Source: Acetivibrio saccincola (GTDB lineage: Bacteria; Bacillota; Clostridia; Acetivibrionales; Acetivibrionaceae). From it: a stretch of DNA of 64,000 nt. Every line of letters begins with the position of its first letter. Position 1 is the first letter of the stretch. Positions 1-64,000 of this stretch are shown one piece after another. Location: positions 310,001-374,000 of the forward strand of contig NZ_CP025197.1 of the NCBI RefSeq assembly GCF_002844395.1. The letters are read 5' to 3'. The notes below the pieces were generated by a model. The model was not told where the DNA came from, did no database searches, and saw nothing but the letters and a program-made list of their open reading frames with translations. The position numbers were made by a program, and so were the translations under genes.

Positions 1-1
1 A

Positions 2-280
2 AAATATATAGCCGACACCTACCATAGGTGGAAAAAAGGTGAAGGGTACGAGGATATCAAGGGATTTTGCAAATCTGCCACTCTGGATGAAGTTCGCTCC
101 CATGAATATATTCTTACTCCCGGTAGGTATGTGGGGATTGAGGAAAAAGCTGATGACGGGGAGCCTTTCGATGAAAAGATGACCAGGCTGACCGGAGAAC
201 TTGCAGAGATGTTTGCAAAGCGTAAGTCTTTGGAAGACGAAATCCGCAAAAGACTGGGGGCAATCGGTTATGACTTTTAA
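2..280 (+). CDS. hsdM: Type I restriction-modification methyltransferase subunit HsdM, C-terminal end (partial)
   Basis: The window opens inside this gene; 92 codons and the stop are visible. HsdM is the adenine-N6 methyltransferase subunit of a type I restriction-modification complex. The catalytic NPPY and AdoMet-binding motifs lie upstream of the window. The visible tail has the pattern usual at HsdM C-termini: IADTYHRWKKGEGYEDIKGF, then YILTPGRYVG, then a helical end. The next gene (RhuM type) starts 11 nt before this stop and hsdS and hsdR follow, so this is the first visible gene of the operon. The identification rests on the tail motif and the hsdS/hsdR context. Confidence 0.85.
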   Translation, partial: KYIADTYHRWKKGEGYEDIKGFCKSATLDEVRSHEYILTPGRYVGIEEKADDGEPFDEKMTRLTGELAEMFAKRKSLEDEIRKRLGAIGYDF

Positions 281-1298
281 CGATAATACTGAATTTTTAA
301 TGTACCAGACTGAAGATGGGAAAACGAAAATTGAAGTAAGAATGGAGGACGAAACAGTTTGGCTTTCATTGAATCAGATGGCGGAGCTGTTTCAGCGAGA
401 TAAGTCTGTAATTTCGCGTCACATCAAGAATATTTTTTCTGAAGGTGAGTTGGACGAAAAATCAGTTGTTGCAAATTTTGCAACAACTGCTGCAGACGGA
501 AAAACCTATAATGTGGACTATTATAACCTGGATGTCATAATCTCCGTAGGTTACCGTGTCAAGTCCCACAGAGGTACGCAGTTCAGAATTTGGGCTACCC
601 AAAGATTAAAGGAATACATAATAAAAGGTTTTACGATGAATGATGATCTGCTCAAAAGAGCAGGGGGCGGTAATTATTTTGAGGAATTATTGGAGCGTAT
701 CCGGGATATCCGCTCCAGTGAGAAAGTATTTTATCGGAAGATTTTGGACATCTATGCAACCAGCATTGACTATTCACCCGATGCGGCAATTTCACAGCAG
801 TTTTTTCAAACGGTTCAGAATAAAATGCACTGGGCAGCTCATGGGCATACAGCGGCTGAAATAGTGTATCAGAGAGCAGATGGCAATAAGCCTTTTATGG
901 GAATGACCAATTTTACAGGTTCAAAGCCAACAAAATCTGAAGCACTGATTGCAAAAAACTACCTTACGGAAGATGAGCTGGCGATACTTAACCGCATTGT
1001 TAATGCTTATATCGAATTTGCCGAGCTTCAGGCAATGCGCAGAAAACCCATGTACATGGCAGACTGGGTAAAAAAACTGGACGAGTTTCTTAAGATGAGC
1101 GACAATGAGATTCTAACTCATGCAGGAAGGATCAGTCATCAGCAAGCTACTCAAAAGGCAATAGAAGAGTATGAAAAATATAAGGAACGGACCAAAAACG
1201 AGCTTTCAGCGGTGGAAAGGCACTTCTTGGAGAGCATAGATAAGACTGCGAAGATGCTGACAGGGAAGAAAAAGAGCAGCGGGGGTGATGAGGTGTGA
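270..1298 (+). CDS. RhuM-family (virulence_RhuM) protein embedded in the type I RM operon
   Basis: A 342-aa protein of the RhuM family, named after a Salmonella pathogenicity-island gene of unknown biochemistry and often found in type I RM loci. The N-terminal part carries VWLSLNQMAELFQRDKSVISRHIKNIF, listed here as the segment around LSLNQMAELFQRDKSVISRH, which looks like a helix-turn-helix; it is followed by YYNLDVIISVGYRV and a GTQFRIWAT segment typical of the family. The ATG at 270 overlaps the hsdM stop; an open frame reaches back to 201 but only by overlapping hsdM. The stop overlaps the hsdS GTG start by 4 nt, so translation is probably coupled. Its role in restriction is not known; a DNA-binding or regulatory role is inferred. 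Confidence 0.85.
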   Translation: MTFNDNTEFLMYQTEDGKTKIEVRMEDETVWLSLNQMAELFQRDKSVISRHIKNIFSEGELDEKSVVANFATTAADGKTYNVDYYNLDVIISVGYRVKSHRGTQFRIWATQRLKEYIIKGFTMNDDLLKRAGGGNYFEELLERIRDIRSSEKVFYRKILDIYATSIDYSPDAAISQQFFQTVQNKMHWAAHGHTAAEIVYQRADGNKPFMGMTNFTGSKPTKSEALIAKNYLTEDELAILNRIVNAYIEFAELQAMRRKPMYMADWVKKLDEFLKMSDNEILTHAGRISHQQATQKAIEEYEKYKERTKNELSAVERHFLESIDKTAKMLTGKKKSSGGDEV

Positions 1299-2434
1299 GT
1301 GTAAGTGAGTGGAGAGAAACTAATTTAGATGAGGTTCTTAGTTTTTATAACGGTAAGAAAAGGCCGACGGAAAGTGGAAATATACCAGTTTATGGTGGGA
1401 ATGGTATTTTGAGTTATTGCAATAGCTATAATACTGAAGGTGAAAGCCTTATAATAGGTCGTGTTGGTGCTTATTGTGGCAATGTTTTTTACGAAAACAA
1501 AAAATGCTGGATATCAGATAATGCCATATTAGCAAAAGCAAAAACTAATGTTTCTTGTAAATTCATGTATTATATACTTAAGCATACGAATTTAAATGAT
1601 ATGCACATTGGAAGTTCACAACCGCTTTTGACACAGGGAATATTAAAAGGTCTAACAACGACTATGCCACGATTTGCGGAGCAAAAAGCCATCGCCGCCA
1701 CACTATCGGCCCTTGACGATATGATCGAGCTTAACAACCAAATCAACAAAACCCTTGAAGAAATGGCTCAGGCGATCTTCAAGTCCTGGTTTGTGGATTT
1801 TGAGCCGTTTAAGGATGGGGAGTTTGAAGAAAGCGAACTGGGGCTGATACCTAAGGGGTGGAGAGTTGTTGAATTAGGCGAAATTACAGAGGAAATAAGA
1901 GAAAGGGTTAAGGATAGAAAAATACCTGTTTTTTCAGCAGTTAAGACAGGAGATTTAGTATTATCTGAGGATTATTTTACAAAACAAGTTTTTAGCAGAG
2001 ATATTTCTAAGTATATTGTTGTTAAGCCGTTCGACTTCGCATACAATCCTGCAAGAATCAATATTGGCTCAATTGGAATAAACGAATTCTCTTACACAGG
2101 GTGTGTTAGTCCTGTTTATGTTGTATTTAGAACTGATCAAAAATATAAATGGTTTTTTAAGATGTTAACAAGAACTGAAAGATTTAAAAAAGAAGTTAAT
2201 ACTCGAGCGTCAGGATCTGTAAGACAAACGCTAAACTTTGATGAGTTTTCTAAAATAAAAGTAGTATATCCATATGCTGAAATCGTTGAAGAGTATAATT
2301 ATATTTTTGAAGGCTTAATTATGGCGAAAAGCAAAATAGAAGAAGAAATTAGTATTCTTAGTGAAATTCGCGATACTTTGCTACCTAAGTTGATGAGCGG
2401 TGAGATAAGAGTACCAGTGGAAGAGGTTGTATAA
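1295..2434 (+). CDS. hsdS: Type I restriction specificity subunit HsdS
   Basis: A 379-aa specificity subunit that picks the bipartite DNA target for the HsdM/HsdR complex. It shows the expected two target-recognition domains, each followed by a conserved helical spacer: the first half ends in EQKAIAATLSALDDMIELNN and ALEEMAQAIFKSWFVDFEPF-like text around residues 130-165, and the second half ends in ILSEIRDTLLPKLMSGEI near the C-terminus. The start is GTG, sharing GTGA with the preceding stop. The recognition domains (about residues 10-120 and 195-340) are visibly more AT-rich than the spacers, as expected for exchangeable specificity modules. The DNA target cannot be read from sequence. Confidence 0.93.
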   Translation: MSVSEWRETNLDEVLSFYNGKKRPTESGNIPVYGGNGILSYCNSYNTEGESLIIGRVGAYCGNVFYENKKCWISDNAILAKAKTNVSCKFMYYILKHTNLNDMHIGSSQPLLTQGILKGLTTTMPRFAEQKAIAATLSALDDMIELNNQINKTLEEMAQAIFKSWFVDFEPFKDGEFEESELGLIPKGWRVVELGEITEEIRERVKDRKIPVFSAVKTGDLVLSEDYFTKQVFSRDISKYIVVKPFDFAYNPARINIGSIGINEFSYTGCVSPVYVVFRTDQKYKWFFKMLTRTERFKKEVNTRASGSVRQTLNFDEFSKIKVVYPYAEIVEEYNYIFEGLIMAKSKIEEEISILSEIRDTLLPKLMSGEIRVPVEEVV

Positions 2435-2464
2435 GATTGAATGTGATAGAAAGGGGGAAACCAT

Positions 2465-5400
2465 ATGCCTAGCCATAATATATATGAGGATGAATTAGAA
2501 CAGGCTGCATTGGAATGGTTTGAAGAACTTGGTTATGAAACCGCTTTTGCACCTGATATCTCGCCTGGTGGGGATTATCCTGAGCGTTCCGATTATTCAG
2601 ATGTTATTCTGGAAGAGCGGCTAAAAGATGCCTTAAAGCGGATAAATCCTGATTTGCCTCAGGAAGCTCTTGATGATGCCCTGCATCAAATCCTTGTGCC
2701 TCTTAATCCTGCCCTGATTGACAATAATCATCTTTTTCAGAAGATGGTCACAGATGGAGTGAATGCTACCTTCAGAGCTAATGATGGCAGGATAGTCAGC
2801 AAGCAGGTCAGGATTTTTGACTTTGAAGAAGTTAAAAATAATGATTTTTTGGCTGTTAACCAGTTCACTGTTATTGAAAACAGGGTTGAAAAGCGTCCTG
2901 ATGTGGTGGTGTTTGTAAATGGTCTCCCCCTTGTAGTTATCGAACTTAAAAACCTGGCCAATGAGGATGTAGAAATATCTGATGCATATAATCAAATCCA
3001 GAATTATATAAGCACCATTCCATCTTTATTCACTTATAATGCTTTTGCAGTTATATCCGATGGAGTTAATGCAAGAGCAGGCACAATCACTGCTGATGAA
3101 GACCGGTTCATGATGTGGAGGACGATTGATGGGGATGAAATAGCACCTTTAAGCCGCCCACAGCTTGAAGTCTTGATCAAAGGCATGTTTGAAAAGGAAC
3201 GCCTGCTTGATATCATTAAGAACTTTATACTGTTCCAGACAGACGGAAAGGACACATATAAAATTCTTGCAGGTTACCATCAATATCATGCTGTTAACAA
3301 GGCGGTTGAAAGCACAATAAGAGCTGCCATCACTGAGGGTGATCGTAAAATCGGTGTTGTTTGGCATACCCAGGGAAGCGGTAAAAGTCTTTCCATGGTC
3401 TTCTATGTTGGAAAGCTTGTTTTGTCAAAAGAACTTAACAACCCTACTATAGTAGTGATTACCGACCGTAACGACCTTGACGACCAGCTGTTTTCCACCT
3501 TTGCCAAGTCAAAAGATTTGCTACGCCAGGAACCGGTTCAGGCTCAGGACAGGGCGGATCTTCGAAGGCTCCTGACAAGGGAATCGGGAGGTATTATCTT
3601 TACAACCATACACAAGTTTGCTCCTGAAGAAAAAGGAGACAGCGTACCGGTTTTAACAGACCGGGAAAATGTAATTGTTATCGCTGATGAAGCGCATCGA
3701 AGCCAATACGGATTCAGGGCGGAAATTGTTAAGGGTGATACAGAAGCTGATGTAAAATACGGTTATGCAAAATATATGCGTGATGCCCTTCCGAATGCGT
3801 CTTTCATTGGATTTACCGGTACACCCATATCTCTTGCTGACAAGGATACCAGAGCAGTTTTTGGCGATTATATCGACATTTACGATATGACCAGGGCTGT
3901 TGAGGATGGAACAACGGTACGCATATTCTATGAAAGCCGGATAGTGAAGCTGGAACTGCCCGATGAGCTTAAGCCTGTTATTGATGATGAATACGAAGAA
4001 ATCACCGAGTACCAGGAGTATACTCAGAAAGAAAAGCTCAAAACCAAATGGTCAAGACTTGAAGCCATCGTTGGTGCCGAGCAACGGGTTAAAGCCATTG
4101 CCAAAGACATTGTGGAGCACTTTGAAAAGCGCCTTGCTGCTCAGGAAACTGAAGTGGGCAAGGGTATGATCGTGGTTATGTCACGTAGAATTGCAATTGA
4201 CTTATATAAAGCCATTGTTGAACTGCGTCCTGAATGGCACTCAGACGACATTGACAAAGGTGTTATCAAGGTAGTCATGACCGGTAGTTCTTCTGATCCA
4301 AAGGAATGGCAGCCTTTCATTGGTACAAAAGCTACCAGGGAGCGTATTGCCAAGCGAATGAAAGACAACAAGGACGAACTGAAGCTGGTCATTGTGCGTG
4401 ACATGTGGCTGACAGGCTTTGATGTGCCCAGCATGCACACCATGTATATCGACAAACCCATGCAGGGACACAATCTTATGCAGGCTATCGCCCGCGTTAA
4501 CCGTGTATTCAAAGAGAAGCAGGGAGGATTGATTGTAGACTACATCGGCATTGCCGAAAATCTTAAGAATGCACTCAATGATTATACCGAAAGCGACAGG
4601 GAAAAGACTGGTGTTGACACTGAAGTGGCAGCGGCAGTCCTTGTTGAAAAGTATGAACTGATTAAGGAATTACTTCATGGTCATGATTATCAGAAGTTCT
4701 TTACCGGCTCTGCTTCCGAAAGAATGTCTGCCATTGTTGAAACAATCGACTACATCATTGGATTGCGCGAGGAGCGCAAAAACGATTATCTTAAGCTGGT
4801 CAGTGAGCTGTCAAGAGCTTACTCCCTTTGCGCGACTACTGATATTGCTGAGAAACTAAATCTTGAGGTAGGTTTCCATAAAGCAGTAAAATCCGGTATT
4901 ATCAAGCTTATACCTGAAAATTCCAAGAAGAAAACTGCTGCGGAAATTGAAGCACAACTTAACCAACTTGTTTCCAAATCAATATCCAGCAATGAGGTTA
5001 TCGATGTCTTGGATGCCGTTGGGCTAAACAAGCCGAATATTGCTATACTCTCAGATGAGTTCCTGGAAGAAGTGCGTAACATGAAACAGCGTAACCTTGC
5101 TGTCGAACTTCTTAATAGATTACTTAAGGGCAAAATTAAGACATTCTCAAAACGGAACCTAGTTCAGTCCAGAAAATTTTCAGAGCTTTTGGAGAATGCC
5201 ATCAGAAAGTATCAGAATCGCACAATAGAAACCACTCAAGTTATTCTGGAGCTTATACAGCTTGCAAAGGAAATTAATGAGGCCCATAAACGTGGAGAAA
5301 ACACAGGCCTTACTGAAGATGAGCTGGCATTTTATGATGCCCTCGCTGAAAATGAATCTGCAAAAGAGGTTATGGGTGACGATATCCTCAAACAAATAGC

Positions 5401-5662
5401 TAGGGACTTGACCGAAGCAATACGTAAGAACTTAAGCATTGACTGGTCTATACGTGCCAGTGTGCAAGCCAAGATGAAAATGATTATAAAGAGGCTGCTT
5501 AAGCGCTATGGTTATCCTCCGGACAAAACACCAAAGGCTGTAGAAATCGTAATGGAACAGGCCAAGCTTATGTGTCAAAACGAGAGTTCCGGGGTTAGGT
5601 ATCAGTACCAGCTTGAAAAAGAAGATCTGCCAAAAGTAGCGGAGGATAGTTTTGACATATAG
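2465..5662 (+). CDS. hsdR: Type I restriction endonuclease/translocase subunit HsdR
   Basis: A 1065-aa HsdR motor-nuclease, full length for the family. An N-terminal PD-(D/E)xK-type nuclease motif is seen at about residues 145-163 (PDVVVF ... VVIELKN). The SF2 translocase follows with Walker A ([11 protein letters not shown], about 300), the DEAH box ([10 protein letters not shown], about 407), motif III (GFTGTPI, about 449) and the arginine-containing motif VI segment ([10 protein letters not shown], about 675). The C-terminal helical region should bind the HsdM2S core. It starts 30 nt after hsdS with a GAAAGGGGG ribosome-binding site. It cuts unmethylated DNA at a distance from the HsdS target after ATP-driven translocation. 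Confidence 0.96.
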
Positions 5663-5724
5663 TAATAATTATAGTTTTATGGTGAATATAAGTTAAAATT
5701 ATAATTAAGAGGGGATGGTGTAAA

Positions 5725-6816
5725 ATGTCACAGGACGATATAATCCGAATAATAGAAATTATTAAACGGTATTTTCCAAAGGATGCAACTGAAATTTCTG
5801 ATGCGTTGGATTTGCTAAACCTTGCTCTGGATGGACTGATGAGCAGCACAAATAAGTCAATTGCAGAATTCCATAAGAATAAGGAATTTGACAAAGGAAT
5901 GGAATTATGGGAGTTTTCTAAAACAGTGTCAACAATTCAGGAGACAATCAATGAGTATACATCTTTGCTCAACATAGATGCAGAGGCCGATGATGACGAA
6001 ATTGATGAAGAACTCGACGAAATAGATGAACAGAAAACTATACCAAATTATTCGGATTATATCGTTGATTCTTCCATTCCTCATACCCTTTATGAAGATT
6101 TTACCCATAAAAAGGTGGTCGCTTTTTCATTTAATAATAATCGATATACAGCTAAAGATTGGAAGGATTTGCTGCTGCAAACATGTGATTTGTTGGCAGA
6201 GATAGATGCCACTAAGTTTAGTGAGTTTATTGATGATCCCGTTATGAAAGGAAGAAAGGTTTCTTACTTTAGCAGAAAATATGTCGATAGAAAAAATGAA
6301 AAAATGAAGAACATAGACATATATGTTTGGACTAACTTAAGTGCCAACAGTATAAGAAATCTTATCAGAAAACTTCTACGGAAATTCGATATAAAATTAA
6401 CCGATTATTACGTATATCTACGAGCAGATTACACCCCTTTACATAAAAGTGATAAAGCAAATGATGAATACAATCCAGACCAAAGAGAAAACCATGACGA
6501 AACGAGAATTGGAAAATATGTTCGTCAAACCCTTAGGGAGCTATCAAACCATCAATATCGTTTTACTGATAAAGAAATAAGTGAAATGCAGTCAAAGCAA
6601 TGGTCGAAAGAAGTATTGGGAATAGATTACCCGCTTCTTAAAAATTATAAAGACAATGAAGATATTTCAGCTCAAATTAAGGATGGAATTTATGGCCGGT
6701 ACTGGAAAGAAATTTTTAAGTTCAACGGGATGAAGTTTTTAGCTACGAGCCAGTGGTATGAACGACATAGAGAACCCTTTGCACGATGGATATCAAGATT
6801 GCAAAATGAAAAATAA
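5725..6816 (+). CDS. Uncharacterised 363-aa protein attached to the type I RM locus
   Basis: Not recognised as a named family. Visible layout: a helical N-terminus (1-85), a very acidic linker (about 88-108, repeated DDDEIDEELDEIDEQ), a mixed domain (about 112-235) with FTHKKVVAFSFNNNRYTAKD and a WTNLSANSIRNLIRKLL segment, then a C-terminal part ending in KFLATSQWYERHREPFARW. The middle pattern (FTxKKxxxF, LSANxIxxLIxKLL) reminds me of uncharacterised proteins of defence loci, but I cannot name the domain. No signal peptide, membrane segment or clear nuclease motif. It has its own ribosome-binding site (AGAGGGGATGG), lies 62 nt after hsdR in the same direction, and the first terminator comes after it, so co-transcription with hsdR is likely. 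An accessory defence role is inferred from position. Confidence 0.75.
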   Translation: MSQDDIIRIIEIIKRYFPKDATEISDALDLLNLALDGLMSSTNKSIAEFHKNKEFDKGMELWEFSKTVSTIQETINEYTSLLNIDAEADDDEIDEELDEIDEQKTIPNYSDYIVDSSIPHTLYEDFTHKKVVAFSFNNNRYTAKDWKDLLLQTCDLLAEIDATKFSEFIDDPVMKGRKVSYFSRKYVDRKNEKMKNIDIYVWTNLSANSIRNLIRKLLRKFDIKLTDYYVYLRADYTPLHKSDKANDEYNPDQRENHDETRIGKYVRQTLRELSNHQYRFTDKEISEMQSKQWSKEVLGIDYPLLKNYKDNEDISAQIKDGIYGRYWKEIFKFNGMKFLATSQWYERHREPFARWISRLQNEK

Positions 6817-6844
6817 AATTATCATTTTTTAGATTTTTTACAAG

Positions 6845-6870
6845 AACACCCGATGGGTGTTTTTTGTTTA
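6845..6870 (+). terminator. Rho-independent terminator closing the RM operon
   Basis: AACACCC and GGGTGTT form a perfect 7-bp stem around a GAT loop (6845-6861), followed by a T-rich tract. It lies 28 nt after the stop of the 363-aa gene. Confidence 0.8.
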
Positions 6871-6916
6871 TATAATTAAGTCTGGTTTATAGACTCCTAA
6901 CAAGGAGGTGATGCCT

Positions 6917-6934
6917 ATGCTTGTACTAATATAG
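6917..6934 (+). other. Five-codon mini-ORF with a near-perfect ribosome-binding site upstream of istA
   Basis: AAGGAGGTGA (6902-6911) matches the full anti-Shine-Dalgarno complement and is followed 5 nt later by ATG CTT GTA CTA ATA TAG (MLVLI). It lies inside the IS21 element, 45 nt before the istA start. A second ATG at 6940 opens a 62-codon frame overlapping istA out of frame. Either could act as a leader that tunes istA translation, or the strong site could be coincidental. Confidence 0.25.
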
Positions 6935-6979
6935 GTATTATGACTTTAATAACACAAAAACCAAAGGAGGAAATCAAAA

Positions 6980-8452
6980 ATGATTGGAATCGAGCAATAC
7001 CGAAAAATCCTGGAGTACAAAGCACTTGGACTTGCTCAGACAAAAACCGCAAAAGCACTGGGGATAACCTATTCTTCTGTCAGCAAATACTGGAATATGA
7101 GCGAAGAAGATTATGTAAGGGAAGCTGAAAAGGAAAGGTACCACATGGATAACTACCGTCAGTACATACTGGAACATTTGAAAATTTGTCCACAAATGAG
7201 GGATACAAACATCTATCTCAAATTGGTGGAGGCCTTCCCTGATCTACAAGTTAAACGAGCTACATTCTACCGCTATATGAAAGCCTTAAGGGAACAGCAC
7301 GGGTATCCGCATGCCAGTAAACGTAAAACCTCACCCCGTGAAATTTCTCCACCGGGATATGAAGCGCAGGCGGATTTTGGTCAATACAAACTTAAGGATA
7401 TGTACGGGCGAATTGTACGAATATATTTCTTTTGCATGGTGCTGAGTTATAGCAGAATGAAATTTGTTTATTTTTCACCAGATCCCTTTACAACCAAAAC
7501 AGCCATTAAAGCTCATAACTATGCATTCCAATATTTTGGAGGAAGAACACAGACTATTCTTTATGACATTGACCGTGTCTATGTAGTCAGTGAAAATCTG
7601 GGGAATATCATATTCGTACCAGCCTTTGAAGAATATGTTAGGCGTATAGGTTACAGTGTTTCGCTATGTAGACCAAGAGATCCTCAAAGTAAAGGCAAGG
7701 TTGAAGAGGTGATTGGATACATAAAGCAAAGTTTTCTTGAGGGCAGGATATACACCGGAATTGATAGCCTTAACAGTGCTGCCCTTGCATGGTTAGATAG
7801 GGAAGGCAACGGGCGAATACATACTGTGACCAGAAAAGTGCCGCGTGAAATGTTCATGGAAGAGCAAAAATACCTGTTCCATGTCAAACCTTATTCCGAA
7901 GTATCAAGCACTGTTGCCTCCTTTGATAAGGATGGAGTGGTAAGTTATAAAGGCAACCGTTATCAGATTAATACAGGTATGATGGATGCTCATAAACGCA
8001 TTCGCATCGAAGATGATGGTGAAATGCTTTTGTTCTATGATGCTGAAACAAATGATTTATTGGCTAAATATCCAGTCACAGAAGATACCGGGCAGTTGTT
8101 CAAACCAGAAGAAAATTACAGGAGAGACAGGGTTTCTTTAACCATCATAAAACAATATTTTGCAGAATACCAAATAGCTCAGGAATTCATTCGCCGGATG
8201 GAGCAGCAACAGCCGAAATATTTTAATACACATTGCATTCGATTATACCGGATGACAAAGTTTTATACAATTGGACAATTGCTTGATGGAATAGAATACT
8301 GCATTGATACTGAACGCTGCAGTGCCTATGAGCTTTTGGCTTATCTCATGTATCAGTACGGAGAGCATATAGCTAAGAAGTTTTTGCCGAATCAGCAGTA
8401 TTTTAACCATTTGGCGAGGAGTAAAGAAATAAGGAGGGAAATCGATGGCTGA
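6980..8452 (+). CDS. istA: IS21-family transposase IstA
   Basis: A 490-aa DDE transposase. The N-terminal region has a helix-turn-helix (GLAQTKTAKALGITYSSVSKY, residues about 17-37). The integrase core shows D in EAQADFGQYK (about 133), a second acidic position in the ILYDIDRVYV segment (about 195) and E in SKGKVEEVIGYIKQSF (about 240). Length is normal for IstA. Start ATG has the site CCAAAGGAGG upstream. IstA and IstB act together: IstA cuts and joins the ends and IstB controls target choice. The frame is intact, so the element may be functional. Confidence 0.93.
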   Translation: MIGIEQYRKILEYKALGLAQTKTAKALGITYSSVSKYWNMSEEDYVREAEKERYHMDNYRQYILEHLKICPQMRDTNIYLKLVEAFPDLQVKRATFYRYMKALREQHGYPHASKRKTSPREISPPGYEAQADFGQYKLKDMYGRIVRIYFFCMVLSYSRMKFVYFSPDPFTTKTAIKAHNYAFQYFGGRTQTILYDIDRVYVVSENLGNIIFVPAFEEYVRRIGYSVSLCRPRDPQSKGKVEEVIGYIKQSFLEGRIYTGIDSLNSAALAWLDREGNGRIHTVTRKVPREMFMEEQKYLFHVKPYSEVSSTVASFDKDGVVSYKGNRYQINTGMMDAHKRIRIEDDGEMLLFYDAETNDLLAKYPVTEDTGQLFKPEENYRRDRVSLTIIKQYFAEYQIAQEFIRRMEQQQPKYFNTHCIRLYRMTKFYTIGQLLDGIEYCIDTERCSAYELLAYLMYQYGEHIAKKFLPNQQYFNHLARSKEIRREIDG

Positions 8453-9131
8453 TATAACAGAAATCCGTGAATTAGCTCAAAAACTTAATCTTTGGAATAT
8501 CGCAAGGGGATACATTGATTTGAACGATGAGAAACTATCAAACCTTGACTATCTTAAGATGGTGTTAGAAAAAGAATTGGAGATTAGGGCCAGACAAAAA
8601 CACACCAAGCTGAGGAAGGCAAGTAAGCTTCCAAACAAAGCATTTGACGCATCGAACTCAAACAAGGGCTTAAAATGGCAGATTAAACAGTTATCCAACC
8701 TGACATGGATTAAGGAAGAGCAAAACTTAATCCTGCTGGGAAAATGCGGGACGGGTAAGAGTGGTCTTGCAGCGCAGCTTGGAGAAACTGCAATCAGCAA
8801 TGGATATAAAACCTATTATGCGCCTTTTGATAATTTTATCGCAGTGGCAGAAAAGAAAGCCACAAATCCAAAAGCAGAAGCGATCTTTTCTTATATGCAG
8901 GAATGTGACTTAATTATTATTGATGATGTCTTTTATGTGGAACCAACCAGGGCAGAACTGCAGGTTTTCTACCGGGCAGTTACCTTTCTTAATGAAACCA
9001 GAAGCATTATTTTTATAACCAATCGTGAACTGTCGGCATGGATAGATGCAGCCGAAGACAAGCATCTTTGCCAGACTTTATTGGACAGAATGACGGTCAA
9101 TTGTCAAATTGTTCGTTTGACTGACAAGTAA
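8445..9131 (+). CDS. istB: IS21-family helper ATPase IstB
   Basis: A 228-aa AAA+ ATPase overlapping istA by 8 nt, the usual coupling in IS21. Walker A reads GKCGTGKS (about residues 98-105), slightly unusual compared with the common GPPGTGKT; Walker B is LIIIDDVFYV (about 155-163). The sensor region FITNRELSAW and the C-terminal DRMTVNCQIVRL follow. It is a little shorter than the typical 240-260 aa, but no break is seen. It binds target DNA and activates IstA. Confidence 0.92.
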   Translation: MADITEIRELAQKLNLWNIARGYIDLNDEKLSNLDYLKMVLEKELEIRARQKHTKLRKASKLPNKAFDASNSNKGLKWQIKQLSNLTWIKEEQNLILLGKCGTGKSGLAAQLGETAISNGYKTYYAPFDNFIAVAEKKATNPKAEAIFSYMQECDLIIIDDVFYVEPTRAELQVFYRAVTFLNETRSIIFITNRELSAWIDAAEDKHLCQTLLDRMTVNCQIVRLTDK

Positions 9132-9255
9132 ATAAAAACACTCACTTCTTTTTTAACAGGGGCAAATACCTCGTTTGAAAACAATGCCGAAAAACGGCTT
9201 AAAATAGATGCAAAAAATCTCATGAAATTCAAAGAACTGCTTAGCTTTTGAGATT

Positions 9256-9465
9256 TTCTGCAGTTTATAGGGTAGGGGGATCTAAATTTCTACCGCTTTT
9301 CATCCCGGAAACGGGCGGGGGGTCACGCGCGAAAAATCGCAGTTTCAAACGTGCCGAGGCATATAACAACCCGGCAATTAAGGAAAGCTGGCGACGAATT
9401 TGTGAGTATAATGTGAGCTATGCTTATCCGGCCCACGGAAACAGATACGAAATAATAAGGTAAAG
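9256..9465 (+). other. Phage-type pre-terminase segment fused to a short coding remnant
   Basis: The stretch 9268-9350 (GGTAGGGGGATCTAAATTTC, then CCCGGAAACGGGCGGGG) resembles the non-coding block that precedes terminase genes in many clostridial prophages. It is joined at about 9357 to a frame ending in ICEYNVSYAYPAHGNRYEI with a stop at 9463. The PAHG motif near a C-terminus is reminiscent of metallo-beta-lactamase-fold hydrolases, so this may be the tail of such a gene. The 71-codon frame covering both parts is probably not a real gene. No small terminase gene is present. Confidence 0.35.
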
Positions 9466-9485
9466 AATAATAGCAATTGCGAAAA

Positions 9486-9520
9486 GAATCTCCTTTTTTA
9501 CTTGGAGGTTCTTTTTTATT
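9486..9520 (+). terminator. Hairpin terminator just upstream of the terminase gene
   Basis: GAATCTCC (9486-9493) pairs with GGAGGTTC (9504-9511, one G-T pair), followed by TTTTTTATT. Its position argues that the terminase frame does not start at the TTG at 9502, which would lie within the stem, and that the terminase is not read from upstream. Confidence 0.6.
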
Positions 9521-9543
9521 CTCTTGGAAAGGAGGCGGCAAAG

Positions 9544-11145
9544 CTGCGGAAGTTAAAGCGATATAAACCAACAAAGTTTATGGCGGAAGGTTCCCGATAC
9601 GACAAGGAAGCGGCGGACGCCGCCGTTGCTTTTATCAACTGCCTGAAGCATACCAAGGGCGAATGGTACGGAATGTCTTTTGAGTTCATTGACTGGCAGG
9701 AGCAGATTGTCAGGGATATATTTGGCGTCTTGAAACCGAACGGATACCGGCAGTTCAACACCGCCTATGTAGAAATCCCAAAAAAACAGGGGAAGAGCGA
9801 GCTTGCGGCGGCCATCGCCTTATACCTGACCTGCGGCGATTTCGAGCATGGCGGCGAGGTGTATGGCTGCGCATCAGACCGGCAGCAGGCTTCCATCGTG
9901 TTTGACGTAGCGGTGGACATGGTGGAGCAGTGCCCGGCATTAAAGTCCCGGATTAAACCGATGCTGTCGCAGAAACGGCTGGTATACAGGCCGCTTGGAA
10001 GCTTCTATCAGGTGCTTTCGGCGGAGGCGTATACGAAGCATGGGCTGAATGTCCATGGCGTGGTATTTGATGAGCTGCATGCGCAGCCGAACCGCGATCT
10101 GTATGATGTAATGCTTCACGGATCTGGTGATGCAAGAAAACAGCCGGTGTTTTTCCTGATTACAACCGCTGGCACCGACCGCAATTCCATCTGCTGGGAG
10201 GTGCATCAAAAGGCAGAAGATATCCTGCAGGGACGAAAGATAGACCCGACTTTCTACCCGGTTATTTACAGCGCAGCCGATACAGACGACTGGGCAAGTG
10301 AAAAGGTGTGGAGAAAGGTCAATCCGTCATTAGGCATTACAGTGGACATCGAAAAACTGAGGGTGGCTTGTGAAAATGCCAAGCAAAACCCCGCAGAGGA
10401 AAATTTATTCCGTCAGCTCCGCTTAAATCAGTGGGTGAAGCAATCGGTGCGCTGGATGCCTATGGACAAATGGGACAGGTGCGCCTTCCCCGTCGATGCG
10501 GAAAGCTTGCGCGGTCGCATCTGCTACGGCGGGCTTGACCTGTCATCCACAACTGATGTTACCGCCTTTGTACTGGTGTTTCCGCCGCTGGATGAATCGG
10601 ACAAATATCAGATCCTGTCTTTTTTCTGGATACCGCAGGACAATATCGACCAGCGCGTGCGGCGGGATCATGTGCCATATGACGTCTGGGAGCGGCAGGG
10701 CTTTTTATACACCACCGAGGGCAATGTGGTGCATTACGGTTTCATCGAGACTTTTATTGAGGAGCTTGGCATGAAATACAATATCAGAGAAATCGCCTTC
10801 GACCGCTGGGGCGCGGTGCAGATGACGCAGAACCTCGAAGCTTTGGGCTTTACCGTCGTTCCGTTCGGTCAGGGCTTCAAGGACATGTCCCCGCCTACAA
10901 AGGAACTGATGAAGCTGACATTGGAAGAACGCATTGCCCATGGCGGACATCCGGTGCTGCGCTGGATGATGGACAATATCTTTGTCAAAACCGACCCGGC
11001 CGGAAACATAAAGCCTGATAAGGAAAAATCCAGCGAGAGAATAGACGGCGCTGTTGCGCTTATTATGGCGCTTGACTGCGCTTTACGACATAGCAGAGAG
11101 AGTTTCGGTTCAGTTTATGATGAACGCGGGCTTTTATTTATATAA
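9544..11145 (+). CDS. terL: Orphan phage terminase large subunit
   Basis: A nearly complete large terminase (about 533 aa from 9544) of the P-loop ATPase/RNase-H-nuclease type that packages phage DNA. Walker A is IPKKQGKSELAA, Walker B VVFDELHAQPN, and the nuclease domain shows GGLDLSSTTDVTAF and a late acidic segment ERIDGAVALIMALD. A good site GGAAAGGAGG (9526-9534) points to a CTG codon at 9544 (LRKLKRYKPTKF); the frame is open back to a TTG at 9502 and the first ATG is at 9580. The gene is visibly GC-richer than its surroundings, a sign of transfer. No small terminase, portal, protease or capsid gene is nearby, so it is a stranded prophage fragment. Confidence 0.9.
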   Translation: MRKLKRYKPTKFMAEGSRYDKEAADAAVAFINCLKHTKGEWYGMSFEFIDWQEQIVRDIFGVLKPNGYRQFNTAYVEIPKKQGKSELAAAIALYLTCGDFEHGGEVYGCASDRQQASIVFDVAVDMVEQCPALKSRIKPMLSQKRLVYRPLGSFYQVLSAEAYTKHGLNVHGVVFDELHAQPNRDLYDVMLHGSGDARKQPVFFLITTAGTDRNSICWEVHQKAEDILQGRKIDPTFYPVIYSAADTDDWASEKVWRKVNPSLGITVDIEKLRVACENAKQNPAEENLFRQLRLNQWVKQSVRWMPMDKWDRCAFPVDAESLRGRICYGGLDLSSTTDVTAFVLVFPPLDESDKYQILSFFWIPQDNIDQRVRRDHVPYDVWERQGFLYTTEGNVVHYGFIETFIEELGMKYNIREIAFDRWGAVQMTQNLEALGFTVVPFGQGFKDMSPPTKELMKLTLEERIAHGGHPVLRWMMDNIFVKTDPAGNIKPDKEKSSERIDGAVALIMALDCALRHSRESFGSVYDERGLLFI

Positions 11146-11161
11146 TTAAGCGAATAAATGG

Positions 11162-11191
11162 TTGCTTTTTGAGGCATAATTATGGTATAAT
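11162..11191 (+). promoter_or_regulatory. Sigma-A-type promoter of the toxin-antitoxin operon
   Basis: TTGCTT (11162-11167), an 18-nt spacer and a perfect TATAAT (11186-11191), followed by AAAGGAGG at 11201 and the antitoxin ATG at 11219. Confidence 0.7.
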
Positions 11192-11218
11192 AGGGACACA
11201 AAAGGAGGTCAAATAATT

Positions 11219-11479
11219 ATGCCAAAAATTATTCCAATTCGCGATTTAAAAAATACAAGTGAGATTTCACAGATGTGCCATGAATCGGATGAGCCTATTT
11301 TTGTAACTAAAAACGGATACGGGGATATGGTTATCATGAGCATGAAAATGTATGAAGAAAAGATGTTCATGTCCGATGTGTACCGTAAGCTGAATGTTGC
11401 TGAAGAGCAATTGTCGGAGGGGAAAATACTTGACGGGGATGAATCTCTGAAGAGTATAAAAGAAAAGTACAATGTATAA
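11219..11479 (+). CDS. Phd/YefM-type antitoxin
   Basis: An 86-aa antitoxin. The N-terminal half (MPKIIPIRDLKNTSEISQMC, then EPIFVTKNGYGDMVIMSM) matches the Phd/YefM DNA-binding fold, which binds the operon promoter and neutralises a RelE/ParE-type toxin through a C-terminal helix. Strong ribosome-binding site AAAGGAGG and a clear promoter upstream. It overlaps the toxin gene by 8 nt, the classical arrangement, so autoregulation by the toxin-antitoxin complex is likely. Confidence 0.9.
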   Translation: MPKIIPIRDLKNTSEISQMCHESDEPIFVTKNGYGDMVIMSMKMYEEKMFMSDVYRKLNVAEEQLSEGKILDGDESLKSIKEKYNV

Positions 11480-11780
11480 GCTGGTTGTCACAGAACTTGC
11501 TCATCAGGATTTGGATAGTATTATATCGTACATTGCCATCCAATTGGCAAATCCGGCGGCTGCGTCAGATTTTCTTTACGAGGTTGACAAGTGTTACGGC
11601 TATCTGAAAAGCAATCCGGTGATGTATTCCAAATGTAACGATAGCCGGTTGGAAAAAGAAGGGTACCGCAAGGCCATCATAAAAAACTATATCCTTGTCT
11701 ATAAAATAGATGAGACCAATAAAACGGTTATTGTTTTACGATTCTTCTACGGCGCCAGGGATTATGCCAAATTGTTGTAA
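11472..11780 (+). CDS. RelE/ParE-superfamily toxin
   Basis: A 102-aa toxin. The sequence opens MYKLVVTELAHQDLDSIISY with ANPAAASDFLYEV, and ends YILVYKIDE ... VIVLRFFYGARDYAKLL, the helix-hairpin plus beta-sheet pattern of the RelE/ParE fold. ParE members poison gyrase and RelE members cut ribosome-bound mRNA; sequence reading alone cannot separate them, though the LxxIxxYI pattern favours ParE-like. It is complete; an IS4-type element begins 8 nt after the stop. Confidence 0.9.
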   Translation: MYKLVVTELAHQDLDSIISYIAIQLANPAAASDFLYEVDKCYGYLKSNPVMYSKCNDSRLEKEGYRKAIIKNYILVYKIDETNKTVIVLRFFYGARDYAKLL

Positions 11781-11854
11781 TTATTAAATCAACTTTCGCA
11801 CATAGTTAATGTGCAGTGAACATTGAAAAATCAATAGTTTTGGGCAATAAAGAA

Positions 11855-11953
11855 GTTCAAGAAACCTCTTATATGTGATATAATAGAAGTGAATAAAACC
11901 CATTAAAATCAACACTTTGGAGGTTCTTGAACATGTCTATTATATCACATAAG
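11855..11953 (+). promoter_or_regulatory. Transposase promoter plus fold-back of the ribosome-binding site
   Basis: Two interleaved inverted repeats. GTTCAAGAAACCTC (11855-11868) pairs with GAGGTTCTTGAAC (11920-11932, one bulge), which contains the Shine-Dalgarno GGAGG. CTTATATGTGATATAATAGA (11868-11887) pairs with TCTATTATATCACATAAG (11936-11953), which is the start of the coding sequence. A TATAAT (11879-11884) lies in the second left arm, so a transcript from it would lack the left arms, while a transcript reading in from outside would carry them and hide the start site. This matches the protection known in IS10/IS50. Confidence 0.6.
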
Positions 11954-13324
11954 ATGAAAGCAGAAAATAGGTTTTCTATGACAGTTGATAACTTTTTCAA
12001 AAAGTTTTCTGTAGGCTCATTGCTAAAACAGGCAAATGCATATAAAGAAAAGGGTGTCCCTTGTGTCAAAGTTTTCAAAGTATTATTCAAACTTGTTTTT
12101 ACAGGTATGAACTTGTTTATGAATTATGAAACCGAAAATTCTGATATACCATTTGCAAAGGATGTAGCCTACAGATTCCTGAATTCTATGCATATCAACT
12201 GGCAGAGATTTCTCTTGTTACTTTCTGCTAAGGTTATAAACCATCATATTGCTCCATTAACAACAGATGAACGAGCTGATGCATTTGTGATAGATGATTC
12301 CTTCTTTAGCAGGACAAGAAGCAAAGCGGTAGAACTCCTATGCTGGGTCAAAGATCATGCTGATGGTAATAAAAACAAAAAAGGCTTTCGTATGCTTACT
12401 CTTGGTTGGACAGACGGCAATTCATTTGTTCCTGTAGCCTTTAACCTCTTAAGTTCAGCGAATTCAAAGGTTCGTATCAATCCAGCGAGACAATGTATAG
12501 ATAAAAGAACTGTTGGGTTTAAACGTCGTCAAAATGCCTTGACTACTTCGCCGGAATCTGCTCTTTCAATGCTGAAACAAGCTATGTCTGTGGGCATTAA
12601 GGCAAAATACGTCCTGTTTGACAGTTGGTTCTCCTTTCCGGCTACTATTATCAAGATTTGCAAAATGAATCTTAATGTAATAGCCATGTTAAAAGACACG
12701 CCAAAGATTTACTACACGTTCAATGGTGAAAAGAAATCATTACGCGAGATATACCGAACTGTCAGGAAACGTAGAGGAAGGGCAAAATACCTGGCGTCTG
12801 TCGCGGTAGAACTGCACGACAAAGAAGATAACCTTGTTCCAGCAAAAATTGTCTTTGTACGTGACCGAAGAAATAGGAGCAAATGGCTGGCTCTAATTTC
12901 AACGGATATGAATCTTCCTGAGTCAGAGATAATCAGGATATATGGAAAACGCTGGGACATCGAGGTATTCTTTAAAATGTGCAAGTCATACTTAAAGCTT
13001 GCAAAGGAATTCCAAGGCCGTTCGTACGATATGATGGTTGCCCATACTACTATTGTTTTTTCAAGGTACATCATGTTAGCGGTTGAAAACCGCAATAATA
13101 CTGATTTGCGTACGATTGGTGCTTTGTTCTACTACTGCTGCGATGAACTTGAGGATATCAAATTTGTTGAGGCATTGCAGCTCATAATAGAAGCTTTAAA
13201 AGTAACTTTACAGGAAAAACTGTTTTTGTCAAAGGAGACAATTAACGAACTTTTGGGCTACTTTGTCTCTTCTTTGCCCGATTATATCAAGGCAAAGCTA
13301 TCAGTTGTTTCCTGCGAAAGTTGA
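11933..13324 (+). CDS. IS4-family transposase
   Basis: A 463-aa DDE transposase. Catalytic residues are visible in FVIDDSFFSR (about residue 119), VLFDSWFSF (about 229) and the diagnostic Y-(2)-R-(3)-E-(6)-K signature in YGKRWDIEVFFKMCK (about 343-357), which defines IS4 members. I chose the ATG at 11933 over an in-frame TTG at 11927 because GGAGG at 11919-11923 gives a 9-nt spacing. The frame is intact and the ends are perfect, so the element may be active. It starts directly after the toxin gene without breaking it. Confidence 0.93.
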   Translation: MSIISHKMKAENRFSMTVDNFFKKFSVGSLLKQANAYKEKGVPCVKVFKVLFKLVFTGMNLFMNYETENSDIPFAKDVAYRFLNSMHINWQRFLLLLSAKVINHHIAPLTTDERADAFVIDDSFFSRTRSKAVELLCWVKDHADGNKNKKGFRMLTLGWTDGNSFVPVAFNLLSSANSKVRINPARQCIDKRTVGFKRRQNALTTSPESALSMLKQAMSVGIKAKYVLFDSWFSFPATIIKICKMNLNVIAMLKDTPKIYYTFNGEKKSLREIYRTVRKRRGRAKYLASVAVELHDKEDNLVPAKIVFVRDRRNRSKWLALISTDMNLPESEIIRIYGKRWDIEVFFKMCKSYLKLAKEFQGRSYDMMVAHTTIVFSRYIMLAVENRNNTDLRTIGALFYYCCDELEDIKFVEALQLIIEALKVTLQEKLFLSKETINELLGYFVSSLPDYIKAKLSVVSCES

Positions 13325-13377
13325 TAATTTTATTAAAATGTATACTTAATTTATTTGGTTAACAATGTTTTCGACTA

Positions 13378-15174
13378 TTAAACTAATATGCTTTCAAGTT
13401 CTTCAACCGTCTTTTCGAATACATCTAAAGCATCCTGCACCGGTTTTGGCGTGGATAAATCCACTCCGGCTTTTTTAAGAAGTTCCAAAGGATAATCTGA
13501 ATTACCTCCTTTTAAAAACTCAATATACCGTTCTACTGCAGGAGAACCTTCATTTAAAATCATATTTGAAATGGCTGTGGCAGCTGAAAATCCCGTTGCA
13601 TATTTATAAACATAAAAACTCGTGTAAAAATGAGGAATCCTTGCCCACTCTATACTAATGTCCTCGTTTACGTTTACTTCCGGCTCAAAATATTTTTTGT
13701 TAAGGTCAAGGTATATCTTACTTAAACTTTCTGCCGTAAGGGCTTCACCGTTTTGATATTTTCCGTGAATTATTTTTTCAAATTCCGCAAACATAGTTTG
13801 CCTGAAAACAGTGCCTCTGAACTGTTCTAAATAGTGGTTTAAAAGATATGCCTTTTCCGTTTTGTCATCTGTATTATCCAGCATATACCTTATAAGCAGG
13901 GATTCGTTTACGGTAGATGCCACCTCTGCTACGAAAATTTTATATTCTGAGTATATATAAGGCTGGGTTTTGTTTGTGTAATAAGTGTGAAGGGCGTGCC
14001 CCATTTCATGAGCAATGGTAAATACATCGTTTATAGTTCCCTGATAATTTAAAAGAACATAAGGATGGGTTTTATAGCTGCCCCAGGAATATGCCCCGCC
14101 GGTTTTGCCCTGGTTTTCATAAACATCTATCCATCCGTTTGTAAATCCTTCTTTTAAGTATTTTATATATTCTTCCCCTAAAGGCTTAAGACCGTTTTCA
14201 ACTAGTTTTAAGGCGTCTTCATAGGGAAATTCCTTTTTAGGTGTTTCAACAATGGGAACATAAAGATCATACATATTCAGCTCATCTAACTTTAATGCTT
14301 TCTTGCGGAGTTTTAAGTACCTTTGAAGAAGGTGCAGGTTTTTGTCCACAGTTTCAATTAAATTGTCATAAACTTTAGTGTTTATGTTGTCTTCATCTAA
14401 GGATGCCTCCAAAGAAGAGTTGTATTTTCTTGCCGCAGCATAAAATTTATCTGATTTTACAGAGCCGGACAGCATGGCAGCAAAAGAATTTTTATATTTT
14501 TGATATGTATCGTAAAGAGCATAAAATGCATCTTTTCTAACCCTTCTGTCCCTGCTTTCCAAAAACATAATATACCTTCCCTTTGTAAGTTCCGTTTCCT
14601 TTCCGTCTTCATCTTTTATAAAGGGAAATTTTATATCCGCATTATTGAACATTGTAAAGATTTCTCTTGAAGAACCTGAAAATTCAGAAGTAAGGGCTAA
14701 AAGTTCTTCTTCTTTGTCTGACAGTACATGTTCCTTTTGTCTTAAAATTTCGTTGAAGTGGTGCTGATATATTTTAAGCCCGTCAAGTGAGTTAATGTAT
14801 TTTTTCAAAACATCTTCTTCCATTGCTATTATTTCAGGAACGATAAAGGAGGTGGCAGCATAAATTTTTGTATAAAGGTTTGAAGCCCTGTCAGCAAGAC
14901 CCTGGTACAGGGAGACAGCATTGTCCTCGTCCTTTTTCATTCTTGCAAAGACAAAAAGTTTTTCGCAGGAAGACATAAGTTCATCTCTTAGTTTAAGGCA
15001 TTCCAAAAGTTTTTCCGCACTTTCCTGCAGCGTACCTTTGTACTTAACTATATTATCAATGCTATTTTCTATTTTCTTAAAGTCCTCCTCCCAAATGTCA
15101 ACATTTTCATATATATCTTCAAGATTCCATTTATACTTCTTGTCTATTTCATCTCTTTTTGGAAGTGAACCCAT
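13378..15174 (-). CDS. pepF: Oligoendopeptidase F (M3 metallopeptidase)
   Basis: A 598-aa cytoplasmic zinc peptidase that hydrolyses short peptides. The M3 zinc signature HEMGHALHTYY is at about residues 388-398, with the third ligand expected in the E-rich VAEVASTVNE segment about 25 residues later. The open frame extends to 15249, but the ATG at 15174 has the site AGGAGGAG at good spacing and fits the family start MGSLPKRDEI. It is transcribed from its own promoter at 15214-15242. No signal peptide. It runs toward the IS4 element, whose right end is 53 nt past the stop. Confidence 0.95.
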   Translation of the reverse strand: MGSLPKRDEIDKKYKWNLEDIYENVDIWEEDFKKIENSIDNIVKYKGTLQESAEKLLECLKLRDELMSSCEKLFVFARMKKDEDNAVSLYQGLADRASNLYTKIYAATSFIVPEIIAMEEDVLKKYINSLDGLKIYQHHFNEILRQKEHVLSDKEEELLALTSEFSGSSREIFTMFNNADIKFPFIKDEDGKETELTKGRYIMFLESRDRRVRKDAFYALYDTYQKYKNSFAAMLSGSVKSDKFYAAARKYNSSLEASLDEDNINTKVYDNLIETVDKNLHLLQRYLKLRKKALKLDELNMYDLYVPIVETPKKEFPYEDALKLVENGLKPLGEEYIKYLKEGFTNGWIDVYENQGKTGGAYSWGSYKTHPYVLLNYQGTINDVFTIAHEMGHALHTYYTNKTQPYIYSEYKIFVAEVASTVNESLLIRYMLDNTDDKTEKAYLLNHYLEQFRGTVFRQTMFAEFEKIIHGKYQNGEALTAESLSKIYLDLNKKYFEPEVNVNEDISIEWARIPHFYTSFYVYKYATGFSAATAISNMILNEGSPAVERYIEFLKGGNSDYPLELLKKAGVDLSTPKPVQDALDVFEKTVEELESILV

Positions 15175-15213
15175 GGTAATACTCCTCCTGTTTGTTGTAT
15201 TTATATACAAAAT

Positions 15214-15242
15214 ATTATAACCTATTGTATCATATTTACCAA
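15214..15242 (-). promoter_or_regulatory. Sigma-A promoter of pepF
   Basis: On the minus strand TTGGTA, a 17-nt spacer and a perfect TATAAT, 40 nt upstream of the chosen ATG. Confidence 0.7.
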
Positions 15243-15375
15243 GGAGCAATTTGTTAATTGATGTGTTTTCCTTTCTCAGGAATTATAATAAAATAATAGC
15301 AACAAAGAAGGAGACGGGTTTGGCGGCTTTAGTATAAAAATAAATTTTCAAAGTACAAGGAGAGCCTAAATTAAT

Positions 15376-18300
15376 TTAATCCAGTTTAAATAGAATATTG
15401 TAGAGCATTACCACGGCTTCCGCCCTGGTTGCAAAATCCTTTGGTGCCAGGATACCGCTGCCTTTACCGTTTATTATCCCTGCGCCGTGAGTTACCGCAA
15501 GGCTTGAAAGGGCATAGTCGGATATTAAATGACTGTCTGAAAATTTCTCCAGTATTGAAGTATCTTTATGAGGAAGAGGGTTTCCTGTAATTCTTAATGT
15601 TCTGGCAAGTATTACAGCCATGTCTTCTCTTTTTATGGGTCGGTTGGGATGAAAATAGTTGTTGCCTACACCAGATACAATCCCCATGTTTTGGGCAATC
15701 ATTACATCCCTGTAATACCAGTGTTCAGGTCGTACATCTGAAAAAGTCCCTATAGGTATTCTGTCAAGCTCAAAGGTCTTTACCACAAGGCTTATAAATT
15801 CAGCACGGGTTATATTATCATTTGGTGCAAAAATTTCTTCTGACCTTCCCTTTACTATTCCCATACCTAATAGAGAATTTATGGCAGTCTTGGCCCAGGG
15901 GACGGAGTCTAAATCACCAAATGTCTTTTTAAGTATGGTTCTTACCGCAACTGTATTGGTGTGAGCTGACTGTACATTTGAGTTGTATGCCCGTACCCTG
16001 TAGTAGTATATTGAGTTAAATTCAAGACCCGAGTCAGTAAAATTCCGGGTGTTTTCCGTTACACGGCCTATTTCAACAAAGTCTTTGCTGCCATGTCTTC
16101 TTTCTATAATAAATCCCTCTTCCTTCTCTGAATTGTCCTTCCATTCAAGAAGGTATTGATTGTCCCGTATATGGGTTACAATCAGGTCAGATGGGGGTTT
16201 AACTGTATTTATAAGCACTTTAACAGGCTGGGTATATGATTTTAAATTCATGGAAGAGTGGTATGCCCCGATTCTGAAATAATAAACTTCATCAGGATCT
16301 AAATCTTTTATTCTGTAGCTTCTTACCTTATTACCCAAAGAAGCCACTTCCCTCCATCTGCCATCCGGGTCTGTTCTTCTTTCAAGCTTAAAACCGGATA
16401 TCTCCCTATCCTCATCATATTCCCATTCAATAACAACTTCAGACCCTGATAATACCACCACTATAAAATTTTCAGGTACAGGTAGGGTTAAAGGCTCAAC
16501 AGAAGCTTCATTTGAATAATCTGAAGAATTGTATGAGTTGACTGACTTAACCCTGTATGTATAGTTTCTGTCATTTTCCACTTCGGTATCATACCATTTT
16601 AAATCATAAGGAGATATGGTTTCAATGGGTACAAAATTTGAATTTTCAGTTTTTCTCTCTATTATAAGCTCACTGTCAAAGGACAAAATACCTGACCACT
16701 CCAGCTTAATTATTCCGGAAGACTGCCAGGTTGCTTTTAAATCTTTTGGGGTCAATAGCTTTGTATAAACTCCGTTTTCAGCCTCTTCCCTGGGGTAAGG
16801 TCTTGAAAACACATTTTCACCGATTACTGCCTTAACCCTGTAAAAATATTCTGTATCAGAACTAAGATTTGTATCGCTGTAACTGCTAAAACCGGTGTCC
16901 AATATATCCACTATCTGCCAGTCACCGTCTTTGCCTCTCTTTCTTTCAATGACGGTGCCGTGATTTGAATAGTCAGCATATGTCCAGGACAGATCAATTT
17001 GCCTTGAAGATACAGGGGTTACAATAAGAGATACAGGCGGCTCCATTAAAAGGGAAGCGGATGCTGCCACCTCATTAGTGTAAGAGCGGGCTTTTCCAAA
17101 GGGATTAAAGGCAGTGACCCTGTATGTATAGCTTGAACTTGAAGTAACAGTACTGTCTGTATAATATGTGGTGTTTGCAGACACAGTTGCTATTTCAGCA
17201 AAGCTTCCATTGCCTGTCCTTCTTTCAATAATAAAGCCTGATTCATTATTTGAATTATCATTCCAGTTTAAAGTAAAGCTTGTAGGAGAATTTATATCAA
17301 TGGTAAGGTATTTAGGTGAATCAGGTACATCAGCAGATATTTTGTATTCCCGGGTTGAATATGTATTTCCGCTGCTGTCTATGGCAGTAATTCTATAATA
17401 ATAGGTTTTACCTGTTTCAATATCCTTTGTGTCAGAATAGGAGGTTATATTGCTGTCCACCTGGGCTATGGTTTTGTAGCTTGAACTGCCGGAATCTTTC
17501 CGCTGTACCAGCATGGTAAAATCCCCCAAAGGAGGATTGGTCCAGCTAAGGTCAATCCTTCCGGGACTTACAGGCACACACTGTAAATTTGAAGGTGAAG
17601 TAATGTTGGTTATTGGTTTGGAAATATTACTAACCCCTGTATAATTTTCAGTATCTATTTTAAGTCTGTACCTGTATATACCATTATCCGAAATCCTGTC
17701 TTTTATTGATGTAGTATCTTCTTTTAACTCTACGCCCACAACTTCCCAGTTTCCCCAGAATTCATCCATGTATTTGGCTCTTTCTAATTTAAACTGCTGT
17801 ATTTGAGGGTGTTTTTCCCAGAAAATTAAAACATAGCCTTTGTCCAATTTTGCTGTGATGCTCGGAAGTTTAATGGGAGTTATTTCAAAGTTTGATGAAG
17901 CCTTTTTTCCGTTAATGTCTGCAGAATCTCCTGCAGAGTCGTCATCAGATTCATCACCGGAGCTATCACCTGTGTCGTCACCTGAGTTATCACCAGTGTC
18001 GTCACCGGAGCCGCCGCCGGAGCTATCTCCAGTGCCGTCACCTGAGTCATCACCAGTATCGCCGCCGGAGCCACCACCGGAGTCATCACCGGAGCCGTCC
18101 GCCAGCCCGCTACCGGAGTTGTCTCCAGGTTCGTCTGCCAGGTCGTCATCAGAGTCGTCCGCCGGGTCCTGTTCTTCAATAACAATGGCAAAAGAGGTAA
18201 TTGTATATTTATTTGTTGTCCCCGGTGTTATGGAAGGGTCAAAAAAGCTTACGGAAGTCCCGTCCCCTTCTAAATACGCCATTTCTTCCCCCGCTTCATT

Positions 18301-18795
18301 GTATATGGCAGTGTATTTGGTAGCAAGGGAATTATTAATCCACTTTAAATTTATTATCTTGTTATTTAAATCCAGGTTCCATGACACAATGGAAGGTGCC
18401 TGCATTTCTTTGGTTTCAGCGGTACATGTTTCAGATTTTATAATTTCCTCTTCATCTTGAGGGTTTATTTTTACTGCCTCAACTTTATATTTGTATTTAG
18501 TTTTAGGCAAAAGCCCGGTATCAACAAAATACAAATAATTTTTTTCTTTATCCACATTGATAATTGAAAGCAGCACATAACCTTCATCATTATCATCGTT
18601 ATTATCATCGCCTGTGTACTCTTTTCTATATACCTTATAATAAGATGCATCTGCCACTGAATCCCAGCTAATATTAATCTGGGTATCAGAGTTTAGGGCA
18701 GCAGGCTTTGCTCTTAAGCCCAAAGAGGCATTCACATTGGATATGGCAAAAATACATATAAGCAAAATAATTACAGAAAACATTTTTTTCTTCAT
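15376..18795 (-). CDS. Secreted multi-fibronectin-III protein with C-terminal SLH anchor
   Basis: An 1139-aa surface protein. Signal peptide at residues 1-23 (MKKKMFSVIILLICIFAISN). About eight or nine fibronectin type III modules follow, recognised by repeated WxD/LxW, FxIERR and YYYRVxA patterns. A low-complexity Asp/Ser/Gly linker interrupts them at about 210-300. The C-terminal 180 residues hold three S-layer homology modules (ITRAEF, IKREDMAVIL, ATRAEAVVML), which bind pyruvylated wall polymer. The ATG has TATGGAGGGT upstream. No catalytic domain is visible, so a structural, adhesive or substrate-binding role is likely. It stands alone between pepF and a divergent tRNA. Confidence 0.9.
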   Translation of the reverse strand: MKKKMFSVIILLICIFAISNVNASLGLRAKPAALNSDTQINISWDSVADASYYKVYRKEYTGDDNNDDNDEGYVLLSIINVDKEKNYLYFVDTGLLPKTKYKYKVEAVKINPQDEEEIIKSETCTAETKEMQAPSIVSWNLDLNNKIINLKWINNSLATKYTAIYNEAGEEMAYLEGDGTSVSFFDPSITPGTTNKYTITSFAIVIEEQDPADDSDDDLADEPGDNSGSGLADGSGDDSGGGSGGDTGDDSGDGTGDSSGGGSGDDTGDNSGDDTGDSSGDESDDDSAGDSADINGKKASSNFEITPIKLPSITAKLDKGYVLIFWEKHPQIQQFKLERAKYMDEFWGNWEVVGVELKEDTTSIKDRISDNGIYRYRLKIDTENYTGVSNISKPITNITSPSNLQCVPVSPGRIDLSWTNPPLGDFTMLVQRKDSGSSSYKTIAQVDSNITSYSDTKDIETGKTYYYRITAIDSSGNTYSTREYKISADVPDSPKYLTIDINSPTSFTLNWNDNSNNESGFIIERRTGNGSFAEIATVSANTTYYTDSTVTSSSSYTYRVTAFNPFGKARSYTNEVAASASLLMEPPVSLIVTPVSSRQIDLSWTYADYSNHGTVIERKRGKDGDWQIVDILDTGFSSYSDTNLSSDTEYFYRVKAVIGENVFSRPYPREEAENGVYTKLLTPKDLKATWQSSGIIKLEWSGILSFDSELIIERKTENSNFVPIETISPYDLKWYDTEVENDRNYTYRVKSVNSYNSSDYSNEASVEPLTLPVPENFIVVVLSGSEVVIEWEYDEDREISGFKLERRTDPDGRWREVASLGNKVRSYRIKDLDPDEVYYFRIGAYHSSMNLKSYTQPVKVLINTVKPPSDLIVTHIRDNQYLLEWKDNSEKEEGFIIERRHGSKDFVEIGRVTENTRNFTDSGLEFNSIYYYRVRAYNSNVQSAHTNTVAVRTILKKTFGDLDSVPWAKTAINSLLGMGIVKGRSEEIFAPNDNITRAEFISLVVKTFELDRIPIGTFSDVRPEHWYYRDVMIAQNMGIVSGVGNNYFHPNRPIKREDMAVILARTLRITGNPLPHKDTSILEKFSDSHLISDYALSSLAVTHGAGIINGKGSGILAPKDFATRAEAVVMLYNILFKLD
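17925..18175. repeat. Degenerate trinucleotide-based repeat encoding a Gly/Ser/Asp linker
   Basis: Imperfect tandem units such as TCACCGGAG and TCACCAGTGTCG in 15- to 18-nt steps. On the coding (minus) strand they give a G/S/D-rich linker. GC content is far above the flanks. It also keeps an antisense frame of about 200 codons open. Such tracts can change length by slipped-strand copying. Confidence 0.7.
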
Positions 18796-18862
18796 AAAGT
18801 ACCCTCCATATTAAAGACCTCTATTCTTTTATCGATATATTCAATCAAAAAAATAATAACTA

Positions 18863-18891
18863 TTGATTTTTTTATTTTCACATGTTAAAAT
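18863..18891 (+). promoter_or_regulatory. Promoter of the tRNA-Arg gene
   Basis: TTGATT, a 17-nt spacer and TAAAAT, ending 42 nt before the mature tRNA 5' end. Confidence 0.5.
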
Positions 18892-18933
18892 ATTTATGTT
18901 TCAGAAATGATACAAAAATGATTATTTAGTTAT

Positions 18934-19009
18934 GCGCCCGTGGCCAAGTGGATAAGGCACAGGTTTCCTAAACCTGCATTCGGACGTTCGAATCGTCTCG
19001 GGCGTACCA
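18934..19009 (+). tRNA. tRNA-Arg (anticodon CCT)
   Basis: A 76-nt cloverleaf. Acceptor GCGCCCG pairs with CGGGCGT, D arm GCC/GGC, anticodon stem CAGGT/ACCTG with loop TTCCTAA, T arm GGACG-TTCGAAT-CGTCT, and an encoded CCA end. Anticodon CCT reads AGG arginine codons. Confidence 0.93.
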
Positions 19010-19037
19010 GAACCTCCTCAATTTATGAGGAGGTTTT
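19010..19037 (+). terminator. Terminator of the tRNA gene
   Basis: AACCTCCTCA and TGAGGAGGTT form a 10-bp stem followed by TTTT. The stem also contains the last codons of the convergent ABC permease gene, whose stop lies in the loop. Confidence 0.8.
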
Positions 19038-19919
19038 TACTTTTTTATACTGCCTGAAAGCCGCTATAATTCCCTTTTGAGGAGAAATAATAAATGCAAG
19101 GAAAAACATTATGCCAGAAACAGTTGCCATAGAGCCGGAAATTGAAACGTCCAGAAGATGTGCAGCCTGGTAGCCTAAAATACCTGAAAGTATACCCAGT
19201 ATGGCACTTATTAGTATCATAAACTTTAGTTTATCCGTTAAAAGATACGCTGTTAGCGGGGGTACAACCATAAGAGCCACTACAAGTATTGAGCCCACTG
19301 TATCGAATGCCCCGATGGCAGTTATAGAAACAACCGTCATAAGCCCATAGTGGACTATGCCCGGGCTAAATCCCAATACAAAGGCAAGCCCCGGGTCAAA
19401 GGCTGATATTTTTAATTCTTTATAAAAAAGAGAGATAAACAAAATGTTAACGATAAGTATAGCTGTCATGATGTAAAGGGATTTTGGTCCTAAATCAATA
19501 TTTCCAATATAAAACCTTCTAAAGGGGGCAAAGGCAATTTCACCAAGCAAAACTGCATCTGTATCAAGGTGGACATTCCGGGCATATTTTGAAATGATAA
19601 TTACACCAACACTGAAAAGTGAAGTAAAAACAAGACCTATGGCGGAATCTTCAGAAACTAGATTTGTATTTTTCAAAATTTCAACTAAAAAGACCGTAAC
19701 TAATCCTGTGGCGGTGGCTGCTACTATAAGAAGAGGGGAGTGGATATCTTTTGTATACAAAAAGGCAATTGCAATTCCTGCTAAAATAGAATGGCTTATG
19801 GCGTCACTCATCATTGCCATTTTCCTAAGCACTAAAAAAGTGCCTGCCAATGTGCAGGCAAGACTTGTAACAACAGCTATTAATTGAATTTCAAACTGAG
19901 GGCTAATCATATAAATCAC
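19023..19919 (-). CDS. Metal ABC transporter permease (Mn/Zn/Fe type), second permease
   Basis: A 298-aa ABC-3 family integral membrane protein with eight or nine hydrophobic segments. The typical DAISHSILAG motif near residue 37 and the family GAFDTVGSILVVALMVVPP motif (about 200-220) identify it as a TroD/ZnuB/MntB-type permease. It is the last gene of a four-gene minus-strand operon (binding protein, ATPase, permease, permease), 9 nt after the preceding permease. Two different permeases point to a heterodimeric TroCD-like pore rather than a ZnuB homodimer. Confidence 0.93.
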   Translation of the reverse strand: MIYMISPQFEIQLIAVVTSLACTLAGTFLVLRKMAMMSDAISHSILAGIAIAFLYTKDIHSPLLIVAATATGLVTVFLVEILKNTNLVSEDSAIGLVFTSLFSVGVIIISKYARNVHLDTDAVLLGEIAFAPFRRFYIGNIDLGPKSLYIMTAILIVNILFISLFYKELKISAFDPGLAFVLGFSPGIVHYGLMTVVSITAIGAFDTVGSILVVALMVVPPLTAYLLTDKLKFMILISAILGILSGILGYQAAHLLDVSISGSMATVSGIMFFLAFIISPQKGIIAAFRQYKKVKTSS

Positions 19920-19928
19920 CTTCTAACT

Positions 19929-20849
19929 TTACCTTCTGATTGTAGTTTTCAAATTATTTTTAAAAGTCAGATTATTTTTGTGAGCAGAAATAAGTCTGCT
20001 TATTATACCCCTTTTAGGTGCAAATAAAAGGGAAAATGCAAACAGTGCAAAACTAATAAGAACAATTACCGGACCTGTGGGCATATTAGGGGTTTTGCTG
20101 CTTATTAATGTCCCTGTTATGCCTGATACCGCCCCAAAAAACCCTGCAAGTGCAGCCATTATTTCCAGCCTGTCAGTCCACTGCCTGCCGGCAGAGGCAG
20201 GTGCAATGAGCATGGCACTCATCAGCACAACTCCTACCGTTTGAAGACCTGTAACTATTGCCACAACTATAAGGCAAGTGAGCAGGATATCTATTTTTTT
20301 CATAGGAAGGCCAATGGTATAGCCAAACTCAGGGTTAAATACAAGGAGTTTAAACTCTTTCCAGAAGACAAAGGTTATGATAAGGGCTATGCCACTTAAA
20401 ATGCCCATTGTAATAATGTCTTCTTTAAGGAGGGTCGCAGCCTGGCCAAATAAAAATTTATTCAGCCCAGCCTGCCTGGAATTAGGGAGCTTTTGTACAA
20501 CACTTAACATTACCAACCCAAAACCAAAAAAAACAGACAATACAATTCCAAGAGCCCCGTCGTATTTTATTTTGGAATATTTTACAATAAACATCATGCA
20601 TAAAGAGGAAACCCACCCGGAAATTAAAGCACCTGATAAAAGCACAACAGGAGAAGAGCTTTTAGTAAGTAAAAATGCAATAGCTATACCAGGAAGGGCA
20701 GAGTGTGAAACGGCATCTCCTAAAAGGCTTTGTTTTCTTAAAAGTGTAAATGTTCCTAAGATGCCTGAGGTAATTCCTAGTATTCCGGAGCCCAATAAAA
20801 CAGTCCTCAACGTATAATCCTGAAATATTGAAAGCAGATATCCAATCAT
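19929..20849 (-). CDS. Metal ABC transporter permease (Mn/Zn/Fe type), first permease
   Basis: A 306-aa ABC-3 permease, paralogue of the next gene. It shows [13 protein letters not shown] (about residue 44), [16 protein letters not shown] (about 205) and multiple hydrophobic helices. Its start overlaps the ATPase stop by 4 nt (ATGA), so the two are translationally coupled. Together with the other permease it should form the membrane channel for Mn(II), Zn(II) or Fe(II). Confidence 0.93.
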
Positions 20850-21646
20850 ATTTTTTCACCCCTTAATAGGGCGCTTTTGGTGCTTTTATAGATGCTTTTT
20901 TCATTCTCTATTATGATGTTTTGACAGGGGATTTCAGGGGAGCTGTAAGTTTCAGCCAGGTTTTCTTCTGTAAACACTTCTTTACAGGGACCTAATGCAA
21001 TACACTTTACATTTAACATCATTACCCAGTCAAAATACTCAACAACGGTTTCTAAATTGTGGTGGACGGCTATAATTGTTTTTCCTTTATTTTTTAGCTC
21101 TTTAATAAGATTTATTATTGCTTTTTCAGTGAGGGCGTCCACCCCTTGAAATGGTTCATCCATCAGGTAGAGGTCAGCATCCTGCACCAAAGCCCGTGCC
21201 AAAAAAGTACGCTGCTGCTGTCCTCCTGATAATTTGCTTATTTGTCTGTTGCAGTACTCCTTCATGCCAAGTTTCCCCAATGCATTTAATGCCAGCTGTT
21301 TTTCTTTTTTACCGGGTCTTTTAATCCAGCCAATACTGCCATAAAGCCCCATTGTAACCACATCAAGTACTGTTGTGGGAAAATCCCAGTCCACACTTTC
21401 CCTTTGAGGAACATATGCAACTTTTTTCCTTACACTCTTGTAGGGTTTGCCGTATATTTTTACCCTTCCTGCCACAGGTTTTATAAGACCCAGCAAAGAC
21501 TTTATAAAGGTACTTTTACCGGCCCCGTTAGGACCTATAATTCCCATTATAATACCTTCAGGTACATCTATATTTATATCCCACAGCACAGGTTTATCAC
21601 CGTATGCTGCGGTAAGTGAATTTACTTCTAATACTTTTTTACACAT
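20846..21646 (-). CDS. Metal ABC transporter ATP-binding protein
   Basis: A 266-aa ABC ATPase. Walker [10 protein letters not shown] (about residue 37), Q-loop [12 protein letters not shown], signature [15 protein letters not shown] and Walker [14 protein letters not shown] are all intact. The [10 protein letters not shown] segment is typical of manganese/zinc importer ATPases. It lies 112 nt downstream of the binding-protein gene in the same direction, with no terminator between them. Confidence 0.95.
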
Positions 21647-21758
21647 GATTACTACCTCTTAATATTTTATTTTTTATATGTTATTTTGATTTTTTATACT
21701 AATTTAAGTTAATTTGCTGTTTTATACGGTTTATTTAATATGTTTTATTTATTATGCT

Positions 21759-22730
21759 CTACTGTTTCAGGGCATCTACAATGGTATCAACATTGTGTTT
21801 TATCATTCCTGTGTATGTCCCTTCTGCTTCATCAGGGTCTCCCAGGGAGTCTGAAAAGAGTTTTCCCCCTATTTTTACATTGAACCCTCTTGACAAAACA
21901 GCTTCCTGAAGTGCCTCAATGTGGCGGGTTTGAACCGATGTCTCAACAAATATTGCAGGTACTTTATGCTGCAGTATAAATTCTGCTAAGTTTTTTACAT
22001 CTAAAATTCCTGCTTCTGTCTCTGTGCTGATTCCCTGAAGGCCAATGACTGTGAAATCGTATGCATTGCCAAAGTAAGCAAATGCGTCATGGGCTGTTAT
22101 TAAAATTCTTTTTTCTTTTGGAACTTCCAAAAGCTTCTTCTCTATGTATTCCTGCAGTTCATCCAGTTCTTTTAAGTAACTATCGGCATTATCGGCATAA
22201 ATTTCTGCATTTTCAGGGTCTAATGCCATAAGCTTTTCTTTGACAAACTCCACAACTTCTTTCCACAGCCGGACATCAGACCATATATGGGGGTCATAAT
22301 TTTTTTCAAGACCTTCCTCTGGAGTAAGGAGCTTTGAAGTGTCTATGGCATTGGTAACTGCATATGTTGGTATATTTAATTTGGACATTTCTTCAAATAA
22401 ATCAGACATTTTACCCTCTAAATGAAGGCCGTTGTAAAAAATAACGTCTGCCTCTTGAAGTTTTTTTACATCACTTTCAGTAGCCTGGTAAAGGTGGGGA
22501 TCTACACCAGGTCCCATTAATCCATCCACTATTAAAATATTTTTCCCTAAAATGTTAACTAAATCTGTGAGCATGGTTGTAGTTGTAACAACCCTTAAAC
22601 TTTCATTACCTTGACAAAAATCATATCTATTGGAATTGCATTTACCTGTATTGGAAAAATAAATATACAAGCCAAAAAAGCCGGTGATTAAAATAAGAGA
22701 GCCAAATATGCACAAAAGAGCATTTTTCAT
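21759..22730 (-). CDS. Metal ABC transporter substrate-binding protein (TroA/ZnuA family)
   Basis: A 323-aa cluster-9 binding protein. An N-terminal hydrophobic segment (about 4-26) exports or anchors it. Candidate metal ligands are His in GVDPHLYQ (about 77), His in YDPHIW (about 146), His in ITAHDAFAYF (about 212) and an acidic residue in the C-lobe. No His-rich loop between lobes is present; such loops are common in Zn-specific ZnuA, so manganese is somewhat favoured. No canonical lipobox: Cys-31 lies in NTGKCNSN, so it may be membrane-anchored by an uncleaved signal. First gene of the operon. Confidence 0.92.
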   Translation of the reverse strand: MKNALLCIFGSLILITGFFGLYIYFSNTGKCNSNRYDFCQGNESLRVVTTTTMLTDLVNILGKNILIVDGLMGPGVDPHLYQATESDVKKLQEADVIFYNGLHLEGKMSDLFEEMSKLNIPTYAVTNAIDTSKLLTPEEGLEKNYDPHIWSDVRLWKEVVEFVKEKLMALDPENAEIYADNADSYLKELDELQEYIEKKLLEVPKEKRILITAHDAFAYFGNAYDFTVIGLQGISTETEAGILDVKNLAEFILQHKVPAIFVETSVQTRHIEALQEAVLSRGFNVKIGGKLFSDSLGDPDEAEGTYTGMIKHNVDTIVDALKQ

Positions 22731-22758
22731 TTGTCCATCCCCCTTTTAATATGCAAAG

Positions 22759-22786
22759 TAGATTAACAAAATTTTAGTCTATTATA
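22759..22786 (-). promoter_or_regulatory. Possible -10 element and dyad operator of the metal importer operon
   Basis: On the minus strand a perfect TATAAT (22781-22786) is followed by the imperfect dyad TAGACTAAAATTTTGTTAATC (22759-22781; one base trimmed here). No good -35 is seen at the right distance. A dyad just past the -10 is where DtxR/MntR-type metal repressors often bind; this assignment is inference. Confidence 0.3.
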
Positions 22787-22841
22787 TGCATTCCTAAGGG
22801 TGGGGGTTACTTATAGACATTTTGTAAAAGTAAAATTTTTA

Positions 22842-22870
22842 TTGAAAACATAATTCGGGTATAGTATAAT
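22842..22870 (+). promoter_or_regulatory. Sigma-A promoter of the mgtE leader
   Basis: TTGAAA (22842-22847), a 17-nt spacer and a perfect TATAAT (22865-22870). Predicted transcription start near 22877, giving a leader of about 380 nt before mgtE. Confidence 0.75.
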
Positions 22871-22907
22871 TACAAGGCAGGTTCTAAAGAAAGATTATAT
22901 TAACGGA

Positions 22908-23006
22908 GGTGGTAGAAATGGATCCTGGGCCCATTTATAAGTATAGCATTATTAAAACATCATGGTATAGAAGGAACGTTCTACCACTTTTATTCATATA
23001 AAAGTG
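22908..23006 (+). promoter_or_regulatory. Mutually exclusive hairpins in the mgtE leader
   Basis: GTGGTAGAA (22909-22917), directly between the leader-peptide Shine-Dalgarno and its ATG, pairs perfectly with TTCTACCAC (22979-22987) near the end of the leader ORF. CACTTTTAT (22985-22993) pairs perfectly with ATAAAAGTG (22998-23006) around the leader stop codon. The two stems share CAC at 22985-22987, so only one can form. No U-tract follows, so this does not look like a plain intrinsic terminator. No M-box riboswitch consensus is visible. Confidence 0.5.
22918..23001 (+). CDS. Candidate 27-aa leader peptide upstream of mgtE
   Basis: ATG at 22918 with the site CGGAGGTGG (spacing 6) and a stop at 22999-23001. 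The peptide begins MDPGPIYKYSIIK and ends in hydrophobic LPLLFI. An early Asp-Pro-Gly-Pro is reminiscent of MgtL (MEPDPTP), the enterobacterial mgtA leader in which acidic and proline residues destabilise ribosomes at low Mg. The ORF is embedded in the alternative hairpins of the leader. Coding is supported by the strong ribosome-binding site and promoter only; conservation has not been tested. Confidence 0.5.
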   Translation: MDPGPIYKYSIIKTSWYRRNVLPLLFI

Positions 23007-23254
23007 ATTAACCTTCCTTAACCAAATTTGTGTATGGTATTTTCAATTTAAAGCATAATACTACTATTAATTAATTCCAGTTAAGTTATTATTAACACTT
23101 TGATTTAAAGAAAGTTTTCGTTTACAGAAAATTTTCTTACTTGCTATTGTTGTGCCATACTCTTTATATAATAGCTTTGAGTATTATACAGTATGGCTTT
23201 ATGTCTATTATTGTTAGAAATTTTAGTTTTTTGAAAGTAAGAGAGGTGTTTACA

Positions 23255-25131
<1,877 letters not shown>

Positions 25132-25443
25132 ATGAGCTTACATAAAACCTGAACACTTGATTTTATTTTCTATAATATGTATAATAATATTATGGTCTAT
25201 AATGTTATTCTCTATAAAAGTTCTGTTCTTTTTTAAGAAAGTCTTTAAAAATCTGAAACAAAGTATCCGGAATTTTTCTAACACCAACAGCAAAAGAAAA
25301 AAGCTAAAAAAGCAATAAAAGTATTAATTCAAAAAACGCATTAATTCAAATCAGGCAGCAAAAAAGCAAAAAGCTAAGGTTAAAGAAAATTACATAATGA
25401 AAACCATATAATAAGAAAACTACATAACAAAGGACTGGTTTAA
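25132..25443. other. AT-rich intergenic region, no gene seen
   Basis: About 310 nt, very A-rich on the plus strand toward its end. It contains loosely repeated words (TTAATTCAAA twice near 25325-25350; near-repeats of AAAACTACATAA). No convincing ORF, RNA gene or strong terminator. The downstream gene has only a weak site (AAAGGACT). Confidence 0.5.
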
Positions 25444-28400
25444 ATGAAATTTATTAAAAGGAATGAAGGCGCAATATCCATTTTTTTGTGTATAGTTTTG
25501 CTGGTCATGATTGTATTAGCGGGCGTGTTGGTGGACGGTACAAGGCTTAATTTTTCTAAAACCCAGGTGGAAAGTGCTTTAGACAGTTCTTCAAAATCTG
25601 CTCTTGCCAATTACAATTACAAATTAAAGGAGCTTTATGGACTTATGGCTCTGTCTGATAGCGACCCGGAAGTGTTAAAGGACGGGATTTTGTATTATTT
25701 TGAAAGAAATTTAATGGTAAGGGGCATTGAAGATGAAGAGGAAGCCTCCTTCCTGGATTTTTTCGGATTTGGGGGAAAGGAAGAAATACCACCTCTGGAT
25801 TTATATGATTACAGGGTGGAGGATTTAAAAGTCCAGCCTGTGTACAATTTATCAGAGCCAGAGGTTTTGCGGGCTCAAATATTAGAATATATGAAATACA
25901 GGGGACCAAAGGCATTGGCCACAGGTCTTATGGATAAATTTAAAATATTTGGTGATTTTAAAAAACAGACAGATATTCTGGAAAAGAAAATAGATGTTGA
26001 CGAAGATCTTACAGATATAAAGAAACATCAAATAAAGGCTTCTGACAATATGGCAACTGTAAACAGCTTTGGAAGGGATTTGGATGTTTCTTCTAAGTAT
26101 GAAGAACTGGCAGAGCATGTTGCAGATGCAATAAGTTTAGAAAAAGACTGTACAGAGCTGGAAAAAGAAATTGAAGAGCTGGATGATGATCTTAAAAGTG
26201 TTACTGATGAAATCGAAAAATATCAAGATGAAATAATGGAAATAGAAACGGAATTAATGCAAAAGATGCTGGAGGCCCTTGCAGAAGATAAGACCCCTCC
26301 TGATACTTCAGCAGAAGAAGAGAGAATACGCCTGCTTGGAGAGAAAGTAAATGAACTTCAGGAGGGCATTAAGGACAAAATAGCAGAAAAAGAAGAAAAA
26401 GAAAGCAAGCTAAATACCAAGAAGGAAGAGTTAAACAGCAAAAGAAGCAAAATAAGTGAAATAAATAATAAAATACTAAACAATCTGAAAAAATTTATAG
26501 ATACAGCAAAAGATACGGTATCTTCCCTTGAAACTGTGAGGGATAAGTCTGTAAGAACAGTTAAAAAAATTGACAGTATAAATGAAGAACTTGAAGGAGA
26601 AGTGAATGAATTTTCCGATTTTACAAGAATGGATTTAGGAAGCAAAAAAGAAACAATATCTGCAGAGGATATAAACCCTAAAATAGATGAGGTTAAGCAT
26701 AATTTGTCCATACTTGAAAGCATTAAGAAGAATATAGAAGAAAGTAAGGCGGATAAGCTTACTTTAGATGATTTTTCCGGCAGGGTACCTGGTTTAAATG
26801 AAGTAAAGGAAAAGTTAAATACAGGGTTTGTAAAAGAACAAATAAAAAGTTATAAAGGTATGGAAAATGGCAATGCCATAGACTATTATGTGGACAAAGG
26901 TGCCATTTCTGAAAAGTCAGATGATGAAGAAGACCCCAGGGATTTTTTCAATGAATTTGTTAAAAGCGGCGGGGTAGAAGATGATGAAAATAAAATAGAA
27001 GAGAATTTAAAGGAAATTCCAAAGGATGCCCCGTCTAAAGAAGGATACAGACCTACTGACATTGACGTTATAGAAAATGATGAAAAAATCATTGAGGGAA
27101 TACTAAAAATAATGGAAGAAATGGAGTATACCAGCAGCGAGTACAGTAATGATATTCTTTATAGTGGCGGCAAAGGTTTGGAGGATTTTGACGCAGGCAG
27201 TATGTCTTTTTCAAAGTCCGGCTCAGTAAAGAAAGCACTTTCTTTATTTTCCAAAATGGCAGAATTATTTGTAGATGGTGTAACAAAAGTCAGGGACGAC
27301 ATGTATATAAATGAATATATAATGGGAAATTTTTTGAATTACACCACAAACCCAGAAAAGGACTATGATTTACGTGGGAGACTTATGAAAGAAAGACCTG
27401 CTTTCTTTGATGCAAACAATGCAGATGTAGAATATATACTAATAGGTTCAGAGGAAGAATCCATAAACATTTTAGGAGTCAAAGCCCAGATAACACTTAT
27501 AAGGTTTGCACTAAATGCAATAGCAATATATACAGATCCGCAAAAGGTAAATGCAGCGTTAAAAACAGCAACTGCTGTGGCAGGTTGGACTGCAATAGGA
27601 GTTCCCATTGTTCACACACTGATTATGATGGGATGGGCAATGGCAGAGTCTATGTTTGATGTGAGTTTATTAATGAGAGGGGAAAGTATACCTATATTCA
27701 AAACCCGCAACACATGGATAACCGATCCTAAAAACATGGGAACTAAAATCAGGGAAATTTTTGAAAAAGAAGCAAAAAAGAAGGCAAAGGAAGTATCAGG
27801 ATATCTAATTAGCCAGGCGGAAGGTATGGTAGCCGGGTATGTAGGAAATGCAGGAGATGTTTTAGAAGATTATATACTGTCAAAGGTAGATGCCCTTGTA
27901 GATAAAGCTTTCATACATATAGAAAATCCAATAAGGGAAGGTATGCATTCAGCGGAAAATATTTTCAAAGATTTAGAACAGAGTATTAATGTGAAATTAG
28001 AGGGGGAAGTAGGTAATATTATAAATAGCATTGGAAATCATGTTGAGAGTTTGTTAAACAATAAAATTAGTATTTTTAAAAACAGCACTTTAGGGGATTT
28101 TGACCTAAGTAAAGATATAATTATGGGTGCTGATTTTACCGAACTTTTCCATGGATGTGAGGAGTTTCAGGTATTTAAAGGAATGAAAGTGGAAGATGCG
28201 GTGAAAGAACTGAAAATGTTGATTTCAAAGGGAGAGACTATAGGAAGTTTTACAGTTGAAGAGACAAGTTTGATGGTTAACAGTTTGATTTTTAATACCA
28301 TAGAAAATACAAAGGAAAAAATAAAAGAAGAGATAAAAGGAATGATACAAGAAAGTCTTAACCGTTTGAAAGAGAAATTTAATGAAGTTATTTCAAAAGC

Positions 28401-28809
28401 AGCAATGGAAGGAAAAGAAAAAGTAAATGAAATTATAGATTCCATAGGAAATAGCCCGGGAACCATAGGAAAAGGTGCCGGTGGTGTCAATTTATCTAAG
28501 GGAAAGATGGAGACAAATTTAAAGGCCTCTTTGGTTTCAATGAATTACAGTGACTATTTAAGGCTGCTTCTGCTTTTTGAAAGTGGCGAGAAAAAATTAA
28601 AGAGAATTGCAGATTTAATTGAGATGAATATGAGGAAGGAAACAGGGGATGTTAGTTTCAGCATGTCTAATTGCAGTACATATATAAGGGTAGAGGCCAC
28701 TGTTTCAATAAAATATCTTTTTATGACCCAGCCTTTTATGCCTGAAGAATATAGAAGAAATAAAGAAAGCAGGATAGAGTTTACCATTCCTCTGTATAAG
28801 GGTTATTGA
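25444..28809 (+). CDS. Large Tad-like / DUF5702-type envelope protein with coiled coils
   Basis: A 1121-aa protein. The N-terminus (NEGAISIFLCIVLLVMIVLA, then VDGTRLNFSKTQVESALDSS) is the TadE/TadG-like pseudopilin-type segment: one membrane helix at residues 10-31 followed by a helix that ends in a small-residue ALDSSSKSALANY stretch. The next KELYGLMALSDSD fits DUF5702 proteins. Strongly charged heptad-rich stretches (about 230-345 and 870-1010) predict long coiled coils. A second hydrophobic stretch lies at about 690-740. No other Tad pilus gene is in the window, so it looks like a free-standing wall-facing protein. Function unknown. Confidence 0.8.
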   Translation: MKFIKRNEGAISIFLCIVLLVMIVLAGVLVDGTRLNFSKTQVESALDSSSKSALANYNYKLKELYGLMALSDSDPEVLKDGILYYFERNLMVRGIEDEEEASFLDFFGFGGKEEIPPLDLYDYRVEDLKVQPVYNLSEPEVLRAQILEYMKYRGPKALATGLMDKFKIFGDFKKQTDILEKKIDVDEDLTDIKKHQIKASDNMATVNSFGRDLDVSSKYEELAEHVADAISLEKDCTELEKEIEELDDDLKSVTDEIEKYQDEIMEIETELMQKMLEALAEDKTPPDTSAEEERIRLLGEKVNELQEGIKDKIAEKEEKESKLNTKKEELNSKRSKISEINNKILNNLKKFIDTAKDTVSSLETVRDKSVRTVKKIDSINEELEGEVNEFSDFTRMDLGSKKETISAEDINPKIDEVKHNLSILESIKKNIEESKADKLTLDDFSGRVPGLNEVKEKLNTGFVKEQIKSYKGMENGNAIDYYVDKGAISEKSDDEEDPRDFFNEFVKSGGVEDDENKIEENLKEIPKDAPSKEGYRPTDIDVIENDEKIIEGILKIMEEMEYTSSEYSNDILYSGGKGLEDFDAGSMSFSKSGSVKKALSLFSKMAELFVDGVTKVRDDMYINEYIMGNFLNYTTNPEKDYDLRGRLMKERPAFFDANNADVEYILIGSEEESINILGVKAQITLIRFALNAIAIYTDPQKVNAALKTATAVAGWTAIGVPIVHTLIMMGWAMAESMFDVSLLMRGESIPIFKTRNTWITDPKNMGTKIREIFEKEAKKKAKEVSGYLISQAEGMVAGYVGNAGDVLEDYILSKVDALVDKAFIHIENPIREGMHSAENIFKDLEQSINVKLEGEVGNIINSIGNHVESLLNNKISIFKNSTLGDFDLSKDIIMGADFTELFHGCEEFQVFKGMKVEDAVKELKMLISKGETIGSFTVEETSLMVNSLIFNTIENTKEKIKEEIKGMIQESLNRLKEKFNEVISKAAMEGKEKVNEIIDSIGNSPGTIGKGAGGVNLSKGKMETNLKASLVSMNYSDYLRLLLLFESGEKKLKRIADLIEMNMRKETGDVSFSMSNCSTYIRVEATVSIKYLFMTQPFMPEEYRRNKESRIEFTIPLYKGY

Positions 28810-28920
28810 TATAACGGGTATTTTGCGGCAGTTTAAATTCAAGAGCCCAATTTTAGTGCAGGTGAGACGGCAAATTATTCTTTTTGTATATGAATCTGAA
28901 GCTAAGAACTAAATTGTGCA

Positions 28921-28969
28921 AAAACATGACTTTAGTCATGGTTAAATAGTGACTAAAGTCATGTTTTTT
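28921..28969 (+). terminator. Strong terminator after the Tad-like gene
   Basis: AAAACATGACTTTAGTCA (28921-28938) pairs perfectly over 18 bp with TGACTAAAGTCATGTTTT (28950-28967) around an 11-nt loop, with a run of T at 28964-28969. Both arms belong to the repeat family described at 28925-29037. Confidence 0.75.
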
Positions 28970-29037
28970 AAAAAAACAGTGGCTAAGGTCACGAAAAAAA
29001 GTGACCAAAGTCATGGGAAATAGTGACTAAGCCATCA
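28925..29037. repeat. Cluster of 16-nt quasi-palindromic repeats
   Basis: One inverted and four direct copies of AGTGACTAAAGTCATG: CATGACTTTAGTCATG (28925), AGTGACTAAAGTCATG (28948), AGTGGCTAAGGTCACG (28978), AGTGACCAAAGTCATG (29000) and AGTGACTAAGCCATCA (29022). Start-to-start steps are 30, 22 and 22 nt. Most copies are themselves short dyads (GTGAC-nnnn-GTCAC type) and substitutions often keep both sides paired. Confidence 0.75.
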
Positions 29038-29305
29038 GGACTCCTGGAAGCAATTTAATAGCACTTTTTGTGTTAATTTTCAAATTCTCAACTGTTCTAA
29101 GCAAATGGCTATTAAGGTTGTCTCTCTTATCTATAAATCTAATATCTGTCAAATTCTTAATTTCTTCACTTTCTAGTGACAAGTCTAAAGATTGATTTTC
29201 AATCAATTTTTTAGCGTATTCAAAATCTGCAAAAACTAAATTACTCAGTAATAGTACTGAAAATAAACTAATAAAAATTGTTTTAGTAAAACTTTTAAAT
29301 AACAT
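29027..29305 (-). CDS. Small putative secreted protein, possibly truncated
   Basis: A 92-aa frame starting with a convincing signal peptide (MLFKSFTKTIFISLFSVLLL, cleavage likely after VFA at 26). The mature part is charged and not recognised. No Shine-Dalgarno site is visible before the ATG, and the last codons and stop run into the palindromic repeat cluster, so this may be the front end of a longer gene cut by the repeats. The signal peptide is the main support. Confidence 0.4.
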   Translation of the reverse strand: MLFKSFTKTIFISLFSVLLLSNLVFADFEYAKKLIENQSLDLSLESEEIKNLTDIRFIDKRDNLNSHLLRTVENLKINTKSAIKLLPGVLMA

Positions 29306-29396
29306 ACATATATATATATTGTAAATAATTTTTCAATTTTTCAATTTTAAATTATTATACTAATTTGGTATAGTAAATTATCTATATAAAAAAGAA

Positions 29397-29434
29397 TAAA
29401 AAAAGGGTTAGTTTCTGTCAAGAAGAAACTAACC
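29397..29434 (-). terminator. Terminator of the rnf operon
   Basis: Read on the minus strand, GGTTAGTTTCT and AGAAACTAACC form an 11-bp perfect stem (29406-29434) followed by CTTTTTTATTC. It lies about 130 nt past the rnfB stop. Confidence 0.75.
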
Positions 29435-29500
29435 ATGTAAAGGGGGTCAAAATGTATTTTGTGAGGTCATTTATAGTATTGACCCAAAACAGGGTTATTT

Positions 29501-29535
29501 ATTCAAAAAAATTAAAATTTTTTTGAATATTTTTT
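29501..29535. terminator. AT-only hairpin between rnfB and the rnf terminator
   Basis: ATTCAAAAAAATT and AATTTTTTTGAAT form a long AT stem (29501-29528), followed on the plus strand by a T-run. It could stop a short plus-strand transcript or add to termination of the rnf operon. A 24-codon plus-strand frame (29452-29526) overlaps it. Confidence 0.35.
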
Positions 29536-29561
29536 TCCGTCCCAAACCCTGCCCCCTATTT

Positions 29562-30362
29562 TTATTGACATTTGTATAATTTTATAGCATTTACAGGACA
29601 AGCCTTCATGCACTCACCGCAGTTGGTGCAAACATCAGGATTTATCTTAGCCAGTGTTCCTTCAAATGTTATTGCATCAACAGGGCAAACTTTTGCACAT
29701 TTCCTGCACCCTATACAGCCTACACTGCAATTTTTTCTTACAACGGCTCCCTTATCCAAACTTTTACATGCCACGGTATATTCATTGCACTTTGGAACCA
29801 TCTCTATTATACCTTTAGGACATGCTGCAACACATTTTTCACAAGCTTTGCACTTAGACTCAATGACTTTTGCAAGACCGTCAATTATAACTATTGCATC
29901 AAAAGGACATGCCCTGACACAATTCCCAAGACCTACACAGCCATAGGTACATGCAGACGGTCCACCGTACAAATTTGCGGCTGCAATACAATCTTCAACA
30001 CCTGAGTAATCAAATTTTTGCTTACAGTTTTCATACTTCCCGGAACATTTAACCCTTGCCGTCCTTGCTGTAGTGGGGGCAGCTTCTACACCAAGTATTT
30101 CTCCTAACTGCTTTACAAGCTCTTCCCCTCCTACAGGACAGCTGTTTATGTCGCATTTTCCCTCCACAAGGCACTCTGCATAGGCATCACATCCTGACTG
30201 CCCACAGGCACCACAGTTAGCCCCCGGAAGCAGTTCCCTTACTTTCGCAACTCTTTCATCAACTTTAACTTCAAAAACTTTTGATGCAACTGATAGTCCA
30301 AGTCCAAACAGAAGTCCAAGACCTCCTACCACCGAAGCAGATATAATCAAATTTTCAACCAT
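29562..30362 (-). CDS. rnfB: Rnf complex subunit RnfB (iron-sulfur)
   Basis: A 266-aa electron-input subunit of the Rnf ferredoxin:NAD+ oxidoreductase. An N-terminal membrane helix (about 5-27) is followed by a four-cysteine cluster motif ([19 protein letters not shown]) and then several ferredoxin-type motifs ([48 protein letters not shown]). Three CxxCxxCxxxCP motifs are canonical and CVGLGNC is a slightly spaced variant. Last gene of rnfCDGEAB. It is separated from rnfA by 139 nt of AT-rich DNA with near-repeats of TTTAAAATATAAA. Confidence 0.96.
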
Positions 30363-30501
30363 ACTTCAACAACCCCTTATAAATTCAACTTCTGTCTTGT
30401 AAAAACAAAACTAAAAGAAATCTTTAAAATAAACCTTATAAGTTTTTAAAATACGCCTTTAAAATATAAATCTTTAAAATATAAACCTTCAAAAATCTTA
30501 G

Positions 30502-31077
30502 CTAAAACAATCCCTGGAATCCAAAAAAGGCTAATGAAACTAAAGCCGCTGCTATAAGTGATATTGAAAAACCTTTTAGAGATTCAGGTATGTCGTTTTC
30601 TTCAAGTTTCTCTCTAATTCCGGCAAAAAGCACAAGGGCAAGGGTAAAACCTAATCCTGCTCCAAATCCAAAGAGCACTGTAACCCCAAGATTATACCCT
30701 CTTTCTATTCCCATAAGAGCCGCACCTAGTACTGCACAGTTAGTGGTTATAAGAGGAAGGTATATTCCAAGAGCTTTATACAGTGGTGGAAAAACCTTTT
30801 TCAACACAGCTTCAACAAACTGAACCAAAGATGCAATAATCAGTATAAATGCAATGGTGTTTAGGTATTCAAGACCATAGGGCTCTAGTAAAAGATCATA
30901 CACCAGTTTTGTTATGGCAGATGACAACGTCAATACAAAAATTACTGCCCCACCCATACCAATGGCAGTATTAAGCCTTTTTGAAACGCCAATAAATGGA
31001 CATATGCCCAAAAATTTTGTCAGTACAAAGTTCTCAACCAATACAGCACTTAAAACAATTATTAATATCTCCTTCAT
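30502..31077 (-). CDS. rnfA: Rnf complex membrane subunit RnfA
   Basis: A 191-aa membrane protein with about six hydrophobic helices; starts MKEILIIVLSAVLVENFVLT with the family motif KFLGICPFIGVS, whose conserved Cys takes part in an intramembrane Fe-S site shared with RnfE. Its first base overlaps the last base of rnfE. Part of the ion-translocating core. Confidence 0.96.
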   Translation of the reverse strand: MKEILIIVLSAVLVENFVLTKFLGICPFIGVSKRLNTAIGMGGAVIFVLTLSSAITKLVYDLLLEPYGLEYLNTIAFILIIASLVQFVEAVLKKVFPPLYKALGIYLPLITTNCAVLGAALMGIERGYNLGVTVLFGFGAGLGFTLALVLFAGIREKLEENDIPESLKGFSISLIAAALVSLAFFGFQGLF

Positions 31078-31754
31078 TATCCTTGAACCTCCCTTTCACC
31101 GGAAGCTAGATCACAAGGCATGGGACATGCAGAACATCCCTTGTTTTCTATCCTGGATGCAGAAATTTTATTTATAATCCCGATAATTATTCCAAAAGTT
31201 AAAAAACCTCCTGGTGCCAACACCATTATTGAAGCCGGTGGAAAAATATTCGCTGTAATTTCATAATCAAACCATGTTCCGTTTCCAAGAAGTTCCCTTA
31301 TAGAACCTATTATCAATAGTGCCAGTGTAAAACCTAGCCCCATACCCAAACCGTCAGCCATAGATGCAATTACCCCGTTTTTGCCGGCAAAAGCCTCTGC
31401 CCGGGCCAGAATAATACAGTTTACAACTATAAGAGGTATAAATATTCCCAACGCTTTATCTATTTCCGGAAAATATGCCTGTAGAACAAACTGGACTAAA
31501 GTTACAATTCCTGCAATTATTGTGATGTATGCCGGAATCCTGATTTTATCCGGTATCAGCTTTCTTGTAAGGGAAATAGCCGCATTAGAAAGAATTAAAA
31601 CTGCTGTAGCTGTAAGTCCCATTCCAATTCCGTTCTTTGCTGAAGTAGTTACTGCCAAAGTAGGACATGTGCCCAGCACCAGCTTAAAAACAGGATTTTC
31701 TTTTATTAAACCATTTGTAAAAATATTTTTAATACTGGTATTTTTACCACTCAT
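31077..31754 (-). CDS. rnfE: Rnf complex membrane subunit RnfE
   Basis: A 225-aa membrane protein, paralogue of RnfA in inverted topology, with KLVLGTCPTLAVTTSAKNG near the N-terminus (conserved Cys) and six hydrophobic segments. The C-terminal tail has CSACPMPC, an unusual Cys cluster. The ATG at 31754 has AAGGGGG at an 8-nt spacing; a longer frame to 31775 would overlap rnfG. It follows rnfG by one base. Confidence 0.95.
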   Translation of the reverse strand: MSGKNTSIKNIFTNGLIKENPVFKLVLGTCPTLAVTTSAKNGIGMGLTATAVLILSNAAISLTRKLIPDKIRIPAYITIIAGIVTLVQFVLQAYFPEIDKALGIFIPLIVVNCIILARAEAFAGKNGVIASMADGLGMGLGFTLALLIIGSIRELLGNGTWFDYEITANIFPPASIMVLAPGGFLTFGIIIGIINKISASRIENKGCSACPMPCDLASGEREVQG

Positions 31755-31755
31755 A

Positions 31756-32331
31756 CTATAAATCCCCCTTACCACTAATAATCTCCCGGTTCAAATCCAT
31801 TGCAGCCTGAACGGCATCAACAACAGCTTCGGAGGAAACAGTTGCCCCGCTTGCAATGTGAATTTCCTCTTCCTTATCAGAAGGATTTTTAACCGCCTTT
31901 AAAGATTTCTCAGATGAAATACCTTTAAATTGATTTAAAAAATCTTCCCTGGTAATTTTTTGCCCAAGTCCCGGTGTTTCAGTATTGTCACCTATGTTTA
32001 TACCTGTTATACGTCCTTCATTATCTATTCCAACGGTTATCTGTATTGGTCCCCCATAACCGCTTCCTTCAACTTCAAAAACTCTTCCCACTACGTTGCC
32101 GTCAGCAATACCATTATAAACTGCTTTTACCATGCTTGATGAAAGATCTAAATTTTCCACTTTTTCAAAACTCTCTGCATAGGACATAACCAAACCTCTT
32201 GCTTCTTCTGCTTTTTCCAACTTCCTAAGTTCAATGGTATCTTTGGTGGCTGAATAGGTAAAAGCAAGAGTCAGCGCAACCGTGAGACTTATAACACACA
32301 GAATTAATCCAGACTTAATTATATCACGCAA
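31756..32331 (-). CDS. rnfG: Rnf complex FMN subunit RnfG
   Basis: A 191-aa subunit with one N-terminal membrane helix (DIIKSGLILCVISLTVALTL) and an extracytoplasmic FMN-binding domain. The covalent flavin motif is SGATV (about residue 167). The open frame extends to 32388, but a TTG at 32331 has GGAGGTGG at an 8-nt spacing and gives the family start M-R-D-I-I-K. It overlaps the rnfD stop by 8 nt, so translation is probably coupled. Confidence 0.94.
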   Translation of the reverse strand: MRDIIKSGLILCVISLTVALTLAFTYSATKDTIELRKLEKAEEARGLVMSYAESFEKVENLDLSSSMVKAVYNGIADGNVVGRVFEVEGSGYGGPIQITVGIDNEGRITGINIGDNTETPGLGQKITREDFLNQFKGISSEKSLKAVKNPSDKEEEIHIASGATVSSEAVVDAVQAAMDLNREIISGKGDL

Positions 32332-33337
32332 CTTTTTTTCCACCTCCAAAGCTTTTTGGAACCAAAAACCTGTCAATAAGGGGCACAACTACATTCATAA
32401 AAATTATTGCAAAAGAAACTCCCTCAGGATAATTTGTGTAAAGCCTTATAATTCCTGTGAGAATTCCACAGCCTATACCCATTATAATACGTCCTTTATT
32501 TGTTACAGGGCATGTTGCATAATCAGTTGCCATATAAAAAGCTCCCAGAATCAAGCCCCCTGCAAGTATATGGTATAAAAAATCCCCTGTAAACAGGGTT
32601 GACCCCCCAAAAATCCATGTAAACAATGCGGTAGTTCCAATAAAGGTTAGTGGAATTTGCAGTCCTATAACCCTTCTTGCTAAAAGGTATAAAGCCCCTA
32701 AAAGTAAAGCCAGGGCCGATGTCTCTCCAATACATCCCCCAACCTGGCCTAAAAACAGCTGAAGGTATGTGGGCATCTCTGCAGCCTGCAAAGCAACCTC
32801 AGCCGCTGGTGTTGCACTACCTGCAGCGTCTACAGCCGTCTCCACTAAACTACTTTTTAAAACTTCTAAAGGCGTTGCAGTGGAAATTGCATCAACGCCT
32901 CTTGGATTTACCCAATTAGTCATCTGCTCTGTATACGCCACAAGCAAAACCACCCTTGCCGCCAAAGCCGGGTTCATAAAATTCTGGCCTAAACCGCCAA
33001 ACATTTGCTTTACTACTACTATAGCAACAACTCCTCCTATGGCAGCTATCCAAAAAGGTATGGTAGGAGGAAGGTTTAATGCAAGTAAAAGACCTGTTAC
33101 CACTGCACTTAAATCCCCGATTGTACAATTTCTTTTCATAGCCTTCCTGGCTAAATATTCTGATATTATACATGATGAAACGGTAACTAAAATAACAGCT
33201 AATGCCCTTAATCCAAAAAAATAAATCCCTGCTACAGAGGCCGGCAGAAGGGCAATTATTACATCTAGCATAATCCTTCTGGTATTTACGCTATCTCTTA
33301 TATGAGGCGAGGAAGATACCACAAATCTGTTCTCCAT
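32324..33337 (-). CDS. rnfD: Rnf complex membrane FMN subunit RnfD
   Basis: A 337-aa integral membrane subunit with about nine hydrophobic segments, related to NqrB. The covalent FMN attachment motif is seen as STATPLEVL (about residue 153), and the DYATCPVTNKGR loop is typical. It lies one base after rnfC. Electron flow from RnfB to RnfC through the RnfD/RnfG flavins drives Na+ or H+ export. Confidence 0.96.
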   Translation of the reverse strand: MENRFVVSSSPHIRDSVNTRRIMLDVIIALLPASVAGIYFFGLRALAVILVTVSSCIISEYLARKAMKRNCTIGDLSAVVTGLLLALNLPPTIPFWIAAIGGVVAIVVVKQMFGGLGQNFMNPALAARVVLLVAYTEQMTNWVNPRGVDAISTATPLEVLKSSLVETAVDAAGSATPAAEVALQAAEMPTYLQLFLGQVGGCIGETSALALLLGALYLLARRVIGLQIPLTFIGTTALFTWIFGGSTLFTGDFLYHILAGGLILGAFYMATDYATCPVTNKGRIIMGIGCGILTGIIRLYTNYPEGVSFAIIFMNVVVPLIDRFLVPKSFGGGKKVA

Positions 33338-33338
33338 A

Positions 33339-34652
33339 TTACTTTCCTCCTTTCATAGCTGCCCTGATCTGTGCTTTCCCAAGTCTTATTGACTGGACTA
33401 AATGTATTTTAGACGGACAGACATAAGAACAGCTTCCACATTCAATACAATCGTTTACATGATATTTATTTAATTCTTCAATATTTTCCCTTAATGAACT
33501 TTTGCTTAATTTAAGAGGTAATAAGTTCATAGGACATGCCCTTACACACCTTCCGCACCTTATACAAGGACCTTCCGGCGGAAGATTTGACTCCTCTTCA
33601 GTAAAGGCTAGCAATGCATTGGTATGCTTTACAACAGAGGTTTCAAGGGAAAACTGGGCAATTCCCATCATTGGTCCACCCATCAAAACCTTTTTAGGCG
33701 TTTCTTTGAAGCCGCCGCAAAAATCAAATACGTCTTTAAGGGAAGTACCAATGGGAACCTCCACATTACAAGGCTTATTCACCGCACCCCCGTCAATTGT
33801 AACTCTTTTTTTAATAAGGGGCATACCGGTTTTTGCATACTCTGCTACAAAAGAAACACTGTTTACATTCATAACTATTACGCCCACATCTGCCGGAAGT
33901 TTTCCTGGCGGAACTTTTCTTCCGGTAGTGGCATAAATAAGCATCTTCTCAGCCCCTTGGGGATACCGTGACTTTAATTTCATTACACTTATCCTGTCAC
34001 TGGTATCTGCTACTTTTGTCATTTCATGGATGGCTTCAGGCTTGTTATCTTCAATTCCTATAATAACTTTTTCTATATTTAGAAATTCCATAACTGTATT
34101 GATACCGCCAATAACATTCCATGAATTTTCAATTATTTCCCTGTAGTCTGAAGTAATATACGGTTCACATTCTGCAGCATTGATTATTAAAGTGTCTATC
34201 TTTTTACCTGGAGGCACGGAAAGCTTTACATGGGCAGGAAATCCTGCACCGCCAAGACCGACAAGTCCTGACTCTCTTATAGCTTTTATGAAATCCTTTG
34301 TGTTGGAAATTCTGGGAGGTGCAATTTTTTCAAAAATTTCTTGTTTTCCATCAGTTTCTATTACTACAGAGTTGACAAAGACACCTCCGGGGTAAAGTAA
34401 TGGCTCCACACTGGTTACCGTTCCGGAAACACTGGAATGAACAGGAGCTGATATAAATTCATCACTATCCCCTATCACCTGCCCCACTTTCACCACATCT
34501 CCTTTTGCAACACATGGTTTACATGGAGCTCCTATATGCTGTAGCATTGGAATTATAACTTTCTTTGGCACATCCATTTTAATTGTTTCACAATTGGCAG
34601 TGTTTTTCTCATAGGGCACTGCCACTCCCCCTTTAAAAAACCTCTTAAACAT
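33339..34652 (-). CDS. rnfC: Rnf complex NADH-binding subunit RnfC
   Basis: A 437-aa peripheral subunit, first gene of the operon. It has the N-terminal FKGGVAVPY segment, the NADH/FMN region with GLGGAGFPAHVK and INAAECEPYITSDYR, an SLBB-type region, and two 4Fe-4S motifs near the C-terminus (CIRCGRCVRACP, CIECGSCSYVCP). Complete for the family. The 5' region (34653-34899) is AT-rich; I did not find a convincing promoter. Confidence 0.96.
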   Translation of the reverse strand: MFKRFFKGGVAVPYEKNTANCETIKMDVPKKVIIPMLQHIGAPCKPCVAKGDVVKVGQVIGDSDEFISAPVHSSVSGTVTSVEPLLYPGGVFVNSVVIETDGKQEIFEKIAPPRISNTKDFIKAIRESGLVGLGGAGFPAHVKLSVPPGKKIDTLIINAAECEPYITSDYREIIENSWNVIGGINTVMEFLNIEKVIIGIEDNKPEAIHEMTKVADTSDRISVMKLKSRYPQGAEKMLIYATTGRKVPPGKLPADVGVIVMNVNSVSFVAEYAKTGMPLIKKRVTIDGGAVNKPCNVEVPIGTSLKDVFDFCGGFKETPKKVLMGGPMMGIAQFSLETSVVKHTNALLAFTEEESNLPPEGPCIRCGRCVRACPMNLLPLKLSKSSLRENIEELNKYHVNDCIECGSCSYVCPSKIHLVQSIRLGKAQIRAAMKGGK

Positions 34653-34899
34653 ATAAACAACCCCATTAAATTTTCAAATTTATAAATTGCAAAAATATAT
34701 ATAAATATTAAAAATATTTAAATTTCTATATGTGTAGAAGTACAAAACAATTGCCGTGGGAAATCATGTGTCTTAAAAATAACCTAAAAAAAGAACTCTT
34801 TATAAGCATTACTTTTTAATTATTACTCTTTTTTAATTATAATTATTACTTTGCTACAAGTCAAACTTATATTTAGTTTTTTTGGTTCTTATTATTGGA

Positions 34900-35847
34900 T
34901 TAATATCTAAAAAAGCCCATTACCACCCGCTCTATACCTGATAGGTCTTTTACTACCTTAATGTTAAGGTATTTTTCTCCCATCATCTTTAAAACATCCC
35001 ATGCCTGGTTTATTCCAACTTCTAAAGCTAAAAGTCCTTCTCTTTTTAGAAAATTTACCCCCTCTTTTACTATAAATCTGTAAAAATCCAAACCGTCATC
35101 TCCCCCGTCTAATGCCTTTAAAGGTTCAAAGTCTTTTACCTGTTTTTCTAAATAGGGAATTTCATGAGATGCTATATATGGAGGATTTGAAACAATTACA
35201 TCAAACTTCTTTTTGCCGCCCCGGAAAATATTTTTAAGACCTGTAAAAATATCCCCGCATATAAATTCTATTCTATCTGCCACATTATTCTTTTGGGCGT
35301 TATATTTTGCAACATCTAAGGCTTTTTGTGAAATATCTACGGCAACTATCCTGCTGTTTTTTATATAATGGGCAAGACTCACAGCTATGCAGCCTGAACC
35401 CGTTCCAATATCTAAAATATCAATGCTGCTATCTTTTGTATTTTTTGTGCTTTCTATATGCTTTGTATCTTCTATATCCTTTGAATCTTTAACATTTATG
35501 TATTTTGTAACTTTTTCATCCTTTGCATATTCAAGGACGCTTTCAACCAAAATTTCTGTATCCTGCCTTGGTATTAATACATCAGGAGTTACTTTAAAAT
35601 CCAGTGACATAAATTCCTGATGCCCGGTAATATATTGAAGGGGCTCACCATTAGCCCTTTTTCTAACAGCCTCAATATATTCCCTGTATTCTTTTTCATT
35701 TAAATTATAATCATCATGGGTATATAAAAATACTTTCCGGCATTTTAATACGTGACATAATATAACCCCAGCTTCAAATGCCGGGGCTTCATTTCCTGAA
35801 GATTTTAAAAAATTTACTCCCTCTTTTAAAACATCTTTTAAAATCAT
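34900..35847 (-). CDS. prmC: Release factor glutamine methyltransferase PrmC (HemK)
   Basis: A 315-aa AdoMet methyltransferase that modifies the GGQ glutamine of peptide-chain release factors. AdoMet motif I DIGTGSGCIAVSLA and the catalytic NPPY (VSNPPYIA) are present. The ATG at 35847 has GGAGG at 5-nt spacing, preferred to the GTG at 35859. It is longer than usual (about 285 aa) because of a Lys/Asp/Thr-rich insertion just before motif I (about residues 115-140: KDSKDIEDTKHIESTKN), which looks like a short internal repeat expansion. yqhQ lies upstream in the same direction. Confidence 0.93.
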   Translation of the reverse strand: MILKDVLKEGVNFLKSSGNEAPAFEAGVILCHVLKCRKVFLYTHDDYNLNEKEYREYIEAVRKRANGEPLQYITGHQEFMSLDFKVTPDVLIPRQDTEILVESVLEYAKDEKVTKYINVKDSKDIEDTKHIESTKNTKDSSIDILDIGTGSGCIAVSLAHYIKNSRIVAVDISQKALDVAKYNAQKNNVADRIEFICGDIFTGLKNIFRGGKKKFDVIVSNPPYIASHEIPYLEKQVKDFEPLKALDGGDDGLDFYRFIVKEGVNFLKREGLLALEVGINQAWDVLKMMGEKYLNIKVVKDLSGIERVVMGFFRY

Positions 35848-35861
35848 TTTTTCCTCCACTA

Positions 35862-35935
35862 TTATACCCTAATTGTTATTCTTCACTATTATTCCTCACT
35901 GTTATTCCTCGCAGTTATTTCTCATTATTATTCCC
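35862..35935. repeat. Degenerate 15-nt tandem repeat between yqhQ and prmC
   Basis: Four to five imperfect copies of a unit like TATTATTCCTCACTG fill the whole spacer between the two genes. A single related piece (ATTCCTCACTATTAT) occurs at about 42995. Confidence 0.65.
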
Positions 35936-36922
35936 TTACCATTTATCCAATTCCCTGTCTTCTACAAGGACGTTTTTCATAGCTTCTATTGCAACTTCAA
36001 TCTGGTCTTCATCAGGTTCGCTGGTGGTAAACTTTTGAAACAGCAGACCCGGGGCATTGACAATTCCCACTATCTTAGAGTCGCTTCTACCTGCAAACCT
36101 TGTTATCTCATAGGATATACCTGCCACAAGGGGCAAAAGCACAATCCTCATAATAAGATTTATCAAAATATTCTCATGTCTTCCTGTAGCTGAAAAAACA
36201 AGTATACTCACAATCATAACGGTAAAGAGAAATGAAGTACCACACCGGGGGTGAGCCGTAGGATATTTTTTGATATTTTCAACTGTCAACTCCTCCTCAT
36301 TTTCATAACAGTGAATGGTTTTGTGTTCTGCACCGTGGTACTGCCATACCCTTTTTATATCTTTAAGCTTAGATGCAAAGTAAAGGTAGAGGAAAAATAA
36401 AAAGACACGGATAAATCCCTCAAAAATATTATAAAGTAAAACCTTAGACCCCTTTTCAAATTCAAATATTTTGGTTAAAACAAGCTCTGACAAAAAATTT
36501 GGCAAAAGTATAAACAATCCCACTGAAAAGAAAAGGGAAAGAATAACTGAAAAATATATCAATATATCTTTAAGTTTATCCCCAAACACTCTTTCTAAAA
36601 AAATATCTATTTTAGAAGGTTTTTGTTCTTTCCCATCCTCACTTATATCTTCTTCTATATCTACAAACTCCGCCGAAAACATAAGAGCTTTAAACCCTAA
36701 AACCATTTGTTTAAAAAGCCCCACCGCACCTCTTATAATTGGAATTTTTGAAAATGCACTTTTTTTAGGTGTGGGACGTTTTTCTATTATAATTTCCCCG
36801 TCGGGCTTTCTTATTGCTATTGCTGCATTTTCAGGACCTATCATCATTAGACCCTCAATAAGAGCCTGCCCCCCTATACTTGTTTTATGCTTTGGTTTAT
36901 ATATATTATTGTTTTTATTCAT
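35936..36922 (-). CDS. yqhQ: DUF1385 membrane protein YqhQ
   Basis: A 328-aa conserved membrane protein. The DUF1385 start motif GGQALIEGLMMIGPE and the central HGAEHKTIHCYE with HPRCGTSFLF are clear. Four or so hydrophobic helices. In Firmicutes the gene commonly sits beside prmC, as here. Biochemical function is not established. The H-x3-H-type motif and conserved Cys suggest metal or active-site use, but that is inference. Confidence 0.9.
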   Translation of the reverse strand: MNKNNNIYKPKHKTSIGGQALIEGLMMIGPENAAIAIRKPDGEIIIEKRPTPKKSAFSKIPIIRGAVGLFKQMVLGFKALMFSAEFVDIEEDISEDGKEQKPSKIDIFLERVFGDKLKDILIYFSVILSLFFSVGLFILLPNFLSELVLTKIFEFEKGSKVLLYNIFEGFIRVFLFFLYLYFASKLKDIKRVWQYHGAEHKTIHCYENEEELTVENIKKYPTAHPRCGTSFLFTVMIVSILVFSATGRHENILINLIMRIVLLPLVAGISYEITRFAGRSDSKIVGIVNAPGLLFQKFTTSEPDEDQIEVAIEAMKNVLVEDRELDKW

Positions 36923-36979
36923 TTTTAAACCCCTCTAATGTTAATTGTATTTACAACTAACATTATACTACACTCTTTT

Positions 36980-37774
36980 TTATTTAGCCACAACAATATC
37001 TACCCTTCTGTTTTTTTGCCTGTTTTCAGGGGTATCATTAGGGGCAATAGGTCTAAACTCTCCATTTCCTGTGGCTGTAAGTTTGTATGGGTCTAAATTA
37101 CTTTCTTCTACAAGGAATAAAACAACATTGGTAGCCCTTTTAGTGGATAACTCCCAGTTTGTCGGAAACAGGGTGGTGTTTATAGGCAAATTATCAGTAT
37201 GACCCTGTACAACCACTTCTGTATCAATTTCCTTTAAAAGCTTTCCAACATCTCTTAAAGTATCCTTTCCGGATTCTTTAATATCTGCTTTTCCAAGATC
37301 AAATAGAATAACTGAATCTATTCTTAAAATTACCTGTTCTTCTTCTTCAATAACTTTGACATGTTCGTCTAAGTCCATTTCATCAATATACTCTTTTATT
37401 TCTTCTATGAATTCCTCCATTTTTTGTTTCTTTTCTGCCTCCAGTTTAGCTGCCAAATCATCATCCAAATTATCATCCAAATTATTACCATCCTCTATGT
37501 TACTGTCATTAAGACTGCTTTCATCAGAGTCATTCAACATATCCATTACATCCTTACCGCTATTGTGTTCAAAAATTTCTCCACCGCTGCTTAAAAAAGC
37601 ATTCCTCAAGGATTCCGCCACCTGCTCAAATTTTTGCTGGTCAATGACAGCCATAGAATACAGGAGGACAAAAAAGCACAAAAGCAGAGTCACCATATCA
37701 CTATAAGTGACCATCCACTCCGGTGCACCTTGGGATTTTTCTTCTTCTACCTGATATTTTCTTCTATTGCTCAT
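36980..37774 (-). CDS. motB: Flagellar stator protein MotB
   Basis: A 264-aa stator subunit. A single membrane helix follows the plug-proximal motif PEWMVTYSDMVTLLLCFFVL; the Asp in TYSD is the ion-carrying residue. A long acidic linker (about 70-150) leads to an OmpA-type peptidoglycan-binding domain (VQGHTDNLPIN ... NWELSTKRA ... NRRVDIVV). The ATG at 37774 has GAGG at 9-nt spacing; a GTG at 37789 would overlap motA. It lies 11 nt after motA. Confidence 0.95.
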   Translation of the reverse strand: MSNRRKYQVEEEKSQGAPEWMVTYSDMVTLLLCFFVLLYSMAVIDQQKFEQVAESLRNAFLSSGGEIFEHNSGKDVMDMLNDSDESSLNDSNIEDGNNLDDNLDDDLAAKLEAEKKQKMEEFIEEIKEYIDEMDLDEHVKVIEEEEQVILRIDSVILFDLGKADIKESGKDTLRDVGKLLKEIDTEVVVQGHTDNLPINTTLFPTNWELSTKRATNVVLFLVEESNLDPYKLTATGNGEFRPIAPNDTPENRQKNRRVDIVVAK

Positions 37775-37785
37775 AATCAAAAACC

Positions 37786-38604
37786 TCACTCAGTAACAGC
37801 ATCTTTTATTTGACTACTTCTGGATTCAGCTTGTTCTGACTCTCTGTCATATTGCTCTTTTTGCTGTGGGGATAAAAACGTCCTTAATTTATGTTCTAAT
37901 ATCCTTGGGTTTTCACCTGATTGTATAGACAAAATTCCTTCTATAATCATTCTTTTTTCCTGTATTTCTTCTTTACTTTTAAGCTCTAACTTAGTCGCAA
38001 TAGGGGTGCAGATAAAGTTTGCGAGAACACTTCCGTACAAAGTGGTTATCAACGCCAATGCCATGGCAGGTCCGATATTAGACGGGTCATCAAGAGACTG
38101 CAAGAGGTTTATTAAACCTATAAGAGTTCCTATCATACCCCATGCAGGAAACAGTGATGCTAAACTTCTGAAAATTCCAGCCCCTTTGCTATGTCTCATC
38201 TGCATATTTTCAATTTCTAAATCCATAGACTCAACTATAACTTCAGGCTCAACCCCGTCAACAACCAGCTGCAGTGACTGTTTTAAGAAACTGTCCTCAA
38301 TGTTTTCCTGGTCTGCTTCTAGGGAAAGCAGCCCTTCTTTTCTCGCCTTTAAAGAAAGATCCACAAGAAGTCTTATTGTATCCTGAGGCTGTAATTCCTT
38401 TCCTTTAAAGACTTTGACAACTACTTTCATAACTTTGGCAATTTCGCCAATGCGGTAGGAAACAAGGATTGAAGCTATACCTCCACCCACTGTAACAAAG
38501 ACAGATGTAAGACTCCAGTATACCAGTATATTGCCTTCTAAAACTATTGTTACTATAATACATGCTACTCCTACAATTATACCTATTAAAGTTGCAATAT
38601 CCAC
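37786..38604 (-). CDS. motA: Flagellar stator protein MotA
   Basis: A 272-aa stator subunit with four membrane helices and a cytoplasmic loop. The conserved PAWGMIGTLIGLINLL (about 155) and the ALITTLYGSVLAN helix (about 185) are intact. With MotB it couples ion flow to flagellar rotation. It is preceded by a sigma-D-like promoter, as expected for a late flagellar gene. No other flagellar gene is in the window. Confidence 0.95.
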   Translation of the reverse strand: MDIATLIGIIVGVACIIVTIVLEGNILVYWSLTSVFVTVGGGIASILVSYRIGEIAKVMKVVVKVFKGKELQPQDTIRLLVDLSLKARKEGLLSLEADQENIEDSFLKQSLQLVVDGVEPEVIVESMDLEIENMQMRHSKGAGIFRSLASLFPAWGMIGTLIGLINLLQSLDDPSNIGPAMALALITTLYGSVLANFICTPIATKLELKSKEEIQEKRMIIEGILSIQSGENPRILEHKLRTFLSPQQKEQYDRESEQAESRSSQIKDAVTE

Positions 38605-38651
38605 GTTTTCTTCCCCTTCTATCCTTAATAATTTTTTATTTCCTAAAACAC

Positions 38652-38679
38652 ATATCGGAAATTCCCATCATTAAATTTA
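38652..38679 (-). promoter_or_regulatory. Sigma-D (sigma-28)-like promoter of motAB
   Basis: On the minus strand TAAA, a 16-nt spacer, TCCGATAT (consensus TAAA-N15-GCCGATAT). It ends about 48 nt before the motA start. Confidence 0.6.
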
Positions 38680-38943
38680 GACTTTTTATCCGAATCATGA
38701 AATAATATTGATTTTCCTTTGTTTTTGGCAAAATAATCTTTATTTTTCCCTGGTTTTGATGTATAATGAAATATAAGAAATACTATAATAATTGGGACAT
38801 AAGATGTATGCAGATTATTCCACGTACTATAAATAATGTAATTGTAAAGGAGGGATATAATTAAAATATTATTTGCCGGACCATTTTAAAAATGATAAAT
38901 GAAAAATGGTCTTATATAGTTTTTACGTTAATATATATCTTAT

Positions 38944-39031
38944 TGGTTGCATTACCGTCAAACCAATCTATGAGCTAACCTATAAACCAATCTACAATCC
39001 AATCCATGTGGTTATCGGTTTACCAATTCTA
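38944..39031. repeat. ACCAATCTA repeats upstream of the stalk-domain gene
   Basis: ATTGGTT (38942-38948) is followed by ACCAATCTA, AACCTA, ACCAATCTA, TCCAATCCA and ACCAATTCT within about 90 nt. ATTGGTT and AACCAAT can pair. A further hairpin GACCATTTT/AAAATGGTC lies at 38879-38911. The 440-nt region between the motA promoter and the next gene holds no convincing ORF; a TATAAT at 38762-38767 might be part of a promoter. Confidence 0.45.
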
Positions 39032-39121
39032 TTTTCTATTCTACGTTGTTATTACAATTACATATTATAAGATATAAAACACGTAACTTATGCGAATATA
39101 TAATTTGGGGAGGAAAGAAAC

Positions 39122-39946
39122 ATGAAAAAGCTAAGTTTATTGACTGTGCTTTCTGTCGTCGCTTGCTTACTGTTCTTAAACACATTCATTTTGACACCTG
39201 ACGTATATGCTAATCCTGACAACATCACAATCATTGTCAACGGAGAAGTAATGGAATTTGGAACTGATGCAAATGACCCTTATCCTTACATTAAAGAAGG
39301 CAGGACTTTAATTCCATTTAGAAGAATTTTTGAAAAACTCCAAATGGAAGTAACATGGGACAACAAAACACGTACAGTACATGCTAAAAATGATACAACA
39401 GTTATGGAACTTACCATAGGGCAAAAAACTGCAGTTGTAAACGGTGTAGAGCACACTTTAGATGTGGCTCCTGAAATAACTGATGACAGGACATTTGTTC
39501 CATTAAGGTTTGTAAGTGAAAGTGTCGGGGCAGAAGTAGACTGGGATGCTGCAACAAGGACTGTAACAATAACGTATTTGGTGGAAGATCCGCCACAAGA
39601 GATACCGGGCGGACCTGGTGGCACAACAAAGACAACTTACAAATTAGGTGAAAAAGCATCATATAAGGATATAGTGTTTACAGTTGATAGTATAACTAAA
39701 GAAGAAGACGGAAAAGTAATTGTAAAAGGAACAACTAATTTAAATTTGGAAGGTATGCGTGTAGAAGTTTATTATAATGCATATAAATCACTAATATCTG
39801 TTCCAATATATAACAAGAATAGTTCGGATTTATATGAATATACTGCATCACATTATAACTTTTCAAATCATAAACCTAAATATATTTTTGTTAATTTTCT
39901 TCAAGATGACGGAACATATAAAACAGTAGTAAAATACGAATTATAA
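39122..39946 (+). CDS. Secreted stalk-domain (copper amine oxidase N-like) protein
   Basis: A 274-aa secreted protein. Signal peptide about 1-30 (ends DVYA). It is followed by the copper-amine-oxidase N-terminal-like 'stalk' domain common in clostridial surface proteins: ITIIVNGEVMEF, GRTLIPFRRIFEKL, VTWDNKTRTV, RTFVPLRFVSE, VDWDAATRTVTI. A short PPQEIPGGPGG linker leads to a C-terminal beta-rich domain of about 100 aa that I do not recognise. No catalytic domain. Site GGGGAGGAAAG upstream. First of three secreted proteins on this strand. Confidence 0.85.
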   Translation: MKKLSLLTVLSVVACLLFLNTFILTPDVYANPDNITIIVNGEVMEFGTDANDPYPYIKEGRTLIPFRRIFEKLQMEVTWDNKTRTVHAKNDTTVMELTIGQKTAVVNGVEHTLDVAPEITDDRTFVPLRFVSESVGAEVDWDAATRTVTITYLVEDPPQEIPGGPGGTTKTTYKLGEKASYKDIVFTVDSITKEEDGKVIVKGTTNLNLEGMRVEVYYNAYKSLISVPIYNKNSSDLYEYTASHYNFSNHKPKYIFVNFLQDDGTYKTVVKYEL

Positions 39947-40005
39947 TGTAATATGTTATGTGCTATTGTTTACATGGTATTATAAAAATAAAGGAGGTAT
40001 AATGT

Positions 40006-42117
40006 ATGAAAACAATTTTTCTTAAAAGATTTACATGCTTATTTATTGTGATAAGCATTTTGTTCAGTTTTAACATCTTAGTAAATGCTTTAGATGAAGA
40101 GTTTATTATTTTTGATTCAGAAGTAATTCCTGGTGCCCCTACAGTTCTGGGAGGTTCAACGAATATTACCTATAAACAAAGTGGAAAAATAGATATTCCT
40201 CTTGAACCAACAAACAAAGATGTTGTTTTCTTGATAGATTCATCTTTTAATTTAAAAGAAGTTCCTATAGGTGATGGACCTTTTGATCACGTTTTATTTT
40301 CAAGAAATAATACTGATATTATAGGATACGGAACAACAGTAGACGGAAAGTTCTTTTCAAAGAAAACAGTTAATAATGATGACTCCAACATACAAATAAA
40401 CTCTACTTATGAATGTGAAGATTGGAATGGTCAGCCTCCAAAAAACGGAACTCGCGTAACAGGTGAGGATTTAAACAGGTTTGATCACTGGTTCCCGGAT
40501 GAAGAAAATTCATATGGTGTCTCCGAAATAGAAATGCTTATGACTTCAATTACCAATAACGCATCTAGATTAGATGGACTACACGGTTTCAGGGTTTTTG
40601 ATAAAGATGATCAAGAATTAATAAATTCCTTACCTATAAACTTAAATGGCGGTGTTCAATTATATTACAAAGAATGGAATGGTGAAAAATGCTTTATGAT
40701 TGAAGGTGATGGAACATTTGTTATAGATTCTGATATGTATTTTGATGGTAATTTAGTGATATCTACCGGAAAAGGGGTACGTCAAGCTCCTGAGCTATTA
40801 GGTGAAATAAAAGACGCTTTCATTATGGCAACAGGTAATGTAACACTTCAAGGTCAGAAAATGGAAGAAATTGATGATGTTAATTTAATTTCCGCAAACG
40901 GAAACATATGTATTCAATTAGAAGAAAACCAATTCAAAGGTATGGCACTGGCACCTAAAGGAAAAATGGAATTTCAAGGGCAAAGTGGTGCTGAATTTAT
41001 TGGTAGTTTTATAGGAAAAGACCTGTCAATTAAAAATGATTTTAAATTCAAATACCCAGAGGATGATAAACCCAGTGATATAATCAAAAAAAGAATATTC
41101 ACTGAATCTGCTCCTTTAGTATTAGAAAGTGTAAATAATCTTATAAATGACGTTAGTGAATATACAAACTCCACAACTATTACTTTTGCAACCAGAGCTA
41201 ATCATAGAGAGGAAAATGATTTAAATGTTAATTTAGGTGATGGTTTAAGACATGCTTACCACCACCTGAGCAGTTCCACCAGTCTTTCTAAAAATATAGT
41301 TATTTTTACAGCTAAAACACCAAACACATATACCACTGTCTCCGTTACTAATGATGAGTTTTTATTAACCGGCAATGCCCAAGGATACCAAATACCTGAT
41401 GATGCTGATAAGGCAATTGAATATGCAAAGAAAGTTATCGAACATAATAACACTGAAAATATCCAAGTAATATTTGTTGATTTAACCGAAGCTCTTAATG
41501 TCGGGGAAGAAGAAGTGCCTAATTTACACAATGTTGCAAATTCTATAGGTATTTCTGCTGGAAACTATAAACGACCTGACACACTTAATGAAATCGACTT
41601 CAACTTAGATTCATTAAATCTTTCTCCTTTAAAAGAAACTACTGAAGCTCCTGTTTTTGAATCACTTACTATAAACAGTGCTACTTTTGAAGCCCAACTG
41701 CCATTAAATTTTGTAGTTACAGGCGTGCAATATGGTTTTGGAAATGATCTTGACAATGAAGATTATCTAGACGTAAATTCTTTTGAAATTACCGACGAAA
41801 ATACTATTACCTTTAATATTCCTAATGCTTCAAGCATTGATTTGCTAAAAGAAGATGGATCCTTAAAATTATCTAAATCTATATTCTTAAAATTATTAGT
41901 AAAAGTAAATCCAGATAAACCAGATGATCCAGATAATCCATTTGAAAATATCAGATGGAACAATGACCCACCTACTATAACCGGAACAATTAATTTACCT
42001 AGCGATCATGCAAAAATTAATTATGTTGTCAAAGACGAATCCGATACGCTGTATAATTTTACACAAATATTTGAAGATGCAGACATTGAAGTTAACCACT
42101 TAATAGATTTGAACTAA
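40006..42117 (+). CDS. Secreted von Willebrand A-like protein with a large inserted domain
   Basis: A 703-aa secreted protein with a signal peptide (about 1-29). A von Willebrand A-like fold seems to start at DVVFLIDSSFN (72-82, metal-site D78, S80, N82) and resume only at about 385 with TTITFATRAN and GDGLRHAYHHL ... KNIVIFTAKTP. Between them lies an insertion of about 290 aa that ends in GMALAPKGKMEFQGQSGAEF and SFIGKDLSIKNDFKFKY, resembling the adhesin-like domain of some pilus-associated proteins. The C-terminal third is beta-rich with a PDKPDDPDNP linker. Site AAAGGAGGT. Followed by a terminator. No sortase or SLH anchor is seen. Function is likely adhesive. Confidence 0.75.
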   Translation: MKTIFLKRFTCLFIVISILFSFNILVNALDEEFIIFDSEVIPGAPTVLGGSTNITYKQSGKIDIPLEPTNKDVVFLIDSSFNLKEVPIGDGPFDHVLFSRNNTDIIGYGTTVDGKFFSKKTVNNDDSNIQINSTYECEDWNGQPPKNGTRVTGEDLNRFDHWFPDEENSYGVSEIEMLMTSITNNASRLDGLHGFRVFDKDDQELINSLPINLNGGVQLYYKEWNGEKCFMIEGDGTFVIDSDMYFDGNLVISTGKGVRQAPELLGEIKDAFIMATGNVTLQGQKMEEIDDVNLISANGNICIQLEENQFKGMALAPKGKMEFQGQSGAEFIGSFIGKDLSIKNDFKFKYPEDDKPSDIIKKRIFTESAPLVLESVNNLINDVSEYTNSTTITFATRANHREENDLNVNLGDGLRHAYHHLSSSTSLSKNIVIFTAKTPNTYTTVSVTNDEFLLTGNAQGYQIPDDADKAIEYAKKVIEHNNTENIQVIFVDLTEALNVGEEEVPNLHNVANSIGISAGNYKRPDTLNEIDFNLDSLNLSPLKETTEAPVFESLTINSATFEAQLPLNFVVTGVQYGFGNDLDNEDYLDVNSFEITDENTITFNIPNASSIDLLKEDGSLKLSKSIFLKLLVKVNPDKPDDPDNPFENIRWNNDPPTITGTINLPSDHAKINYVVKDESDTLYNFTQIFEDADIEVNHLIDLN

Positions 42118-42124
42118 TTTTGAT

Positions 42125-42158
42125 AAAAAGCCCAGGCTGCAAGCCTAGGCTTTTTATG
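42125..42158 (+). terminator. Terminator after the vWA-like gene
   Basis: AAAAAGCCCAGGCT and AGCCTAGGCTTTTT pair (one mismatch) around GCA, ending in T-run. Confidence 0.85.
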
Positions 42159-42240
42159 TTTGTCTAAACCACAGAAAAGAGGTGACTTCCCCATATTTTT
42201 TATTTTAAGTGGTGGGGTTAACAAAGGAGGGTTTTACTAT

Positions 42241-42969
42241 ATGAAAAAAATATTTAAGAGTTTAAATTGCGTTTGTATTTTATCTGTTTTCTTATTAATT
42301 TCTGTTTTCTTATTAAACAATGTTCACGTAATAAGTGCAAATAGTAATTCAATCACCTACGGAGACATAAACGGTGACGGAAACATAGATAGCACTGATG
42401 TCACTTTGTTAAAAAGATTTATACTTAATATTATTAACAGCCTAGCTCATCCAAAATCTGCAGATTTAAATTGTGATAGTATTATAGACAGTATAGATTA
42501 TTCAATTCTTCAACGTTATGTTCTTCAAATCATAAGTGAATTTCCTATACAAAATCCTCCTGACAATACAAGTCCCTCATCATATTTGACTAATTCTGAA
42601 AAAATTTTATTCGATCTTATTAACGAAGTACGTCTAAATGCAGGTATCGAACCTTTTGAGTGTGATAAAGACCTTGTCGATGTTGCACGAATAAAATCGC
42701 AAGAAATGGTTGATGATTTCTTTTTTTCATCTATTTCACCAACATATGGAACAACACGTGAACTGCTTAATCATTTTAATATACCTTTTAAATATGCAAC
42801 CGAAACAGTATCAATATCACTAAATGCAACTTCTTCATTTAATCAATTAATCCAAATTGATTTGTATAATGAAATAATAACTGACCCAAAGTATAATTAT
42901 ATAGGTATCGGTGCTATCCGCTGCCCAATACGTGGTTTAGTTATCGTACAAATTTTTGTGGGTAGATAG
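42241..42969 (+). CDS. Secreted dockerin-CAP domain protein
   Basis: A 242-aa secreted protein. Signal segment about 1-36. A type I dockerin follows with two calcium-loop repeats: GDINGDGNIDSTDVTLLKRF (about 41-60) and ADLNCDSIIDSIDYSILQRY (about 78-97); the second loop is imperfect (NCDS). After a short linker comes a CAP/SCP-like domain (EKILFDLINEVRLNAGIEPF ... to the end), which lacks the usual conserved His pair and is short. ATG at 42241 has AAAGGAGGG; the frame is open to 42160. A dockerin should dock on a cohesin, implying a cellulosome-like scaffold elsewhere. Start and domains are clear; the role is unknown. Confidence 0.85.
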   Translation: MKKIFKSLNCVCILSVFLLISVFLLNNVHVISANSNSITYGDINGDGNIDSTDVTLLKRFILNIINSLAHPKSADLNCDSIIDSIDYSILQRYVLQIISEFPIQNPPDNTSPSSYLTNSEKILFDLINEVRLNAGIEPFECDKDLVDVARIKSQEMVDDFFFSSISPTYGTTRELLNHFNIPFKYATETVSISLNATSSFNQLIQIDLYNEIITDPKYNYIGIGAIRCPIRGLVIVQIFVGR

Positions 42970-43011
42970 GAAATTATTCCTATTAGTAAGAATCATTCCT
43001 CACTATTATAA

Positions 43012-43043
43012 AAATTCCCCATTAGCAAATGGGGAGTTTTTAT
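43012..43043 (+). terminator. Terminator after the dockerin-CAP gene
   Basis: AAATTCCCCATT and AATGGGGAGTTT pair around AGCA with a following T-run. Confidence 0.8.
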
Positions 43044-43093
43044 GTGACTTATGAAAATTGCCTGTATAGATACATTTTTTTATTCAAGCCTTA

Positions 43094-43194
43094 TTAGTTT
43101 TTATATTTATCATGACGCCAGATAATTGTTTCATCTAAACCTGCTAATTCCGCTATTTGTTAAATTGTACTTGTACCCTTCCATTTCAACGGAT
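43094..43194 (-). pseudogene. Short helix-turn-helix gene stub
   Basis: On the minus strand a frame reads DYPLKWKGTSTI, stop, QIAELAGLDETIIWRHDKYK, stop. The second part looks like a helix-turn-helix C-terminus. The internal stop and missing upstream part mark it as a remnant, perhaps of a phage or mobile-element DNA-binding protein. Confidence 0.35.
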
Positions 43195-43407
43195 AATCAT
43201 TTCTAAAACTATATAGGGTTATTATTTCAATATGTATAAAGATTTAAAATCAACGGGGCATTTAGAACACCCCGGTAAGTATCCTCCTGCAAAAAACCTT
43301 GATGTTTTTGGAACATACATTCTTTTATTGAGGTAATAATGCACTGCTTCTTCATTCTGTCAGTATCCTGTATAAATAAACAAAAGCTTTTAATAATTTA
43401 AAATATA

Positions 43408-43533
43408 CTAACTACCAAACAATTTTATCTTTCTAAATCGATTTAGCAATTTAGTGGTTTCCTCTAAACGTCTAACACTATATTTTTTTAATGCTACAAT
43501 AATTTCGCCTTCATTAACTGTCAGTGGTAAAAT
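43408..43533 (-). pseudogene. C-terminal gene stub next to the ISL3 end
   Basis: An uninterrupted 41-codon minus-strand frame (LPLTVNEGEIIVALKKYSVR, then RLEETTKLLNRFRKIKLFGS, stop) with no start codon. It ends abruptly at the ISL3 boundary (about 43540), as if the element had inserted into a gene and the rest was lost. Family not recognised. The remaining DNA between 43195 and 43407 shows a GGGGC/GCCCC-type hairpin near 43255-43275 and no gene. Confidence 0.35.
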
Positions 43534-43539
43534 TTAATT

Positions 43540-45260
43540 GGTTCTTTCCATAGTTAGTTGAATAACCTCATTTTTTCAAGCTGGAGAATTTTGGTTTTTA
43601 ATGTTTCAAAACTACAACGGCCATACATAATTCGTTTTATTACCTTTAGTTTATTAATACACCCTTCTACAAGCCCATTACTATATTCATATTTTATCGC
43701 ATTTCTTACAGCCTCCATATCTCGTTCAACTCCATTTATAAAACTGTTTATTTCCGGTATGTTTAGATTTTTAGCCCGCTCTATCCATTTATCGAAGGCT
43801 TCAATATTTTTATTAGTTAGCATATCCTTAAATTCCCATGTTATTTTATATATTTTTTCAAAAAACGGATATTCTTTGCATATCATTTCAAATTGTTTCT
43901 CACTGATTATTTTTACTTTTTCTATTGGGTGGTACAATAGCTTAAATATATTTTCTCTTTTTATTATTTCTGTTTTTGTCCCATCTTCTCTACTTCTATC
44001 GTAATATTTTTTTCTCCGTTTCTTCCAGTCTGTCATATAATGCCGCACAGTTGATGACGAACCATCATATCCCATTTCATGTATCTTTTCCACAATATAT
44101 GAACCCATCATTCCTCTCTCAAGGTATTCGTCAATCGTTTTTATATATGGTGTCAGTTTCCCATTTCTCTTTTTGCCATAGGAAGCATGAACCGGATTAA
44201 AGTTTTCATCAAGATATCTTCTAACTGTTTTTCTATCAAGTCCGGTACGTTTGGATATCTCTATATTACTCAAACCTATTCTCTTTAACTCCCGCACCTC
44301 ATTTATACGTTCCATTTTTTGCTTTACTTTTTCTTCATGTATGATCATATTTTTTGTCTGGAACAACTTTTCCCTTTCTTCAGGGGTCATTGCTATTAAT
44401 TTATCATAAGCTCGTATATCCATATTTAAGCTTCGGCAAATTTCTGTCTTACATCTTCCTTCTAATGAAAGTTGTTTTATCTTTTCATATTTTTCTTTCA
44501 ATGTGAGTTTTCTGTTCTCATTCGCCTGTTTTATTGTTTCTACCTCTTTAATTTCCTGACTGACAGATTGTATTGAAACTTGCGGTTTTAATCTCTTTTT
44601 TAGATACTCTGTTACATAGGAAGTCAAATTCTTTAGCAAATGAAAACGGTCACTTATTTGTAAAGCTTCCGGGTGTGCACCTGTAATTGCATTATTATAG
44701 GTGACAGACCCATCTCTTGATATTATACGAAGATTTGGATATGATTTTAACCACTCACAAACAGTCTCATAATCCCTTGAGTCAATCATATCAAGTATTT
44801 GATGCGTAAAAATGTCTACCATAATTGTTCCATAGCTTCTACGCTTTTTAATAGCAAAATCATCAATACAAACAGCTGTTATAGTCTTTTTATCAATTAC
44901 CGGTGTTTCTTTTTTTTAAAAGATTACAAACTGTACTTTTACCAATATCCACAACATTTTCCTTTAGTATTTTTGATGCTGTAATGGAACTGCAATTTAT
45001 TGATAGTCGCACAATTTCATCCTCAAGACGGCGGGTTTTCTTCGCTTTATAGGAGATAAAATCAAACCTTTCTGCAAAGGTAGTATGATTACAATCAGAA
45101 TTATCACAAAAAAATTTTCTGTTACGTATAATAATAAATACCTTATTACCTTGTACTGGAAGGTCCTGAAAGGTTCTGTTATATGTGGAATGTATTCTGG
45201 ATGATGGCCAGCCACAAAATGGGCATGTTACTTCTTTTCGATTGGAAGTTACTGTTATAT
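43540..45260 (-). mobile_element. ISL3-family element, degraded at its 5' end
   Basis: The 3' end of the element is placed at about 43540, where GGTTCTTTCCATAG resembles an ISL3-type terminal repeat. The matching GGAAAGAACC was not found on the other side, where the sequence runs directly into an IS110 remnant at about 45250-45310. Confidence 0.6.
43554..45260 (-). pseudogene. ISL3-family transposase, frameshifted
   Basis: Two frames together give nearly a whole ISL3 transposase. The upstream part (to about 44905) holds the N-terminal zinc finger (VTCPFCGWPSS ... FFCDNSDCNHTTFAERF) and a helix-turn-helix. It ends with a stop just after a run of eight A (44910-44917 on this strand's complement). 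Removing one A restores reading into VIDKKTITAVCIDDFAIKKR and the 422-aa downstream frame with the catalytic core (IISRDGSVTYNNAI, ISDRFHLLKNL, SNGLVEGCINKLKVIKR). Either a disabling insertion or, less likely, a site rescued by transcript slippage. Confidence 0.8.
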
Positions 45261-46214
45261 AGCATTTGTTGAGGATATCAGGAAAATATGTGGTACAAAA
45301 CCTATTGTATACAAGGATGATTCTTATGATGCTTATTGTGTTGCAAGGGTATTAAGGGATATGATGGATACATTACAGGATGCAAAACATGAGGATATAT
45401 ACTGGGCAATTCGGCAGTTGGCAAAAAGGCGAGATATGATAGTAAAAAACAATGTTATGAACAAAAACCAATTACATAGCCAGTTGTCTTATAGTTATCC
45501 ATCCTATAAGAAGTTCTTTGCACAGGTTGATGGCAAAAGTGCACTATGTTTTTGGGAAAACTATCCTTCACCAGAGCATATTTGGAGTACTACACCAGAA
45601 CAAATTTATAAAACAATAAAAGCAGTACATCAGGCATTGAAGATAGAACGTGTTCATGCAATTATCGATATGATTAAAAAGGATGGAAATACACAGAAGG
45701 GGTATCAGGAAGAAAGAGATTCTATTGTGAGGAATATCGTAAAAGATATTAAGAACAATCAGGAACTAATAAAAGACATAGAAGTGCAGTTAAGAAAATT
45801 ATTGCCACAGACGGGGTATAAGTTGCAAACTATGCCAGGGATAGACCTTATTACAGAATCAAAGATTGTATCTGAAATTGGCGATATTAATAGATTTCCA
45901 GATTCAGATAAGTTAGCTCGCTTTATGGGATTGGCCCTGTACATTTTAGTTCAGCAGGCAAAGGTAAGGAAGAAAGGTGTAGAAATGGCAACAGAGAGTT
46001 GAATGCTATATTTTATTTTTTGGCTATACAAATGGTAGCCATATCATCGTCAGGAAAGCCAAGACATCCAGTATTCAGAGAGTATTTTGAACAGAAGGTT
46101 AAAGAGGGTAAAGCCAAGCAACAGGCTCTAATATGCATAGCAAGAAGGCTTGTGAGGATAATCTACGGAATGATGAAGACCAAGACAGAGTATAGACCGT
46201 ATGAGAAGTCATAG
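45256..46214 (+). pseudogene. IS110-family transposase, truncated and frameshifted
   Basis: The plus-strand frame begins without a start (GTKPIVYKDDSYDAYCVARV), lacking most of the N-terminal DEDD catalytic domain, and continues through QTGYKLQTMPGIDLITESKI to ARFMGLA. There a missing C in the CCC at about 45935-45937 shifts the frame. The rest resumes in the next frame from 45999 (RELNAIFYFLAIQMV ... KTKTEYRPYEK). An internal ATG at 45361 is not a real start. Inactive remnant abutting the ISL3 element. Confidence 0.8.
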
Positions 46215-46608
46215 GAGAAAAAGAAGTAGTTAGAAGTATTTGGATTTTTAATTGAGATATGGTAACAAGAATTATATAATATATATAGTCCTTGTAGTGA
46301 GGGAACGGGTAGTACTTTGAAAAATCTAAATGGATTAGGCGATTTTATAAACAACCCGAGTTTACTAAAGGACAGTTGAAGTGGGATTTTAAGCAAGACA
46401 GGGATCAAAATAGAATGTAAAAAACGAAAATTTTCTTATATGAAGTAATAATAAACAAAAATGTATAAAGATTTATCTATTACATGAAGTGTCTTGATTG
46501 CTGCTATAAAAATATCTGCATAAAAATGTAAACAAAAAGTTAAATATGATTTTAATTAAAAAAAGAAAAAAGCAATTATAAATCGGTGGCAAAACCTTAA
46601 AAAAACTG
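46215..46608. other. IS110 downstream DNA and AT-rich spacer
   Basis: No ORF or RNA gene seen. The first part (to about 46420) probably is non-coding 3' DNA of the IS110 remnant; the rest is AT-rich. Confidence 0.4.
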
Positions 46609-46637
46609 TTGGAATTATCTAATTTTAGATATATAAT
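46609..46637 (+). promoter_or_regulatory. Promoter with an operator-like dyad in the spacer
   Basis: TTGGAA (46609-46614), exactly 17 nt, TATAAT (46632-46637). The spacer is TTATCTAATTTTAGATA, in which TATCTAA (46616-46622) and TTAGATA (46625-46631) are perfect inverted repeats 2 nt apart. A dimeric repressor site between -35 and -10 is a reasonable reading. Confidence 0.6.
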
Positions 46638-46707
46638 TGAATAAATATAATAATATTATGAGAAATGTTTTTTTATGTTTTTGAGTATTTTGTGGAGGTG
46701 TTGTACT

Positions 46708-49263
46708 ATGCCGCATACCTATAATGGTATTGGTACTTGGTATTATGGTAAAAAAAATGAACATGTACGTGAAGGGATTTGCGAATTTTGTAATAAACCT
46801 TCTACCCTTAAAACTTATGATACAACTAAGTTTTTTGTTTTTCTTTATATTCCTGTATTGCCTTTAGGTGAAAAGAAAATAATTGATGAATGTTCAGTAT
46901 GCAGGAAACACAGAGTTATTAAACTTTCAGAGTGGGAGAGAATGAAAAAAGAGGCTGGCGAAGAACTATATAATTCATGGATTCAAGAGCCGGGTAATGT
47001 TGAAAAAGCAAAGAAACTTTTTGAGTCAATAGTTTTCTATAGGGATGTTGAACTACTGAAATCTTTAGAGCAGGACATTCAAAATTACTGCATGAATGAC
47101 CCTCAAATATTGAAATTTTGGGGAGAAACCCATCTTTTCCTTAATCAGTTTGATGAAGCAGAGAGAGCCTTTAAAGCTTCCCTTCTAATAAAAGAAGATG
47201 TGGGAGTAAAAGAGGAATTAGCTGAGACATTAGCTAAAAATCTTAAGCCTGACGAAGCTAAAAGCTATCTTACCCATATTTTTGATTATCCAGATGAATC
47301 CAAGCTTTATTATATTTTTTTACTAATTGAATCCTACCAGTTTATTGGGGAACACGATAATGCATTGGAAGTAATAAACAAAATAGAAGAGGTTTACCCG
47401 GATATAGCAGACAATATAGAATTTAAAAGGTATAAAAAGAGAACACAACGGCACTATAACAGCAATAAGAGAATTAAAGGGAATTTAATTTCCCCAATCC
47501 AGGACAGAAAAAAGGAAGGAAGCTCAAATATTTCATTTATACTTCCTAAAGTTATGCCTTTAATATTTATTACAGGTATGATACTGATATATACACTGAT
47601 TTCATATTTTGCAGGGCTGTCCCGGACAGTGTATGTGATAAACGGATTAAATACCTCCTATAGCATTGAAGTAAATGGGGAAAAAATAAAACTTTTGCCT
47701 ATGAGTACGGAAAAAATTAAAGTACCGGAAGGCACTACAAAGGTCAATATTGTAGAATCTGATATAATTGAAGGGGAGTTTGAGTTTGAAATTAATACCC
47801 CGTTTTGGAAAAGACCCTTTATACGGAAATTGCGCATTTTAAATCCTGACAAAGTGGCTGTGCTTTTGCGAGAAGAAACAATATATGTAGTAGATGATTA
47901 TAGAGGGGAATTGCCGGAGTATGACGAAAGTTGGTATGAATATTACACCGGCAGGTATTTTTATGAGTTGGAACCGGTGAATTTTCTATTTGAGGAGTTT
48001 CCGGAAACTTTAGAACTCAGCTCTAAGAAAGAGAAAAAAACACGTCTGGCTCTGATGGAAGATTTTTTGTCTTTATCTAGCTATATGTATGTTTTAGGAA
48101 GTGTTGACCATGAAGATGCCCTTTCTCATATAGAATCAAAACTTGTGTACAATCCTGATAATGAAAGAAGCCTTCAGCTGCTTTCATATTACCAGGATGA
48201 AGACAAATATTTAGATTTTTTAAGAAGTAAATTAGATGAAAGACCGGTATTGGTGAATTTACATATTTGTTATCAGGATTACATGGAGTCAAATCATCCT
48301 TCATACAATTTAAAAGAGGAATACACCAGATATTTAGAAAATGAAAAAGATAATAATGAACTTTATTACCTTTTAAGCAGGATTGAAGAGAATTTTCAGG
48401 AAAGATTGAGTTTATTGGAGAGATCCATTGAAGGTGACAACCCTTCTGCCTTTGGTTATTATATATTAGGTTACATAAATTTTGGCATGGGGAATTTTGA
48501 GAAGGCTTATGATTATGTAAAAAAAGCTGTGGATATCAGGGAAGGTCAAGAAAGTTTTAACTATGTTATGGAAGAAATTATGCTTTCACTTAAGATGTAT
48601 GATGACTTGATGGAAAGAAACAAAGTGCTTCAAGGAAGAGAACCTTATAATGGCAGTTTGGTTTTAGGAGAAGTAGTTTTACATATGCATAAAGGTGATG
48701 TTGCCGCTGCAGAGGAGGCTGTTTCAAATTATTTGGAAAGAATAAAAGATAGTGACAGTGAGACAATCCGGCTTTGGGATAGCTACCTTAAAGGAGTAAT
48801 TGCCTATTGCTCAGGTGACGTACATACTTATGCCTCCATACTTGAAAATATGGGGGATGATAATTCAGTGATGGCATTTGAACATGCCTTTATTAACGGT
48901 GACTATGACAGGGCGGCAGATATTGCGATAAATGATGAGCTGGGAAGTTATTACCTGCTCCTGCTTCATTTGGCAGAAACCGATGCTGAAAAAGCATCTG
49001 AGTATCTTAATTATGTTATAGAGCAATATAAAGAAAATGATATTTTATATAAAAAAGCTGCAGAATGTCTTTCAGGAGAGATAGAATGGACTATGGAGGA
49101 CATAAATGAAATAGGAGTGTATCCTAATGAAAAACTGCTTATTTTGTTGGCGTTGGAAAAACAGCAGACACCTTACAAGGAGGAATTATTGGAACTGGCA
49201 AGAAAACTAAATTACAGAATAGAGTTCCCAAGGCACTTTATAAATAGTTTACTGAATAAATAA
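46708..49263 (+). CDS. Zinc-ribbon, TPR and membrane-segment protein of unknown function
   Basis: An 851-aa protein. It opens with the conserved MPHTYNGIGTWYYGKKN motif and a Cys4 zinc-ribbon-like pair (CEFCNKP ... CSVCRKH) around FFVFLYIPVLPLGEKKI, an N-terminal module I have seen in other bacterial proteins of unknown role. Helical repeats of TPR type follow (about 95-250), then one membrane helix (about 277-298, VMPLIFITGMILIYTLISYF), a beta-rich extracytoplasmic segment and a second long TPR-like array (about 440-850). ATG 46708 has TGTGGAGGTG; the 46675 start is rejected. It stands alone behind its own promoter. A scaffold or stress-sensing role is possible. Confidence 0.75.
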   Translation: MPHTYNGIGTWYYGKKNEHVREGICEFCNKPSTLKTYDTTKFFVFLYIPVLPLGEKKIIDECSVCRKHRVIKLSEWERMKKEAGEELYNSWIQEPGNVEKAKKLFESIVFYRDVELLKSLEQDIQNYCMNDPQILKFWGETHLFLNQFDEAERAFKASLLIKEDVGVKEELAETLAKNLKPDEAKSYLTHIFDYPDESKLYYIFLLIESYQFIGEHDNALEVINKIEEVYPDIADNIEFKRYKKRTQRHYNSNKRIKGNLISPIQDRKKEGSSNISFILPKVMPLIFITGMILIYTLISYFAGLSRTVYVINGLNTSYSIEVNGEKIKLLPMSTEKIKVPEGTTKVNIVESDIIEGEFEFEINTPFWKRPFIRKLRILNPDKVAVLLREETIYVVDDYRGELPEYDESWYEYYTGRYFYELEPVNFLFEEFPETLELSSKKEKKTRLALMEDFLSLSSYMYVLGSVDHEDALSHIESKLVYNPDNERSLQLLSYYQDEDKYLDFLRSKLDERPVLVNLHICYQDYMESNHPSYNLKEEYTRYLENEKDNNELYYLLSRIEENFQERLSLLERSIEGDNPSAFGYYILGYINFGMGNFEKAYDYVKKAVDIREGQESFNYVMEEIMLSLKMYDDLMERNKVLQGREPYNGSLVLGEVVLHMHKGDVAAAEEAVSNYLERIKDSDSETIRLWDSYLKGVIAYCSGDVHTYASILENMGDDNSVMAFEHAFINGDYDRAADIAINDELGSYYLLLLHLAETDAEKASEYLNYVIEQYKENDILYKKAAECLSGEIEWTMEDINEIGVYPNEKLLILLALEKQQTPYKEELLELARKLNYRIEFPRHFINSLLNK

Positions 49264-49372
49264 TTTGATTAATAAATAATTTATTGAATAAATAGTTCGA
49301 AAATAGCTCGCTGAATAAATATATGTTGAATAAAAATAGCTTGTAAAAGCTTGCTGAATAAATAGTTTACTG
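49245..49372. repeat. Degenerate repeat derived from the end of the TPR gene
   Basis: Copies of a word like TTGCTGAATAAATAG recur at 49249 (inside the last codons), 49280, 49311, 49326 and 49351. The repeats seem to be expanded from the 3' end of the gene. The remaining spacer to 49586 has an inverted pair AACTTCAA/TTGAAGTT and a small TATCAG/CTGATA hairpin just before the ddl ribosome-binding site. Confidence 0.55.
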
Positions 49373-49586
49373 ACCAACCAAAGAGACAAACTAACTTTTT
49401 TAGAAATATTATCCTAAGCTTATTTTGTGCTGTATTTTTTTAAGAAAATTCCGATATTAATATTAGATAAAACTTCAATGGTTTACATTAAAGTTTCATA
49501 GTAAAACTTGAAGTTAGTGTACTTAAATAGTAAAATTAAAAATATATATTTTATCAGAGGAAACTGATATAAAGGGGAGAATTTTA

Positions 49587-50705
49587 ATGAGCCACAAAAA
49601 AAAGGTTTTGGTTATATTTGGCGGTAAATCATCAGAGCATGAAATTTCAAGGATATCAGCAACTTCTATATTGAAAAATATTAATTATGAAAAATTTTAT
49701 GTTTTTATGTTGGGGATAACAAAAGAAGGTAAGTGGCTTCCATATAACGGACCGGTTGAAAAAATTTCTTCAGGGGAATGGGAAGAGGCAGCTCTCAGGG
49801 AAAACGCAGCAACTCATACAGGGGACAATGTTTTAATTAACTCCGTTATGGGTAATATTCTAGTAGGAGATGAGGCTTTAGACAGCCAAAAAATTAAGAT
49901 AGATGTTGTTTTCCCGGTTCTTCACGGGTGCAATGGAGAGGACGGCACTATACAGGGGCTTTTGGAGCTGGCAGGAATACCCTATGTAGGCTGTGGGGTT
50001 TTAAGTTCTGCTTTAGCCATGGATAAGGTTTATGCAAAAATTATATTTGAAAAGGCAGGAATACCCCAGGCAGATTACCTGTACTTTACCAGGAAGGAAA
50101 TTGCCGATGATTTTTTGGGTATTGCACAAAAAGTAGAAGATAAATTCAGCTATCCTGTTTTTGTAAAGCCCTCTAATGCAGGGTCGTCAGTAGGTGTTTC
50201 AAAGGCAGCAGACAGGAATGACCTTAAAAAGGCATTGGATTATGCGGCAAAATATGACAGAAAAGTAATGGTGGAAGAGTTTATAGACGGAAGGGAAGTT
50301 GAATGTGCCGTATTAGGAAATGATCAGCCTATAGCATCAACTGTAGGTGAAATAGTACCTAGCAATGAATTTTACGATTATAATGCAAAGTACATTGACA
50401 ATAAGTCTAAAATATTGATACCTGCAGACCTTCCAAAGGATATTGTGGAGAAGATAAGGGAATATGCCATAAGGGCATATAAAGCATTGGACTGCAGCGG
50501 CCTTTCAAGGGTGGACTTTTTTGTTCACAGGGAAAGTATGAAGGTATTTATAAATGAAATAAATACACTTCCGGGCTTTACAGATATAAGCATGTATCCT
50601 ATGCTTTGGCAGGAGTCAGGAATATCTTACAGTGAGCTTATTGAAAAACTTATTGATTTAGCAATAGAAAGATTTAAAGACAATATAAGGCAAGTGGATG
50701 CATAA
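49587..50705 (+). CDS. ddl: D-alanine--D-alanine ligase
   Basis: A 372-aa ATP-grasp ligase making the D-Ala-D-Ala dipeptide of peptidoglycan. N-terminal GGKSSEHEIS, FPVLHGCNGEDGTIQGLLE (about 113), the ATP-grasp core VKPSNAGSSVGVSKA, and the metal-binding end RVDFFVH ... INEINTLPGFTDISMYP are all intact. Near the omega loop the residues read EFYDYNAKY; Tyr there is typical of D-Ala-D-Ala rather than D-Ala-D-Lac enzymes. Site AAAGGGGAG. murI follows, so both wall D-amino-acid steps are together. Confidence 0.96.
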   Translation: MSHKKKVLVIFGGKSSEHEISRISATSILKNINYEKFYVFMLGITKEGKWLPYNGPVEKISSGEWEEAALRENAATHTGDNVLINSVMGNILVGDEALDSQKIKIDVVFPVLHGCNGEDGTIQGLLELAGIPYVGCGVLSSALAMDKVYAKIIFEKAGIPQADYLYFTRKEIADDFLGIAQKVEDKFSYPVFVKPSNAGSSVGVSKAADRNDLKKALDYAAKYDRKVMVEEFIDGREVECAVLGNDQPIASTVGEIVPSNEFYDYNAKYIDNKSKILIPADLPKDIVEKIREYAIRAYKALDCSGLSRVDFFVHRESMKVFINEINTLPGFTDISMYPMLWQESGISYSELIEKLIDLAIERFKDNIRQVDA

Positions 50706-50887
50706 AAATGCATATTGGCATTATAATTCAAAAATTAGGTATTAAAATTAAGTTTTAAAATTAAGCATTAAAATTAACTTTTAAAATTAGGAGAAGGATT
50801 TTATAGATTTTAAAGAAGGGCTTTTATAAAGAAGGGTTTAAAGCTTAGAAAGGGGCCGGATGCAGCAAGATTATTGGAGGAATACAC

Positions 50888-51694
50888 ATGGATAACAGAC
50901 CGATAGGTATTTTTGATTCAGGATTAGGGGGATTAACTGTTTTAAATGAAATAAATAATTTACTTCCTTTAGAGAGTATTGTTTACTTTGGAGACAGTGG
51001 TAGGGCACCATACGGGACTAAATCTGAGGAAACTGTCATAAAGTACACATTTCAAGACATACGTTTTCTTTTAAACCAGGATATAAAGATGATTGTAATT
51101 GCCTGCAATACAGCTAGTGCATGCAGTCTTGAACTGGTAAAGAACAACTTTGATATACCAATTGTAGAGGTTGTCCAGCCAGGGGCTGTGGCAGCCGTAA
51201 ATGAGACAAAAAACAAAAAGATTGGGGTAATAGGCACCATTGCCACAATTGAAAGCGGTGTGTATGAAAAGGCTATAAAGCGCCTGGATTCAACTGTTGA
51301 AGTTCACTCAAAGGCATGTCCTCTGTTTGTTCCGCTGGTGGAAGAAGGCTGGTGGGATAACGACATTGCATACAGGATAGCGCAGGAGTATATGGAACCT
51401 TTGAAGGAAAAGGGTATTGACACACTGGTTTTAGGATGCACCCACTATCCTCTTTTGAAAAATGTTATTTCAAAAGTTATGGGGGATGGTGTTAAGCTTG
51501 TAAATTCAGCTTTAGAAGTTGCTAAGGTGGTAAAGGAGGTTATAGATGTAAGAAAAATTGAGAGGGATAAAAATGTTGCACCTGTATACAGGTATTATAC
51601 AAGTGATAGTGTAAAGAAGTTTGAATCTCTGGGAAATTCCATTTTAAACGGGAAAATACGTTCTGCTGAAAGAGTGGATATTGAAAGATATTAA
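50888..51694 (+). CDS. murI: Glutamate racemase
   Basis: A 268-aa cofactor-independent racemase that supplies D-glutamate for peptidoglycan. Both catalytic cysteines are in place: IACNTASA (about residue 73) and LGCTHYPLL (about 184), with the N-terminal GIFDSGLGGLTVL and YFGDSGRAPYG motifs. Site TTGGAGG before the ATG. The 182-nt spacer after ddl is filled with near-repeats of TTAAAATTAAG, so co-transcription with ddl is possible but not certain. Confidence 0.96.
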   Translation: MDNRPIGIFDSGLGGLTVLNEINNLLPLESIVYFGDSGRAPYGTKSEETVIKYTFQDIRFLLNQDIKMIVIACNTASACSLELVKNNFDIPIVEVVQPGAVAAVNETKNKKIGVIGTIATIESGVYEKAIKRLDSTVEVHSKACPLFVPLVEEGWWDNDIAYRIAQEYMEPLKEKGIDTLVLGCTHYPLLKNVISKVMGDGVKLVNSALEVAKVVKEVIDVRKIERDKNVAPVYRYYTSDSVKKFESLGNSILNGKIRSAERVDIERY

Positions 51695-51940
51695 AAACCA
51701 CAACTACAAAGCATTACAATAGAGCACCGGTATAAAACGTAGCAATGAAATGCAGCCATGAAGTACAACCCTGAAGCATCACTTTAAAGCAATTCTTTAA
51801 GGTATTACTTTAAGCAACTTTTTTGCAGCAAACAACACAGGAAAAGCTTAAAAAATGCAGGCAGGAAAGTATTAAACTAGAGAAGGTATGTACCCTAAAG
51901 GACAGGGTATCAAACCTTTGTAAAATGGAGGAGATGCATT

Positions 51941-52411
51941 ATGAATAAAAATGTTATTATTTCTGTAAGAGGGATTCAAACTACAGGTAATAGAGTTATA
52001 AATACACTTGAATTGGTTACAGAGGGTAAATACTACAAAAAAGGCAATACTTATTATGTTACGTACAAAGAAAGCAAAGTTACAGGAATGGAAGGAACTA
52101 CAACAACTTTAAAAATAGGAGAAGACGGGGTAGTTACTTTAATGAGATTTGGTTCGGTGAATACCCAGTTTATATTTGAACAGGGGCAGAAGCATGTGTC
52201 ATACTACGATACCAAGTACGGTACTTTTACAGTGGGGGTAACTACAAATGTTGTATTGGTGGATGTGGATGACGAAGGCGGGGAAGTAAGGGTTGACTAT
52301 GAATTGGATATAGATGATAATAAATCGGGACAAAATGATTTTCATATGTTTATAAGAGAGGTAGGGCAGTTAGATGGTAAATATAGTGGAGAACATAAGG
52401 AAACAAATTGA
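51941..52411 (+). CDS. DUF1934 (YwiB-like) beta-barrel protein
   Basis: A 156-aa small soluble protein of the DUF1934 type, predicted to form a calycin-like beta-barrel (YYVTYKESKVTGMEGTTTTL, then VTLMRFGSVNTQFIFEQGQ). In Firmicutes this gene is often directly upstream of argS, as here, and the two overlap by 38 nt. Function is unknown. ATG with AATGGAGGAG. The 246 nt before it contain no clear gene. Confidence 0.85.
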   Translation: MNKNVIISVRGIQTTGNRVINTLELVTEGKYYKKGNTYYVTYKESKVTGMEGTTTTLKIGEDGVVTLMRFGSVNTQFIFEQGQKHVSYYDTKYGTFTVGVTTNVVLVDVDDEGGEVRVDYELDIDDNKSGQNDFHMFIREVGQLDGKYSGEHKETN

Positions 52412-54068
52412 TGATGCGGTAAGAAATTCTGTTTCAAAAGCTGTGGAGGCAGGGGAACTCCCGGAGTTTGAAATAGAGGAGGTAACTGTAGAAATTCCAA
52501 AGGAAAAGTCCCATGGGGATTTTTCTACAAATATAGCCATGCAGACAGCCAGAATGGCTAAAAAGGCTCCGAGGCAGATAGCAGAAATCATTGTTAAAAA
52601 TATGGACCTTGAAGGTACATATATTGAAAAAGTTGAAATTGCAGGTCCGGGCTTTATAAACTTTTACCTGAACAATAATTGGCTGTATGATTCCTTGAAG
52701 GATATACAGCGTTTAAGGGAAGAGTACGGAAGGATAGATGTAGGGGGCGGCCAGAAAGTTATGGTTGAGTTCGTCAGCGCAAATCCTACAGGGCCGCTCC
52801 ACATGGGAAATGCCCGCGGGGGGGCGCTGGGAGACTGTATCGCCAGTGTCCTTGAAAGGGCAGGATATGACGTTACAAGAGAATTTTATGTAAATGATGC
52901 CGGGAATCAAATAGAGAAATTCGGCATATCTCTTGAAGCAAGGTACCTGCAGCTTTTAAAGGGGGAAGATGCCGTTGAGTTCCCTGAAGACGGGTACCAT
53001 GGGGAAGACATAATAGAGCATATGAAAAATTATATAGAAGAACATGGGGACAAGCTTCTTGATGTTGACAGCAGCGAGAGGAGAAAAGCCCTTGTTGAGT
53101 ACGCTCTTCCTAAAAATGTTGAAAGAATTAAAAAGGCCTTGGAGGAATACGGGGTCACATTTGATGTATGGTTTTCAGAGCAATCCCTATACGACAGCGG
53201 TGAAATAGAAGAGACATTAGAGTACTTAAAGGAAAAGGGCTATACCAGGGAAGAGGACGGAGCCCTTTGGTTTAAAGCCACTTTGTTTGGGGCTGAAAAG
53301 GATGAGGTTATAGTAAGAAATAACGGGGTACCCACATATTTTCTGGCAGATATTGCATACCACAGGAATAAGTTTTTAAAAAGAAATTATGACAGGGTGA
53401 TAAATCTCTGGGGTGCTGACCACCACGGGCATGTTTTTAGGATGAAATGCGGGGTGGAGGCCTTTGGAATTGACCCGGACAAGCTTGATATCGTAATATT
53501 CCAGTTGGTACGCCTATATAGAAATGGTGAAATTGCCAGAATGTCAAAGAGGACAGGAAAATCAATATCCCTGACAGACCTTTTAGAAGAAGTGGGAAGA
53601 GATGCAGCAAGATTTTTCTTTAATACCAAGGCGTCAGGAAACCACTTGGATTTTGATTTGGATTTGGCAGTTAAACAGTCCAATGAAAACCCTGTTTACT
53701 ATGTGCAGTATGCCCACGCAAGAATATGCAGCATGCTAAAAGTTTTAGAAAGTGAAGGGATAAAAGTTCCTGATGTTGATGAGGTGAATGTTTCTTTGCT
53801 GGATAAGGAAGAAGAAATAGAGCTTTTAAAAAAGCTTGCCCAGTATCCGGAAGAGATAAGACTTACTGCTGAGACGTTAGAGCCAAGCAGGCTGACCCGT
53901 TATGTTTATGATGTTGCTGCAGCATTTCACAGCTTCTACAACGCCTGCAGGGTAAAAGGTGAAGAAGAGGAAATAATGAATGCAAGACTAATACTTGTTG
54001 ACAGTACAAAAATTGTTATACGGAATGTATTAGAGCTGCTTAGTATAAATGCCCCGGACAAGATGTAA
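52374..54068 (+). CDS. argS: Arginyl-tRNA synthetase
   Basis: A 564-aa class I synthetase charging tRNA-Arg. The N-terminal additional domain (1-90) is followed by the HIGH-type motif SANPTGPLHMGNARGGALGD (about 134-153) and the KMSKS-equivalent MSKRTGKSISL (about 390). The C-terminal DALR anticodon-binding domain ends ELLSINAPDKM. The start overlaps the DUF1934 gene; a GAGGTAGGG site precedes it. A terminator follows. Confidence 0.96.
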   Translation: MVNIVENIRKQIDDAVRNSVSKAVEAGELPEFEIEEVTVEIPKEKSHGDFSTNIAMQTARMAKKAPRQIAEIIVKNMDLEGTYIEKVEIAGPGFINFYLNNNWLYDSLKDIQRLREEYGRIDVGGGQKVMVEFVSANPTGPLHMGNARGGALGDCIASVLERAGYDVTREFYVNDAGNQIEKFGISLEARYLQLLKGEDAVEFPEDGYHGEDIIEHMKNYIEEHGDKLLDVDSSERRKALVEYALPKNVERIKKALEEYGVTFDVWFSEQSLYDSGEIEETLEYLKEKGYTREEDGALWFKATLFGAEKDEVIVRNNGVPTYFLADIAYHRNKFLKRNYDRVINLWGADHHGHVFRMKCGVEAFGIDPDKLDIVIFQLVRLYRNGEIARMSKRTGKSISLTDLLEEVGRDAARFFFNTKASGNHLDFDLDLAVKQSNENPVYYVQYAHARICSMLKVLESEGIKVPDVDEVNVSLLDKEEEIELLKKLAQYPEEIRLTAETLEPSRLTRYVYDVAAAFHSFYNACRVKGEEEEIMNARLILVDSTKIVIRNVLELLSINAPDKM

Positions 54069-54077
54069 TTAGAATGC

Positions 54078-54117
54078 TTTAAAAGCGAGGGTGCTTTTAC
54101 GCACCCAAAGCTTTTAT
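54078..54117 (+). terminator. Terminator after argS
   Basis: GGGTGC/GCACCC inner stem (54090-54107) within an outer AAAAGC/GCTTTT stem, ending TTTTATT. Confidence 0.8.
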
Positions 54118-54138
54118 TGTATGTGGAGGGATAAATAT

Positions 54139-55032
54139 ATGGGTATTCAGTTAAAAAGAGTAAAAGTCACCGATGAGGAAATTTCACCTAAGGTACTTAC
54201 AGCGGCTTTATTTTCCCAGGTTGAACAAATGCCAAAGGGATATGCGTTAAAAGAACGGTACGTATATGACTATGAATTTGAATATATTTTGTATAGCGAC
54301 GGCGCTTCTATGATAATTGATGACAAACATTACGAACTAAAAGAAGGAGATGTTATTTACAGAAAGCCCGGTCAGTACACCCAGGGTTTTATGCCTTACA
54401 GCTGCTATCTGATTGCTGTCGACATGTTAAATAACACCAGAAAAAATCCTAATAAGTATTATGTATACAACAACCAGAACTTTCAAAACTATTGTGAAAA
54501 TGATATTCTTGAAAAAATACCACAAATTTTCCAGCCACTAAACAAAGAAAAAACAAAATACCTGTTTGAATCAATATTTAAAGAATTTATTACACCAACA
54601 GAAATATCTGATTTAAGCCTTAAAACAAAAATATTAAATTTAATATGCTATCTCTACCAGAATTCAACGGATCCTTTTAAAAACAATACTATACCTATGT
54701 CCCATCATTTTGAATCTCTAAAAGAGGTTATAAAGTATATTGAAGATAATATTGATAAAAAGCTGTTATTAAGTGATTTTTCAAAAATTGCAAATTTAAG
54801 CCCAAGTCATTTTCACAAGGTTTTTACTAAAAACATAGGGATGACTCCCCATGATTTTATATTAAAGGTTAAATTAAACAAAGCAAAGAAGCTTTTGGCA
54901 GAGACCTGCCATCCGGTTTCTGAAATTTCCCGTCAATGTGGTTTTGAAAACACCCCATATTTTTGTCATGTTTTCAAAAAACACACAAACACCACTCCTT
55001 TAGAATTTAGAAAAAAGCACAGATATGTATAA
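54139..55032 (+). CDS. AraC-family transcriptional regulator with cupin sensor domain
   Basis: A 297-aa regulator. The N-terminal half is a cupin-like ligand-binding domain (YEFEYILYSDGASMIID, ELKEGDVIYRKPGQYTQGF); the C-terminal 100 residues have two helix-turn-helices of the AraC type (LLSDFSKIANLSPSHFHKVF and EISRQCGFENTPYFCHVFKK, TTPLEFRKKH). ATG 54139 has GTGGAGGG; the open frame to 54091 lies across the argS terminator. Such regulators usually respond to sugars. No target operon is adjacent except the SLH operon downstream, whose promoter is sigma-D-like. Confidence 0.93.
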   Translation: MGIQLKRVKVTDEEISPKVLTAALFSQVEQMPKGYALKERYVYDYEFEYILYSDGASMIIDDKHYELKEGDVIYRKPGQYTQGFMPYSCYLIAVDMLNNTRKNPNKYYVYNNQNFQNYCENDILEKIPQIFQPLNKEKTKYLFESIFKEFITPTEISDLSLKTKILNLICYLYQNSTDPFKNNTIPMSHHFESLKEVIKYIEDNIDKKLLLSDFSKIANLSPSHFHKVFTKNIGMTPHDFILKVKLNKAKKLLAETCHPVSEISRQCGFENTPYFCHVFKKHTNTTPLEFRKKHRYV

Positions 55033-55124
55033 ATTAAATAATTTTAGGTAAATCCTAATTTTTTTTGTCATTGGGAATTATTCTATCTATACCTTCTTTT
55101 TTTTTGCCTGTAATAAATTATTAA

Positions 55125-55151
55125 TAAAAATTCTCAAAAATTAGCCGATAT
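55125..55151 (+). promoter_or_regulatory. Perfect sigma-D (sigma-28) promoter of the SLH/Ctp operon
   Basis: TAAA (55125-55128), exactly 15 nt, GCCGATAT (55144-55151), identical to the B. subtilis sigma-D consensus. It is 63 nt upstream of the first SLH gene. Downstream, GCAACA (55182-55187) and TGTTGC (55205-55210) can form a hairpin whose loop contains the AAGGAGAAAGG ribosome-binding site. Confidence 0.7.
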
Positions 55152-55213
55152 AGACAATGGGACTGTATTCTTAAAATTAGGGCAACATTTAAGGAGAAAG
55201 GTAGTGTTGCATT

Positions 55214-58183
55214 TTGCGTAAAAAAATAATAAAACTTTACATAATATCATTAATACTGTCACTGTTTTCTTTTACATCATATTCCCAGGAAGTACCCCAG
55301 AGGGTTTTTGAAGGTGTTGAAAATGCTCCGGCAATTTTAAATAATATTGATTTTAATGATGTGAGAAATTCAGGTACCTGGGCAAAAGAAGCCATTTACG
55401 AAGTAAGTGCCTTAGGGTTTATAAAAGGGTATGGCAACAGGGTTTTTGGCCGTAGAAACAATGTGACAAAAGAAGAGGCCATAGCAATGATTTACAGGGC
55501 GGCAGGAAGGGAAGAAGAGGCACAGAGGGTGGCGGTAGCCCTGGACAGTGCGAAGGCTAATGATGAAAGGGAAAGAAACGCCCTTAACATGTGGTCTTTA
55601 GGATATTTAAGACTTGCGGCGGAAGACGACCTTATAACCTGGCAGGATTATGAACATGCAACAGCATTAGATGAAAGTGAAATTCCTGAAGGAGGTTTTT
55701 TCCGCAGGAGTCCTGCAACAAGAGAGGAAGTTGCCAGATGGATGGTTATGGCACTTGGAATACAGCCTGTATATGAGCAGCAGGAGATATTTAATAATTT
55801 CCTGGACTGGACGGCTGCCGACCCTCACAAGGTACCTTATATAGAGGCTGCGCTGGCAAATAACATTATGAGCGGGATGGGAAACGGGTATTTCAGACCT
55901 CTTTCCTCAATTACAAGGGAGCAAATGGCACAGATAATAAAAAACTCCTCTTCTTATATATATCCTCTTTTAGAATATGAAAAGAAAATAGGTACTATAG
56001 AGAGTATAAAAAGTTCAAGGGACTATACCGGCGGAGACGGCATATTTAAAAATACATTTGCCGTAAGAAACAGCAATGGCAGCCTGCACCATATAGTTGC
56101 CAAATTTTCAGAAGGAAGAGGGAGCATAAATGAACATACCGGTTCCCCTGTAAGAAGTCAATATGCCGATTTTATTGTATATAAAAAGGGAGCAATCGGA
56201 GACGGCAGATTGTTAGAAGAAGGAGACAGGATTGAATACATTGTATCCTCAGATGAAAAAGTTAAATTTATAAATGTTATTTCAAATACAACTGATACAA
56301 AATATATTGTTGGAAAAATAAACGGCATAGAAAATGGAACCATTAACATTTCCAAAATTTTTGATTTAAATTATCCCACTGTGGACATTGAAAGCAGGAA
56401 TTTTTCTTTTAACTCAGAAGGTAGGGATGTGGATATAACCTATGTTTTAAGTAACAGCATAGAAGTTTATATTGACGGAAGGATAAGCGGTATTGAAAAC
56501 ATCCGTGGCGGTGAAGATGCAATAATTTCCTTAAGGGATAATATAGTTACAAAAATAAAAACGGTGGATTTAAGATTTAAAGAGCAGGGAGTGGTAAACG
56601 GCATTGTTGAGGAAAACAACCCTCATTTAGGATATATAACTCTTTACAATGATTCAAACCTTGACTATAGAACATCCCCTTTAGAAAAAATTAATTTTAT
56701 AAAAACATACAGCTATCAAAACCCAAAGGAGATTAAAGTCCTTAAAAACGGAAGAGAAGGGGATATTGAGGATATAGAGCCCGGGGATTCTGCATATATT
56801 AAACTTGATGATGATGGAGATATTGAAATAATAAGTGCTGTGGACAACTACATGGCAAAGTACGGTAAAATTATATCCAAAAGGCAGGGCAGCATAGTTG
56901 TAATGTATGATGAAGGTATTCAGCAAATACTGGAAATAGATAATCCCCTTATTGTTTTAAATAAAAGGGTTGCAGATTATGATGCCCTAAAAGAAGGGGA
57001 CAGGGTAAAGCTTATTTTAAATATTACAGACCGGTTTACTCAGGTGAAGCAAATTACAATTGACGGAAGCGGTCTTTACATTTCCAATATATACAAAGGG
57101 ATAGTGGATGGATTAGATGAGGTTACAGGAAGGCTTGTATTGAGAAATCTGGAGGTTTTCCAAAACGGAAAATGGAACAGGACAGGGCAAAAGGGCTTTT
57201 ATTCCATGGAGTTAGACAGTGAAAGCACCTTTGTCTATAATGACAAAAATATATATAAAGATGATGTAAAAAGGCTTTTCAAAGACAGGGAAGCATATAT
57301 AGCTGCAAGGGAGGATTATGGCAAGAAGGAAAAGGCTGTAATTGTATCATTTAGAAATTCCAATGACAGGGAAGCCGCTGTTTTTGATGATACCATTTTA
57401 AGGAGCACATCTGAAGGATTTGTGTTAGAAAAGGAATACAAAAACATAAAATATAATAAAGGCACTATAATTATAAAGGACAACAGGCTTGTTTCTGCAA
57501 ACAGTGTGACCAAAGATGATGCAGCATATATAATTGCAAGCAGGGGCTATGAGGACGGGGAATACTATGCAGGGATTGTTGCCATAAATGACAGGTTTAA
57601 TCCGGATTTTATTGATATCTACCGTGGAAGGATAGCTTCCATAGAAAGAAATACCAGTGTAACCGTTGAGTCCTTTTCCAGATTTGACGGCTTAAATTGG
57701 GAATTTTTCAATACTCCTAAGACATTTTTAATTACATATGACACCAAAATAGTGGATGATACAGGTATAATCGGTCAGAGAAATTTCCTGGACTTTGGGG
57801 AATCCAGCTTTAAAGACAGGACTGTTTATATACTGGCAGACGGTACCGATGCAGTACTTATAACTACTGCACCTTATGGAAATGTAAACGTGAAAGGTGA
57901 AATATACCAAATAGTGGCTGACAGGACGGTAAATGAAGAGGGTGAAGAATTAGGAGTACAGCAGGTTCACGGATTTACCCTCATTGATGCAAAGGAATAC
58001 AACCCTTCAACCTTTATGTGGGAAGATACAAAAGACAGAATTATAAATATCAATATTTTAAATAACAGCATTATTTTAAAAAATAACACCGTTGCAAAGG
58101 CGTCAGATTTAAAGACAGGCGACAGGGTAAGGGTGCTTAAGAGAGAAGACAGTGAAGAGGGATACATTATATTTGCCGAATAA
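55214..58183 (+). CDS. Secreted S-layer-homology protein, 989 aa
   Basis: A signal peptide (RKKIIKLYIISLILSLFSF, ends about residue 25) is followed by SLH modules: FNDVRNSGTWAKEAIYEVSA ... NVTKEEAIAMIY (about 38-95), a degenerate one (about 130-180) and ADPHKVPYIEAALANNIMSG ... ITREQMAQII (about 197-250). The remaining 730 residues are beta-rich and repetitive (recurring GDxAYI, EGDRVKLI, TGDRVRVLK words), not recognised. The start is TTG at 55214; an in-frame TAG at 55202 excludes earlier starts. The next gene follows after 14 nt. It probably sits in or on the S-layer/wall. Confidence 0.85.
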   Translation: MRKKIIKLYIISLILSLFSFTSYSQEVPQRVFEGVENAPAILNNIDFNDVRNSGTWAKEAIYEVSALGFIKGYGNRVFGRRNNVTKEEAIAMIYRAAGREEEAQRVAVALDSAKANDERERNALNMWSLGYLRLAAEDDLITWQDYEHATALDESEIPEGGFFRRSPATREEVARWMVMALGIQPVYEQQEIFNNFLDWTAADPHKVPYIEAALANNIMSGMGNGYFRPLSSITREQMAQIIKNSSSYIYPLLEYEKKIGTIESIKSSRDYTGGDGIFKNTFAVRNSNGSLHHIVAKFSEGRGSINEHTGSPVRSQYADFIVYKKGAIGDGRLLEEGDRIEYIVSSDEKVKFINVISNTTDTKYIVGKINGIENGTINISKIFDLNYPTVDIESRNFSFNSEGRDVDITYVLSNSIEVYIDGRISGIENIRGGEDAIISLRDNIVTKIKTVDLRFKEQGVVNGIVEENNPHLGYITLYNDSNLDYRTSPLEKINFIKTYSYQNPKEIKVLKNGREGDIEDIEPGDSAYIKLDDDGDIEIISAVDNYMAKYGKIISKRQGSIVVMYDEGIQQILEIDNPLIVLNKRVADYDALKEGDRVKLILNITDRFTQVKQITIDGSGLYISNIYKGIVDGLDEVTGRLVLRNLEVFQNGKWNRTGQKGFYSMELDSESTFVYNDKNIYKDDVKRLFKDREAYIAAREDYGKKEKAVIVSFRNSNDREAAVFDDTILRSTSEGFVLEKEYKNIKYNKGTIIIKDNRLVSANSVTKDDAAYIIASRGYEDGEYYAGIVAINDRFNPDFIDIYRGRIASIERNTSVTVESFSRFDGLNWEFFNTPKTFLITYDTKIVDDTGIIGQRNFLDFGESSFKDRTVYILADGTDAVLITTAPYGNVNVKGEIYQIVADRTVNEEGEELGVQQVHGFTLIDAKEYNPSTFMWEDTKDRIININILNNSIILKNNTVAKASDLKTGDRVRVLKREDSEEGYIIFAE

Positions 58184-58197
58184 AGAGGGGATGCAAT

Positions 58198-59751
58198 ATG
58201 TTAAAAAAACTAATGAGTATTGTTTTGATTTTAATACTTATATTTGGTATAATGGAAATTAGTTCAGCAAGAATTGGGGATTCAGGTTATGAAGGAGGGA
58301 TTTCCTCCGGTCAGGCGCCAGGGAGAACCACTTTTGAGTACAAAGAAGTGGTATTTATAACAGGTGAGCCTATAGTATTTGAGGGAACCGTTACAATTAC
58401 CAAAAATTTAAGGCAGGACAGGAACACAGGGGAAAATGTAATGACTACAAATTATACCTACAGGCTTAGCAATGCTGAATATTCTGCAACTTTAAACAGA
58501 GCCCTGTCACACAGCACCACACTGAGTGAAAAGGAAAAAGGTCAAACAATAGAGGAGACAAGGTTAAATGACGGGTACAGCGAAATAATAAGAATTGGAA
58601 ATGAAATGTACAGACTTGAAAACTATGACTACACAAAGACAAATATAAAGCATTCAAAGCCTGCTGTGGACTACTATGCAGGGAATATGTGGGGCAGAAA
58701 GACGTATCGTTTGGGAAATGGTGCCGGCGGCCGCACTGTAACTGTGGATATTTCAGGGGAGTTTTATGGATACAACCAGTACTGGGGCACAGCTGAAACC
58801 CAGATATTAGACTATGTTATTCAAAGCCAAAGCACAACAGGTGATTATACAGATAAATGGGGGGGCACTGCAAGTGTTACCCTGTCCACAACAACGAGCC
58901 AAAACATGCGGTATGTTGAAAATGAGCCTCAGACCATAAGTTTTGAGGGAGGGTTTCTTGAGACCCAGCACAACAACAGTGTTCTTCAGTATACAGCAAG
59001 GCTTCCTGAATTTGATTCAGAGGGAATATCTACAGACAGGATAGTTGAAATAAAGGACAGTTTACAAATAGAAACATTTCCTTCAAGTAAAAGACTCCTT
59101 GTACCTGATTTGAACCATTTAAGGGGGCACTGGGCGTACAGGGACATAATGGCACTTTACAGCCTTGAGGTTTTTACAGGAGATGCTTCAAGGTTTAATC
59201 CTCAGGAGGTTATGACCAGGGCAGAGTTTGCAGATGCCATTGTGAGGGCAGCCAGGGAAGTGCCGCAAGACCCGGCGTTGGTTGATTCAAGGGTAAATAG
59301 GCGGGTGAATACCAATAATAGAAATAATGAAGAGGAAACAACCCAGAGGTTTTTTGATGTTTCCAAAAATCATAAATACTATGACAGCATAAACAGTGCC
59401 TTTGATAGGGGGATAATAAGCGGAAGAGGGGATGGAAGGTTTTATCCTGAAGATTATATTACTACAGCTGATGCCATAACCATTATCATCAGTACATTAG
59501 GTTTAGAAAATCTTGCCCCGCAGGATGGCGCCATTACTATTTTTAAAGATAACAGCGATATTCCCAAGTATGCAAGAAATTCAGTTTATGTTGCACAAAA
59601 AATAGGATTAATAATAGGGGATGAAAGAGGGTATTTAAAACCTATGGAGTATATTACTAAAGGCAGGGCTGCAGTTATAATTAATAAATACATAAATTAT
59701 ATGAGGGAAGATTTGAAGAAAGATTATAGGGAAAGAATAATCAACTATTAA
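58198..59751 (+). CDS. Secreted protein with three C-terminal SLH modules, 517 aa
   Basis: Signal peptide about 1-24. The N-terminal 290 residues are a Thr/Ser/Tyr-rich beta domain that is not recognised. The C-terminal part has three SLH modules: LRGHWAYRDIMALYSLEVFT ... MTRAEFADAIV (about 307-355), NHKYYDSINSAFDRGIISGR ... ITTADAITII (about 393-440) and IPKYARNSVYVAQKIGLIIG ... ITKGRAAVII (about 458-500). The middle gene of the operon, 14 nt after the first and 36 nt before the protease. Partner of the 989-aa protein by position. Confidence 0.87.
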   Translation: MLKKLMSIVLILILIFGIMEISSARIGDSGYEGGISSGQAPGRTTFEYKEVVFITGEPIVFEGTVTITKNLRQDRNTGENVMTTNYTYRLSNAEYSATLNRALSHSTTLSEKEKGQTIEETRLNDGYSEIIRIGNEMYRLENYDYTKTNIKHSKPAVDYYAGNMWGRKTYRLGNGAGGRTVTVDISGEFYGYNQYWGTAETQILDYVIQSQSTTGDYTDKWGGTASVTLSTTTSQNMRYVENEPQTISFEGGFLETQHNNSVLQYTARLPEFDSEGISTDRIVEIKDSLQIETFPSSKRLLVPDLNHLRGHWAYRDIMALYSLEVFTGDASRFNPQEVMTRAEFADAIVRAAREVPQDPALVDSRVNRRVNTNNRNNEEETTQRFFDVSKNHKYYDSINSAFDRGIISGRGDGRFYPEDYITTADAITIIISTLGLENLAPQDGAITIFKDNSDIPKYARNSVYVAQKIGLIIGDERGYLKPMEYITKGRAAVIINKYINYMREDLKKDYRERIINY

Positions 59752-59787
59752 AACATTTAGAACATTATTAAAAAGGGGGAGCAATTT

Positions 59788-61263
59788 ATGAAAAAAGTAA
59801 AATTAATGGTAGCAATTACAATGATGGTTTGTTTTTTAATGACAGGAGTAAGCTTTGCAGAGGACGGGTACCTAGACTCAGACTATTTTAACAGTGTTAT
59901 GGATATGATAGAGGATAGTTACAGTGGGGATATATCCAGAGAAGAGCTTTTAGAAGGTGCCTTAAGGGGCATGTTTGATACCATGGATGATTATACCCTG
60001 TACTACACAAAGGAAGAGGCAGAGGACTACTTAAATGATATTGAAGGTACTTATAAGGGAATAGGAATCTCCTTTAACAGATCAGATGAGGAAATAGTTA
60101 TTGTAAAAGTGTTTAAATCCTCACCTGCAGAGAGAGCAGGTATTAAAAAAGGAGATATCATTAAAAAAGTGGATGGTGTGGATGTTTCCAATAAAAACGC
60201 TGATGAAGTGGCTTCAATGATAAAAGGTGAAGAGGGAACAACGGTGACCCTTGGGATAGTCAGGGAAAATATGAGCCAGCTTATAGAAATTGAAGTTGTA
60301 AGGGAAGAAATAAAAATAGAACCCGGTGAGTACAGAATAGAAAATGATATTGGCTACATTAAGCTTGAAACCTTTAACTCCAACGCCAAAAGCTTTATTA
60401 ACGAAGCTTTAAAGGAGATGGATGAAAACAATATAAAGAAAATAATACTTGATTTAAGGGATAATCCTGGCGGGGAAGTGGGTCAGGCAGTTGCAATTGC
60501 CGAGAAATTTGTGCCTATAGGTCTTATTACCCGCTTGGAGTTTAAGTCAGAGTCTGAAAGGGATCAGATATATACTTCAAAACTTTTAAAGCCCAAATAT
60601 GAACTGGTGGTGCTGGTAAATGAAATGAGTGCCAGTGCATCTGAAATACTGGCCGGTGCTATACAGGACAGGGAAGCGGGAATTTTAGTGGGAACAAAGA
60701 CATACGGAAAGGCTAAAGTTCAAAGCATTTTTCCCATTATAACACCAAAGGCTTATAAGAAGTACAAAGATGAGTACGGAACAAGTTTTATAAATGCATA
60801 TGATATATTGAAAAAACATAAATTTTACCCGCCGGATAATGAAATAATCGGGTGGATAAAAATGACGGTGGGAAGATACTATACACCCAAGGGAAGAATG
60901 ATAGACGGGGTAGGCTTAGAACCGGATGTATTTGTGGAAAATGTGATAAAGGGTGTTGATGTAAGCACAATCAGCTTATTAAGTAAAACTGATAAGCCAG
61001 GCTTGGGCTCAGAAAGCATTGATGTTTATAATGCAAAAAAAATGTTGGTTTTACTCGGGTATGAAGTTGGCAATATGGATGGTTTTATGGATGAAATAAC
61101 TTTTAAATCCATTGCTGAATTTCAAAAGGATTCAGGTCTCTATCCTTATGGTGTGCTTGACTTTTCAACCCAGGATGTTTTAAATGCAAAGTTTCAAAAA
61201 GTTATACCCGAACAGGACCTTCAATATTACCAAGCGGTAAAAATACTGTCATCCAGATTTTGA
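59788..61263 (+). CDS. C-terminal processing protease (S41) with peptidoglycan-binding tail
   Basis: A 491-aa secreted serine protease of the CtpA/CtpB type. Signal peptide about 1-24, PDZ domain about 90-170 (GIGISFNRSDEEIVIVKVFK, ERAGIKKGDIIKKVDG), S41 core with DLRDNPGGEVGQAV, catalytic Ser283 in SASASEILAGAIQD and Lys308 in TKTYGKAKVQ. A PG_binding_1-type module closes the protein (about 405-475, DVYNAKKMLVLLGYEVGNMD). It is co-operonic with two SLH proteins, so it may trim them or another envelope protein. Site AAAAAGGGGGAG. A hairpin terminator follows. Confidence 0.94.
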   Translation: MKKVKLMVAITMMVCFLMTGVSFAEDGYLDSDYFNSVMDMIEDSYSGDISREELLEGALRGMFDTMDDYTLYYTKEEAEDYLNDIEGTYKGIGISFNRSDEEIVIVKVFKSSPAERAGIKKGDIIKKVDGVDVSNKNADEVASMIKGEEGTTVTLGIVRENMSQLIEIEVVREEIKIEPGEYRIENDIGYIKLETFNSNAKSFINEALKEMDENNIKKIILDLRDNPGGEVGQAVAIAEKFVPIGLITRLEFKSESERDQIYTSKLLKPKYELVVLVNEMSASASEILAGAIQDREAGILVGTKTYGKAKVQSIFPIITPKAYKKYKDEYGTSFINAYDILKKHKFYPPDNEIIGWIKMTVGRYYTPKGRMIDGVGLEPDVFVENVIKGVDVSTISLLSKTDKPGLGSESIDVYNAKKMLVLLGYEVGNMDGFMDEITFKSIAEFQKDSGLYPYGVLDFSTQDVLNAKFQKVIPEQDLQYYQAVKILSSRF

Positions 61264-61329
61264 CTCCAAAAGTCTAAGAAATACAGGGAAAAAATATAAA
61301 AACATATTTAAATAAACAAAGAAATTTAT

Positions 61330-61372
61330 AAGGTGGTAAAATGATAAAATTCATTATACCACCTTTCTTATA
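61330..61372 (+). terminator. Terminator of the SLH/Ctp operon
   Basis: AAGGTGGTA (61330-61338) pairs with TACCACCTT (61357-61365), with an inner AATGA/TCATT stem, followed by TCTTATATAT and more T-rich DNA. Confidence 0.6.
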
Positions 61373-61494
61373 TATACTTTTTTCTTAATGTTATTTAATT
61401 TTCTTAATGTTTTAAATCTTAATGCATTTAATCTTAATGCACAAAAAATCATTGGAAAATGTTACAAAAATCAATTCATTTTACAAAAAAGCTA

Positions 61495-62697
61495 TCAGCT
61501 GCCGGAGAAAATCAGGTGCTTAATGTCAGAAATATCTTTATATTTCCGAATGTAATCTGCAATTATATTTCCGGTTTTCACATCACCTATAAAAATCATT
61601 CCCTTAACCTTATTGTCCTTTAAAACAATCTTTTTATACATATTGGATTCTTTGTCAAGCTCTACTACCACCTCAAAATCCTTTTCATCGGGCTTTACAA
61701 GTCCCATTGAAATAAGGGGCACGTCCCTGAGCCTGACGGCGCTGCTGGCAGCTTCAGAAGTTGTAAATTCTTTTGGCTGACCCGCCATATTAAAAGCAGC
61801 ACATTTACCCTGGGTAAGGGCATTTGACCATATGTACCCTGAAACATATCCCCTTGCCTGGTAACTTTGGGATTCTGATACGTCTCCCGCTGCATAAACA
61901 TCTTTAACTGATGATTCTAAATACCGGTTTACAAGAACACCCCTCTGACACTTAATTTCCGTTCCTTCAAATATGTCAAGGCAGGGTCTTGTTCCTATGG
62001 CTATAACCAACATATCATATTTTATTTTTTCCCCGTCTGAAAACTCCACATATTTTTCTTCTCCAGAAGATACAAATACCATGTTTTTAGAAAGCAAAAC
62101 ATCTATGCCGTCTTCCTGCACCTGGTTTATAAAAATTTCTGAACCCATACTGTCTAAGTGCTGGGGAAGTATAGAGTCTTCCCTTTCCACGATGGTGGTG
62201 TTCATACCAAGGTTTTTTAAAGCATAGGCTGTTTCCACACCTGTAAGCCCCCCGCCTACTATCACCGCGTTTTTTCCTGCAGATGCCCTGTTTCTTATAA
62301 TATCTGCATCGGTAATGGTGTTTATGGTAAGGTAATCTGAGTTTTCCAACCCGTCAATTTTAGGAATTACAGGTTTTGCACCGGTGGCAGCAAGAAGTTT
62401 GTCGTATTCTACTATAGTTCCGCAGTTAAGTTTTATGCACTTGTTTTCTACATCAATTTTATCAACTTTTTTATTAAGCATAAGATTGATTTTATTTTCT
62501 TCATAATTTTTCATGCTTCTTAAAAAAAGTTTTTCTCTGGGAAGTCTCCCCCCCACATAGTCAGGGAGCAAAAATTTAGTGTATGTAGGTACATTTTCTT
62601 CACTTATTATTGTTATTTCGCTTAATTCATCTAAACTTCTGAGAGTTTCTGCAGCAGAGATTCCTGCAGCACCATTTCCCAAAATTACGTAGCGCAA
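61495..62697 (-). CDS. NAD(P)/FAD-dependent oxidoreductase
   Basis: A 400-aa flavoprotein of the pyridine nucleotide-disulfide oxidoreductase class II type without a redox disulfide, like rubredoxin reductase or the NirB N-terminal part. FAD-binding GNGAAGISAAE at the N-terminus, an ATG motif (LLAATGAKP), NAD(P)-binding VIVGGGLTGVETA (about 148-160) and the second FAD motif VYAAGDVSES (about 270). No signal peptide. I prefer TTG at 62697 (GGGGTGA, 5 nt away) to GTG at 62706. Electron partner unknown. No rubredoxin gene nearby. Confidence 0.9.
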   Translation of the reverse strand: MRYVILGNGAAGISAAETLRSLDELSEITIISEENVPTYTKFLLPDYVGGRLPREKLFLRSMKNYEENKINLMLNKKVDKIDVENKCIKLNCGTIVEYDKLLAATGAKPVIPKIDGLENSDYLTINTITDADIIRNRASAGKNAVIVGGGLTGVETAYALKNLGMNTTIVEREDSILPQHLDSMGSEIFINQVQEDGIDVLLSKNMVFVSSGEEKYVEFSDGEKIKYDMLVIAIGTRPCLDIFEGTEIKCQRGVLVNRYLESSVKDVYAAGDVSESQSYQARGYVSGYIWSNALTQGKCAAFNMAGQPKEFTTSEAASSAVRLRDVPLISMGLVKPDEKDFEVVVELDKESNMYKKIVLKDNKVKGMIFIGDVKTGNIIADYIRKYKDISDIKHLIFSGS

Positions 62698-62766
62698 AAA
62701 AATCACCCCGCCCTTAGTACTGTGTATCTTTATTACCGTATATTAAAAAAGTCATAAAAAATATCT

Positions 62767-62793
62767 AAAAAAGGCACCTGAGGTGCCCTTTTT
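62767..62793. terminator. Terminator of the peptidoglycan-binding gene (bidirectional form)
   Basis: AAAAAAGGCACCT and AGGTGCCCTTTTT pair almost perfectly around a single base; T-runs on both strands. It follows the minus-strand gene ending at 62806. Confidence 0.8.
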
Positions 62794-62805
62794 AGTATTT
62801 TATAC

Positions 62806-63891
62806 TTAAAAATTGTTTTTCTCTGCCCATTCTGCAGCAGTTTTAACAGCATTCTGGTGGTTGGTGTCCACCCTGTTTGTTCCGTGGGTTTTGCTGTTTA
62901 AGAAATGGATATCAAAGACACCATCCATATTATTGCCCTTTACCGCATCTAAGTTGTAGCCGGGACCATATCCCCCGCTTCTGGATTGTATGTATGCATT
63001 TGCAGCTACACTGTCTACACCTGCGTGAGGCATACCTGCCATGGAAGCTGCCATTTTACGCCCGTTTACCGTAACAATAACAGGTCTTCTGGCCCAGCTC
63101 CATGCTCCACCGTATATTTGAAGCAATATTTTTGTATCTTCTGCAGTAAGGGTTTCTACGTCTGCATGGTTGTACCCATATGTCCTTTTTATATTAAATG
63201 TGCGCCCGCTCCAAATGTCATAAACCTGAGCTGTGCTTCCTATAGAGAAGATATTTTCTGCTCCTCCAAACCATGAAACCAGATAGTTTCCTTTTGTTGC
63301 TGAACCAGAACTTGATCTTGTAGCTGGTGTAATTTGGCTTGCAGCACTCTTACCATTTAAAAGCCTGTTTATCACCGACATTGTAACAGGTCCTGCAATT
63401 CCGTCCTGGGCAATGCCGTTATCTGCCTGAAGCTTTATTACAGCACTTTTTGTAAGGCTTCCAAAATATCCTGTGGGATTTACATGGAAGTAACCCAGTG
63501 TTTTTAGATCCTGCTGCAATGCTGTAACAGCAGAACCGCTCATGCCTTCCTTTAAGATGGTTCCTCCGCCGGATCTTGTAGCGCTGGCCTGTTCATTTAT
63601 AAGTCTGTTTATAAGGGACATTGTAACAGGTCCTGCAATTCCGTCCTGGGCAATTCCATACCTTCCCTGCAGTTTTATAACAGCAGCCTTTGTAAGGGAA
63701 CCAAAATATCCTGTAGGATTTACATTCAGGTATCCTAAAGTATTTAAGTCTCTTTGCAATGCTGTAACATCACTTCCACTCATGCCTTCTTTAAGCAGCC
63801 GGGATTGAGCGGAAACAGGCAAGATATTAGCAGAAAGGCTAATGAGTAAGACTGACAAGACCAACACAACCAGAACAGATTTCTTAAGCAT
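62806..63891 (-). CDS. Secreted protein with two peptidoglycan-binding domains and a conserved C-terminal domain
   Basis: A 361-aa secreted protein. Signal peptide about 1-29 (ends PVSA). Two nearly identical PG_binding_1 modules follow (about 33-97 and 112-178; LLKEGMSGSDVTALQRDLNT / ILKEGMSGSAVTALQQDLKT), separated by Ser/Thr linkers. The C-terminal 150 residues contain YGYNHADVETLTAEDTKILL, GGAWSWARRPVIVTVNGRKM, AGMPHAG and DIHFLNSKTHGTNRVD, a domain seen in other clostridial wall proteins with several His/Asp suited to an active site; enzyme activity is not established. Site AAAGGGGGAT. Promoter-proximal dyads lie upstream. Confidence 0.88.
   Translation of the reverse strand: MLKKSVLVVLVLSVLLISLSANILPVSAQSRLLKEGMSGSDVTALQRDLNTLGYLNVNPTGYFGSLTKAAVIKLQGRYGIAQDGIAGPVTMSLINRLINEQASATRSGGGTILKEGMSGSAVTALQQDLKTLGYFHVNPTGYFGSLTKSAVIKLQADNGIAQDGIAGPVTMSVINRLLNGKSAASQITPATRSSSGSATKGNYLVSWFGGAENIFSIGSTAQVYDIWSGRTFNIKRTYGYNHADVETLTAEDTKILLQIYGGAWSWARRPVIVTVNGRKMAASMAGMPHAGVDSVAANAYIQSRSGGYGPGYNLDAVKGNNMDGVFDIHFLNSKTHGTNRVDTNHQNAVKTAAEWAEKNNF
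63370..63795. repeat. Internal duplication encoding the two peptidoglycan-binding modules
   Basis: The copies at about 63370-63555 and 63600-63795 share long identical stretches, for example TGTAACAGGTCCTGCAATTC and CCAAAATATCCTGT. High nucleotide similarity indicates a recent duplication or gene conversion. Confidence 0.7.
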
Positions 63892-63918
63892 TAAAAATGA
63901 TCCCCCTTTTTGTGTTTC

Positions 63919-63992
63919 ACTTACGTCAAGCAGTAAGTTGTATCTTTTGTAGCATAAGATTTAATCTTATACTTTTTACCTGGATTCTCCAG
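63919..63992 (-). promoter_or_regulatory. Dyad-rich upstream region of the peptidoglycan-binding gene
   Basis: Three inverted repeats in 75 nt: CTTAC/GTAAG (63919-63936), ATAAGATT-T-AATCTTAT (63954-63970, perfect 8-bp arms) and CTGGA-TTC-TCCAG (63980-63992). No clear -35/-10 pair was found. Operator sites are plausible. Confidence 0.35.
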
Positions 63993-64000
63993 ATAATATA

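Follow-up and report, generated by a model that had tools for sequence, protein, structure and literature searches.

The window, the 64-kb stretch of the Acetivibrio saccincola genome analysed here, carries an mgtE gene encoding a protein with MgtE_N, CBS and MgtE domains, preceded by a leader with its own short ORF (Table 1). The host genome is a single 3.6-Mb contig, and its closest named relatives are Acetivibrio alkalicellulosi and Herbivorax. A protein search of the whole genome returned one MgtE copy only, and no match to CorA was found anywhere in the genome; MgtE is apparently the main magnesium-uptake protein of the cell. The original prediction had proposed a good promoter followed by a 27-codon ORF beginning MDPGP behind a strong Shine-Dalgarno (SD) sequence, and both were borne out, with the promoter matching the sigma-A consensus at 11 of 12 positions. 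The leader peptide matched no Pfam or NCBIfam model, and the leader matched no Rfam family at gathering score.

Table 1. Features of the mgtE leader and its surroundings, in window coordinates
Feature	Position	Strand	Remarks
Operon divergent from mgtE, common intergenic region	19023-22730	-	ZnuA-like binding protein, ABC ATPase and two ABC-3 permeases (Mn/Zn-type uptake)
Sigma-A-type promoter, TTGAAA-17 nt-TATAAT	22842-22870	+	Same hexamers in the aligned leader L003
Region 1 (A), P1 5' arm	22905-22917	+	Leader-ORF SD and spacer, GGAGGTGGTAGAA; ungapped helix with region 2; kept in relatives
Leader ORF, 27 codons	22918-23001	+	MDPGPIYKYSIIKTSWYRRNVLPLLFI; stop TAA at 22999-23001; acidic codon 2 kept upstream of relatives' mgtE
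Region 2 (B), P1 3' arm (anti-SD), partly also P2 5' arm	22979-22991	+	TTCTACCACTTTT; near the ORF end
P2 hairpin around the leader stop	22985-23006	+	9-bp stem, 22985-22993 with 22998-23006
Spacer between leader ORF and mgtE, 253 nt	23002-23254	+	Partly conserved in the genus; T-rich (C 0.11, G 0.14)
Genus-conserved spacer blocks	23041-23075 and 23155-23205		TTTTCAATTTAAAGCATAATAC; GTGCCATACTC...GAGTATTATAC.AGTATGG
mgtE SD, AGAGAGGTG	23240-23248	+	Weak 7-bp complementarity to region-2 CACTTTT in four genus members (low confidence)
mgtE	23255-24589	+	Presumed to be under leader control
1121-aa ORF	25444-28809	+	Hydrophobic N-terminal segment, charged coiled-coil-like repeats

Two stems compete within this leader. 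The first, P1, had been described as a perfect pairing of GTGGTAGAA with TTCTACCAC, which is correct but understated, since the true helix extends over 13 bp (22905-22917 with 22979-22991) and includes the whole SD of the leader ORF. The second, P2, is indeed a perfect stem, though it overlaps the P1 arm by 7 nt and not only by the CAC originally noted, and it can be extended to 22971-23019 (-15.5 kcal/mol). When the start region was blocked in imitation of a ribosome, the predicted fold went from P1 to extended P2. Among the 89 SD-preceded short ORFs of the window, the leader ORF ranks first for pairing of its start with its end. Folded as a single sequence, the leader does not stand out (z = -1.0), as would be expected if ORF and stems had arisen by chance in an AT-rich leader and mgtE were constitutive. 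Against this stand the class-wide conservation, the specific link with mgtE and the permutation tests described below; we give this reading next to no credence, the comparative data having refuted it in the main. The leader ORF and its two competing stems are real anatomy, and strongly supported as such.

Using a pattern for the start region (GGAGGTGG..ATGGA..C.G..CC), we found 10 matches in 58 genomes of the genus and order, and none in the reversed control. The pattern applied to the order was built from close relatives, and the order-level loci that it matched coincide with ORFs found upstream of mgtE in separate searches. A looser pattern gave 54 matches in 391 genomes of the class, compared with 5 in reversed controls, and in 44 of the 54 an mgtE gene lies 100-790 nt downstream; the other class-level matches resemble ordinary gene starts or chance. 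A Pro-type pattern run at the level of the phylum, mostly outside the class, yielded three matches vs four in reversed controls and thus no sign of spread by this pattern; the leader is present in L007, a Halanaerobiales MAG. The 44 mgtE-linked leaders were selected without any condition on ORF length, and 23 more came from an ORF search. In all 67 leaders of the combined set, frame 0 is open for at least 20 codons, compared with 46% and 4% for the other two frames. Five loci on the reverse strand (L092, L094, L099, L102 and L104) were left out of the evidence. In one relative (G024:C76, L006/L089 region), a single leader is followed by two adjoining mgtE copies.

A second sample was drawn blind to the leader: 86 mgtE genes were obtained by protein search of 291 genomes of the class, regardless of what preceded them, and for each we chose among the SD-preceded short ORFs solely by how well start and end pair, keeping the best. 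P1 pairing reached z < -3 in 43 of the 86 genes and in 4 on the reverse strand, which served as control. Asp or Glu occupied codon 2 in 32 of the 43 significant ORFs and in none of the four control ORFs. By these criteria, a large minority of the sampled mgtE genes lack such an ORF. With near-duplicates removed, codon 2 was acidic in 74% (the figure for the remaining SD-preceded short ORFs in these regions being 12%), while Pro was found at codon 5 in 46% and Asp or Glu at codon 4 in 21%. Codon 5 is mainly Pro, Ser or Gly and acidic in only 3%, and a second acidic residue, where there is one, lies at codon 4 or 6. The peptide starts include MDSDPLP, MDPGPLP and MDADPDD; many relatives have no proline and one early acidic residue only (MDAGGS, MESGGS), a weaker signal than the motifs that have been tested in enterobacteria. 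Taken across the class, the comparison confirms the expectation that the ORF start, the acidic codon 2 and the stems are kept in relatives. Two tandem leader ORFs with acidic starts precede a single mgtE clearly in L204 and L228 and probably in L219 and L235.

Codon 2 uses all four GAN codons, and Asp or Glu is also present there in 10 of the 14 leaders in which P1 falls short of this codon. Because all four codons occur and the acidic residue persists outside P1, the residue itself appears to be selected, which argues for selection acting on the peptide and not on the RNA alone. The same data bear on whether the RNA could be a metal- or ligand-binding riboswitch, with the ORF a passenger and P1/P2 the expression platform. 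Such an element would fit the conservation of both stems and the extra GGNCGAAGUA motif found within the ORF in some subfamilies, but it would explain neither a frame open in all leaders nor an acidic residue kept through four codons and beyond P1; with no aptamer-like conserved core and no Rfam match, we consider it improbable. The motif, or one like it, recurs inside the ORF (peptide ...GRS...) in L076, L081, L100, L164, L174, L175 and others; by eye it can pair with CTTTGTCC or TACTTCC adjoining the mgtE anti-SD, and it may be an extra RNA element.

The stems were compared across 57 non-redundant leaders by swapping the 5' and 3' halves between leaders. The P1 helix has a mean length of 12.0 bp, against 8.3 ± 0.22 bp in the swapped pairs, and the P1 duplex is correspondingly more stable in native leaders (-25.4 vs -19.4 ± 0.48 kcal/mol, 2000 permutations). 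The pairing of P2 (B with C) reaches -11.2 kcal/mol, compared with -8.9 ± 0.36 kcal/mol for swapped pairs. Between subfamilies the P1 arms are very unlike, yet they remain complementary inside each leader, as in L103 (GAGAACATG/CATGTTCTC), L156 (GTGAGATAATGGACGC/GCGTTTGTTATTTCAC) and L123 (GGTGGTAGTTATGG/CCATAACTACTATT). Within the alignable short-spacer subfamily, changes in P1 are almost all one-sided and of the G-U kind, and column covariation was not significant relative to column shuffles. The compensatory changes looked for in the stems are therefore seen as co-variation of the arms between subfamilies only, and the covariation argument rests on the between-subfamily swaps because covariation within the subfamily is not significant.

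How the switch would act on mgtE appears to differ with the length of the leader. In 32 leaders of middle length (117-290 nt from ORF start to mgtE), masking of the mgtE SD exceeds chance (z = -4.5), with L168, where the SD pairing joins CTTCCTACCTAAA to ATTAGGAGGAAA, as an example. Short leaders show only weak masking (z = -1.3); their ORF stops at the mgtE SD or, in several of them, overruns the mgtE start out of frame, and in some (L128, L143) one region can by eye pair with either region 2 or the mgtE SD. Many relatives can thus be read as having the 1:2, 2:3 and 3:4 layout of Salmonella mgtQ, in which the mgtE SD would be open to masking.

Among the long leaders, the window's included, spacers measure approximately 190-690 nt, SD masking is absent (z = +1.8) and neither a mask nor an intrinsic terminator was found. 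In the spacer of the window, no intrinsic terminator was detected by pattern, and only weak AT-rich hairpins are present. For four members of the genus, a consensus fold joins region-2 CACTTTT to the mgtE SD; it shows hardly any covariation and is a hint only. The genome encodes a protein with a Rho_N domain, and given that MgtL works by Rho-dependent termination (PMC11282234), an MgtL-like route would suit these long spacers: full translation of the ORF would expose the 253-nt spacer to Rho in the window's genus, whereas early drop-off would hide it. The spacer is T-rich and poor in C, unlike typical rut sites, and Rho control would leave unexplained the relatives in which the ORF reaches the mgtE start or runs past it; we hold this route to be possible for the genus but doubtful. 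The Mg-responsive leader peptide and switch originally predicted are partly supported as a whole, and strongly so in the ORF and the competing stems.

The M-box (ykoK) riboswitch, RF00380, is an RNA aptamer without an ORF that controls mgtE-type genes in Firmicutes. No M-box was found in the window at the Rfam gathering score, in positions 22600-23500 up to E = 10, or anywhere in the genome, so that the covariance-model search agrees with the original prediction, which had seen none before mgtE. The accompanying idea that the peptide replaces an absent M-box is too simple, since elsewhere the M-box and the ORF share leaders. A cmscan search of 60 mgtE upstream regions (L203-L262) identified 16 M-boxes, and in nine of these leaders an acidic-start ORF, poorly paired in L248, lies between the M-box and mgtE. 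In each of the nine, the M-box is followed by 165 nt or more, while six M-box leaders lacking the ORF have at most 130 nt to mgtE; L210 was left out of this comparison of lengths. The tandem of M-box and ORF was also found in L007, L009 and L100, and in L228 the M-box is followed by two ORFs (MESGSDS... and then MDFDPLPSN...).

Because the ORF is constantly associated with mgtE and the M-box and ORF occur in tandem, a link to Mg2+ is supported. The ORF could also be a genuine attenuator of mgtE that answers to a signal other than Mg2+ itself, such as charged tRNA-Pro or tRNA-Asp, osmotic stress via proline or the general state of translation. There is precedent in Salmonella mgtP, which senses proline by a Pro-rich leader ORF (PMC3641672), and the clostridial ORFs have an excess of Pro at codons 5 and 7. 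However, many relatives have no Pro codons and keep the acidic codon 2, the runs of a single amino acid typical of classical attenuators are lacking, and the M-boxes in the same leaders point to Mg2+, so we regard such a signal as unlikely, if less so than a riboswitch.

Given the acidic or proline-like start, the folding of the start onto the end and the recurrence across Clostridia, translation of the leader ORF probably informs the control of mgtE and decides whether mgtE is made. The reading that we favour, with some confidence, is that these mgtE leaders constitute a new ribosome-sensing family that evolved convergently with mgtL and mgtQ, and through which low Mg2+ would raise mgtE. The sensor would be the ribosome on the translated ORF at the 5' end of the mgtE mRNA. 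With the ORF unoccupied, region 1, holding its SD and start, would pair with region 2 in its 3' part to form P1. A ribosome held at the first codons (Asp/Glu at codon 2 in a Pro/Gly-rich context), or aborting and reloading there, would cover region 1 and free region 2 to pair with region 3 at the ORF stop, forming P2. Formation of P2 would turn mgtE on in the many clostridial relatives where the mgtE SD (region 4) would otherwise be masked by region 3 or an adjacent segment. With enough Mg2+, smooth translation would clear the ORF, P1 or a ribosome at the stop codon would prevail and mgtE would stay low; since low Mg2+ would destabilise ribosomes most at acidic and proline starts, the leader would then raise mgtE. 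From these comparisons, we infer translation of the ORF, destabilisation of the ribosome as trigger, Mg2+ as signal, the direction of control and, for the window's genus, the output step.

Mg2+ sensing through ribosome stability on acidic and proline leader peptides has been described for enterobacterial mgtA and mgtB (PMC11282234, PMC8092293). The closest known arrangement is that of mgtQ, an 8-codon ORF between Salmonella mgtC and mgtB with Asp at codon 2, where a ribosome on region 1 is proposed to free region 2 to pair with region 3 and so release region 4, ribosome-aborting acidic codons favouring this outcome (PMC8092293). The clostridial leaders resemble it in their short ORF with a strong SD before a Mg2+ transporter gene, in the acidic codon 2 and in the alternative stems 1:2 and 2:3. 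Stem 3:4, with the transporter SD as region 4, has a counterpart in many relatives, clearly so in the middle-length group, weakly in the short one and not in the long one, to which the window belongs. A second acidic codon at position 5, part of the mgtQ type, is not the rule in the sampled leaders. They also differ from mgtQ in phylum, in the target (the MgtE channel vs the P-type MgtB), in the position and length of the ORF (about 22-65 codons in a 5' leader, as opposed to intergenic) and in that stem 1:2 covers the SD and start of the ORF itself, with no SD mask found in the window's genus.

The leader peptide MgtL (MEPDPTPLP) precedes mgtA in Salmonella and Escherichia coli, its output being Rho-dependent termination (PMC11282234 and works cited there). 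The alternation of acidic residues and Pro at its start recalls MDSDPLPG, MDPGPLPS and MDADPDD, likewise before a Mg2+ uptake gene; in the window the EPDP-like start takes the form MDPGP, and the combination of an acidic codon 2 with Pro at codon 5 is common without being universal. In contrast, mgtA encodes a P-type ATPase and the gene here is mgtE, and many clostridial peptides have neither Pro nor a second acidic residue; we claim no sequence homology. In Mycobacterium tuberculosis, an M-box is followed by a conserved ORF (uORF2/Rv1805A) in a Mg2+-responsive leader with SD/anti-SD pairing (PMC12810186), but in that system the ORF is the target of M-box control and its peptide has been described as restricted to mycobacteria, whereas the start of the clostridial ORF pairs with its own end and the ORF precedes mgtE. 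The mgtE motif, a riboswitch candidate upstream of mgtE that is described as exclusive to Thioalkalivibrio (PMC11109978), is likewise proposed to be a cis-regulatory RNA, and its description includes no leader ORF. Searches of the open-access PMC literature turned up no description of a leader peptide for mgtE in clostridia. As for the M-box, it sometimes shares a leader with the clostridial ORF, and the difference is that none is present in the window or the host genome.

Whether nascent-peptide leaders that sense Mg2+, arisen independently of enterobacterial mgtL and mgtQ, are a major mode of mgtE control throughout the class, alone or stacked with the M-box, seems to us an evenly balanced question. 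If so, the same peptide signature and switch logic would serve another transporter in a distant phylum and in many families, and would count as a solution reached repeatedly, not as a peculiarity of enterobacteria. The leaders would form a large natural data set on which early codons destabilise ribosomes, and those in tandem pose the question of why an M-box and a peptide sensor are combined. For genomes that, like this one, have neither an M-box nor CorA, such leaders would explain how mgtE is controlled by Mg2+.
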